NCBI GenBank assembly: GCA_903893625.1
Contig: CAITND010000194.1
Location: forward strand, 1 to 37,547
Length of the DNA: 37,547 nucleotides
Source of the DNA: an uncultured Oscillatoriales cyanobacterium
Lineage (GTDB): Bacteria; Cyanobacteriota; Cyanobacteriia; Cyanobacteriales; Microcoleaceae
Direction: 5' to 3'
Shown here in pieces: positions 1-37,547 of this stretch. Position numbers and translations under genes: made by a program. The first letter of the stretch is position 1. Each line of letters opens with the position of its first letter. The notes beneath the pieces were generated by a model. It was given only the letters and a program-made list of their open reading frames with translations. It was not told where the DNA came from and did no database searches.

Positions 1-156
1 CCCAACCCCTACGATAAAATATTACAACCTATTTAGGATTGCTATATATTAGCTGAACAATGAAGAAGATCTGACCCCAACTTATAGAAAATTAACCTTG
101 ACATTGATCAATTAATCTTTCACCTTTTTGGCTATATCAAATTGATAGTAATTAGA

Positions 157-1194
157 TTATAATTTTCTAACTTCTAACGGCTTTTTCTCGGTTAAAGAAA
201 GTTGCTCTAACTGTTGCCAAACTTCCTGTAATAAGCCATCTAACCCAATTCTTGCCACCGCAGAAATCATAAAAATTGGGCTTGGGTGTAGCTTTTGTAG
301 TTCGGACGCTAGAGCTTGAATTTCTTCAGTTTCAACATCCACCGCATCCACTTTATTAAATGCCAGAATTTGAGGACGTTCTCCCAGTCCTCTGCCATAG
401 GCTTTTAATTCCTCTTGAATGGTATGATAATTTTCAATAGGATTACTATCGGTGATATCAATTAAATGCAATAATACGCGAGTTCGTTCAATATGGCGTA
501 AAAATTCATGTCCTAACCCTGCCCCTAAATGGGCACCTTCAATTAACCCCGGAATATCAGCAAAAACTGTTCCGTCTCCGGTGGGTTTTCTGACAACTCC
601 CAAGTTAGGAATTAAGGTGGTAAAGGGATAATCGGCAATTTTAGGACGGGCTGATGATAACGAAGAAATTAACGTTGATTTTCCGGCATTGGGTAAACCA
701 ATAATTCCGACTTCTGCTAATAGTTTTAATTCCAATCTTAACCGTCTATTTTCTCCTTCTAAACCGGGTAAAGCGTATTCTGGGGCGCGATTTCGATTGC
801 TTAAAAAGTATTTATTCCCTAAGCCTCCTTTTCCTCCTGCTGCCACACAAAGCTGTTGATTTTTTTCAATTAAATCCCCTAAAATTTCATCGGTATTAGC
901 ATCATAAACAACGGTTCCTAATGGCACTTGAATTAAACGATCTTCTCCATTCGCCCCCGTCATATTTTTAGGGCCGCCTCGTGTGCCATGCTCCCCTTGA
1001 AATTTATGATTATATTGAAAATCTAACAGGGTTTGTAGATGTTCAACGGCGACTAATATTACTGATCCGCCTTTGCCACCATTACCACCCGCCGGCCCCC
1101 CAGCCGGAACATATTTTTCCCGTCGAAAGGCAACGATACCATCGCCTCCTTTCCCGCCTTCAACTTCAATTTCAACTTGATCAATAAATTGCAT
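157..1194 (-). CDS. obgE: Obg family GTPase (ribosome assembly)
   Basis: 345-residue GTPase of the Obg/CgtA family, which binds the 50S subunit and acts in ribosome maturation and stress control. The N-terminal glycine-rich Obg fold (about residues 1-158) shows GGKGGDG, PAGGPAGGNGGKGG and GGKGGLGN. The G domain follows, with G1 GLPNAGKS near residue 166, switch region YPFTT, G3 DIPGL, G4 NKVD and G5 SA. The protein is shorter than the E. coli one because it lacks the acidic C-terminal extension, which is usual for cyanobacteria. The ATG start gives the canonical MQFIDQ opening. The gene stands alone; a CTGATAA repeat lies upstream. Confidence 0.97.
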   Translation of the reverse strand: MQFIDQVEIEVEGGKGGDGIVAFRREKYVPAGGPAGGNGGKGGSVILVAVEHLQTLLDFQYNHKFQGEHGTRGGPKNMTGANGEDRLIQVPLGTVVYDANTDEILGDLIEKNQQLCVAAGGKGGLGNKYFLSNRNRAPEYALPGLEGENRRLRLELKLLAEVGIIGLPNAGKSTLISSLSSARPKIADYPFTTLIPNLGVVRKPTGDGTVFADIPGLIEGAHLGAGLGHEFLRHIERTRVLLHLIDITDSNPIENYHTIQEELKAYGRGLGERPQILAFNKVDAVDVETEEIQALASELQKLHPSPIFMISAVARIGLDGLLQEVWQQLEQLSLTEKKPLEVRKL

Positions 1195-1232
1195 TTTATT
1201 TTTATTTAGATGAATTAGATATTGAGCTTAGA

Positions 1233-1266
1233 CTGATAACTGATAACTGATAACTGATAACTGATT
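1233..1266. repeat. CTGATAA heptanucleotide tandem repeat
   Basis: Four exact CTGATAA units plus a terminal CTGATT lie between obgE and the Psb32-like gene, both on the minus strand. It is a short tandemly repeated repetitive sequence of the heptamer class common in filamentous cyanobacteria. Copy number is likely to vary between strains. Confidence 0.9.
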
Positions 1267-1267
1267 C

Positions 1268-2026
1268 TTAGCTACGATTTCCTTGGAAATAATAATAGGT
1301 TGCCATGGGAACAATCGTCGCCACAACTAACAATACCACAACGATAATTGTAGCACTGGTATCGTTCGTTTCTTCGGCGGATTTAAAGGTACTGTCAACA
1401 TTAATAGTTTCTGTTTCTGTGGGTGGGCCGGGATCAGGTTCTCCTGATAAGACAGTAGCAATGCGATCGCTCGCTGCAATAAACGCCTCATTATATTTAC
1501 CTCCTTGACGAAGGGGATATTTTAGAGTTTCTTGAGCGACACTTTCAGCAATTTCATCCGTTAATAAGGATTGGGTTTTTTCTCCGGTTTGAATGGCAGT
1601 ATTATTGTTGATTGTATCCAAAACTAACAAGGTTTGATTCGCGGCGGTTTCTGGAGTCGGAAACCATTTTTTAAACACTTTTTCCGCAAAACTATCAATG
1701 GTTTCGCCATAATCTAAACGGTGAACGGTCAAAAATCGAACTTCATAACCTGTGTTTTTTGCTAAGTCCGATAAGGTATTATTTAAACGTCCTTTCGTAC
1801 TCCGGCTGAGAACGTCATCCATTTCCACAACCCAAGTTTCATTCCCAGAGGATAACGCCGGAACTTGATAAACCCCCGTTGCTAAAGCTGGAGTTGCCCA
1901 AAATCCAACGATAACCGTTAAAAGCAGGGAAATTACGAATCCTGGTAATAAGTTTCCCCAATTTAATATTGTTTTAAGCTGTTGTATCATTGTCAAAATT
2001 GATGATATAAGTGCAGGGTTCCCCAT
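1268..2026 (-). CDS. psb32: Psb32-like TPM-domain protein (PSII repair)
   Basis: 252 residues with an N-terminal signal or anchor segment (hydrophobic stretch about 29-45 ending in TPALA), a TPM domain (about 52-200, beginning with V-x-E-M-D-D-V-L-S and containing LDTINNNTAIQTG), an acidic Pro/Thr linker and a C-terminal transmembrane helix (about 222-245). This is the layout of cyanobacterial Psb32, related to plant TLP18.3, a thylakoid protein linked to photosystem II protection and D1 turnover. Lumenal placement is inferred from the signal and family. An internal ATG at 1990 (MIQQLK) would give a more typical signal peptide and may be the true start. No Shine-Dalgarno is visible at either start. 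The function is family knowledge, not shown by the sequence alone. Confidence 0.8.
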   Translation of the reverse strand: MGNPALISSILTMIQQLKTILNWGNLLPGFVISLLLTVIVGFWATPALATGVYQVPALSSGNETWVVEMDDVLSRSTKGRLNNTLSDLAKNTGYEVRFLTVHRLDYGETIDSFAEKVFKKWFPTPETAANQTLLVLDTINNNTAIQTGEKTQSLLTDEIAESVAQETLKYPLRQGGKYNEAFIAASDRIATVLSGEPDPGPPTETETINVDSTFKSAEETNDTSATIIVVVLLVVATIVPMATYYYFQGNRS

Positions 2027-2154
2027 GTTAACTATACAAGATAATGGTTGTTAGTTGACCGTTGACTGTTAACAGCCAATACCCTATTGCCAATCACCCC
2101 TCAACCGTGAACAATAAACAATTAACCCAGAACTGATCTATCCCCTGTCACCTT

Positions 2155-3807
2155 ATGCCAAGTTTGTTTGATGTTGAACATTTGAGGGTTGCTTATCCCC
2201 ACTCCCGAACTCCGCAAAGTTGGGCTGTGAATGATGTCTCCTTTTCCCTACAACCGGGAGAACGTCTAGGACTGGTGGGGGAGTCCGGTTGTGGGAAGTC
2301 TACCATTGGACGGGCGGTGATGCGGTTGTTACCCAACACGAGCGAAATTGAGGGACAAGTGAGATTTGAAGGACAACCCGTGTTTGGGATGGATGCAAAA
2401 CGGTTGCGACAGTTTCGCGGGGAAGCGGTTGCTTTAATATTTCAAGATCCGATGACTCGCCTTGACCCGTTAATGACCATTGGCGATCATTGTTTAGAAA
2501 CTTTAAAAGCCCATCGTCCGCAATTATCAAATTCTCAAGCTAAAAATAAAGCTTTAGAAATATTAGAAGCGGTGAAAATTCCTGCAAATCGTTGGTCACA
2601 ATATCCCCATGAATTTAGTGGCGGAATGCGTCAACGAGTTGCGATCGCTTTAGCTTTATTACTTGACCCTAAATTAATCGTTGCGGATGAACCTACCACC
2701 AGTTTAGATGTCACGGTTTCGGCTCAAATTTTAAAGGAATTAACTCGACTTTGTGAACAACGGGGAACCGCTATTTTATTAATTTCCCATGATTTAGCAA
2801 TGGTTGGAGAATATTGCCATAAAATTGCTGTCATGTACCAAGGGAAAATGGTAGAAATGGGTTCATCTCAAACGGTTTTTCAATCGCCTCAACATCCCTA
2901 CACCCAATCTTTATTAAAATCAGCGTTACATTTACAGGATATTGAAAATAAAGCAGCAAATCCGACTTTAGAAACCCCTGGATCTTCTGGTCAACCTTTG
3001 TTATCCCTTAAAAATTTACAACAACATTATACCCTAGAATCGAGCTTTTTACAACAATTGTTTTCCAAACAAAAGAAATCCGTAATTAAAGCCGTTGATG
3101 GGATTAATTTAGAATTATATCCAGGGGAAATATTAGGTTTAGTCGGAGAGTCAGGTTGTGGAAAAAGTACCCTCTCTCGGACGATTTTACAACTAATTCG
3201 GGCAACGAACGGCAGTGTCGAATTTTTAGGCACTGATTTAACTAAATTATCCCGTGAACAGGTACGAAAATATCGTCGTCAAATGCAAATGGTATTTCAA
3301 GATCCCCATGCTTGTTTAAACCCCATGATGACCGTTGGCGAAAGTATTGCTGATCCGCTTTTAATTCATAAATTAGCAACACCAGAGGAGGCAAAAAAAC
3401 AGGTTTTAGCTATGTTAGACCGGGTAGGATTAACACCAACAAAGGAATATTATCAACGCTATCCAGGGGAATTATCCGGCGGACAACAACAACGAGTTGC
3501 GATCGCTAGAGCCTTAATGACTCATCCCCAATTATTGATTTGTGATGAACCTGTCAGTATGTTAGATGCCAGTGTTCAAGCTCAAGTTTTAGAATTAATG
3601 TTAGAATTAAAACGAGAGTTTAATTTAACCTATTTATTTATTACCCATGATTTATGGGTAGCGAGGTTTTTATGTAATCGAATTGCAGTAATGAATGAGG
3701 GTAAAATTGTTGAATTAGAAGCAACAGAAGACCTATTTACAAATCCTCAACATCCCTACACCCAAACCCTATTATCGGCTGTTCCCTCCCTCTCCAAATT
3801 AAAGTAG
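2155..3807 (+). CDS. Fused two-domain ABC transporter ATPase (DppD-DppF type)
   Basis: 550 residues carrying two complete ABC ATPase domains in one chain. Domain 1: Walker A GESGCGKST near residue 42, signature SGGMRQR near 155, Walker B LIVADEP and switch His in LLISHD. Domain 2: Walker A GESGCGKST near 331, signature SGGQQQR near 441, Walker B LLICDEP, FITHD. Each domain ends with the PQHPYTQSLL/PQHPYTQTLL element typical of oligopeptide/dipeptide/nickel (DppD/DppF, YejF, GsiA) ATPases. It should energise a peptide or nickel importer at the cytoplasmic face. No permease or binding-protein gene is nearby, so it works with distant partners, as is common in cyanobacteria. The stop codon lies inside a dispersed inverted repeat. 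Confidence 0.93.
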   Translation: MPSLFDVEHLRVAYPHSRTPQSWAVNDVSFSLQPGERLGLVGESGCGKSTIGRAVMRLLPNTSEIEGQVRFEGQPVFGMDAKRLRQFRGEAVALIFQDPMTRLDPLMTIGDHCLETLKAHRPQLSNSQAKNKALEILEAVKIPANRWSQYPHEFSGGMRQRVAIALALLLDPKLIVADEPTTSLDVTVSAQILKELTRLCEQRGTAILLISHDLAMVGEYCHKIAVMYQGKMVEMGSSQTVFQSPQHPYTQSLLKSALHLQDIENKAANPTLETPGSSGQPLLSLKNLQQHYTLESSFLQQLFSKQKKSVIKAVDGINLELYPGEILGLVGESGCGKSTLSRTILQLIRATNGSVEFLGTDLTKLSREQVRKYRRQMQMVFQDPHACLNPMMTVGESIADPLLIHKLATPEEAKKQVLAMLDRVGLTPTKEYYQRYPGELSGGQQQRVAIARALMTHPQLLICDEPVSMLDASVQAQVLELMLELKREFNLTYLFITHDLWVARFLCNRIAVMNEGKIVELEATEDLFTNPQHPYTQTLLSAVPSLSKLK

Positions 3808-3905
3808 GGTGGGCTATGCCCACCATCATCATCAAATTCCATCATCAAATTTCATCATCATTCAATTAAGAGATGAATAAAAGAGATGGGCATAGCCCAT
3901 CCTAC
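3804..3905. repeat. Dispersed inverted repeat GTAGGGTGGGCTATGCCCA
   Basis: A 19-base arm at 3804-3822 is matched by its reverse complement at 3887-3905 with one mismatch. The 64-base loop is rich in CATCATCAAATT. The left arm contains the TAG stop of the upstream ABC gene. It resembles mobile palindromic elements scattered through cyanobacterial genomes and could act as a bidirectional transcription terminator or an RNA hairpin. Confidence 0.8.
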
Positions 3906-3943
3906 GGTTAAAATATTTAGATTAATATTGATAATTTTAAAAT

Positions 3944-5095
3944 ATGAAAAAACTCGTTTTAATTGGTGGAGGACATAGCCATGCGATCGCTCTCAAACAA
4001 TGGGGGATCAATCCCTTATCGGACGTTGAATTAACCTTAATTACGGATGTAGATCAAACCCCATATTCAGGAATGTTACCCGGTTATATTGCGGGATTTT
4101 ATACCTTTGATCAATGCCATATAGATTTACCGTCCTTAGCCGAATTTGCCCAAGCTAAAATTTATGTTGATCAAGCCATCGGTTTAGATTTAGAAAAAAA
4201 TCTGGTTATTTGTAAAAATAATGCCCCCATTTCTTTTGATATTGTATCGATTGATATTGGTAGCACTCCCACAATCTCAACTATTCCGGGTGCAACCAAA
4301 CATACTATTCCTGTTAAACCTATCTCTAACTTTTTGCAATATTGGCATCAATTAGTTAATGAAATTCAGCAAAATCCTCAACAAAAAATCCGGTTAGCGA
4401 TTGTTGGAGGAGGTGCGGGAGGTGTTGAATTAGCTTTTAATATTCACAGCCATCTCACTCAAATTTATCAACAAGCCAATCAACCCTTAAATCAGTTAGA
4501 ATTACATCTAATTCATAGCGGTAAACGGTTATTATCAGAACGTCACCCTTCCTTAAGTCGAAAAGTAGAAAGTTTGCTTAAAAAGCTTAAGATTCATTTA
4601 CACTTTAATGAAACAGTTGATCAAGTTGACGAGACTCAAAATTCTATTAAAATAATTAACTGTAAATCAGGATTAACCCTAGAATGCGATCGCATTTTTT
4701 GGGTAACACAAGCATCAGCATCCCCCTGGTTAAAACAAGCAGGACTAACAACAGATGAACGAGGATTTATTCTAGTCAATGATAACTTACAATCTGTTTC
4801 CCATCCCCAAGTTTTCGCCGCCGGAGATATCGCCACAATGATTAATTATCCCCGACCCAAAGCGGGAGTTTTTGCGGTGCGTCAAGGTCAACCATTATTA
4901 GAAAATTTAAAACGAAGTTTACAAGCAAAACCCCTAAAACCGTTTATCCCTCAAAAAGAATTTTTAATTTTAATTGGGACAGGAGATCAAAAAGCGATCG
5001 CTTCTAAAGCAGGGTTGAATATAGGGCCATATTCGTTGTTATGGCGATGGAAAGATTATATTGATCAAAAGTTTATGAGACAGTTTAAAAACTGA
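3944..5095 (+). CDS. FAD/NAD(P) oxidoreductase of the SelD-associated family
   Basis: 383 residues of the pyridine-nucleotide-disulfide oxidoreductase type that is often found as the N-terminal half of cyanobacterial SelD fusion proteins. The first dinucleotide fold has GGGHSH at residues 8-13 with the family's YSGMLPGYIAG. The second nucleotide-binding loop is GGGAGGVELAF near 155. The FAD-contacting segment is VFAAGDIA, followed by KAGVFAVRQGQPL. The chain ends with WRWKDYIDQKFMRQFKN, which is where the linker to the SelD kinase domain would begin, and then stops. No SelD-like domain follows in any frame; an accessory gene starts 39 bases later. It is probably a soluble or membrane-peripheral redox enzyme with unknown substrate. 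Confidence 0.85.
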   Translation: MKKLVLIGGGHSHAIALKQWGINPLSDVELTLITDVDQTPYSGMLPGYIAGFYTFDQCHIDLPSLAEFAQAKIYVDQAIGLDLEKNLVICKNNAPISFDIVSIDIGSTPTISTIPGATKHTIPVKPISNFLQYWHQLVNEIQQNPQQKIRLAIVGGGAGGVELAFNIHSHLTQIYQQANQPLNQLELHLIHSGKRLLSERHPSLSRKVESLLKKLKIHLHFNETVDQVDETQNSIKIINCKSGLTLECDRIFWVTQASASPWLKQAGLTTDERGFILVNDNLQSVSHPQVFAAGDIATMINYPRPKAGVFAVRQGQPLLENLKRSLQAKPLKPFIPQKEFLILIGTGDQKAIASKAGLNIGPYSLLWRWKDYIDQKFMRQFKN

Positions 5096-5134
5096 TTAAT
5101 TTTTATTCAAAAATTGCGATTATCTGCGTTGTTT

Positions 5135-5584
5135 ATGATACAATTAAAATTGTTATTCCCTTGGACAAATCCAGATTTAGGTAAAGGACGTATATTTAGC
5201 CATTTTACCAATGCTGAAGGATTCACCGGAATTACAGGGATTTTCGGTGAGCGTCTTGATGTAGATCAGCCCGTTATTGTTAATACGCTAACATTTGGAA
5301 AGGGTTCTAACCCATTCTTGGCTAAAGAACCTGGTGATATTTTTATCACAGATTTGGGTTCTGATGCTACAGCAGGAGATTTAGAGCAAATCGGTGTTTT
5401 TGGAGAAAAGCAGAAATTTGTTATTCAATTTTCTGAGGAAACAGCTTTAATTGACAACAAGATCAGAGTTAAATCTGTTAAAATGTGTCATAATCTATTT
5501 AAACCCAGTGGTAGTATATATACAATTCCACCCCAGACCACGTTTTCAAACGGTAAATTTTTAGTAATGAGGGTTCGACCATGA
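5135..5584 (+). CDS. Small protein resembling a HYD1-type ADP-ribosyltransferase toxin domain
   Basis: About 149 residues, no signal peptide or transmembrane helix, predicted mostly beta. I recognise no firm family. The pattern SHFTNAEGFTGITGI, then a long gap, then PGDIFITDLGSDATAGDLEQIGVFG and VIQFS, and finally YTIPPQTTF, resembles the H-x-T...G...G-x-(Y/F)-x-T-D-L layout of HYD1-type ART toxin domains usually seen at the ends of polymorphic toxins. That is a by-eye resemblance only. The ATG at 5135 is preferred; the frame also has a TTG at 5114. The stop overlaps the next start as ATGA, so translation of the two genes is probably coupled. No HIP1 site lies in this gene or the next. Confidence 0.5.
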   Translation: MIQLKLLFPWTNPDLGKGRIFSHFTNAEGFTGITGIFGERLDVDQPVIVNTLTFGKGSNPFLAKEPGDIFITDLGSDATAGDLEQIGVFGEKQKFVIQFSEETALIDNKIRVKSVKMCHNLFKPSGSIYTIPPQTTFSNGKFLVMRVRP

Positions 5585-7509
5585 ACCAAGTAAACTTAAC
5601 TTTAGTGCTTGAAGATTTGGATTCATCTAAACTTGAAACACAAGTTTTAGCGGTGGAACAAGCAGCCGATATCGTGCAAGTTTTAGCGGTGGAACAAGCA
5701 GCCGATATCGTGCAAGTTTTAGCGGTGGAACAAGCAGCCGATATCGTACAAGTTTTAGCGATGAAGGTTTTGGAAACCTTTAAAACCAGTAATAATCCCT
5801 TTCTGATTGCAGAACATTTGTATCAATTTGGTTCTATCCTTGTTCCTCACTTGGAAACACTGTTTCAAGAAACTGAAAATTCAGAACTCAAACTTTTATC
5901 AGCAATTGTTTTATTACGCTTGGGTTCTCAAGTCGGAGTGAGTTACTTATTACAGGCGATTATTGATGATCAACAATATCCTTGTTTAGTCGCTAGTTGT
6001 TTGGCTTCTATTCCTATTTATGAGGCTATTAATCCAATTTTACAGCGTTTAAGAAGTGCAGATTTACAAGAGATTGATTTAATTATTGGTCTTTTAACAG
6101 TTTTAGAAGAGTTTAATCATAATATTCCTAATGATTTGTATGAACGTTTCACAGCATCAGAGGCTCCCTGGCAAGTTCAAGCGGTTGCTAAATCCGTTTT
6201 TCAAACACTGGCTTCTCGACCTCAAATGAAAACAATGAAAACGATTAAATTCATTGATTTATTTGCCGGAATTGGGGGAATCAGACTCGCGTTTGAAACA
6301 GCAGCTTCATCATTAGGATTTAAACCCCAATGTTTACTGAGTAGTGAGATTAATCAAGATTCAAGATGGGTTTATCAAGCTAATTTTAAAGAAAATGCTT
6401 TAGGTGATATTAGAACAATTGAACAATTACCAGAACATGATGTTTTACTGGCAGGTTTTCCTTGTCAATCTTTTTCTTATGCGGGTAAAAAAGAAGGCTT
6501 TGGAGATACGAGAGGAATATTATTTTTTGAGATTATGAGATTAATAGATACCAATAAACCTCAGATTATAATATTAGAGAATGTACGAGGAATTCTGACC
6601 AATTACAAAGGTATAACTATTAAAACTATAGAATATGAAATCAAAAAAAGAGGCTATAGTTTTCAATTGTTTTTATTGAATAGCTGCAATTTTGGTTTAC
6701 CTCAAAATCGATTAAGAGCTTACATCATTGCCGTATTAGGACAATCACCTAAATTCAATATTATCTCTGATACAGGGCCACAGGATTCTCATTCTTATAT
6801 CCAGCAACTTTCTCTATTTCAACAGCATCAATTTTCCAGTGTCAAAACAATTTTAGAAGATGATCCTGACCCTAAATATGATTGTTCTCCTATTTTTATT
6901 GAACAGTTAAAAAAATATTTGAACGGTGATTTAGAAAAGCTACATGGAAAAAAATTAATTGATTATCGCGGGGGAAACTCCATACACTCTTGGGAATTGG
7001 GTTTAAAAGGAGAATGTAGTCCCCAGGAAATTGAGTTAATGAATTGTTTTATTTTGAAAAGACGAAATAAAGAGTTTGGGGAGGAACAAGATGGAAAACT
7101 TTTAACTAAAGCTCAAATCGCTACGTTTTTTAATCCTCCTAATTTAGATGATCTTCTTCAGTCATTAGTCAATAAAAAATATCTTAAAGTTATTAATCAT
7201 CAATATAAACCTGTCAGTGGTAATTTTTCCTTTGAGGTATATAAATTTTTAGATCCTGAATCAATTGCTGTAACTTTGGTAGCCAGTGATGCGAATAAGT
7301 TAGGGGTTTACCATAATCATCGTGTTCGTCGAATTACGCCCCGTGAAGCGGCTCGTTTACAAGGTTTTCCTGATCAATTTTATCTACATTATCATGATGA
7401 TAAGGCTTATTATCAATTGGGAAATTCTGTTAGTATTAATGTGGTAGAATTTATTGCTAAAGAAGTTTTGTTAAAGGCGTTTTTGGGTGCGTGCGCCTTG
7501 ATGGAGTAG
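5581..7509 (+). CDS. HEAT-like domain fused to DNA (cytosine-5) methyltransferase
   Basis: 642 residues in two parts. Residues about 1-215 are helical, HEAT-like and include three perfect 12-residue repeats (QVLAVEQAADIV). From M216 there is a complete C5 methyltransferase: motif I DLFAGIGG near 226-233, catalytic Cys295 in GFPCQS, ENVRG from 333, QNRLR at 375, a variable target-recognition region about 410-560, then RRITPREAARLQGFP and GNSVSINV near 614. It should transfer methyl from S-adenosylmethionine to cytosine in a specific DNA site; the site cannot be read from sequence. No restriction enzyme gene adjoins it, so it is an orphan or does another job. It overlaps the ART-like gene by four bases. 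M216 (6226) could be an internal start for a free methyltransferase. Confidence 0.93.
   Translation: MNQVNLTLVLEDLDSSKLETQVLAVEQAADIVQVLAVEQAADIVQVLAVEQAADIVQVLAMKVLETFKTSNNPFLIAEHLYQFGSILVPHLETLFQETENSELKLLSAIVLLRLGSQVGVSYLLQAIIDDQQYPCLVASCLASIPIYEAINPILQRLRSADLQEIDLIIGLLTVLEEFNHNIPNDLYERFTASEAPWQVQAVAKSVFQTLASRPQMKTMKTIKFIDLFAGIGGIRLAFETAASSLGFKPQCLLSSEINQDSRWVYQANFKENALGDIRTIEQLPEHDVLLAGFPCQSFSYAGKKEGFGDTRGILFFEIMRLIDTNKPQIIILENVRGILTNYKGITIKTIEYEIKKRGYSFQLFLLNSCNFGLPQNRLRAYIIAVLGQSPKFNIISDTGPQDSHSYIQQLSLFQQHQFSSVKTILEDDPDPKYDCSPIFIEQLKKYLNGDLEKLHGKKLIDYRGGNSIHSWELGLKGECSPQEIELMNCFILKRRNKEFGEEQDGKLLTKAQIATFFNPPNLDDLLQSLVNKKYLKVINHQYKPVSGNFSFEVYKFLDPESIAVTLVASDANKLGVYHNHRVRRITPREAARLQGFPDQFYLHYHDDKAYYQLGNSVSINVVEFIAKEVLLKAFLGACALME
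5641..5760 (+). repeat. 36-bp in-frame tandem repeat, 3.3 copies
   Basis: Units at 5641-5676, 5677-5712 and 5713-5748 differ by one base (GTG to GTA in the last), with a 12-base partial unit to 5760. Each encodes QVLAVEQAADIV, so copy changes keep the reading frame. The near identity indicates very recent expansion. Confidence 0.95.
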
Positions 7510-7545
7510 CCTACAGTTTAATTTGATATAGTATTCCTCAAGAAT

Positions 7546-7911
7546 TTAAGCCGAGATGACAGAGGACTTGGCATAACCTTGTAATTGAATTTTAGCAGCA
7601 TCTTGAACTTGAGGATTGGAATCAACAGCCAGGGTTTTTAAGACAGAAATGGGGGTATTAGGGTTTGTGTGAAATTAAGGACTGATGCTGTTAGAATTGA
7701 GGGGAGATAGATGGGGACGAGTTGTTAAATCCGCACTCATTCCCAAGGTTTTTAATACCTCTGTCGGTGCGTTAGAATTATTGGCAACCAGTCGCGCTAA
7801 TTCTATACTTTTTTGAGCGAGTTCGACTAAACGTTCGGAAGAAGTTGTTGAATTCGCAGCTTCATGTTGAAGAATAACGCACTCTGGTAAGATCATGATT
7901 GTTGACAACAT
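7546..7911 (-). pseudogene. Broken LRV/HEAT-like repeat protein with in-frame stop
   Basis: The intact part runs from ATG 7911 to TAA at 7675-7677 (78 residues) and shows an LRV-like pattern: SSERLVELAQKS, ARLVANNSNAPTEVLKTLG. Reading through the TAA in the same frame continues the pattern with NPNTPISVLKTLAVDSNPQV and QDAAKIQLQGYAKSS before a second stop at 7546-7548. The repeat spacing around the stop is disturbed (about 20 residues of low similarity), so this is a nonsense-mutated or slightly scrambled gene rather than two genes. It lies 26 bases downstream of the response regulator on the same strand and was probably co-transcribed. Role unknown. Confidence 0.7.
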
Positions 7912-7937
7912 TTATGGTTAGAAAATCAATGTTTCCT

Positions 7938-8342
7938 TTAGTCATCTAAGGGCAGTCTCGATTTAATTTGTTCAACGAAGGCTTTATGATCAATAATAGG
8001 TTTGGGAATATAATCATCAGCCCCACTTCGGGCTAAAAAGTTTTCCCGATCGCCTGTGGTAGCATGAGCAGTAACTAAAATAACGGGAAGTTGTGCCGTT
8101 TCGGGGTTAGCTTTTAACATTTGGGTAATTTTAATCCCATCAACAGCTTTCCCGTCATAATAACTATTCGTTAAAGACACATCCATTAAAATTAGATCCG
8201 CTTGCTTGTTAGTCGCCATTTGCATCACGGTTTCCACATCTTCGGTGTGTTTCGCTAATAACCCGCCCCGTCTGGTTAAAATGCGTTCAAACAGTTTCCA
8301 GTTAACGAGATTATCTTCAACCACTAAAACGGTTCTGATCAT
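7938..8342 (-). CDS. Single-domain response regulator (CheY/DivK-like)
   Basis: 134 residues, one receiver domain and no output domain. Acidic pocket E9-D10, phosphoacceptor D54 in LILMDVSL, Thr/Ala switch in VTAHAT, and the conserved Lys in DDYIPKPI. Such stand-alone receivers relay phosphate or bind partner proteins. The insert NSYYDGKAVDG after the phospho-site loop is a little longer than in CheY. No kinase is adjacent; the partner may be one of the hybrid kinases elsewhere. The downstream LRV-like gene on the same strand is broken. Confidence 0.93.
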   Translation of the reverse strand: MIRTVLVVEDNLVNWKLFERILTRRGGLLAKHTEDVETVMQMATNKQADLILMDVSLTNSYYDGKAVDGIKITQMLKANPETAQLPVILVTAHATTGDRENFLARSGADDYIPKPIIDHKAFVEQIKSRLPLDD

Positions 8343-8644
8343 GGTCTTACCCCTCTAATGAACCCTAGTTCATGTATCCATCTATCTTTAAGTGTCTTCT
8401 ATATCCAGAAAACCGTCGATAGGGATAAGTTCAGGAGTTCTCAAACGTCACGTCTGACTGGATATGATCTTTTTCAGCAAGTCAGGATAGAAAAGGATGG
8501 AAAAGTTCAGGATGTCCTCAGATGCTATCTCTGAACCTCAATATATTTGTAGATTGTAGACTATAAATTTAACCGTTTCCACAGCCATTTTCTACATTCC
8601 AGCTAGGTTTAAGACTAACAATTGTCTAAAAACACTGACCCTGG
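8343..8644. other. 302-bp intergenic stretch
   Basis: It lies upstream of the minus-strand response regulator and downstream of the minus-strand membrane-protein gene. I see no ORF of note and no RNA gene. An imperfect dyad GTTCAG...CTGAAC at about 8504-8535 is the only structure seen. The regulator's promoter should lie here but no convincing -35/-10 pair stands out. Confidence 0.5.
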
Positions 8645-8914
8645 TTATCCCGACTTACTAGCTCTACCCACCATGTAGCTCAGAAGTCCGATAACTGTAG
8701 AAGAAAGAGATGCGATCGCAAATCTCATTTCTCCTTCAGAGGTACTACCTTTTTGTAGAATTGTGAATGAATAAAAGTCAATTAGCAAAATTATGACAAG
8801 AGCGACTATAAATACAGTAATGTCCTTCACCCAGAAGGATATTCGCTTTTGCTTTCGTTTTAGTTCTTTATCTTTTTCGCGGTTTTTTAGTTCAAAATCT
8901 GCATTTTCCGTCAT
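8645..8914 (-). CDS. Small two-helix membrane protein, unknown function
   Basis: 89 residues. A charged N-terminal stretch (Lys/Glu/Arg-rich, about 1-27) is followed by a first hydrophobic helix (about 30-54) and a second (about 66-83, IASLSSTVIGLLSYMVG) with a short basic tail. I do not recognise a family. The gene follows the Nudix gene by 42 bases on the same strand, so the two may share a transcript. Topology is likely both ends in the cytoplasm. Confidence 0.6.
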   Translation of the reverse strand: MTENADFELKNREKDKELKRKQKRISFWVKDITVFIVALVIILLIDFYSFTILQKGSTSEGEMRFAIASLSSTVIGLLSYMVGRASKSG

Positions 8915-8956
8915 ATAAACTCAATAAAATTACGTTGATTTTTGTGTTAATTCTAA

Positions 8957-9385
8957 CTAACAATATTCTAAAAATTGTTCAGGAAATAGAATCAACTCTC
9001 CTGATTTAAACTGTTCTATAGGAACCCATAATGCTTTTTTCTTGCGTTTTTTTTCCAGAAATTCTAGTTCTTCAATTTCGTAAAATTTAATATCAACAAA
9101 ATCACATCGATAGAGTTGAATTAATTCATGTTGACTCTTTTTCTCGTAAACGAAAATATTTTCTAAACATCCTAAATAATGAATATTTGTTAATTCGGCT
9201 TGAATTTCTTCTTGAAATTCTCGTTTTAAGGCATCAATGCTTAATTCTCCAAAGTCAATACCTCCTCCTAACGCTCGATAGAAGGTTTGTTGTTTAATCT
9301 TATCATAACCTTGGGAAACGAAAATGCGATCGCTATTTTGAATTAATCCTAATGCTAACACTCGAATTTTACTTGGTTTAGACAT
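8957..9385 (-). CDS. Nudix hydrolase
   Basis: 142 residues from the ATG at 9385 (MSKPSKIRVLAL). The Nudix box is nearly complete: GGIDFGE, seven residues, REFQEE, with Gln in place of the usual Gly after EEI. It should hydrolyse a nucleoside diphosphate linked to another group, or a related substrate, using a divalent metal; the specific substrate cannot be told. The reading frame stays open to an upstream ATG at 9418, but those extra 11 residues are translated from a dispersed palindrome, so the shorter start is preferred. It lies 45 bases after the DUF3531-type gene on the same strand. Confidence 0.88.
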   Translation of the reverse strand: MSKPSKIRVLALGLIQNSDRIFVSQGYDKIKQQTFYRALGGGIDFGELSIDALKREFQEEIQAELTNIHYLGCLENIFVYEKKSQHELIQLYRCDFVDIKFYEIEELEFLEKKRKKKALWVPIEQFKSGELILFPEQFLEYC

Positions 9386-9403
9386 AACTAAAAGCAGGAT
9401 AAC

Positions 9404-9431
9404 GTAGAGACGCGCCATGGCGCATCTCTAC
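9404..9431. repeat. 28-bp palindrome of the GTAGAGACG...CGTCTCTAC type
   Basis: GTAGAGACGCGCC and its near reverse complement meet at CATGG. A sister copy is at 25815-25842. It abuts the TAG stop of the DUF3531-type gene (shared base 9431) and runs into the Nudix upstream region, so it may work as a hairpin between two co-directional genes. Confidence 0.85.
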
Positions 9432-9883
9432 TAATTATAATCGCCTACACTGGATTGATAAACATCTTTTTCAATCGGCCAATCTTCATTTTCACCGCCA
9501 ATAATTAGTTTTTCAATGATCACATATTCTTGACTCAATTGACGAAAGGTATTGATTAAAACATCCAGAGCAAAAGCATCACTGGTTCCCAAATCAAACC
9601 AACACCGCGCCCATACTCCCTCATATTCGATTTCTCCCATATTGTGCATAAGTGCCATCATACTATTGTCAACAATTGCATCATCATAAGTCATATAATT
9701 TAGGTCAATACCTGTGTCCTGAACCTGTAGATTTTCGGCGTTAAATCCTCCCATTTTTCCTAATAGGAACCAAGAATCAAACACTTCCTCAATATAATCC
9801 CGTTCACTCCGGGAGGGGACGGTTTGAAATTGTAGCCAAATCCAAATATCAAAAGGATTACATTCTCTAAACAGAACTTCCAT
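9431..9883 (-). CDS. DUF3531-type conserved cyanobacterial/plastid protein
   Basis: 150 residues, soluble. The sequence FRECNPFDIWIWLQF, EEVFDSWFLLGKMGGFN, MALMHNMGEIEYEG and CWFDLGTSDAFALDVLIN matches my memory of the DUF3531 family, conserved in cyanobacteria and plant chloroplasts. The role is unknown. Aromatic and acidic content is high and there are no obvious catalytic motifs. It starts 12 bases after the TPR gene and is probably co-transcribed with it and the Nudix gene downstream. Confidence 0.75.
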   Translation of the reverse strand: MEVLFRECNPFDIWIWLQFQTVPSRSERDYIEEVFDSWFLLGKMGGFNAENLQVQDTGIDLNYMTYDDAIVDNSMMALMHNMGEIEYEGVWARCWFDLGTSDAFALDVLINTFRQLSQEYVIIEKLIIGGENEDWPIEKDVYQSSVGDYN

Positions 9884-9895
9884 AATAATAAAGGG

Positions 9896-10939
9896 TTATA
9901 AGGGTGGTAATTGATTTGCAGTTGGCCCCCAAAGACCATTAGCATCTTTAATTGTATCTCGCAATGGATCACAGGGACGTCCTTGATTATCAATGCGGTT
10001 TAAATTTTTGCATTGTTCATAAAAAATTTGAGCGACTAACCGTTTAGGAAGTTGATTAGATTGACCTAAAGATTGAGTAAAATATTGTTGGGCTTCCTGT
10101 AACTGTGAAGGAATTGTATTTGGATTCGTTGCTTTGAGTTTTTTTCCCTGTTCCGCTAATATTTGCGCTTTCAAATATAACACTTCTGGATGATTTGGAG
10201 CTTCAGATAAGGCTTTTTCTGCATAACTCAACGCTTGATCATATTCATCTAAGTTTTGATAGGCAATGGCAATTCCTCGATAGGCTAAATAACTGGGTTT
10301 AGCTTGTTTTTCAAGTTTGTTAATGGCTTTTTGGGAATCAGCAAAGGGTAGATTCAAGGATAATAATAAATCCATATATCCCTGAATTAAATTTAATTCG
10401 GGATCTTGAGGATCAATTTTTTCAGCGACATTTAAGGATTTTAACACCTCTTGGAGTTGATTTAAGGCTTTAGGAGCGCCTTTCAATGTACCTTCTGTGA
10501 CTAAAGTATGACCCCCCTGTAAAAATAAACCCACCGCAATATAAAGATTACCCCGTAAAGGGTCTTTTGTACTTAATAATTTAGCGGCTTCTAAGGTTTT
10601 ATCGCTATAGGTTTTTAAGGAATTAAAATCCTGATCTTGGTAGGCTAAAGAAGCTAAGAGAGCATAAGCTAATGGTTCATTTGGTTCTTGAGATTTAGCC
10701 TGTTCTAAATCTTGTTTTGCTTGTTTATAATTTCCGCGTTCAAACAGAGATTTAAAACCAGCTTCTGTTTGATTTCCGATCGGGCGAGGATCATCTTTGC
10801 GGAAGGGATCAGCAGCTAAACTGAGATTAACATCTAAACTCAATACCATCAAACCTGCACTGATTCCCAGGATAATTCTTTTCAGGATTGGGCGAAATTT
10901 CTGACTTTTACACCGAGAATAAATGATCATCGTTTTCAT
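9896..10939 (-). CDS. Secreted or membrane-anchored TPR protein
   Basis: 347 residues from the ATG at 10939 (MKTMII); the frame also has a GTG at 10966. An N-terminal basic region plus hydrophobic segment ending in LSLAADPF looks like a signal peptide with an AxA-type site. TPR-like helical pairs then follow: FKSLFERGNYKQAKQDLEQA, AYALLASLAYQDQDF, LNLIQGYMDLLLSL, AYRGIAIAYQNLDEYDQALS. The C-terminus has NQGRPCDPLRDT and ends in Pro-Leu. It is likely a periplasmic or lumenal scaffold. A Sll/IM30-associated role cannot be claimed; function unknown. First gene of a likely minus-strand operon. Confidence 0.8.
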   Translation of the reverse strand: MKTMIIYSRCKSQKFRPILKRIILGISAGLMVLSLDVNLSLAADPFRKDDPRPIGNQTEAGFKSLFERGNYKQAKQDLEQAKSQEPNEPLAYALLASLAYQDQDFNSLKTYSDKTLEAAKLLSTKDPLRGNLYIAVGLFLQGGHTLVTEGTLKGAPKALNQLQEVLKSLNVAEKIDPQDPELNLIQGYMDLLLSLNLPFADSQKAINKLEKQAKPSYLAYRGIAIAYQNLDEYDQALSYAEKALSEAPNHPEVLYLKAQILAEQGKKLKATNPNTIPSQLQEAQQYFTQSLGQSNQLPKRLVAQIFYEQCKNLNRIDNQGRPCDPLRDTIKDANGLWGPTANQLPPL

Positions 10940-11092
10940 CCTATTTTTAAAGTCCAAACAGAACACTGAACAAAAGCCAACTCACGGCTATCTTTCTATC
11001 TGCTTTTTATCAATCTTAAATTTTTTCTTGGCTTTATGCAAGGGTAAACTCAGGAATTATTGAGAAAAATGGTAACAATAATCGCCTGATTG

Positions 11093-11101
11093 TGCTATAA
11101 T
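11093..11101 (+). promoter_or_regulatory. Candidate extended -10 promoter for the ABC ATPase/rsmG genes
   Basis: TGCTATAAT has a perfect TATAAT hexamer with the TGn extension. The -35 region 17 bases upstream (TAACAA) is poor, which fits an extended -10 promoter. A start near 11108 would leave an 80-base leader before the ATG at 11188. Confidence 0.55.
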
Positions 11102-11187
11102 CTAAACTAAGGTAATTGGGCATTAAACCGTTCCTCTTGCTTGATTTTTTCAGATGAACTTCTCATTTTATTTGTGTTCTTTTTGTG

Positions 11188-11871
11188 ATGCTTTATATCA
11201 AAAACTTAGTTTATCATCCCGCCGCTAGCGACAACCCGATTTTAACCCAAATTAACTTAGAACTGGCACCGCAGCAAATGGGACTGATTATTGGGCCTAG
11301 TGGTTCGGGGAAAAGTACATTACTGGAAATTTTAGCGGGTTTAGCTGAAAAAACGAAGGGAAATATTTGTTGGCGGCAGCAAGAATTAACCTCAGAACAC
11401 TTACAACAGCTTGTAGGTTTAGTGTTTCAATTCCCAGAACGGCATTTTTGTGGCGGAACAATTTTAGACGAGTTACGCTTGGGTCATCCAGAGTTAGGTT
11501 CAGATCAGGTTCATCAAGCCTTAGATGAAGTGGGACTTAGCCATTTATCCTTACAGGCTGCTCCCCATTCCCTCAGCGGCGGACAGCAACGACGTCTAGC
11601 ATTAGCGGTACAATTAATTCGCCAACCGCATATTTTAATGTTAGATGAACCCACCGCAGGTTTAGACTGGTCAATGCGACAACAATTAATTAATTTGTTA
11701 GGTAAATTAAAAAAACATTGGACGTTATTAGTTGTTACCCATGACGCCAGAGAACTTTTTAGTCTGGCAGATCGTTGTTGGTCTTTGAAACACGGTGATT
11801 TAACTTCCCTTGATTTGAAAACAATGGCAATGGAAAACCAACCCAAAATAGTTGCTTCTCCTAAAGCTTAA
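11188..11871 (+). CDS. ABC transporter ATPase, ECF/energy-coupling type
   Basis: 227 residues with Walker A GPSGSGKST near 36-44, Q-loop followed by FPERHF, signature LSGGQQRR near 129, Walker B ILMLDEP and the H-loop VVTHD. The FPE motif after the Q-loop is typical of EcfA-like and cobalt-type ATPases, suggesting a vitamin or metal uptake complex at the inner membrane. No S or T component gene lies nearby. GTG at 11185 directly precedes the ATG; ATG is taken. rsmG follows 130 bases later on the same strand across a heptanucleotide repeat. Confidence 0.88.
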   Translation: MLYIKNLVYHPAASDNPILTQINLELAPQQMGLIIGPSGSGKSTLLEILAGLAEKTKGNICWRQQELTSEHLQQLVGLVFQFPERHFCGGTILDELRLGHPELGSDQVHQALDEVGLSHLSLQAAPHSLSGGQQRRLALAVQLIRQPHILMLDEPTAGLDWSMRQQLINLLGKLKKHWTLLVVTHDARELFSLADRCWSLKHGDLTSLDLKTMAMENQPKIVASPKA

Positions 11872-11950
11872 TTTTTAGTGAATTATAGCAACTGCCCAGG
11901 CTGTTAGGACAAAGACTGATCCTCAAACCTAGACGATGAAATCTTTTCCT

Positions 11951-11999
11951 CCCTATTCCCTATTCCCTATTCCCTATTCCCTATTCCCTATTCCCTGTT
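11951..11999. repeat. CCCTATT heptanucleotide tandem repeat
   Basis: Six exact CCCTATT units followed by one CCCTGTT lie immediately upstream of the rsmG start. An ATG at 11936 in the rsmG frame would translate the array as repeated YSLFPIP, an artefact. Copy-number change here could alter leader length and frame. Confidence 0.93.
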
Positions 12000-12001
12000 A
12001 T

Positions 12002-12751
12002 ATGAATGAAATCCCCTTTCCTCAATTGCCCGAAATGACTGCAATTTGGCAGGATACCTTAAATTGGCAACCTACTCCTGAACAACAGGATTTATTTCAA
12101 GGTTTATATCAGTTAATTGTCGAGTTTAATCAACAGCTTAACTTAACTCGCTTAACTGATCCTGATGAATTTTGGGAAAAACATTTATGGGATTCCCTCC
12201 GAGGAATTTCCCCTTTATTATCAGGAAAAATTTCCACCCATCCCGGTACAAAAATTATTGATATTGGTACCGGAGGAGGTTTTCCAGGAATTCCGGTGGC
12301 TTTAGCTTTACCGGATTGTTCAGTTACTTTATTAGATTCAACTCGCAAAAAAATTAATGCCTTGACCAGTATTTTAGAGCAATTAAACATCAAAAATACT
12401 ATTCCTTGGGTGGGCAGAGCAGAAGCTCTCGGTCAACACCATAAACATCGAGAATCCTATCAGTTTGCTCTGTTAAGAGCCGTTGCTCCTCTATCGGTTT
12501 GTGCAGAATATTCACTGCCTTTATTAACCATTGGAGGGTTAGGGATTCTCTATCGCGGTCACTGGACAACAGAAGAAGAAAAACAGTTAACATCGGCGGT
12601 GAAACAATTAGGAGGAATTATAGAATCTGTCGATGCTTTTACCACTCCTTTAACCCAAAGTATTCGCCACTGTGTATGGATAAAAAAAGTTAAACCCACG
12701 CCTAAACAATATCCTCGAAATGTTGGGGTTCCCGGTCAAAAACCCTTGTAG
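12002..12751 (+). CDS. rsmG: 16S rRNA (guanine-527-N7)-methyltransferase
   Basis: 249 residues from the ATG at 12002 (MNEIPFPQLP). RsmG methylates G527 of 16S rRNA with S-adenosylmethionine. Visible landmarks: NLTRLTDPDEFWEKHLWDSL, the SAM loop IDIGTGGGFPGIP near 86-98, LLDSTRKKI, RAVAPL, and the C-terminal KVKPTPKQYPRNVGVPGQKPL region typical of the family. The longer frame from 11936 adds 22 residues coded by a heptanucleotide repeat and is not credible. The stop TAG is inside a palindrome. Confidence 0.95.
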   Translation: MNEIPFPQLPEMTAIWQDTLNWQPTPEQQDLFQGLYQLIVEFNQQLNLTRLTDPDEFWEKHLWDSLRGISPLLSGKISTHPGTKIIDIGTGGGFPGIPVALALPDCSVTLLDSTRKKINALTSILEQLNIKNTIPWVGRAEALGQHHKHRESYQFALLRAVAPLSVCAEYSLPLLTIGGLGILYRGHWTTEEEKQLTSAVKQLGGIIESVDAFTTPLTQSIRHCVWIKKVKPTPKQYPRNVGVPGQKPL

Positions 12752-12773
12752 TTAGCCCTTAAGGGCTGACTAC
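12748..12773. terminator. Palindromic hairpin at the end of rsmG
   Basis: GTAGTTAGCCCTTAAGGGCTGACTAC is a near-perfect 26-base palindrome (one mismatched pair). It includes the rsmG stop codon and separates rsmG from the convergent DUF1778 gene. No T-tract follows, so it may be a dispersed repeat that also acts as a bidirectional terminator. Confidence 0.6.
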
Positions 12774-12798
12774 AGAAAATAAAGGTAATATTCTGCTC

Positions 12799-13083
12799 TT
12801 AATCCCAAGGTACGGTCGTCTGCATTGTTTTGCGTAAACGTTCATTAGGTTGTGGTGGTGCATCTAAAAGCGCAATAAATTCTGCATATACCTCTGGACT
12901 AGCCCAAAAAATAGTACGTTCCAGCAAAGTTTCCTCAGCAGCACTCCGCGCAGCTTCTAAAATAAAATCTGTTCTATTCTTACCTTGAACTTTGGCTGCC
13001 ATATCTATCAAATTACGTTCTTCTGGCTTAATCCGCAAATTTAGTGTGTTACGCGGAGTCGTACTTTTTGTTTTACTGGTCAT
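12799..13083 (-). CDS. DUF1778 (TacA-like) antitoxin, orphan
   Basis: 94 residues. A ribbon-helix-helix N-terminus (NTLNLRIKPEERNLIDMAA, KVQGKNRTDFILEAARSAA) followed by a tail (FWASPEVYAEFIALLDAPPQ) matches DUF1778 antitoxins, which bind DNA and neutralise GNAT acetyltransferase toxins that attack aminoacyl-tRNA. The toxin normally sits directly downstream, but here the gene ends 25 bases from the rsmG hairpin and rsmG runs the other way, so the toxin is missing. An inverted repeat upstream may be its operator. Confidence 0.88.
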   Translation of the reverse strand: MTSKTKSTTPRNTLNLRIKPEERNLIDMAAKVQGKNRTDFILEAARSAAEETLLERTIFWASPEVYAEFIALLDAPPQPNERLRKTMQTTVPWD

Positions 13084-13110
13084 GGTTGCTTTATTGGTAA
13101 GTAATCTCTG

Positions 13111-13136
13111 ATTAGATTATTTTAACATAATCTAAT
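13111..13136 (-). promoter_or_regulatory. Candidate operator for the DUF1778 antitoxin
   Basis: Perfect 10-base inverted repeat ATTAGATTAT / ATAATCTAAT with a 6-base centre, located 28-53 bases upstream of the DUF1778 start. Ribbon-helix-helix antitoxins bind such dyads to repress their own promoter; this assignment is inference from position. Confidence 0.55.
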
Positions 13137-13212
13137 GACAACGACATTACGATAATTGTGCGAAAATTTTAATTTCAGCAGTTGATTGACCTAATTAAAC
13201 TCTTGATCACCC

Positions 13213-16050
13213 ATGATTAACTATCTCCCCAATAAATCCCCAAAAACCCGACAAATTCCCCTGAGATTAGTGTTAATTGTCCCCTTTGTATTGCAAATTG
13301 TCGGGGCAGTGGGATTGGTCGGTTATTTGTCTTATCAGAGTGGCCAACAAGCTGTAAAAAACTTAGCCAATCAGGTGATGGATCAAGCAGGAAATCGCAT
13401 TAAAGATTACCTCGATCAGACCTTGGAAATTCAAAGGCAAACCGTAGCAGTTAATTATCAGGCTTTCCAACAGGGTGTGATTAGCCTGAATGACTTTGAA
13501 TCCCTGCGGAAGTATTTTTGGCAACAGATCAATTTATCTCCCCATCTCACATTGAATATGTTTGCCAATACCCAAGGAGAAATGATCTCCTATCAACGTA
13601 TTCTCAGTCCAGATTTTTTGGCTGTAACCCGTCAGTTAAGCGGAGAAAATCTGCAAAAAGGGACAGTATTTTTTCAAGAAAATAGGCTACCAGACATTAA
13701 AAAACGTAAATACTATCTATTGGATTCTCAAGGTAAAAGTAAAAAATTAGTCAAGTTTCAGGCATTAGTAGATACACGAGAAACGGATTGGTATAAGGAT
13801 GGCAAAGTAGCGAGCGGACAAAATTGGTCGCAGATTTATGTTTATAAAGCACCAGTCACTTTGGGTCTTAGTGCTATTGTTCCAGTTTATGATGCTCAGG
13901 GAAAACTTCAAGGTGTTTTTAACAGTGGCATAACTTTAGATGGAATTAGTACATTTTTAAATAATCTAAAATTTTCGCCTTTAGGACAAACATTTATCAT
14001 TGATTATGGAGGTGATTTAGTTGCAACTTCAACCCTAGAAACTCCCTGTCTTAAGGATGACAAAGGAAAACCAATCCGCTTACCTGCCATGCAAAGTCAA
14101 GATGCTTGGACAAGGGCGATCGCCCATCAACTGCAACAACAATATGGCGATCTTCACCAAATTAAAACTGATCTTAACTTGCAAGTTCCATTTGCAGGGA
14201 AAACGCTGTTTGCTCACATCAAGCCTTACCGAGATCAATACGGTTTAGATTGGTTGTTGGTGGTAGTCATCCCAGACTCTGACTTTATGACAGAAATTGA
14301 GAAAAATGCCAGACTAACGGTATTGCTCTCGGCTATTACTCTCCTCGTTACTATAGGCATTGGTATTGTTACTGCTCGCTGGATTACTCATCCAATTTTG
14401 CGTTTAAATCGAGCAAGTCAGGCAATGGCAAAGGGTGAGTGGCAAAATTTTACCACAGACGAAAATCAGGCTAGTCAGCGTGTCAAAACCCAAGGCATTG
14501 CTGAGGTAATCACTCTCACTGATTCTTTTAATCTAATGGCTTTTGAGTTACAAACCTCTTTTGAAACTTTAGAAAATCGGGTAGATGAACGCACGGCACA
14601 ACTAGCAATGGCTAAAGAGAAAGCTGAAGTTGCGAATCAAGCGAAAAGTTCATTTATTGCTAATATGAGTCATGAATTGCGCTCGCCCCTCAATGCTGTT
14701 TTAGGGTTTTCCCAATTAATACTACGCGCTACCAACTTACCCCAGGAACATCACGAAAATGCTGCTATTATTTATCGCAGTGGTGATTATTTATTAACGC
14801 TGATTAATAATATTCTGGATTTATCAAAAATTGAAGCAGGAAAAACCACCTTCAATCCTCGATATTTTGATCTTTATTGCCTACTTGATGATTTAGAAAA
14901 TATGCTGCATCTACGAGCAACATCTGCGGGCTTGACACTGATTTTTCAGCGTCATGAAAATGTCCCTAATTATATCTATACCGATGAAGTCAAACTACGT
15001 CAGGTGATCATCAATTTACTCAGTAATGCCATTAAATTTACCTTAGATGGTCAAATCATGCTCCATGTCTTTCGGGGAGATCAAGAAACAACCGATATGT
15101 TTAATCTCCATTTTCAGGTGTGTGATACTGGAGTAGGAATTGACCCCGAAGAATTACCTAAACTATTTGAAGCCTTTACCCAAGCCCAAGCGGGAAAAGA
15201 AATGCAGGAAGGAACGGGTTTAGGGTTAGCAATCAGTCGCAAATTTGTGCAACTGATGGGGGGTGATATTTCTGTTGAAAGTGAATTAGGAAAAGGCACA
15301 ACCTTTCAATTTTATATTCAGGCAAAATTGGGTAAAGAAATCGTTAGCAAGAGTACAGAAGACCATCCCCAAGTTCTGGCTTTAGCTCCCGGTCAGCCGA
15401 CCTATAAAATTCTGACCGTTGATGATAAAGAAATTAATTGTAAATTATTAATTAAACTTTTAGAACCCTTGGGATTTGAGTTAAAAGAAGCCAGTAATGG
15501 ACTAGAAGCGATCGCGATTTGGGATGAATGGGAACCCCATTTAATTTGGATGGATATGCGAATGCCTGTGATGGATGGATATGAAGCGACTAAATATATT
15601 AAATCGACTACAAAAGGCAATGCTACAGCGATTATTGCTTTAACAGCTAGTGTTTTAGAAGAAGAAAAAGCCATTATCTTATCAGCCGGATGTGATGATT
15701 TTCTTCGTAAACCGTTTACAGGACAGAGTATTTTTGAGGCATTAACTAAACATTTAGGAGTCAAATATATCTATGCAGAAACACAACCCACCTTAAATCC
15801 TGTCTTAAAAGAGGAGCTAATCTCCGATGCGTTAACAGTAATGTCTCAGGACTGGATTTCTAAACTCTATCAAGCGGCACTTGAAGCCGATGTCCAAGTT
15901 GTGATGCAATTGATCACCCAAATTCCCGATACCCAGATTTTTATGATACAATCCTTAACACAACTTGTACGGAAATTTCAATTTGAGCAAATTGTTGAAT
16001 TAGTTGAACCTCTGATTAATTATGAAAGAAAATATCCTCCTAGTCGATGA
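13213..16050 (+). CDS. Cache-HAMP hybrid sensor histidine kinase with receiver
   Basis: 945 residues. Order: transmembrane helix about 18-40, large extracytoplasmic Cache-type sensor, second helix about 366-388, HAMP, coiled coil, HisKA with phospho-acceptor H487 (NMSHELRSPLNAVLGFS), HATPase with N box INLLSNAIKF, G boxes CDTGVGI and GTGLGLA, then a receiver with D781 in WMDMRMPVMDG. A tail of about 70 residues (DWISKLYQAALEADVQ, LITQIPDTQ, LVRKFQFEQIVELVEPLI) has no His, so it is not a normal HPt domain. It senses an outside ligand and passes phosphate to its own receiver. The last 29 bases overlap the next gene, so the two kinases are translationally coupled. Confidence 0.95.
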   Translation: MINYLPNKSPKTRQIPLRLVLIVPFVLQIVGAVGLVGYLSYQSGQQAVKNLANQVMDQAGNRIKDYLDQTLEIQRQTVAVNYQAFQQGVISLNDFESLRKYFWQQINLSPHLTLNMFANTQGEMISYQRILSPDFLAVTRQLSGENLQKGTVFFQENRLPDIKKRKYYLLDSQGKSKKLVKFQALVDTRETDWYKDGKVASGQNWSQIYVYKAPVTLGLSAIVPVYDAQGKLQGVFNSGITLDGISTFLNNLKFSPLGQTFIIDYGGDLVATSTLETPCLKDDKGKPIRLPAMQSQDAWTRAIAHQLQQQYGDLHQIKTDLNLQVPFAGKTLFAHIKPYRDQYGLDWLLVVVIPDSDFMTEIEKNARLTVLLSAITLLVTIGIGIVTARWITHPILRLNRASQAMAKGEWQNFTTDENQASQRVKTQGIAEVITLTDSFNLMAFELQTSFETLENRVDERTAQLAMAKEKAEVANQAKSSFIANMSHELRSPLNAVLGFSQLILRATNLPQEHHENAAIIYRSGDYLLTLINNILDLSKIEAGKTTFNPRYFDLYCLLDDLENMLHLRATSAGLTLIFQRHENVPNYIYTDEVKLRQVIINLLSNAIKFTLDGQIMLHVFRGDQETTDMFNLHFQVCDTGVGIDPEELPKLFEAFTQAQAGKEMQEGTGLGLAISRKFVQLMGGDISVESELGKGTTFQFYIQAKLGKEIVSKSTEDHPQVLALAPGQPTYKILTVDDKEINCKLLIKLLEPLGFELKEASNGLEAIAIWDEWEPHLIWMDMRMPVMDGYEATKYIKSTTKGNATAIIALTASVLEEEKAIILSAGCDDFLRKPFTGQSIFEALTKHLGVKYIYAETQPTLNPVLKEELISDALTVMSQDWISKLYQAALEADVQVVMQLITQIPDTQIFMIQSLTQLVRKFQFEQIVELVEPLINYERKYPPSR

Positions 16051-16830
16051 CCTTCCAGAAAATCTGCAACTATTAAGTGATTTACTGATTGAACTCGGCT
16101 ATACAGTTCAGATTGTCACCAGTGGCCAAGTGGCGCTCAAAATCGTGAAGGTGAAGCGACCTGATATTATTTTTTTAGATGTTAATATGCCAGAAATGGA
16201 TGGCTATCAAGTCTGTAAATCCCTAAAAGCAGATCAAGAGTTACGCAATATTCCGATTATTTTTATTAGTGGTTTAAATGATGTTTCTGATCAAGTAAAA
16301 GCCTTTGAATCTGGAGGTGTAGACTATATTACCAAACCCTTACGAGTGAAAGAAGTGGTAGCCCGTTTGGAAAGTCAATTAACAATTCAACGACAGCAAC
16401 GGTTTCTCGAACAAGAAATTATTAAGCGCAAGGAAACCGAGGAGTTACTATATCAATCGCGATCGATGCTATCAAGTCTTTTAAATAGTTCCCTTGATGG
16501 TATTGCTGCTATGGAAGCCGTGCGGGAGCCTTCAAGTGGGGAAATCAAAGATTTTCGGTGCTTAGTCGTCAACCAGATACTGGCGAGAATCTTTGAACGC
16601 AATCGGGAAGATATGATTGGCAAATTAATTCTAAAAAAGCTCCTCAACCGAATTCAACCCGAACTATTTTATCGTTTTGTTAGAACGGTTGAAACGGGTG
16701 AATCTTGGGGACAAGATGTTTATTATTTCTCAATAGAACCTCGCTGGTATCACTTGATTTCGGTCAAGTTATGGGATGGTTTTGCTATTATTATTCGAGA
16801 TATTACTGAGCGTAAAAATATGGAGTTAAA
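15834..16830 (+). repeat. Tandem duplication, copy 1 (kinase tail + REC + PAS)
   Basis: About 1 kb that recurs at 17685-18681 with a constant offset of 1851 bases and no indels that I could find. It spans the hybrid-kinase tail, the 29-base gene overlap, and the REC and PAS domains of the next gene. Similarity stops just before the HisKA domain. Confidence 0.92.
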
Positions 16831-17602
16831 TTTAGAACAAGCTAACAAAGAGTTGGAATCTTTTAATTATACAGTTGCCCATGATTTACGCAATCCTCTA
16901 AGTACTATTACTTCATCCAATGATTTATTAATATCTCTATATAGCGATCAATTAAATGAACAGGGTCAAAAGTTTCTCGAATTGATTCATAAATCTACTA
17001 AGCGCATGATACAAATTATTGATGATTTGTTGATTTTATCTCAACTTAAAGTCTCTCAAATGACAATCACTTCAGTCAACTTGAGTGGTATGGTTGATGA
17101 AATCATAACGAAACTTCAATTTCGTCAACCAGGAAGAAAAGTGGAATTAATTATTAATCAAAACATTACAGCTAACGGCGATAGCAGTCTTTTAGAAATT
17201 GCTTTAGAAAATTTAATCGGTAATGCTTGGAAGTATACTTTAAAGAAAGAAAAACCTCAAATTGAATTTGGCGTTTTGTCAATGGCTAATCAAGAACATC
17301 GAGAACAATTATCAAAGGATTGTCAACCTTATTTTAGTTCTCAATTAGAAACTATGTTGAAGCCACCTTCACAGTTAGTATATTTTGTGAAGGATAATGG
17401 CGCAGGTTTTGATATGTCTAAGGCAGGTGAGATTTTTACTCCTTTTAAGCGGTTACATACTGATGCTCAGTTTCAAGGAACAGGAATTGGCTTATCAATC
17501 GTTGAACGTATTATTCATCGTCATGGCGGATTAATTTGGTTTAATTCTAATGTTAATAATGGAACAACCTTTTATTTTACGGTTGGCATCAAATTAAGAT
17601 GA
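16022..17602 (+). CDS. REC-PAS-histidine kinase
   Basis: 526 residues. Receiver 1-125 with D53 (IIFLDVNMPEMDG) and K in YITKPL; coiled-coil linker; PAS about 145-265 (LLNSSLDGIAAMEAV, RDITERK); HisKA with H287 in TVAHDLRNPLSTI; HATPase about 385-520 with IALENLIGNAWKYTL, DNGAGFD and GTGIGLSIV. It is a soluble phytochrome-type kinase that probably takes phosphate from the upstream hybrid kinase through its receiver and then signals onward. The ATG lies inside the upstream gene (29-base overlap). Its REC-PAS half is nearly identical to that of the diguanylate cyclase gene at 17873. Confidence 0.95.
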   Translation: MKENILLVDDLPENLQLLSDLLIELGYTVQIVTSGQVALKIVKVKRPDIIFLDVNMPEMDGYQVCKSLKADQELRNIPIIFISGLNDVSDQVKAFESGGVDYITKPLRVKEVVARLESQLTIQRQQRFLEQEIIKRKETEELLYQSRSMLSSLLNSSLDGIAAMEAVREPSSGEIKDFRCLVVNQILARIFERNREDMIGKLILKKLLNRIQPELFYRFVRTVETGESWGQDVYYFSIEPRWYHLISVKLWDGFAIIIRDITERKNMELNLEQANKELESFNYTVAHDLRNPLSTITSSNDLLISLYSDQLNEQGQKFLELIHKSTKRMIQIIDDLLILSQLKVSQMTITSVNLSGMVDEIITKLQFRQPGRKVELIINQNITANGDSSLLEIALENLIGNAWKYTLKKEKPQIEFGVLSMANQEHREQLSKDCQPYFSSQLETMLKPPSQLVYFVKDNGAGFDMSKAGEIFTPFKRLHTDAQFQGTGIGLSIVERIIHRHGGLIWFNSNVNNGTTFYFTVGIKLR

Positions 17603-17684
17603 TAGTTTTTTATGACACCCTTTCCAATTCTCCTAACCGCATTATTTCCTGGGGATGGAAATGAGAATGTCTATCATGGACAGA

Positions 17685-18681
17685 AACAGTAATGTCTCAG
17701 GACTGGATTTCTCAACTCTATCAAGCGGCGCTTGAAGCCGATGTCCAAGTTTTGATGCAATTGATCACCCAAATTCCCGATACCCAGATTTTTATGATAC
17801 AATCCCTAACACAACTTGTACGGAAATTTCAATTTGAGCAAATTGTTGAATTAGTTGAACCTCTGATTAATTATGAAAGGAAATATCCTCCTAGTCGATG
17901 ATCTTCCAGAAAATCTGCAACTATTAAGCGATTTGCTGATTAAACTCGGCTATACCGTTCGGAGTGTCACCAGTGGGCGAATGGCGCTTAAAACCGTGAA
18001 GGTGAAGCGACCGGAGGTGATTTTTTTAGACGTTAAAATGCCAGAAATGGATGGCTATCAAGTCTGTCAGACCATCAAAGCAGATCAAGACTTACGCAAT
18101 ATTCCGATTATTTTCATTAGTGCTTTAAATGATGTTTTTGATAAGGTCAAAGCCTTTGAATCTGGCGGTGTAGACTATATCACCAAACCCTTTCAAGTGG
18201 AAGAAGTGGTAGCCCGTTTGGAAAATCAATTAACGAGTCAACGACAGCAACGGCTTCTCGAACAAGAAATTATTAAGCGCAGGGAAGCCGAGGAGGTATT
18301 GTATCAATCGCGGGCGTTACTATCCAGTATTTTAAATAGTTCCCTTGATGGTATTGCTGCTATGCAAGCTGTGCGGGAACCTTCAAGCGGGGAGATCAAA
18401 GATTTTCGCTGCTTAGTCGTTAATCCGATACTAGCGAGAGCTTTTGAACACAATCGTGACGATATCATGGGTAAATTAATTCTAAAAAAGCTCCTCAACC
18501 GAATTCAACCCGAACTATTTTATCGTTTTGTTAGAACAGTTGAAACGGGTGAATCTTTAGAACAAGATATTTATTATCCCTCAATAGAACCTCGTTGGTA
18601 TCACTTCGTTGCGGTCAAGTTAGGGGATGGTTTTGCGATTACGATTCGTGATATTACAGCGCGTAAAAATATGGAACTAGC
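17685..18681 (+). repeat. Tandem duplication, copy 2 (kinase tail + REC + PAS)
   Basis: Counterpart of 15834-16830. It brings along the coding sequence of the hybrid kinase tail without the kinase, keeps the 29-base overlap, and ends where the GGDEF domain begins. Confidence 0.92.
17692..17901 (+). CDS. Detached duplicate of the hybrid-kinase tail
   Basis: 69 residues almost identical to the C-terminus of the hybrid kinase at 13213 (DWISQLYQAALEADVQVLMQ against DWISKLYQAALEADVQVVMQ). It begins at an ATG that is an internal Met in the parent and ends with the same YERKYPPSR produced by overlap with the next gene. It may be a fossil carried by the duplication, or a small helical protein kept because its translation couples to the diguanylate cyclase gene. 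The absence of frameshifts or stops does not prove function given how recent the duplication looks. Confidence 0.5.
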   Translation: MSQDWISQLYQAALEADVQVLMQLITQIPDTQIFMIQSLTQLVRKFQFEQIVELVEPLINYERKYPPSR

Positions 18682-19234
18682 CCTCCAAGATGCCAATCAA
18701 AAATTACAACAACTGGCAAATCTGGATGGTTTAACAAAAGTAGCTAACCGTCGTTGTTTTGATTCGCGTTTGAAAGAAGAATGGCAGGCTTTGATCAGAC
18801 AACAACAACCCCTGACCTTGATTATGTTCGATCTCGATGGGTTCAAAGCCTATAACGACTGCTACGGCCATCTAGCGGGGGATGATTGCCTATTCCGGGT
18901 TGCACAAGCGGTTTATCAATCGACTCGCCACCTCGATCTCCGGCGTCCCATTGACCTTGTGGCTCGTTACGGAGGCGAGGAATTTGTTGTTCTCCTATCG
19001 AAGACAGATTTAGAGGCTGGAGTTCTGGTAGCACAACGTATTCAGCAAGCTATTTATCGTTTGGCAATTCCCCATATCAAATCGGGAGTTAAAGAAATGG
19101 TGACTGTCAGTTTAGGAATTGCTTCGATGATTCCAACCTTAGAGGTTAAGCCGGATCAATTAATTGAACTGGCGGATCAAGCGTTGTACAATGCTAAAAA
19201 ACAAGGGCGTGATTGTTATTGTATCAAAAATTAA
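17873..19234 (+). CDS. REC-PAS-GGDEF diguanylate cyclase
   Basis: 453 residues. Receiver with D53 (VIFLDVKMPEMDG) and K in YITKPF, PAS about 145-265, then a GGDEF domain about 283-453: LDGLTKVANRRCFD, DLDGFKAYNDCYGHLAGDD, active site GGEEF at 367-371, ALYNAKKQGRD. An RxxD inhibitory site (RPID, 358-361) sits exactly five residues before GGEEF, so product inhibition is expected. It makes c-di-GMP from GTP under control of receiver phosphorylation. The REC-PAS part is a duplicate of the kinase gene at 16022; only the output differs. The start lies inside the 69-residue tail fragment. Confidence 0.95.
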   Translation: MKGNILLVDDLPENLQLLSDLLIKLGYTVRSVTSGRMALKTVKVKRPEVIFLDVKMPEMDGYQVCQTIKADQDLRNIPIIFISALNDVFDKVKAFESGGVDYITKPFQVEEVVARLENQLTSQRQQRLLEQEIIKRREAEEVLYQSRALLSSILNSSLDGIAAMQAVREPSSGEIKDFRCLVVNPILARAFEHNRDDIMGKLILKKLLNRIQPELFYRFVRTVETGESLEQDIYYPSIEPRWYHFVAVKLGDGFAITIRDITARKNMELALQDANQKLQQLANLDGLTKVANRRCFDSRLKEEWQALIRQQQPLTLIMFDLDGFKAYNDCYGHLAGDDCLFRVAQAVYQSTRHLDLRRPIDLVARYGGEEFVVLLSKTDLEAGVLVAQRIQQAIYRLAIPHIKSGVKEMVTVSLGIASMIPTLEVKPDQLIELADQALYNAKKQGRDCYCIKN

Positions 19235-19374
19235 GGCTGTTCACTACTGATAAAGAACTGTTCCTTGTTCCCTGCTATTATTTGATTAATTTATCTTGCA
19301 GTTTGGTTTCGTGCATAATTGACAATTGAGCATGAATAACAGATAATAAATAGTAAATAATTAAGAATATTACT

Positions 19375-19590
19375 ATGCTTGCTAAGTTGACTACTGAAAA
19401 TCAGCTTACTCTACCTAAAAGTATAACTCAAGCCATCGGGGAGGCTGAATATTTTGAAGTTAAGGTAGAAGGTGGACAAATTATTTTGACTCCGGTAAAA
19501 ATTCAGGAGGCTGATGCTGTACGGGCTAAATTAGCGACTTTGAATCTGAATGAACAGGATATTAATGATGCTGTCGAGTGGGCGCGTTAG
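19375..19590 (+). CDS. AbrB/SpoVT-type antitoxin
   Basis: 71 residues: a swapped-hairpin AbrB fold (LAKLTTENQLTLPKSITQAI, FEVKVEGGQIILTPV) plus a C-terminal helix region ADAVRAKLATLNLNEQDIND typical of cyanobacterial antitoxins paired with PIN-family toxins. It binds operator DNA and, where present, its toxin. The gene directly downstream is only a remnant of that toxin, so this is an orphan. No promoter stands out in the 140-base gap upstream. Confidence 0.85.
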   Translation: MLAKLTTENQLTLPKSITQAIGEAEYFEVKVEGGQIILTPVKIQEADAVRAKLATLNLNEQDINDAVEWAR

Positions 19591-19592
19591 TG

Positions 19593-19658
19593 ATGATTGA
19601 GTGTCCACGAGTGGTAATTGTTACAACATCATTGTTTTGCTATTCCATAAGTTTATAA
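19593..19658 (+). pseudogene. Remnant of a PIN-family toxin start
   Basis: A 21-codon frame begins three bases after the antitoxin stop: MIECPRVVIVTTSLFCYSISL. The first nine residues match how PIN-family (COG1569-like) toxins begin, where the next residues should be D-T-N with the catalytic Asp; here that Asp is Val and similarity ends. About 10 bases later the neighbouring gene's region starts. The toxin is deleted and inactive. Confidence 0.65.
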
Positions 19659-19668
19659 AAACTATTGC

Positions 19669-22600
19669 CTATTCCCTATAAAGTTTCCAAAAAATATCAT
19701 ACATTTCCTTAGCTAATTTTTTAGGATTCCATAACGGAGCTAAAGAGTCAGGATTTTGAGATTGAATTAAATGGGATTTAATTTGATCGCGTAAATTTCC
19801 ATCTAAACCCAATCTAATCCCTAATTCTGTATATTCTTCCCAACTCCAAGCGATACCGATCTCTAAATTAACGGCTTTTAAAAACGAATAACCCATTCGG
19901 GAAAGATATTGTTCTCCAGCACGAGTAACTATAGGTAAATTGGCAGAAAGTGCTTCTAAATTATGGGTTCCTCCATTATAGGGATAGGAATCTAATAACG
20001 CATCAGCCACATAATAAATGGCTCGATGTTCTTCTTCAGTTGGGGTTAACCCAATAAACATCACCCGACTTTTATCAACATCTTGTTCTGTACAAACTTG
20101 TTGATACATTTCTCGAATTAATTGATTATCCCCTTGACCTTTGCGAAGTAGCACACTATTAGGAACACCCTTAAGAATTTTAACTTGAGCTTGAATCATT
20201 TCCCAATTAGTTTTTCGTCCGGGTGCAACACATAAATACACGATTTGATCCAGTTGAATATTCAAACTATTTCTAACCCCATTTCGATCTACTGGACGGC
20301 TTTTAAAGGGTTCTAAAGCAACGGAAGTATGGGGTAAACGAATTAACTGCTCTAGGTAATGTTTTTCAATGCCTTGGGGATGGGTATATTGATCACAGAA
20401 GAAATAGTTTTCCGGGGAAATATAGGGAGCATCAAACCCTAACCAAGACACACAAACTGGGGCAGGTCTGCGATATAAAATCTGGACATTTGTGGGAACA
20501 GTCATTGAGTCCAAATCCACTAAAATATCTAACTGATCTTTTAGGATTTCTGCTGATAATTCTTCCGCCGAGGCAAAGCCATTAGGATAAGCTTTCGGCC
20601 AATAAAATTGAGTTGCTATTTGTTCAAAGCGTTGAGTGACTTCATCCACAGGTAACTGTCCGGTGACATAAATATAAATATGAGGAGAAATTAGGGATAA
20701 TTCTCGAATTAATGCTTCACTACACCAGCCCACAGAATGACGACGGAAGTGTTTAGAAATAAAGCCAATTCTTAGAGATGACGAGAGAGAATCTTGACGA
20801 ATAGAAGCATACTGAGGGGATGAAATATCACTGAAGCGATGTTTAGCATATTGTTGAGAAATCAATCGATAAAATTGAGCATTCGTTACTAAAGCATCCC
20901 GCAGGTGAGATATGGTAAACAAGAGAATTTCATACAGAATAATCACTTCCCCGATGCCCAATTGATCGGGATCTTGATAACAGATTTTTTCTAATTCTAG
21001 GAGTTTTTCTAAAGCGGGTTGACAAGCTCCAGATTGACTATAGGCAAAAATATAGGCAATTGCCGATAACACCGGAACTTGATCCCCACATTTTTGACAA
21101 TATAAATCCGACATTTCACGGGCTTTTGCTAAATTTGTGGAATGACTGAGTAAATCACATAACTGTTGATAGGCTTCCGTAAAATCGGGTTTGAGTTCAA
21201 TCGCTTTCTCTAAATTAATAATTGCTTCTGCGGGTTGATCATGTTTACGAATATGGGCTAATCGACAATGAATTTCAGCCCAATTCGGTTGAATAGCTAA
21301 GGCTTGTTCAAAGTTTTGAATCGCGGCGGTGACATTGCCAATTCGAGCATAAAGGTTAGCCAAATTCGCATAACTATCTATAGAATCGGGTTTAATTTTA
21401 ATCGCTTGCTGATAGTGATAAATTGCCTTTTCAGCTTCCCCTTGATTAGAGAAAATATGACCGAGATAAAGATGAGGTTGGGGTAAATCGGAGTTTAGTT
21501 CAATGGATTTTTGATAATATTGAATTGCTTCTGCTTCTCGCCCTTGTTGCGATCGCACACTTGCCATATTAGAATAGATTTCTGCCCAATTGGGTTTAAA
21601 GGCAATCGCCCGTTGATAACTTTGAATTGCCTCCTCCCATAATCCTCGACGAGCTAAACTATTACCAAATTCAAAGTTAAATTCTGCTTCAACTAAATTC
21701 GGTTGTAATTCTAAGGCTTTTTGCCAAGCAACAATGGATTCATCCGCCCGACCTACGGTTTGAAAAACTTTGCCTAAATTCCAATAAACCGCCGCTAAAT
21801 TAGGATTAATTTCTAAGGCTTTTTGATAACTGGCAATTGCCTGATCCCAACGTTGCATTTTAAACAACATTGTTCCCACATTGGCGTGAACTTCGGCAAA
21901 ATTGGGTTGCAGTTCTAAAGCTTGAGAATAAGATCGTAATGCGGCTTCAATTTTACCTTGAAAATGTAAGGTATTTCCTAATGTTAAATAGGCGGGTAAA
22001 TAGTCTGGCTGTAGTTTTAGAGCTTGATGACAAGCTGCGATCGCTTGATCATAAAGCCCTTCATTCATCAAGCTTTCGGCTTGCTGTTTATACTGTTGGA
22101 CGGCTGAGTTTTCGCTCTCTTTTGCAACGGGATTGTCAACAAAAAACTGTTCATTTCCAGAAGCAATTAACGCCGTTTGAATATTCGACTCTGATCGAGA
22201 TTTGAGTTCTGTTTCTAGTCCAGAACTTGCCAGTTCTACTCCCCCTTCATAAAACCCTTGATTGTCTTCCTGAACTTGACTATCTTCCTGAAGCTTTAAC
22301 TGAAGCAGTCGGTCAAGTTCCTGATGAGCAAAAACCTGTTGAGGATTAATTTCAATTGCTTTTTTATAACAATCAATAGCGTAATTTATTTGATCAATTT
22401 TTAGCCAGGTTTCAGCTAATTTCAAATAAAATAATTCTTGTTTTGGTTGCAGAACAATTGCTTTTTGATAATAATCAATTGCTTGATTTATTTTATCCTG
22501 TTTATTCATCAAGTTCCCTATCATCCAATACACTAGACCGTAATTCGGATTAATTTGTACTGCTTTTTGATAACAGGAAAACGCCTGATCAAACCGTCCT

Positions 22601-22962
22601 TGTTTAAAATAAATACTTCCCGAATTTGCATGAGCTTCTGCAAAATTAGGCTGAATTTCTATTCCTTGGCTATAGGCCCAAATTGCTAAATCTAAACGAG
22701 ATTGAGTATAAAACGCATTACCAACAACTAAATAAGCAGAGGATAACTGGGGTTGTAAACTCAGAGCTTGATTGAGACTATTAATTCCGTCCTCTTCCTT
22801 GCCGATTAAAATATAAGCTTCCGCCAATCTTTTATAAATTTCTGCCTCTTGGGAATTTATCTTTAAAGCTTGCTGAAATCTGTTGATTGCAGCCTCTAAA
22901 TTTCCCAATTCTTTAAGCTGAATTCCTTGTTTTAATAAGGCAGAAACGGAATCTAAACTCAC
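19669..22962 (-). CDS. TPR/SPINDLY-type O-GlcNAc-transferase-like protein
   Basis: 1097 residues. Two TPR arrays (about 10-215 and 285-640) are split by a low-complexity Gln/Ser/Glu linker (about 220-285). The second half (about 725-1095) is a GT41 glycosyltransferase-like domain: RIGFISKHFRRHSVGW, LDILVDLDSMT, RRPAPVCVSWLGFDAPYIS, YLCVAPGRKTNW, VMFIGLTPTEEEHRAIY, LDSYPYNGGTHNLEAL and GEQYLSRMGYS. GT41 enzymes move sugar from a UDP- or GDP-sugar to Ser/Thr of target proteins; the acceptor here is unknown. The GTG start is supported by GGAG at 22971-22974 on the minus strand, 8 bases away. The TPR units are very alike (NPNYGLVYWMIGNL, QPNFAEVHANVG). Confidence 0.9.
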   Translation of the reverse strand: MSLDSVSALLKQGIQLKELGNLEAAINRFQQALKINSQEAEIYKRLAEAYILIGKEEDGINSLNQALSLQPQLSSAYLVVGNAFYTQSRLDLAIWAYSQGIEIQPNFAEAHANSGSIYFKQGRFDQAFSCYQKAVQINPNYGLVYWMIGNLMNKQDKINQAIDYYQKAIVLQPKQELFYLKLAETWLKIDQINYAIDCYKKAIEINPQQVFAHQELDRLLQLKLQEDSQVQEDNQGFYEGGVELASSGLETELKSRSESNIQTALIASGNEQFFVDNPVAKESENSAVQQYKQQAESLMNEGLYDQAIAACHQALKLQPDYLPAYLTLGNTLHFQGKIEAALRSYSQALELQPNFAEVHANVGTMLFKMQRWDQAIASYQKALEINPNLAAVYWNLGKVFQTVGRADESIVAWQKALELQPNLVEAEFNFEFGNSLARRGLWEEAIQSYQRAIAFKPNWAEIYSNMASVRSQQGREAEAIQYYQKSIELNSDLPQPHLYLGHIFSNQGEAEKAIYHYQQAIKIKPDSIDSYANLANLYARIGNVTAAIQNFEQALAIQPNWAEIHCRLAHIRKHDQPAEAIINLEKAIELKPDFTEAYQQLCDLLSHSTNLAKAREMSDLYCQKCGDQVPVLSAIAYIFAYSQSGACQPALEKLLELEKICYQDPDQLGIGEVIILYEILLFTISHLRDALVTNAQFYRLISQQYAKHRFSDISSPQYASIRQDSLSSSLRIGFISKHFRRHSVGWCSEALIRELSLISPHIYIYVTGQLPVDEVTQRFEQIATQFYWPKAYPNGFASAEELSAEILKDQLDILVDLDSMTVPTNVQILYRRPAPVCVSWLGFDAPYISPENYFFCDQYTHPQGIEKHYLEQLIRLPHTSVALEPFKSRPVDRNGVRNSLNIQLDQIVYLCVAPGRKTNWEMIQAQVKILKGVPNSVLLRKGQGDNQLIREMYQQVCTEQDVDKSRVMFIGLTPTEEEHRAIYYVADALLDSYPYNGGTHNLEALSANLPIVTRAGEQYLSRMGYSFLKAVNLEIGIAWSWEEYTELGIRLGLDGNLRDQIKSHLIQSQNPDSLAPLWNPKKLAKEMYDIFWKLYRE

Positions 22963-23104
22963 AAGTTACTCTCCAATCAATAATTAAACACCCATTTTAC
23001 TGATTATATTCCCTAATTGCCCCAAACTCGGTAGACTGATCACGGGGAGTTAAATCTACAATTGCCCATTGTCCAAAACGGCCCTTTATTCAGGATAAAT
23101 CAGA

Positions 23105-23815
23105 ATGAGTGCACAAGATCCCGTAACATTGATGAAACAGTACGTCGGGAAAGCGGCGGCGGATCGAGTACAATCGGGAATGATCGTTGGACTCGGAACA
23201 GGTTCGACAACGGCCTATGCCATTCAGTATATTGGAGAACGCCTAAAAAGTGGAGATCTCAAAGATATTAAAGGTATTCCTACCTCATTTCAAGCAACAG
23301 TATTAGCCAAAGAATATGGCATTCCCTTAACAACATTAGATGAAGTTGATCGGATCGATATTGCCATTGATGGTGCCGATGAAGTTGATCCCCAAAAGAA
23401 TTTAATTAAAGGAGGTGGGGCTGCCCATACTCGTGAGAAAATTGTTGATAGTTTGGCGGATGTTTTTATTGTTGTCGTCGATAGTTCTAAATTAGTTGAT
23501 CGACTCGGATCAACATTTTTATTACCCGTTGAAGTTATTCCTATGGCAATGACTCCTGTAATCAAAGCGATTGAAAAATTAGGCGGAAAACCGACCCTGA
23601 GAATGGGGGTCAGAAAAGCAGGGCCAGTGGTTACAGATGAAGGAAATTTAGTCATTGATGTCAAATTTGATGCCCTTGAAAATCCCGCCGAATTAGAAAA
23701 AGAAATCAACAATATTCCTGGGGTTTTAGATAACGGTTTATTTGTGGGGGTTGCTAATATAATCCTCGTGGGTGAAGTTATCGACGGACAAGCTAAAGTT
23801 CGGGAAATTTCCTAA
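23105..23815 (+). CDS. rpiA: Ribose-5-phosphate isomerase A
   Basis: 236 residues. RpiA interconverts ribose 5-phosphate and ribulose 5-phosphate in the Calvin cycle and pentose phosphate pathway. Landmarks: [15 protein letters not shown], the DGADEVD loop, [12 protein letters not shown] with the catalytic Lys region, [14 protein letters not shown] and [10 protein letters not shown]. Length and layout fit the bacterial and plastid family. It is transcribed away from the SPINDLY-type gene; the 142-base divergent gap must hold both promoters, though none is clear. Confidence 0.97.
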
Positions 23816-23828
23816 CCTGAAATAACCT

Positions 23829-23857
23829 AGAAACTGGGTACTATTAACCCGGTTTCT
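23829..23857 (+). terminator. Hairpin AGAAACTGGGT/ACCCGGTTTCT after rpiA
   Basis: 11-base arms with a single G:U-compatible mismatch and a 7-base loop, 14 bases after the rpiA stop. The same core palindrome (AGAAACC...GGTTTCT) occurs at 28663-28677. Likely a dispersed element acting as a terminator; the T-run is weak. Confidence 0.65.
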
Positions 23858-23880
23858 GAATCATTAATCTTTACGTTTAT

Positions 23881-25065
23881 ATGATGTATTACAGACGATT
23901 TGGACGAACAGAATTACCGATGCCTGTGTTTTCCTGTGGCGGAATGAGATATCAATATCAATGGCAAGATATCCCCTTTGATCAAATTCCTGAAGCCCAC
24001 CAAAAACAAGTCGAAGCCACCATAATTCGTTCCCTAGAATTGGGGATTAATCATATTGAAACCGCTAGGGTTTATGGGACTTCAGAAATGCAGTTAGGGA
24101 AAATTTTACCCCAAATTCCGAGAGAAATATTAATTGTACAAACTAAAGTTTGTCCTGATCCAGATTCGGCAAAATTTAAACAGGATTTTGAACAATCTTT
24201 GGCATATTTACAATTAAATCATGTCGATTTGTTGGCTATTCATGGGATTAATAATGATGAATGTTTAGAGGATTCTATTAAACCTAATGGTTGTTTAGCG
24301 GTAGCAAAGCAATTAAAAGCGCAGGGAAAAGTTAGATTTATCGGTTTTTCCACTCACGGCCCTACCGAGATTATTATTAAAGCTATTGAAACGAATGAAT
24401 TTGATTATGTCAATTTACATTGGTATTATATTAATCAAAATAATTGGCCAGCCATTGAAGCGGCAACTCGCCATGATATGGGGGTTTTTATTATTAGTCC
24501 TTCCGATAAAGGCGGTCAACTTTATAACCCTCCTGAAAAGTTAGTCAATTTATGTTCTCCTTTGAGTCCAATGGTGTTTAATGATTTATTTTGTTTAAGT
24601 CATCCTCAAGTTCATACTTTAAGTATTGGAGCTTCTCAACCAACGGATTTTGATGAACATTTAAAAACTATTCCCCTTTTAGATCGCTGGGATGAAATTT
24701 TACCCCCCATTCAGCAACGTTTAGAACAGGAATTAATTAATTGTTTCGGAGAAGAATGGGCAAAAACCTGGGATATGGGTTTACCCCGTCAGGAACAAAC
24801 CCCGAATAATATTAATATTCCGGTGATTTTATGGTTAAGGAATTTAGCGATCGCCTATGATATGATTGAATATGCTAAAATGCGCTATAATTTATTAGGA
24901 AATGCAGGTCATTGGTTCCCCGGAAAAAATGCAGAAGGGGTAGAACAGTTAGATTTAAGTCAATGTTTAGTTAATAGTCCCCACGCGGATAAAATGACTC
25001 ATCTTTTAGCAGAAACCCATCAATTGTTAAAGGCAGAAACGGTTTTACGACTCTCGAAAAGTTAA
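23881..25065 (+). CDS. Aldo/keto reductase
   Basis: 394 residues: a TIM-barrel aldo/keto reductase with the N-terminal YRRFGRTELPMPVFSCGGMR, catalytic Tyr in ARVYGTSEMQLG, Lys in VQTKV and His in LLAIHGI, and the NADPH-side IGASQPTDFDEH. It should reduce an aldehyde or ketone with NAD(P)H; the substrate is not predictable. Many long homologues carry a C-terminal 4Fe-4S Cys cluster; here the C-terminal 110 residues are present but only one Cys remains (QCLVNSP), so no cluster is expected. Two ATGs in a row open the gene (23881 or 23884). Confidence 0.92.
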   Translation: MMYYRRFGRTELPMPVFSCGGMRYQYQWQDIPFDQIPEAHQKQVEATIIRSLELGINHIETARVYGTSEMQLGKILPQIPREILIVQTKVCPDPDSAKFKQDFEQSLAYLQLNHVDLLAIHGINNDECLEDSIKPNGCLAVAKQLKAQGKVRFIGFSTHGPTEIIIKAIETNEFDYVNLHWYYINQNNWPAIEAATRHDMGVFIISPSDKGGQLYNPPEKLVNLCSPLSPMVFNDLFCLSHPQVHTLSIGASQPTDFDEHLKTIPLLDRWDEILPPIQQRLEQELINCFGEEWAKTWDMGLPRQEQTPNNINIPVILWLRNLAIAYDMIEYAKMRYNLLGNAGHWFPGKNAEGVEQLDLSQCLVNSPHADKMTHLLAETHQLLKAETVLRLSKS

Positions 25066-25131
25066 AATAATCAGGGCGGGTTTATTCAGGTTGCTATCTA
25101 ATTACTGAATTAGTTAATTAATAATAAAAAG

Positions 25132-25186
25132 GGGCGGGTTCAGTGAAATTTCTAGCAGGTATTCGAGATATTTGCAGAACCCGCCC
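25132..25186. repeat. GGGCGGGTTC/GAACCCGCCC inverted repeat
   Basis: Perfect 10-base arms with a 35-base loop, downstream of the aldo/keto reductase. The same arms appear in the repeats at 25898-25955 and 31914-32251. Confidence 0.85.
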
Positions 25187-25380
25187 TACGGAAATTCTAT
25201 TATTCATTCCCTGAAGCGCAAAATTACTATTGACAGCAAAAATTACATCGGTATCAGTAAGCTATTAATACGCTTAAGCTGATTTTTACTAAGTTTAAAG
25301 GAAACATTAAGATACTCTCCCTATTTATGAGTTGATTTTTAGCTGATATTTCTATGTAGTTCAGAAGGGATTTTTGTAGG

Positions 25381-25440
25381 TAGGGGTAGGTTTAACTTGA
25401 TTTCTGTCATCAAGCAAAAATATTGCTAAACCTTTCCCCT
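25381..25440. repeat. Diverged copy of a GGGCGGGTTTA... repeat
   Basis: Aligns end to end with 25898-25955; shared blocks are TTTCTGTCATC-like text, AAAAATATTGCTAAACC and a GC-rich border. This copy has lost the perfect CG-rich arms. The pair flanks the small secreted protein gene in direct orientation. Confidence 0.75.
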
Positions 25441-25451
25441 TGGGTAAGTCT

Positions 25452-25721
25452 CTACTGGTTATAAACGCACTTGTTGGCATCTAAATGTGCCCAGATGTGG
25501 TTTGCTAGTCGTGCAATAGGAGGCAAATCTCCGGTTTTCAGCAGGTCTTGATAACGACCTCGACAGTATTGATTTGCACCATCTTGACCAAATTGGCGAA
25601 GCTGAACACCTGTTGCTGGATCAAAGGGATGCTCATGTCGTTCCCAAGCCAAAGCAGGAGAACCACTTCCTACTACACCTAATAAAACCAATGTGCTCAA
25701 GGAAAGAAGTAAATTTTTCAT
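25452..25721 (-). CDS. Small secreted protein, unknown function
   Basis: 89 residues with a clear signal peptide (MKNLLLSLSTLVLLGVVGSG, then SPALA-W with cleavage expected after ALA), giving a mature protein of about 64 residues. Two cysteines in the mature part (NQYCRGRY and NKCVYNQ) could form a disulfide. I do not recognise a family. GGAG at 25731-25734 (minus strand), 9 bases before the ATG, is a good ribosome binding site. The gene is isolated and flanked by direct repeats. Confidence 0.75.
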   Translation of the reverse strand: MKNLLLSLSTLVLLGVVGSGSPALAWERHEHPFDPATGVQLRQFGQDGANQYCRGRYQDLLKTGDLPPIARLANHIWAHLDANKCVYNQ

Positions 25722-25814
25722 AAATCAATTCTCCATTTTTCGCTGTTTTGAGTCGTTGGCTGATGAGAAATAGCTGAACGGCATTCACTTAAGCCCTGAA
25801 ATCAATTTCGGGCT

Positions 25815-25842
25815 GTAGAGACGCGCCATGGCACGTCTCTAC
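25815..25842. repeat. 28-bp palindrome GTAGAGACG...CGTCTCTAC
   Basis: Second copy of the element at 9404-9431, differing at two bases. Centre CCATGG. No gene overlaps it. Confidence 0.85.
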
Positions 25843-25897
25843 GTCATCTAAAGATAACTAAAAGAACAGAGGAAATTAACTCGTTAAACCAGGTTTG

Positions 25898-25955
25898 TAG
25901 GGGCGGGTTTAAATAGATCTCTGTCATCCAGTAAAAATATTGCTAAACCCGCCCT
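25898..25955. repeat. GGGCGGGTTTA.../...TAAACCCGCCC repeat
   Basis: Begins TAGGGGCGGGTTTAA and ends GCTAAACCCGCCCT, so the ends are inverted repeats of each other. Homologous to 25381-25440. Confidence 0.8.
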
Positions 25956-25986
25956 AAAGTTGGAAGCTAGATACAGTCAGAGCGGT

Positions 25987-26170
25987 TTAACTGCTGTAGT
26001 CCCCACTACCGTATTTTCCGCTTCCATAACCTTCGCTGTTGCTGGTTTTAGGAGTATTTTTTTCAGTGCCACTGGTCTTGGCTTCACTATTACGAGAATC
26101 TGATTCTTTTTTGCCACTTGCCCAACCTTCTCCCACTTCTTTTAAAGTGTGAAAGGCTTCTTGGTGGTGC
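25987..26170 (-). pseudogene. Severed C-terminal coding remnant, Ser/Gly-rich
   Basis: Reading leftward to the TAA at 25987-25989 gives HHQEAFHTLKEVGEGWASGK, then a Ser/Lys/Thr-rich stretch and a Gly-Tyr-Ser tail (EGYGSGKYGSGDYSS). It looks like the last 60 or so residues of a real protein, but there is no ATG or GTG upstream and the frame runs straight into the start of the STAND ATPase gene on the other strand. I infer that the 5' part was removed when that gene arrived. The parent family is not recognised. Confidence 0.45.
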
Positions 26171-26176
26171 AGAGGT

Positions 26177-28636
26177 ATGAATCCAAAACAATTTGAGAAA
26201 AAGCTGGATAATTTAACATCCAGACGACAGGAAGTTTTGATAAAAGTATTAGCAGGAGAAAGTGATCAAAGGATCGCCCAATCTCTTGAAATTCAATCTT
26301 CTACGGTGAGGAAATATATTGAGACAATTTGTAATGTTTTTTTAGGAAATCCAGATTTACCAAGAGAACGCAGGCGGGAGGAGTTAATTGATCTATTTAA
26401 AAAATATAAGCCAGAGTGGGTTAAGATCGATGATTGTGATCAGGAAGATCAATATCAGATTCATGATGATCAAGATTTAACTTCTGATGGTGATTCTGAT
26501 TCTTTTAAACCGGATCATCTTATTTTTGATATCCCTAACGAAAATATTAATTTTATCGGTCGGGAAAATGCGATCGCTCACCTTAAAACCAAAATTAATC
26601 AAGGTGCAAAAATTATTTTAATTCAAGCCGCAGCAGGAATTGGCAAAACAACTCTGGCTACAGAATTTCTGAAGAATCAAAATTTTGATAAAATCTTATA
26701 TTTGACGATGGCGAAGGAGAGAGAAAACATCTCGCCTGCTGAAACTATTGTTGAAGAATGGCTGAAAAAGGATTTTGAGGAAGAACCTGGACGAGATTTT
26801 ATGGTGTCCTTGGCACGGCTACAACGACTGTTACAAAATCAAAAAATTGGGATATTAATTGATAACTTAGAACCTGCACTGGATTCTGAGTTTAGATTTA
26901 TTGAACCCCATCGAAGTTATATTGAGCTATTGAGGATGTTAACAGATCCGATGGTGCAGTCAGTAACTTTAATCACCAGTCGTGAACGTTTGTGTGAAGG
27001 GGATATTACGGTTGAAACCTATCGTTTACCTGAGTTAGACTATTGTGCATGGAAACAATATTTTGAATATTATCAGATTAATAATCATGAGTCTATTTTA
27101 ACTGAAATGCACAAAGCTTATGGGGGAAATGCTAAGGCGATGCGAATTTTGTGTGGTGCAGTTCAAGAAGATGATCAAGGAGATATTCAAGCTTATTGGA
27201 ATTGTAACAAAGCTGAAATTTTAGCTAAACCCGATTTAAAAAATTTAGTAAATTCTCAGTTTAAGCGTTTGCAAGAACTTGATATTAATGCGTTTAAATT
27301 ATTAAATCGGTTGGGATGTTATCGGTATCAAGATGTTCCAACTGTTCCTTATAATGGGTTATTGTGTTTATTATGGGATGTTCCAGAAGGTGAACAGCGC
27401 AGGGTGATTGAGTCGTTAAAAAATCGTTCTTTAGTGGAAGTTAACAAGGGTGAATTCTTTTTACATCCAATGGTTAGGGAAGAAGCGATCGCACGTTTGA
27501 GAAAAAGTGAAGATTGGGAAACCGCTAATATTAAAGCTGCGGAGTTTTGGACAGATAGTATTGAGAGTGTTGAAACGATAAAAGATGGGTTAACCGCGTT
27601 AGAATCTTATTATCATTATGTAGAAATTGATGATTTTGAACAAGCAGGTTCTATAATAGAAAAAGAAAGGGATAATAAGTGGGAAAAAGGTGAATCACTA
27701 GGTAGATCATTTTATAGATTTGGCTTATTACAACAAACTGCTTCATTAATTAATAAAGTTAAAGACAAGCTAGAGAATAGTTATGTTAAAGCTAGGTTAT
27801 ATAATATATTAGGTGATATACAATGGCTAAGAGGCCATATATACCAAGCAATAAATCATCATAAGGAATGTAAATCAATAGCAGAAAAAATAAAAAAAAT
27901 ATATATTGATTCTGAACAAAGCCCGGAACTAGATTTTGATTTATATCAATTGTATAGATTGCCAATTGTATCCTTATTTAATCAAGGATTGTGTTATTTA
28001 GATATAGGGGATTTAGGACAATCTTCTCTTTTATTTGAAGAAACGATTTTCACACTCTCTAACAAAAAAATAATCTTAATAACAAAAGGGAATCAACTTT
28101 ATCAAGATTACTTTTATCATCTTCAATTAGACAGTTATGTTTACCTTACTTTAATAAATTCATGTTGGGGTAAGACTGAAACAACATTATCTTATATTAA
28201 TAAAAGTGAACCTTTGAAACCTAGAGACATGATTTGGAATCAAGGTTACACTTTTCTATGTTTAGGGACAGCATACAAAAATATCAACGAAACTCTGAAG
28301 TCATTTCAAATGTATAATCAAGCGATATCATTGGCTGAAGAAACTAACTTTACTCAAGTAAAAGCTAAAGCCTTAACGGGTCTAGGAGAACTTTATCGAA
28401 TACAAGGCGAATTTGCAACAGCACTCACCCATCATCAAGAATCTATAGAAATCTTAGAAAATATTGGTGCTAAATGTGATCTAGCTGAGGCTTATTATCA
28501 ACTAGCTTTAACCTATCAACAGATGGGAGATAGGGAAAACAGCAAACCTAATTTTGATAATGCAATTCAACTATTTACAGAAATTGAAGCACCTCTACAG
28601 GTAGAGAGAGTGAGAAAGTCAATCATTAATGAATAA
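26177..28636 (+). CDS. STAND ATPase: HTH, NB-ARC and TPR domains
   Basis: 819 residues. Residues 1-85 form a LuxR-like winged HTH module (LTSRRQEVLIKVLAGESDQR, then STVRKYIETICNVF) of the kind placed at the N-terminus of many cyanobacterial vWA-MoxR-associated/NTPase proteins. The NB-ARC domain has Walker A AAAGIGKTTLA around 150-160 and Walker B IGILIDNLEP near 230, a sensor arginine in LITSRERL, and a winged-helix segment ending FLHPMVREEAIARL. The remainder (about 470-819) is TPR-like (ARLYNILGDIQWLRGHIYQA, ALTGLGELYRIQGEFATALT, AYYQLALTYQQMGD). STAND proteins oligomerise on ligand sensing; some are antiphage sensors and others regulate transcription. No effector domain is fused. Confidence 0.9.
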   Translation: MNPKQFEKKLDNLTSRRQEVLIKVLAGESDQRIAQSLEIQSSTVRKYIETICNVFLGNPDLPRERRREELIDLFKKYKPEWVKIDDCDQEDQYQIHDDQDLTSDGDSDSFKPDHLIFDIPNENINFIGRENAIAHLKTKINQGAKIILIQAAAGIGKTTLATEFLKNQNFDKILYLTMAKERENISPAETIVEEWLKKDFEEEPGRDFMVSLARLQRLLQNQKIGILIDNLEPALDSEFRFIEPHRSYIELLRMLTDPMVQSVTLITSRERLCEGDITVETYRLPELDYCAWKQYFEYYQINNHESILTEMHKAYGGNAKAMRILCGAVQEDDQGDIQAYWNCNKAEILAKPDLKNLVNSQFKRLQELDINAFKLLNRLGCYRYQDVPTVPYNGLLCLLWDVPEGEQRRVIESLKNRSLVEVNKGEFFLHPMVREEAIARLRKSEDWETANIKAAEFWTDSIESVETIKDGLTALESYYHYVEIDDFEQAGSIIEKERDNKWEKGESLGRSFYRFGLLQQTASLINKVKDKLENSYVKARLYNILGDIQWLRGHIYQAINHHKECKSIAEKIKKIYIDSEQSPELDFDLYQLYRLPIVSLFNQGLCYLDIGDLGQSSLLFEETIFTLSNKKIILITKGNQLYQDYFYHLQLDSYVYLTLINSCWGKTETTLSYINKSEPLKPRDMIWNQGYTFLCLGTAYKNINETLKSFQMYNQAISLAEETNFTQVKAKALTGLGELYRIQGEFATALTHHQESIEILENIGAKCDLAEAYYQLALTYQQMGDRENSKPNFDNAIQLFTEIEAPLQVERVRKSIINE

Positions 28637-28662
28637 TAAACAGGACTAAGGTACACAAACCA

Positions 28663-28677
28663 AGAAACCGGGTTTCT
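28663..28677 (+). terminator. Palindrome AGAAACCGGGTTTCT
   Basis: 7-base arms around a single G, 27 bases after the STAND gene and 13 before the end of the convergent YidD-like gene. Shares its core with the hairpin after rpiA; may serve both convergent genes. Confidence 0.55.
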
Positions 28678-28689
28678 GTGCTAATTAAA

Positions 28690-29085
28690 CTAACCACAAT
28701 CCCCAATATCACCGAAATCAATCCCATCACAACCTGGATCACAGATCCCTGCACAACAAGATTTTGGATTTGATAAACAACCACAATTGCGTTTATTGTG
28801 ATGATCATGCCCTTCATGCGTTTCGCTTTTAAGAATTATATAGGCATTTCTACAAGCTTTTAAGCGTTTACGCGCTAAGGGAATTGCATCAATTATACCA
28901 TATTTTGCAATCAGTTTTTTGATATATTGGGAGCAAGAATCACCATTTTGTAAGACTCGATAGGCACAAGAAAAACCTTTACGCGGTGAGATATATTTCT
29001 GATATCCCGTAATTGCTGCGATCGCAGTTTGATTCACAGCAATTGCCAAGGTATTTCCTAATAAATCGGTAACTGAACTTTTCAT
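28690..29085 (-). CDS. YidD-like protein with Cys/His-rich tail
   Basis: 131 residues. The central part (about 25-88) matches the YidD family (membrane protein insertion efficiency factor): YQKYISPRKGFSCAYRVLQN, GDSCSQYIKKLI, YGIIDAIPLARKRLKACR. Ordinary YidD is about 70-85 residues and works beside YidC at the membrane. Here an unusual tail follows with four His (HEGHDHHNK) and seven Cys (CGC, CC, and three single Cys in Gly/Asp-rich sequence), suggesting metal binding or disulfides. It is not next to rnpA or yidC as the core yidD gene often is, so it is an accessory paralogue. It borders a toxin-antitoxin island. Confidence 0.8.
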   Translation of the reverse strand: MKSSVTDLLGNTLAIAVNQTAIAAITGYQKYISPRKGFSCAYRVLQNGDSCSQYIKKLIAKYGIIDAIPLARKRLKACRNAYIILKSETHEGHDHHNKRNCGCLSNPKSCCAGICDPGCDGIDFGDIGDCG

Positions 29086-29103
29086 AATAAATTTGATTCC
29101 CTT

Positions 29104-29150
29104 CTATGGCTTGAAGATAAAATGATCACAGTGTTTAGGTCTAAATAGTC
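29104..29150 (-). repeat. Unit-end repeat R1, copy 1 (vapC 3' fragment)
   Basis: 47 bases with two mismatches to 29975-30021, the 3' end of vapC. On the minus strand it still reads LFRPKHCDHFIFKP-stop, preceded by an in-frame TGA, so it is the tail of a lost vapC paralogue or a duplicated end. It lies just downstream of hepT. Confidence 0.9.
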
Positions 29151-29167
29151 AAATCTCAATCAATAGT

Positions 29168-29509
29168 TTATACCTGCCAAAATCTTTCTGATATTTTTTC
29201 AATTGCGGTTTCTAACCCTGGTAAGTAATTTTCAACAATATCCCATATAACCTCTAAATCAATCCCTAAATACTCATGGGCTAGTCTATTCCTAAATCCA
29301 ACAATTCTGTGCCAAGGTGTATTAGGTTCTGATGCTTTCCATTCATCAGGTAACAGTCTGATAGATTCACACATCACCTCAAGATTTCTCATCACTGCAT
29401 CTTGAATCATCGTCTGTTCATAAAAGCTATCTTTTCCCGTAGCCGTATAGGATTTAATTCGTTGTAAACAATCTCGAATATGGATTAAGTAAATTCTATT
29501 TTCTTTCAT
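29168..29509 (-). CDS. hepT: HepT-like RNase toxin (HEPN)
   Basis: 113 residues, all-helical HEPN fold (DUF86). The catalytic motif R-x4-H-x-Y is intact: R73, H78, Y80 in GFRNRLAHEYLGID. HepT cleaves RNA and is silenced by its MntA partner, which adenylylates the tyrosine of this motif in the systems studied. Its ATG overlaps the mntA stop by four bases, so the antitoxin is made first from the same message. Both partners look whole, so the module should be active. Confidence 0.92.
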   Translation of the reverse strand: MKENRIYLIHIRDCLQRIKSYTATGKDSFYEQTMIQDAVMRNLEVMCESIRLLPDEWKASEPNTPWHRIVGFRNRLAHEYLGIDLEVIWDIVENYLPGLETAIEKISERFWQV

Positions 29510-29799
29510 AATTTAATTGCCTCATTCAATATTTTTTCTCGGATAAAGGAATGTAAAGACTTTGCTGTAACTATATCAACTTTACGATTTAAAATCTGCT
29601 CTAAATCTTCAATTAACCCGACTGGAAACCAAGGGGATATTTTAGATAAATCGTAATCAATTAAAAAATCAATATCACTATTCTCGGTTTCTTCCCCTCT
29701 GGCAACCGATCCAAATATTCGGACATTGAATGCTCCATGTTGATCGGCTATTTGCAAAATATCTTCTCGTTTTTGTTGTAGGAATTCTTTAATTTTCAT
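29506..29799 (-). CDS. mntA: MntA-like nucleotidyltransferase antitoxin
   Basis: 97 residues of the minimal nucleotidyltransferase (MNT) family. The active site is visible as GSVARGEE...SDID: G30-S31 and the metal-binding D42 and D44. In characterised pairs this protein AMPylates HepT to neutralise it. Gene order (antitoxin, then toxin, overlapping by ATGA) is the family standard. Upstream there are about 100 bases of AT-rich DNA and then the R2 repeat; the promoter is probably in that region but was not resolved. Confidence 0.92.
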   Translation of the reverse strand: MKIKEFLQQKREDILQIADQHGAFNVRIFGSVARGEETENSDIDFLIDYDLSKISPWFPVGLIEDLEQILNRKVDIVTAKSLHSFIREKILNEAIKL

Positions 29800-29898
29800 T
29801 ATCTAAATCCTAATTATTTTTACTGTAATCATTAATAAACCTGAGATCGCTCGTCTCTTAACATAAATTAAGCTCATCGGCCTGATTAGCTTGGCATT

Positions 29899-29971
29899 TT
29901 ACCCAATCTCGCCCAAAATCGTTAGAACAAGATTTAAACAATTGTACATCAATAACGATGATAGCCTGTCT
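29899..29971. repeat. Unit-end repeat R2, copy 1
   Basis: 73 bases, 5 mismatches to 30713-30785. Contains ATCGTTA (from about 29919) and its inverse TAACGAT, and a central ACAATTGT palindrome. It ends 3 bases before vapC's stop, so R2 and R1 abut. Confidence 0.92.
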
Positions 29972-29974
29972 AAT

Positions 29975-30021
29975 CTATGGCTTTAAGATAAAATGATCAC
30001 AGTGTTTAGGTCTAAACAGTC
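29975..30021 (-). repeat. Unit-end repeat R1, copy 2 (inside vapC 3' end)
   Basis: The intact version of the 47-base repeat at 29104-29150; it codes for the last 15 codons of vapC. Confidence 0.9.
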
Positions 30022-30388
30022 GAAAATCACGCTGATCGATTGTCAAAATAGTTTGAATGTTGAGTCGTTCTGCGATCGCCATGATGCAGGCATCAACAAA
30101 ATCAATTCTGCTATCAATATATTGTTCTAAAATGTTGGCAGTACGCTCAATATCATCATCCACCGCGACAATTAGTTCAAATCGGCTGGCAGATAAACCG
30201 TGCAGAAATTGGACAACGGTAGTAATTCCTGCATCACGACCGATCAAATATGCAACTTCAACCAATGCGACCTGGGGAAGAAAAATCTGTTGGTAATGCA
30301 AGTAAATGGGAGTCACGTCAGCATGGCGTTGATCCAAACGATTAGCGAGAGCGACTACAAAACCAGTATCGGCGATTACTCTTTCCAT
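29975..30388 (-). CDS. vapC: VapC-like PIN-domain toxin
   Basis: 137 residues of the PIN RNase fold. Acidic residues are in place: D7 (IADTGFVVAL), E44 (ALVEVAYLIG), D96/D99 (RIDFVDACIMAIAERL) and D118 (ILTIDQRDF), so it should be a magnesium-dependent ribonuclease. The last 47 bases form repeat R1. It overlaps the upstream antitoxin gene by 13 bases. The pair belongs to the second unit of the toxin-antitoxin island. Confidence 0.9.
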   Translation of the reverse strand: MERVIADTGFVVALANRLDQRHADVTPIYLHYQQIFLPQVALVEVAYLIGRDAGITTVVQFLHGLSASRFELIVAVDDDIERTANILEQYIDSRIDFVDACIMAIAERLNIQTILTIDQRDFRLFRPKHCDHFILKP

Positions 30389-30624
30389 GTAAAACCAGAG
30401 GTTGAGTTCAGTTCTCGATTCAAGATTTCCTCAGACTGGGTTGCCAAATCGGGTGAACCTGCGAAAAGACCAATTAGGGGATCTTCTGACTGGGGAATTA
30501 GGGCAATTTCTCCTGTCGAGGGTGGCATTTTTTGTTCGACTAACTGCATAATTTGACTGGCTAGATGAATTTGATCGGATAAGCTCAATTGTTGAGCAGC
30601 CTTGAGAAGTTCTTGAATGTTCAT
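30376..30624 (-). CDS. Antitoxin partner of VapC-like toxin
   Basis: 82 residues, acidic and mostly helical: MNIQELLKAAQQLSLSDQIH and LASQIMQLVEQK, then a linker and a C-terminal DPLIGLFAGSPDLATQSEEI region. That second part is the sort of segment that threads into PIN toxins. It is not a classic RHH or AbrB DNA-binding domain, but similar proteins accompany cyanobacterial PIN toxins. It starts upstream of and overlaps vapC by 13 bases, the usual order. Confidence 0.78.
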   Translation of the reverse strand: MNIQELLKAAQQLSLSDQIHLASQIMQLVEQKMPPSTGEIALIPQSEDPLIGLFAGSPDLATQSEEILNRELNSTSGFTWKE

Positions 30625-30712
30625 AAGAGATTTCTCAACAAATTTTATTGAGGAGTTAGATCATCATTTCTATTGTATATTCTTAGAGTGTTTGGGCTAA
30701 TTTCTAAAAAAA

Positions 30713-30785
30713 TTATCCAATCTAACCCAAAATCGTTAGAACAAGAGTTAAACAATTGTACATCATTAACGATGATAGCCTGTCT
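30713..30785. repeat. Unit-end repeat R2, copy 2
   Basis: Second copy of the 73-base repeat, upstream of vapB and marking the right edge of the island; about 93 percent identical to 29899-29971. Confidence 0.92.
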
Positions 30786-30873
30786 GAACTGGACACAACA
30801 CCCGCAGAAGAACTCCAGAGGTTCCCGAATTGTGCAATAATGATCCGGCAGTCTCCCAACAAGCGTGCGTCCG

Positions 30874-31908
30874 ATGGCCGACAGTCCCCAAACTCCCGAT
30901 GAACTGATCCAGGTTTTAGCTGAATTTCAGGATCTCCATTTTGAACTCCCTGATCCAGAAGCAGAAATTCCTGAATTGGATTTTGAACACCAAATTGATG
31001 TCGCTTGGAAAGTTTGCGATCGCTTCGACTTGCAAACGGAAATCTGGCGCGGCAGAATTTTAAGAGTTGTCCGAGATCGAGAAAAAAAAGGCGGGGAAGG
31101 AAGGGGTACAGGCTTTTTAAATTGGTTAAAAGAACGGGAAATTAGCAAGAGTCAAGCTTATGCTTTAATTGAATTAGCAAATAGCGCTGATGCCCTATTA
31201 CTTCAAGGTCATCTTAACCCCGATGCGATTAATAATTTTAGTAAACGAGCATTTATAGAAACGGCAAAAGCACCCGCAGAAGTGCAACAAATGGTCAGTG
31301 ATGCTGCTTGTAAAGGCGATCGCATTACTCGCCGCGAAGTTCGACAACTTAACGATGAATGGACGGCGATGAGTTCCGATTTAATTCCTGATGAAATTCG
31401 GGAAAAAGCAACGGAAGGTTCAATGCCGCCTCGCTATTTGGCGCCATTAGTTCGAGAAATGGAAAAATTACCGGAAGCACATATAACAGAATTGCAACGG
31501 GAAATGATCGAAAATCCTGATGTTGATACGATTAAACAGTTAACATCAGAAGCTAAAAATTTATCGAAATATTTGGATGCTGCGGCTCAAGTTCAAGCCT
31601 TAAATCAGTCTTCTGTGGATATGGAAATGGCATTAGAAGAAGCGTTGCGGGTGGGATGTTTAAATACGGCTTCTGATTTAGTTAAACAAGCCACTGCTCT
31701 CGAACAAACGATGGTTAAACTGTATAGTAGTTGGAAACGAGTTGGTAGTTTAGCGGATAGATTATATGTGGATACGGGAGCAAGTACCCCCCATTTGCGA
31801 TCTCTTTTAGGCTGTTTAGAACAGTTAGCGGGTCAAATTATTGAAGTGCAATTAGGGGATGGTAGCGAGGGCAGAATTCGTTTACAAATTCTATCTGATA
31901 ATGAATGA
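30874..31908 (+). CDS. ParB/DUF3102-like conserved protein, unknown role
   Basis: 344 residues from ATG 30874; a GTG at 30865 in frame is possible. No signal or membrane segment. The middle (GTGFLNWLKEREISKSQAYA and LIELANSADALL) resembles the helix-turn-helix region of DUF3102 and ParB-like plasmid or chromosome proteins, followed by ITRREVRQLNDEW. The rest is helical and charged, with probable coiled coil about 200-290 (EMEKLPEAHITELQREM). It could bind DNA, but this is weak. It directly follows the TA island, and two HIP1 sites inside it suggest it is a resident gene. Confidence 0.65.
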   Translation: MADSPQTPDELIQVLAEFQDLHFELPDPEAEIPELDFEHQIDVAWKVCDRFDLQTEIWRGRILRVVRDREKKGGEGRGTGFLNWLKEREISKSQAYALIELANSADALLLQGHLNPDAINNFSKRAFIETAKAPAEVQQMVSDAACKGDRITRREVRQLNDEWTAMSSDLIPDEIREKATEGSMPPRYLAPLVREMEKLPEAHITELQREMIENPDVDTIKQLTSEAKNLSKYLDAAAQVQALNQSSVDMEMALEEALRVGCLNTASDLVKQATALEQTMVKLYSSWKRVGSLADRLYVDTGASTPHLRSLLGCLEQLAGQIIEVQLGDGSEGRIRLQILSDNE

Positions 31909-31934
31909 TTAAAACCGTAGGGGCGGGTTCCGCA

Positions 31935-32090
31935 ACAATTTATAATATTTACAGATAATCTTTCTAAACCCGCCCTACTACTATCCCGGCCACAATTTAT
32001 AATATCTACAGATAACCTTTCTAAACCCGCCCTACTATCCCGGCCACAATTTATAATATCTACAGATAATCTTTCTAAACCCGCCCTACC
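31935..32090. repeat. 54-57 bp tandem repeat, three copies
   Basis: Units begin at 31935, 31992 and 32046 with ACAATTTATAATAT, continue ACAGATAAYCTTTCTAAAC and end in CCGCCCTAC; copies 1 and 2 are joined by TATCCCGGCC. The GC-rich end matches the dispersed GAACCCGCCC family; unit 1 is preceded by its inverse GGGGCGGGTTC at 31920. Confidence 0.92.
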
Positions 32091-32135
32091 CCACAATTAA
32101 GATTAAATTAATCCTGAATTCTGGGATGGGTTCGG

Positions 32136-32251
32136 GGCGGGTTTTGGGAGATTATTTATGGGTATTAAAGGTTAACTCGAACCCGCCCCTACAGGCGTGG
32201 TTTTTGGAGATTGTTTGTGGGGATTAAAGGTTAACTCGAACCCGCCCCTAC
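32136..32251. repeat. Two copies of a 56-58 bp inverted-end repeat
   Basis: Copy 1 about 32136-32192 and copy 2 about 32194-32251 share GGAGATTRTTTRTGGG-like text and ATTAAAGGTTAACTCGAACC ending CGCCCCTAC. Each has GGGCGGG- or GGCGTGG-like and CCCGCCC ends, so each can fold as a hairpin. Confidence 0.85.
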
Positions 32252-32440
32252 GGATATTCAATAATTTACTCGGATAATTGTTAAAAGTAAAGTTGCTTGT
32301 TTCGTGAATATCTTAAAATAATTTTAACTTCTTCCTTTACACGATAACTTAGTTATCATAGAGAGGAACTGATCTGATTCAGGCTTCTGAGAACCTTAAT
32401 CGATTAGAATATCATATCTTTACAAACAACATCAACATTT

Positions 32441-33544
32441 ATGCTAAGTTCCAACGGATTTGAGTTGTACAACCTGTCCCACCCCCTCCCTTCTATTCCC
32501 TGTTCTGATTTATCCTCAACCCTTCAAGATCAATGCTTATATGATTGTCAAGTTGATATTTCAGAATGTGGGGAAGTTGTTGCTAATTATTTTAATTCTA
32601 ATCCTTTATTACCCGGAGTGATTTTAATGGAAAATCAAGAATTTTTTGGGATGATTTCTCGACGGCGATTTTTAGAACGGTTAAGTCGTCCTTATGGAAT
32701 TGAATTATTTTTAAATCGTCCTTTAAAACTGTTGTATCGCTGGGAAAAAAAAGAGATTTTAATTATATCCGGTTCCACGCCTATTTTAGAAGCAACTCAA
32801 ACCGCTTTACAGCGCTTACCTGATTTAGTTTATGAACCCATTATTGTCCAACTTTCACCTCATATTTATCGACTCATTGATATGTACCAACTCTTACTCG
32901 CTCAATCGCAAATTCATCAATTATCCAATCAAGTTTTACAAAAATTATATCAGGAAGTACAAACCCAAGCCAGCTTAGATGGCTTAACTCAAGTGGCTAA
33001 CCGTCGTTTTTTTGACGAATATTTAGAGGAACAATGGTTACAACTTGAATCCACTGAATTTCCGCTTTCTCTGATTTTTGCTGATGTCGATTACTTCAAA
33101 GCTTATAATGATACCTACGGACATCAAGCCGGAGATGATTGTCTCAAACAAGTGGCTCAAGTCATCGCACAAACTCTGACCATAGATCAAGGTTTAGTGG
33201 CTCGATATGGGGGAGAAGAATTTGTCGTTGTTTTACCCAAAATTGAGCAAAATCAAGCTGTTTTAATAGCTGAACAAATGCGAGACAATGTAAAAGCAAT
33301 TCAGCTTCATCATCAAAGTTCTTCCGTAAGTTCATATATCACAATGAGTTTAGGAATTGCTACTGTAGAATTTGGGAATTCAGAAACAATTAACAAGATT
33401 AAAACGCCAGGAGATTTAATTATTGTCGCCGATCAAGCCTTGTATCAAGCTAAAAATCAAGGACGAGATCGGGTTATCTGTTCCAGTATGAGACATCCCT
33501 ACCTCTGGGTGACAACTTCCCAAGTCCCCCTTCAAAATCCCTAG
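32441..33544 (+). CDS. Diguanylate cyclase (GGDEF) with CBS-like sensor domain
   Basis: 367 residues. N-terminal domain (about 25-165) has VNPLLPGVILMENQEF-like and ISRRRFLERLSRPYGIELFL, the pattern of CBS-like ligand or signal domains in cyanobacterial GGDEF proteins, shared with the following kinase. Then a coiled helix and the GGDEF domain: LDGLTQVANRRFFD, DVDYFKAYNDTYGHQAGDD, active site GGEEF at 257-261. The RxxD inhibition site is missing (IDQG stands in its place), so product feedback is not expected. It makes c-di-GMP. It lies 234 bases before the paralogous-sensor kinase on the same strand. Confidence 0.93.
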   Translation: MLSSNGFELYNLSHPLPSIPCSDLSSTLQDQCLYDCQVDISECGEVVANYFNSNPLLPGVILMENQEFFGMISRRRFLERLSRPYGIELFLNRPLKLLYRWEKKEILIISGSTPILEATQTALQRLPDLVYEPIIVQLSPHIYRLIDMYQLLLAQSQIHQLSNQVLQKLYQEVQTQASLDGLTQVANRRFFDEYLEEQWLQLESTEFPLSLIFADVDYFKAYNDTYGHQAGDDCLKQVAQVIAQTLTIDQGLVARYGGEEFVVVLPKIEQNQAVLIAEQMRDNVKAIQLHHQSSSVSSYITMSLGIATVEFGNSETINKIKTPGDLIIVADQALYQAKNQGRDRVICSSMRHPYLWVTTSQVPLQNP

Positions 33545-33778
33545 AAAAATAGCCAAAATTAAGGATTAAATTATCCTGTCTTAACCCAGTGTTTCGGGTT
33601 CTAGGAGTATTCATTCCGAAGGAGTTTAAAAATAGGTAAAAATCTTAATAACAGGTTAAATTTTAAATTTCGCTTCAAACTATGAATTATAGAATAAAAT
33701 AGAATAAAATGCTTTCAGGGTGAAAAAGCATCCCTTATCCTACAAGTTAAACTTTAATCTATTTCCATTAATACGATT

Positions 33779-35209
33779 ATGGCTAATGTCTACTCCATGG
33801 AAACGCCATCCTCACTCCTTCCTTTCTCGTCAATTCATAACTTAAAGTTAGAATCTACTCTCCAAGATCTATCTTTGTATGATGTTCAAGTTGATATCAA
33901 CCAACCGGGAATGATTCTCACTCAAAAGTTAGAAGTAAATCCCCTGATTCCTGGAGTAATTTTAACTGAAAATGATCAATTTAATGGGATGATTTCTCGA
34001 CGACGATTTTTAGAACGTTTAAGTCGCCCTTATGGACGAGAATTGTTTTTACAACGTTCTATTCGCTCATTACAACGGTTTTCTCAAACGGAATTATTAG
34101 TTTTACCCGGAAATACTTTAATTGTAGAAGCGGCTCATCAAGCTGTACAGCGATCGCCTGAATTATTGTATGAACCGATTATAGTTCAGTTAACGGAAAC
34201 TATTTATCAACTTCTCGATATTCAACAATTATTAGTTGCTCAATCTCATATTAATCAATTAACCACTGAATTATTGCGTCAACAAGCTCAATCTCAACTC
34301 ATTCAAACAGAAAAATTAGCGAGTTTAGGAAAAATGGTCGCCGGGGTTTCCCATGAAATCAGAAACCCAGTTAGTTGTATTTTAGGAAATTCTAGCTGTT
34401 TATTGAATTATTATCAAGATTTAATCAAGTTGATTAAATCCTATGAAGACAATCTCGAAAAACCTTGTCCTGCGATTGATGATGTTAAAGCTGAAATTGA
34501 TTTTGAATTTCTACAACAAGACTTAGGAGAAGCGATTAAAAGTATTTTAGTTAGTTCAGAACGTCTGGGTCAACTTGTCAATAGTTTGCATAGTTTTTCT
34601 CATATCGGTGGGAATCAACGCCGGGAAATTAACATCCATGATTGTATTGACGGGACTTTATTAATTTTAAAAAATCGTCTGAAACAGGGAATTGAAGTAG
34701 TTAAAAACTATGGTGATATTCCTTTACTCAAGTGTTATTCGGGTCAACTGAGTCAAGTGTTTATGAACCTAATTTCTAATGCAATTGATGCGTTAGAAGA
34801 AGCAGAACAAAACGGTCAAAAATTTCCTAAAATTGAGATTGATACTCAAGTTAAAATGCTATCTGAAGATCAAATCTATCCGGCTCAGTTAGCTCAACTT
34901 TCTCAAGGGAATCGTTTATTGTATTCTTTACCAATTTACAAAGAAGCAATTGACCAAGATATTCTTAATATTGATGTTAACTCAGAATGGCTTTCAATTT
35001 GTATTCGGGATAATGGGATGGGAATTCCTCAAGAGATTCAAGCTCGAATTTTTGATACTTTTTTTACAACTAAACCCCCAGGAAAAGGAACTGGATTAGG
35101 ATTAGCTATTAGCTACCAAATTATTAGTGAAAAACATGGAGGTCAACTGAATTTTGTTTCGACCCCTGGTGTGGGGACAGAATTTGAGATTTTATTACCG
35201 ATTTTTTAA
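33779..35209 (+). CDS. Histidine kinase with the same CBS-like sensor domain
   Basis: 476 residues. The N-terminal ~165 residues (NPLIPGVILTENDQFNGM, SRRRFLERLSRPYGRELFL) closely match the preceding GGDEF protein. HisKA with H192 in GVSHEIRNPVSCILGNSS; after a long insert the HATPase domain with FMNLISNAIDALEEA, DNGMGIPQEIQARIFDTFFT and GTGLGLAISY. It is cytoplasmic, with no transmembrane helix. The partner regulator is not adjacent. Its stop codon overlaps that of the convergent PHP gene over the palindrome TTAA (35206-35209). Confidence 0.94.
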   Translation: MANVYSMETPSSLLPFSSIHNLKLESTLQDLSLYDVQVDINQPGMILTQKLEVNPLIPGVILTENDQFNGMISRRRFLERLSRPYGRELFLQRSIRSLQRFSQTELLVLPGNTLIVEAAHQAVQRSPELLYEPIIVQLTETIYQLLDIQQLLVAQSHINQLTTELLRQQAQSQLIQTEKLASLGKMVAGVSHEIRNPVSCILGNSSCLLNYYQDLIKLIKSYEDNLEKPCPAIDDVKAEIDFEFLQQDLGEAIKSILVSSERLGQLVNSLHSFSHIGGNQRREINIHDCIDGTLLILKNRLKQGIEVVKNYGDIPLLKCYSGQLSQVFMNLISNAIDALEEAEQNGQKFPKIEIDTQVKMLSEDQIYPAQLAQLSQGNRLLYSLPIYKEAIDQDILNIDVNSEWLSICIRDNGMGIPQEIQARIFDTFFTTKPPGKGTGLGLAISYQIISEKHGGQLNFVSTPGVGTEFEILLPIF

Positions 35210-36018
35210 TTCATTGAAACTGATAAACGATTAGCAGTTTGTTTAAGGGGTTCTAATAAATTCAAGGGTAAATTAAACTGATTTAAGCTTCCTACCCCAT
35301 GATAATCACTGCCTCCAGTCTTTAATATACCATACTCTTCACACAGTTTTTCTAACCGTTGAATTTGAGGAAAACTATGATAAGGATGATAAACTTCAAG
35401 CCCCATTAACCCAGCTTCTAATAATTCTTGAAAAACCGTTTCAATCTTTCCTCCTTGATATAAATAAGGATGGGCCCAAACGGGAACTGCGCCACAGGAT
35501 TTTAATAATTGAATCCCCTCAATAATAGAGAATTTGTCATACTGAACAAAGGCAGGTTTATGCTCTCCTAACCACCGTTCAAAGGCTTCTTGGGTAGACT
35601 TAACATAACCCGCTTTCACCATTGCCATTGCAATATGAGGACGGGCAGTTGCAACTCCCTCTCCCATCGGTTCTAACTCAATCGGATAACCCAGTTGAGC
35701 CAATTTTTCTATGATTTGATTGGCTCGATTTTTGCGTCCGTTTAAACGTTCATTGAGGGGAATTTCTAGTTTATTTTTATCAGGATAAAACCCTAAAATA
35801 TGTAATGATCGTTCATTGTGAACCGTTGATAATTCTACACCAGGTACAATTTCTATATCATAAGATGCAGCCGTCTGAAATGCCTCTTCCCAACCGGATA
35901 AAGTATCGTGATCTGTAATTGCTAATGCTTTAACTCCGGCTTCTATGGCGGCGATAACCAGTTCAGTAGGGGTTAGTTGACCATCGGAGTAGGTGGTATG
36001 ACAGTGAAGTTCTAACAT
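35206..36018 (-). CDS. PHP-domain phosphoesterase (TrpH/RnaAM type)
   Basis: 270 residues from the ATG at 36018 (MLELHCHTTYSDGQL); the frame extends to a TTG at 36039 that adds seven residues and is less likely. Metal ligands of the PHP fold are clear: H-x-H in ELHCHTTYSDG, ITDHDTLSG, GVELST, HILGFY, VWAHPYL and GGSDYHG. Relatives cleave 3',5'-bisphosphate nucleosides or short RNA from the 5' end, with a trinuclear metal site. The gene converges on the upstream kinase with overlapping stop codons and no room for a terminator. Confidence 0.93.
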   Translation of the reverse strand: MLELHCHTTYSDGQLTPTELVIAAIEAGVKALAITDHDTLSGWEEAFQTAASYDIEIVPGVELSTVHNERSLHILGFYPDKNKLEIPLNERLNGRKNRANQIIEKLAQLGYPIELEPMGEGVATARPHIAMAMVKAGYVKSTQEAFERWLGEHKPAFVQYDKFSIIEGIQLLKSCGAVPVWAHPYLYQGGKIETVFQELLEAGLMGLEVYHPYHSFPQIQRLEKLCEEYGILKTGGSDYHGVGSLNQFNLPLNLLEPLKQTANRLSVSMN

Positions 36019-36136
36019 CGTTGTAATCAAAACCGACAAATACAGAGTTTATAAAGGAACCACAAAGGCACGCTTGACACGAAGAAAGGGAGAAGGATGA
36101 TCAACCCACACAGCTATATAATCCAAGTGCGGAAGC

Positions 36137-36454
36137 TTAGGATTCCGGCAAGGATAATGTTAGTAAAAAGGCTAAATTAGACTCGGCTTTTAACGCATGG
36201 GGAGCGTTAGCCACCATCAATACAAAAATGCCTGGTTCTAATCGAATATCTTCCCCGTTTAACGTTAAAATCCCTTGTCCTTCTAATACCTGAACCGTTG
36301 CATTTCGGCTAGAAGTATGTTCAGAAATATCGGTTCCTTCTGCTAAACAAAATAGGGTATATTGGCAAATATTGTCTTTCCAAAGCACTGAACTCAAAAT
36401 CCCTTCGGCTGAGTATTGAATTTTATCTTTTAAATTCAAAGAATTTCCGATCAT
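36137..36454 (-). CDS. Cupin-domain protein
   Basis: 105 residues, a single small beta-barrel: ISEHTSSRNATVQVLEGQG, LTLNGEDIRLEPGIFVLMV, NAPHALKAESN. The His in ISEH and NAPH and the Glu in VLEG are in cupin metal-binding positions, one His short of the usual set. Likely a metal-binding sensor or protective barrel rather than an enzyme. It follows the alpha/beta hydrolase by 12 bases, so the two form an operon and may act on related chemistry. Confidence 0.85.
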   Translation of the reverse strand: MIGNSLNLKDKIQYSAEGILSSVLWKDNICQYTLFCLAEGTDISEHTSSRNATVQVLEGQGILTLNGEDIRLEPGIFVLMVANAPHALKAESNLAFLLTLSLPES

Positions 36455-36466
36455 GATTTAATCCTC

Positions 36467-37318
36467 TTATCCAAGTTTATAAGTTTGCAAAAAATTCTGA
36501 ATGGTTTGATACAGTAAATAGGCTTGTTCTGGAGAAAAGCCTCCATGACCTGCCCCTTTTAAGGTTAATAATTGATTAGGAACCCCAAAGTCATCTAACT
36601 TTTGGTGCATTTTAACCGCTTGTTGATAGGGAACTAACTCATCTTTATTTCCATGAATGGTTAACAAAGGCGGTAATCCAGATCGCACATAATTAATCGG
36701 GGAAATTTTAGCGGCTAATTCCTGAGTATTGGGTTGTTTACCGAACCAAAGAACAGCATAATCTTTGCGATTAATTCCGGCTAAAATATCGTTAACATCC
36801 ATAATTCCAAATAGATTAATAATCGCGGCAACCTTTAATTCTGGTAAGTTTTTAGGGGAGTTGTGATCAGATGTTTCCGTTAATTGATCAAATCCAGCAG
36901 AATTAGGTAAAATACTGCATAAAGTTGCTAAATGTCCCCCGGCTGACCCTCCAATAACGACAATTTTATCGGGGTCAAATTGATATTTAGAAGCCTGGGA
37001 AAATACCCAACGCAAAGCACAACGCACATCTTCAACGGCTGCCGGAGCTAACGCTACAGTTCCTATCCGATATTCAACATTAACAATAGACCATCCTTGA
37101 GTCAAAAACGGAATCAGTTGCGGAAGAACTTCTTCCTTTGTTCCTGATATCCACCCTCCTCCATGAATCGCCACCAGGGTTTTATTCTTTCCTCTTAGGT
37201 TTCTGGGTTTATAGATATCCAGATAAACCGTAACATCATTAATTCGGCGATAAGCAATCTGGGGATAAACTTCTATCCCCTCAAAAAATAAACGTCCCAG
37301 TTCAGCAAAATTGGACAT
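36467..37318 (-). CDS. Alpha/beta hydrolase (HSL/carboxylesterase-like)
   Basis: 283 residues. Oxyanion motif HGGGW (VAIHGGGWISGT), nucleophile elbow GGSAGGHLA with the catalytic Ser, acid in HGNKDELVPY and base His in GAGHGGFSP complete the triad. It resembles hormone-sensitive-lipase-like and feruloyl/acetyl-esterase enzymes and so should cleave carboxylic esters; kynurenine formamidase is also possible. No signal peptide is visible, so it is cytoplasmic. First gene of an operon with the cupin. Confidence 0.92.
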   Translation of the reverse strand: MSNFAELGRLFFEGIEVYPQIAYRRINDVTVYLDIYKPRNLRGKNKTLVAIHGGGWISGTKEEVLPQLIPFLTQGWSIVNVEYRIGTVALAPAAVEDVRCALRWVFSQASKYQFDPDKIVVIGGSAGGHLATLCSILPNSAGFDQLTETSDHNSPKNLPELKVAAIINLFGIMDVNDILAGINRKDYAVLWFGKQPNTQELAAKISPINYVRSGLPPLLTIHGNKDELVPYQQAVKMHQKLDDFGVPNQLLTLKGAGHGGFSPEQAYLLYQTIQNFLQTYKLG

Positions 37319-37406
37319 AAATCAAGTTTAGCGTTCAAACTACTATAGTCGGTGTCATCCATCCGATACAATAAGCCTTAATTATCATCAATGGAGATGC
37401 AATATT

Positions 37407-37508
37407 ATGGCCGGAGAAATCTTCTCAACCGCCTTTGTCTGTTTTTCTATGATTCTCGTCGGTCTCTGTGGTGGCTTTCTGCTACTGAAAATCCAAGGCG
37501 GAGAATAG
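37407..37508 (+). CDS. petM: Cytochrome b6f complex subunit PetM
   Basis: 33 residues, too short for routine ORF cut-offs. Sequence: [20 protein letters not shown], then [13 protein letters not shown]. One hydrophobic helix with the PetM signature [11 protein letters not shown], the 7-kDa subunit of the thylakoid cytochrome b6f complex. A GGAG at 37393-37396, 10 bases before the ATG, is a plausible ribosome binding site. It diverges from the alpha/beta hydrolase gene across 88 bases. TACAAT at 37367-37372 is a weak -10 candidate. Confidence 0.92.
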
Positions 37509-37547
37509 GGGAGTAGGAGGAGCAGGGGGAGGCAGGGGAGGCAGGGG
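37509..37547. repeat. G-rich short repeats after petM
   Basis: The window ends in GGAGTAGGAGGAGCAGGGG and GGAGGCAGGGGAGGCAGGGG, short units of about eight bases of the kind scattered in filamentous cyanobacteria. Cut by the window edge. Confidence 0.6.

Follow-up and report, generated by a model that had tools for sequence, protein, structure and literature searches.

Toxin-antitoxin modules probably gained, stacked and lost at one intergenic site in Planktothrix

The window, a stretch of 37,547 nucleotides from an uncultured Oscillatoriales cyanobacterium, carries two adjacent toxin-antitoxin (TA) units, hepT/mntA and vapBC, each of which has a copy of one repeat (R1) at its left end and a copy of another (R2) at its right end. 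We put a probability of about 0.77 on the reading that Planktothrix has, directly upstream of a conserved gene, a fixed intergenic site at which TA modules have been gained, stacked and lost, and that the repeats are leftovers of this history, with no function as mobility ends. The comparison set comprised ten genomes of the genus, namely that of the window itself (G000, 5.83 Mb in 277 contigs) and nine others. Two of the others are presumably P. paucivesiculata PCC 9631 (G007) and P. rubescens PCC 7821 (G001), and the genus name is taken from these two.

The two-unit layout proposed in the sequence-only reading (29104-29971 with hepT/mntA and 29975-30785 with vapC/vapB) was confirmed in its positions and gene calls, and the divergence of the two repeat pairs, which is similar, is as it had been counted, with 2/47 mismatches in R1 and 5/73 in R2 (Table 1). 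Three bases, AAT, separate R2 of the first unit from R1 of the second, again as claimed. A repeat finder lengthens R1 to 56 nt (29103-29158 and 29974-30029, 91%) and R2 to 78 nt (29899-29976 and 30713-30790, 91%). Both repeat pairs are far beyond chance expectation, the second R2 copy being found with E = 7e-25 and the second R1 copy with E = 2e-14 in genome searches. The minus strand carries all four TA genes. Two short tandem arrays, with 54-base and 59-base units, follow the conserved gene at 31935-32251, and several window copies of these units match one place each in G001 and G009.

Table 1. Features of the tandem TA site in the window
Feature	Position	Strand	Evidence
R1_L: vapC 3'-end remnant, 3' of hepT	29104-29150	-	45/47 identical to 29975-30021
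hepT, HEPN RNase toxin, 113 aa	29168-29509	-	PF01934, 6e-26; NF047751, 70.4 bits
mntA, nucleotidyltransferase antitoxin, 97 aa	29506-29799	-	PF01909, 2e-14; G-S-X10-D-X-D
R2_1: conserved gene's upstream region, copied, 99 bases ahead of mntA	29899-29971	.	68/73 identical to R2_2; common to G007
R1_R: 3' end of intact vapC	29975-30021	-	R2_1-R1_R junction also in G007
vapC, PIN-domain toxin, 137 aa	29975-30388	-	PF01850, 37 bits; PDB 5x3t (VapC26), E = 1e-11
vapB-position ORF, 82 aa, overlaps vapC	30376-30624	-	kept beside vapC in G007, G004 and G006:C57
R2_2: upstream-region copy in its usual place before the conserved gene	30713-30785	.	same placement in relatives
Conserved cyanobacterial gene, 347 aa, site marker	30865-31908	+	10/10 genus genomes; 37/40 family genomes

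HepT exceeds the NCBIfam cut-off of 60 bits, carries the R-X4-H-X-Y motif as RNRLAHEY, and matches a HepT-type toxin in the structural database (PDB 5yep, E = 7e-6); it is thus a HepT-family HEPN toxin bearing the motif that marks the type VII HepT/MntA system. MntA scores 54.2 bits against PF01909 (cut-off 21) and has the GSX10DXD motif, with a score against NF047752 of 46.1 bits that lies below the cut-off of 60; it also strongly matches the PADLOC candidate-defence family PDC-S09 (7e-40). VapC exceeds the PF01850 cut-off of 23.6 bits and so has the PIN domain expected of a type II VapBC toxin, and it matched no NCBIfam model. The ORF in the vapB position matched no Pfam or NCBIfam family, and it is kept beside vapC in G007, G004 and G006:C57. 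Judged by these features, hepT/mntA would probably act as an ordinary type VII module, in which the RNase is blocked by AMP transfer, and vapBC probably as an ordinary type II module, in which a PIN RNase is held by a protein antitoxin. We found no sign that the two modules function jointly. The conserved gene matches no Pfam family.

Placement in relatives identifies R2 as the conserved gene's upstream region. It precedes this gene in P. rubescens (G001), a genome with neither module at the site, and taken whole or in part it lies before the gene in five of the relatives (present in G008 and G001, with parts in G004, G005 and G009), being absent there from G002, G003 and G006. Among the 59 relatives searched, R2 is confined to this site apart from matches of 22-29 bases with E from 0.004 to about 0.01; those in G057, and those at another position in G001, were dismissed as likely chance, as were scattered matches of 16-24 bases in the comparisons within the genus. 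A scan for the exact R2 pattern over one genome per species, covering 84,980 species, gave at least two loci, both of them this site (G007 and G001), a number which is a lower bound because the scan missed G008 and the genome of the window, whose R2 fit the pattern; viral contigs gave 0 matches. At another locus, G006:C57, a vapBC that is 93-95% identical to that of the window has homology from 29091 to 30710 and no R2, so R2 is not part of the vapBC module. R2 does not belong to a wider hepT/mntA unit either, since the best match to hepT/mntA outside the genus (G057:C195, 76%) spans 29180-29820 and covers the genes alone, without R1 or R2.

R1 consists of coding sequence from the 3' end of vapC, in line with what had been read from the sequence, and includes the stop codon: the right copy is the end of the intact vapC, and the left copy repeats this tail. 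To judge from this tail, which includes the stop codon while the rest of the gene is gone, R1_L is a remnant of a vapC. The homology on its side to the downstream flank of vapC in G006:C57 extends left to 29091, and such remnants beside hepT/mntA are also found in G007 and, in shorter form, in G008.

The state of the site varies widely within the genus. TA genes occupy it in five of the ten genomes (G000, G007, G008, G004 and G001), and the order in the window's genome is yidD, R1, hepT/mntA, R2, R1, vapBC, R2. The junction between R2_1 and R1_R is shared by G000 and G007 only, and because it is common to both, the tandem either predates their split or was exchanged between them. G007 has mntA and vapBC open, with hepT cut to its first 40 bases and the core of R2_2 deleted and followed by a DDE-transposase gene. 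G008 has hepT/mntA and R2 only at the site, and no vapBC was found anywhere in that genome at E <= 0.001. In G004 the vapB ORF is open, the R2 core is deleted, and a truncated vapC is fused in frame to yidD at GCGATCGC (HIP1), an octamer that occurs in both yidD (29018) and vapC (30072) of the window; the resulting 182-aa frame (G004:C19, L078 6160-6708) comprises an internally deleted N-terminal part of VapC and YidD, of which Pfam detects YidD only. The antitoxin ORF thus remains open where the partner toxin gene is damaged, as hepT is in G007 and vapC in G004, and the vapC of G007 and the hepT of G008 are intact.

The remaining genomes add a third TA class, scraps and empty sites. G001 carries a PemK/MazF-type toxin, without R1, and a 71-aa partner ORF for which no Pfam family scored above cut-off; they lie about 150 bases from R2, both oriented as the conserved gene, and a 72% relative of the hepT/mntA stretch is located elsewhere in the same genome. 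G005 (73% complete) has a hepT scrap of 34 bases joined to the end of R2, and G009 has an aminotransferase gene and retains the final bases of R2. In G006:C68 a left NB-ARC/TPR gene is followed by a yidD match of 32 bases at 84% at the breakpoint and then by the flank, and G002 and G003 have an unrelated 555-aa gene. Searches with the TA proteins of this study, together with the ORF lists, gave no TA module at the site in G002, G003, G006:C68 or G009. Outside the genus, homologs of these TA proteins were found upstream of the conserved gene at 0 of 20 family loci. These loci come from 20 of the 27 non-genus genomes with the gene (the 37 family genomes that carry it include the ten of the genus), with flanks of about 1500 bases, or 250 in L119, and the count applies to these TA families and not to unrelated ones.

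The left neighbourhood shows variation of its own. The yidD gene (28690-29085) has a single DNA match in G000, inside the TA site, and is also at this site in G004; strong matches place it elsewhere in G001, G002, G005 and G006 (40 of 180 candidates were scored, so that diverged copies may be missed). After the NB-ARC/TPR gene to the left of the TA site (L076, L080, L077) there is a 37-base spacer between inverted AGAAACCGGGTTTCTG repeats, which has the same orientation in G008 and G005 and is exactly inverted in G007; the window lacks the spacer and has one copy of AGAAACCGGGTTTCTG left, at 28663.

The tandem most likely arose by stacking, either through duplication with replacement in one copy or through the re-arrival of vapBC, followed by deletions. 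A vapBC would once have stood at the site and have been mostly replaced by hepT/mntA, leaving R1_L behind. The second vapBC with its own R2 may have come from a tandem duplication of the vapBC-R2 segment before this replacement; alternatively, an allele with hepT/mntA and a scrap of vapC may have taken in a vapBC-R2 allele, with R2 and the flank supplying the homology. From the comparison it can be read that lineages later lost parts of the array to deletions, one of which has the HIP1 octamer at its junction, and that one lineage acquired the transposase gene. The tandem duplication with replacement of cargo that the sequence-only reading had proposed fits, as does the close variant with a second arrival of vapBC; the evidence for either consists of the vapC remnant in R1_L, the presence of one R2 as an additional copy of the conserved gene's upstream region, and the similar divergence of both pairs. 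The left edge of both R2 copies approximately coincides with the end of the vapBC homology to G006:C57 (30713 and 30710, respectively), and because of this a replacement exactly at the module boundary needs either a coincidence or a crossover in R2. Three TA classes at one site are not readily explained by random insertion, and no mechanism for the insertion of TA modules at the site was found. In themselves two adjacent TA modules are unremarkable here, because the G000 genome has 41 PIN and five HepT matches and other close groups of PIN genes. One such dense cluster, at G000:C195 4579-10136, packs four matches to the PIN domain into about 5.6 kb, and one of these is interrupted by a stop.

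How far back the tandem reaches is less clear. It is possible, at odds that we would place somewhat below even, that within the stacking reading, with which this is compatible, the full tandem was ancestral for the lineage with the left NB-ARC/TPR gene and for G004, and that G008, G004 and G005 derive from it by deletion, in G008 through recombination between the R2 copies. The HIP1 junction of G004 is the outcome expected if a G000-like array lost the stretch between yidD and vapC, and this loss is the clearer one; the fusion of a hepT scrap with the R2 end in G005 and the yidD scrap at the site in G006:C68 also favour this history. Against it, no vapBC was found in the genome of G008 at E <= 0.001, and at one R2 position G008 has C, as in G001, where both G000 copies and R2_1 of G007 have T. 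This single site weakly suggests that G008 may have split off before the tandem formed, so that G008 could be either the state before the tandem or a product of recombination between the R2 copies. At its left end R2_1, and not R2_2, agrees with G001 (over 61 bases G001 is 93.4% identical to R2_1 and 91.8% to R2_2), so that either R2 copy may be the original. According to the part of PMC4390886 that deals with HIP1, indications of a role in site-specific recombination have been cited for the octamer, and evidence for a link to homologous recombination is there said to be lacking.

Integron gene cassettes form compact arrays of small genes between repeats and can carry TA modules, as in superintegrons. 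A cassette system, with R1 and R2 as the ends at which TA modules are exchanged by homologous or site-specific recombination, was the other explanation offered for the layout, and it would account for the repeats at the ends of both modules (left R1, right R2) and for the single-module state of G008, which is the expected outcome of recombination between R2 copies. The comparison lends it no support, and we regard it as highly improbable. As cassette ends the repeats are rejected, R2 being host flank found at this site alone and R1 lying in coding sequence within vapC and not outside the module; the vapBC of G006:C57 does without R2, and the PemK/MazF-type toxin of G001 lies near R2 in the opposite orientation and without R1. 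Other TA pairs between R1 and R2, which were sought in related genomes as had been proposed, yielded no third cargo in the ten genomes of the genus. Thus R2 does not recur at the boundaries of different cargo as the repeat of a cassette array does, and no recombinase or integrase was found among the eight neighbouring window proteins scanned. It had been held that repeats restricted to this locus, with one fixed order and no other cargo in all relatives, would speak against exchange; R2 is indeed confined to the locus, while order and cargo vary among relatives. Carriage by plasmids was also considered and rejected, as one record of 72,556 plasmids matched, over 150 bases within mntA.

Two further roles for the repeats may be weighed. 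R2 might be kept as a shared promoter for the adjoining TA operon, whichever this is, and one copy does end 99 bases upstream of mntA and the other 88 bases ahead of the vapB-position ORF. We consider this unlikely, as R2 also precedes the conserved gene where these modules are missing, and a promoter scan of 29050-30900 gave 5 sites, where shuffled sequence had 6.4 on average (other promoter types were outside the scan), with no minus-strand site in R2 and one plus-strand site overlapping the left end of R2_1. Nor can R2 be the promoter of the PemK/MazF-type toxin in G001, because that toxin runs toward R2, and a common TA promoter is therefore supported neither by the scan nor by the orientation in G001. 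It is very unlikely that the paired repeats serve as a recombination switch, in which recombination between the R2 copies deletes vapBC and that between the R1 copies deletes hepT/mntA; if it were so, a population with the tandem would constantly shed lineages addicted to one module, and the array would be kept as the source of both.

The stacking reading places the locus among systems already described. Where TA pairs, for the most part of different classes, are closely spaced, the relevant section of Makarova et al. 2009 (PMC2701414) holds that tandem duplication cannot account for them and names preferential incorporation within a region and/or the transfer of multi-pair cassettes. The present site resembles these TAS islands in that TA pairs of different classes lie close together, and differs from the islands as described in that section in that its history is partly visible, in the copied host flank, the vapC scrap and the serial loss. 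Plastic TA insertion sites are described, in the passages of PMC7167474 on this subject, between folA and apaH (the ccd of E. coli O157:H7) and between relA and mazG; common to these and our locus are one intergenic site, different elements in each relative, and TA decay, and the difference from the sites in those passages is that two module types here stand in tandem with copied flank between them. Across the ten genomes, HepT/MntA, VapBC, a PemK/MazF-type module or none of these is found at the one site, as is expected of a TA island or plastic site. The type VII motifs RX4HXY and GSX10DXD are defined in Yao et al. 2020 (PMC7641770), and the hepT/mntA module shares them and the adjacency of the two genes; relative to the system in the corresponding part of that paper, the MntA predicted here is under the NCBIfam cut-off. 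Decaying TA loci have been described as well, in part of PMC7280312. No description of this particular locus was recognised by title or start of abstract among the open-licence literature matches listed.

Mixed TA clusters and plastic TA sites are thus already known, and the locus is a useful allelic series and not a new kind of element. In a section of the 2020 review (PMC7167474) the movement of TA modules between hosts and their integration are called unelucidated. The site offers a readable series of alleles within one genus, with different modules, copied flank, scraps, a transposase insertion and a deletion at HIP1 beside one conserved gene. Stacking at one site, with no cassette machinery, can on this evidence give rise to tandem TA arrays whose ends match, or so the series suggests.
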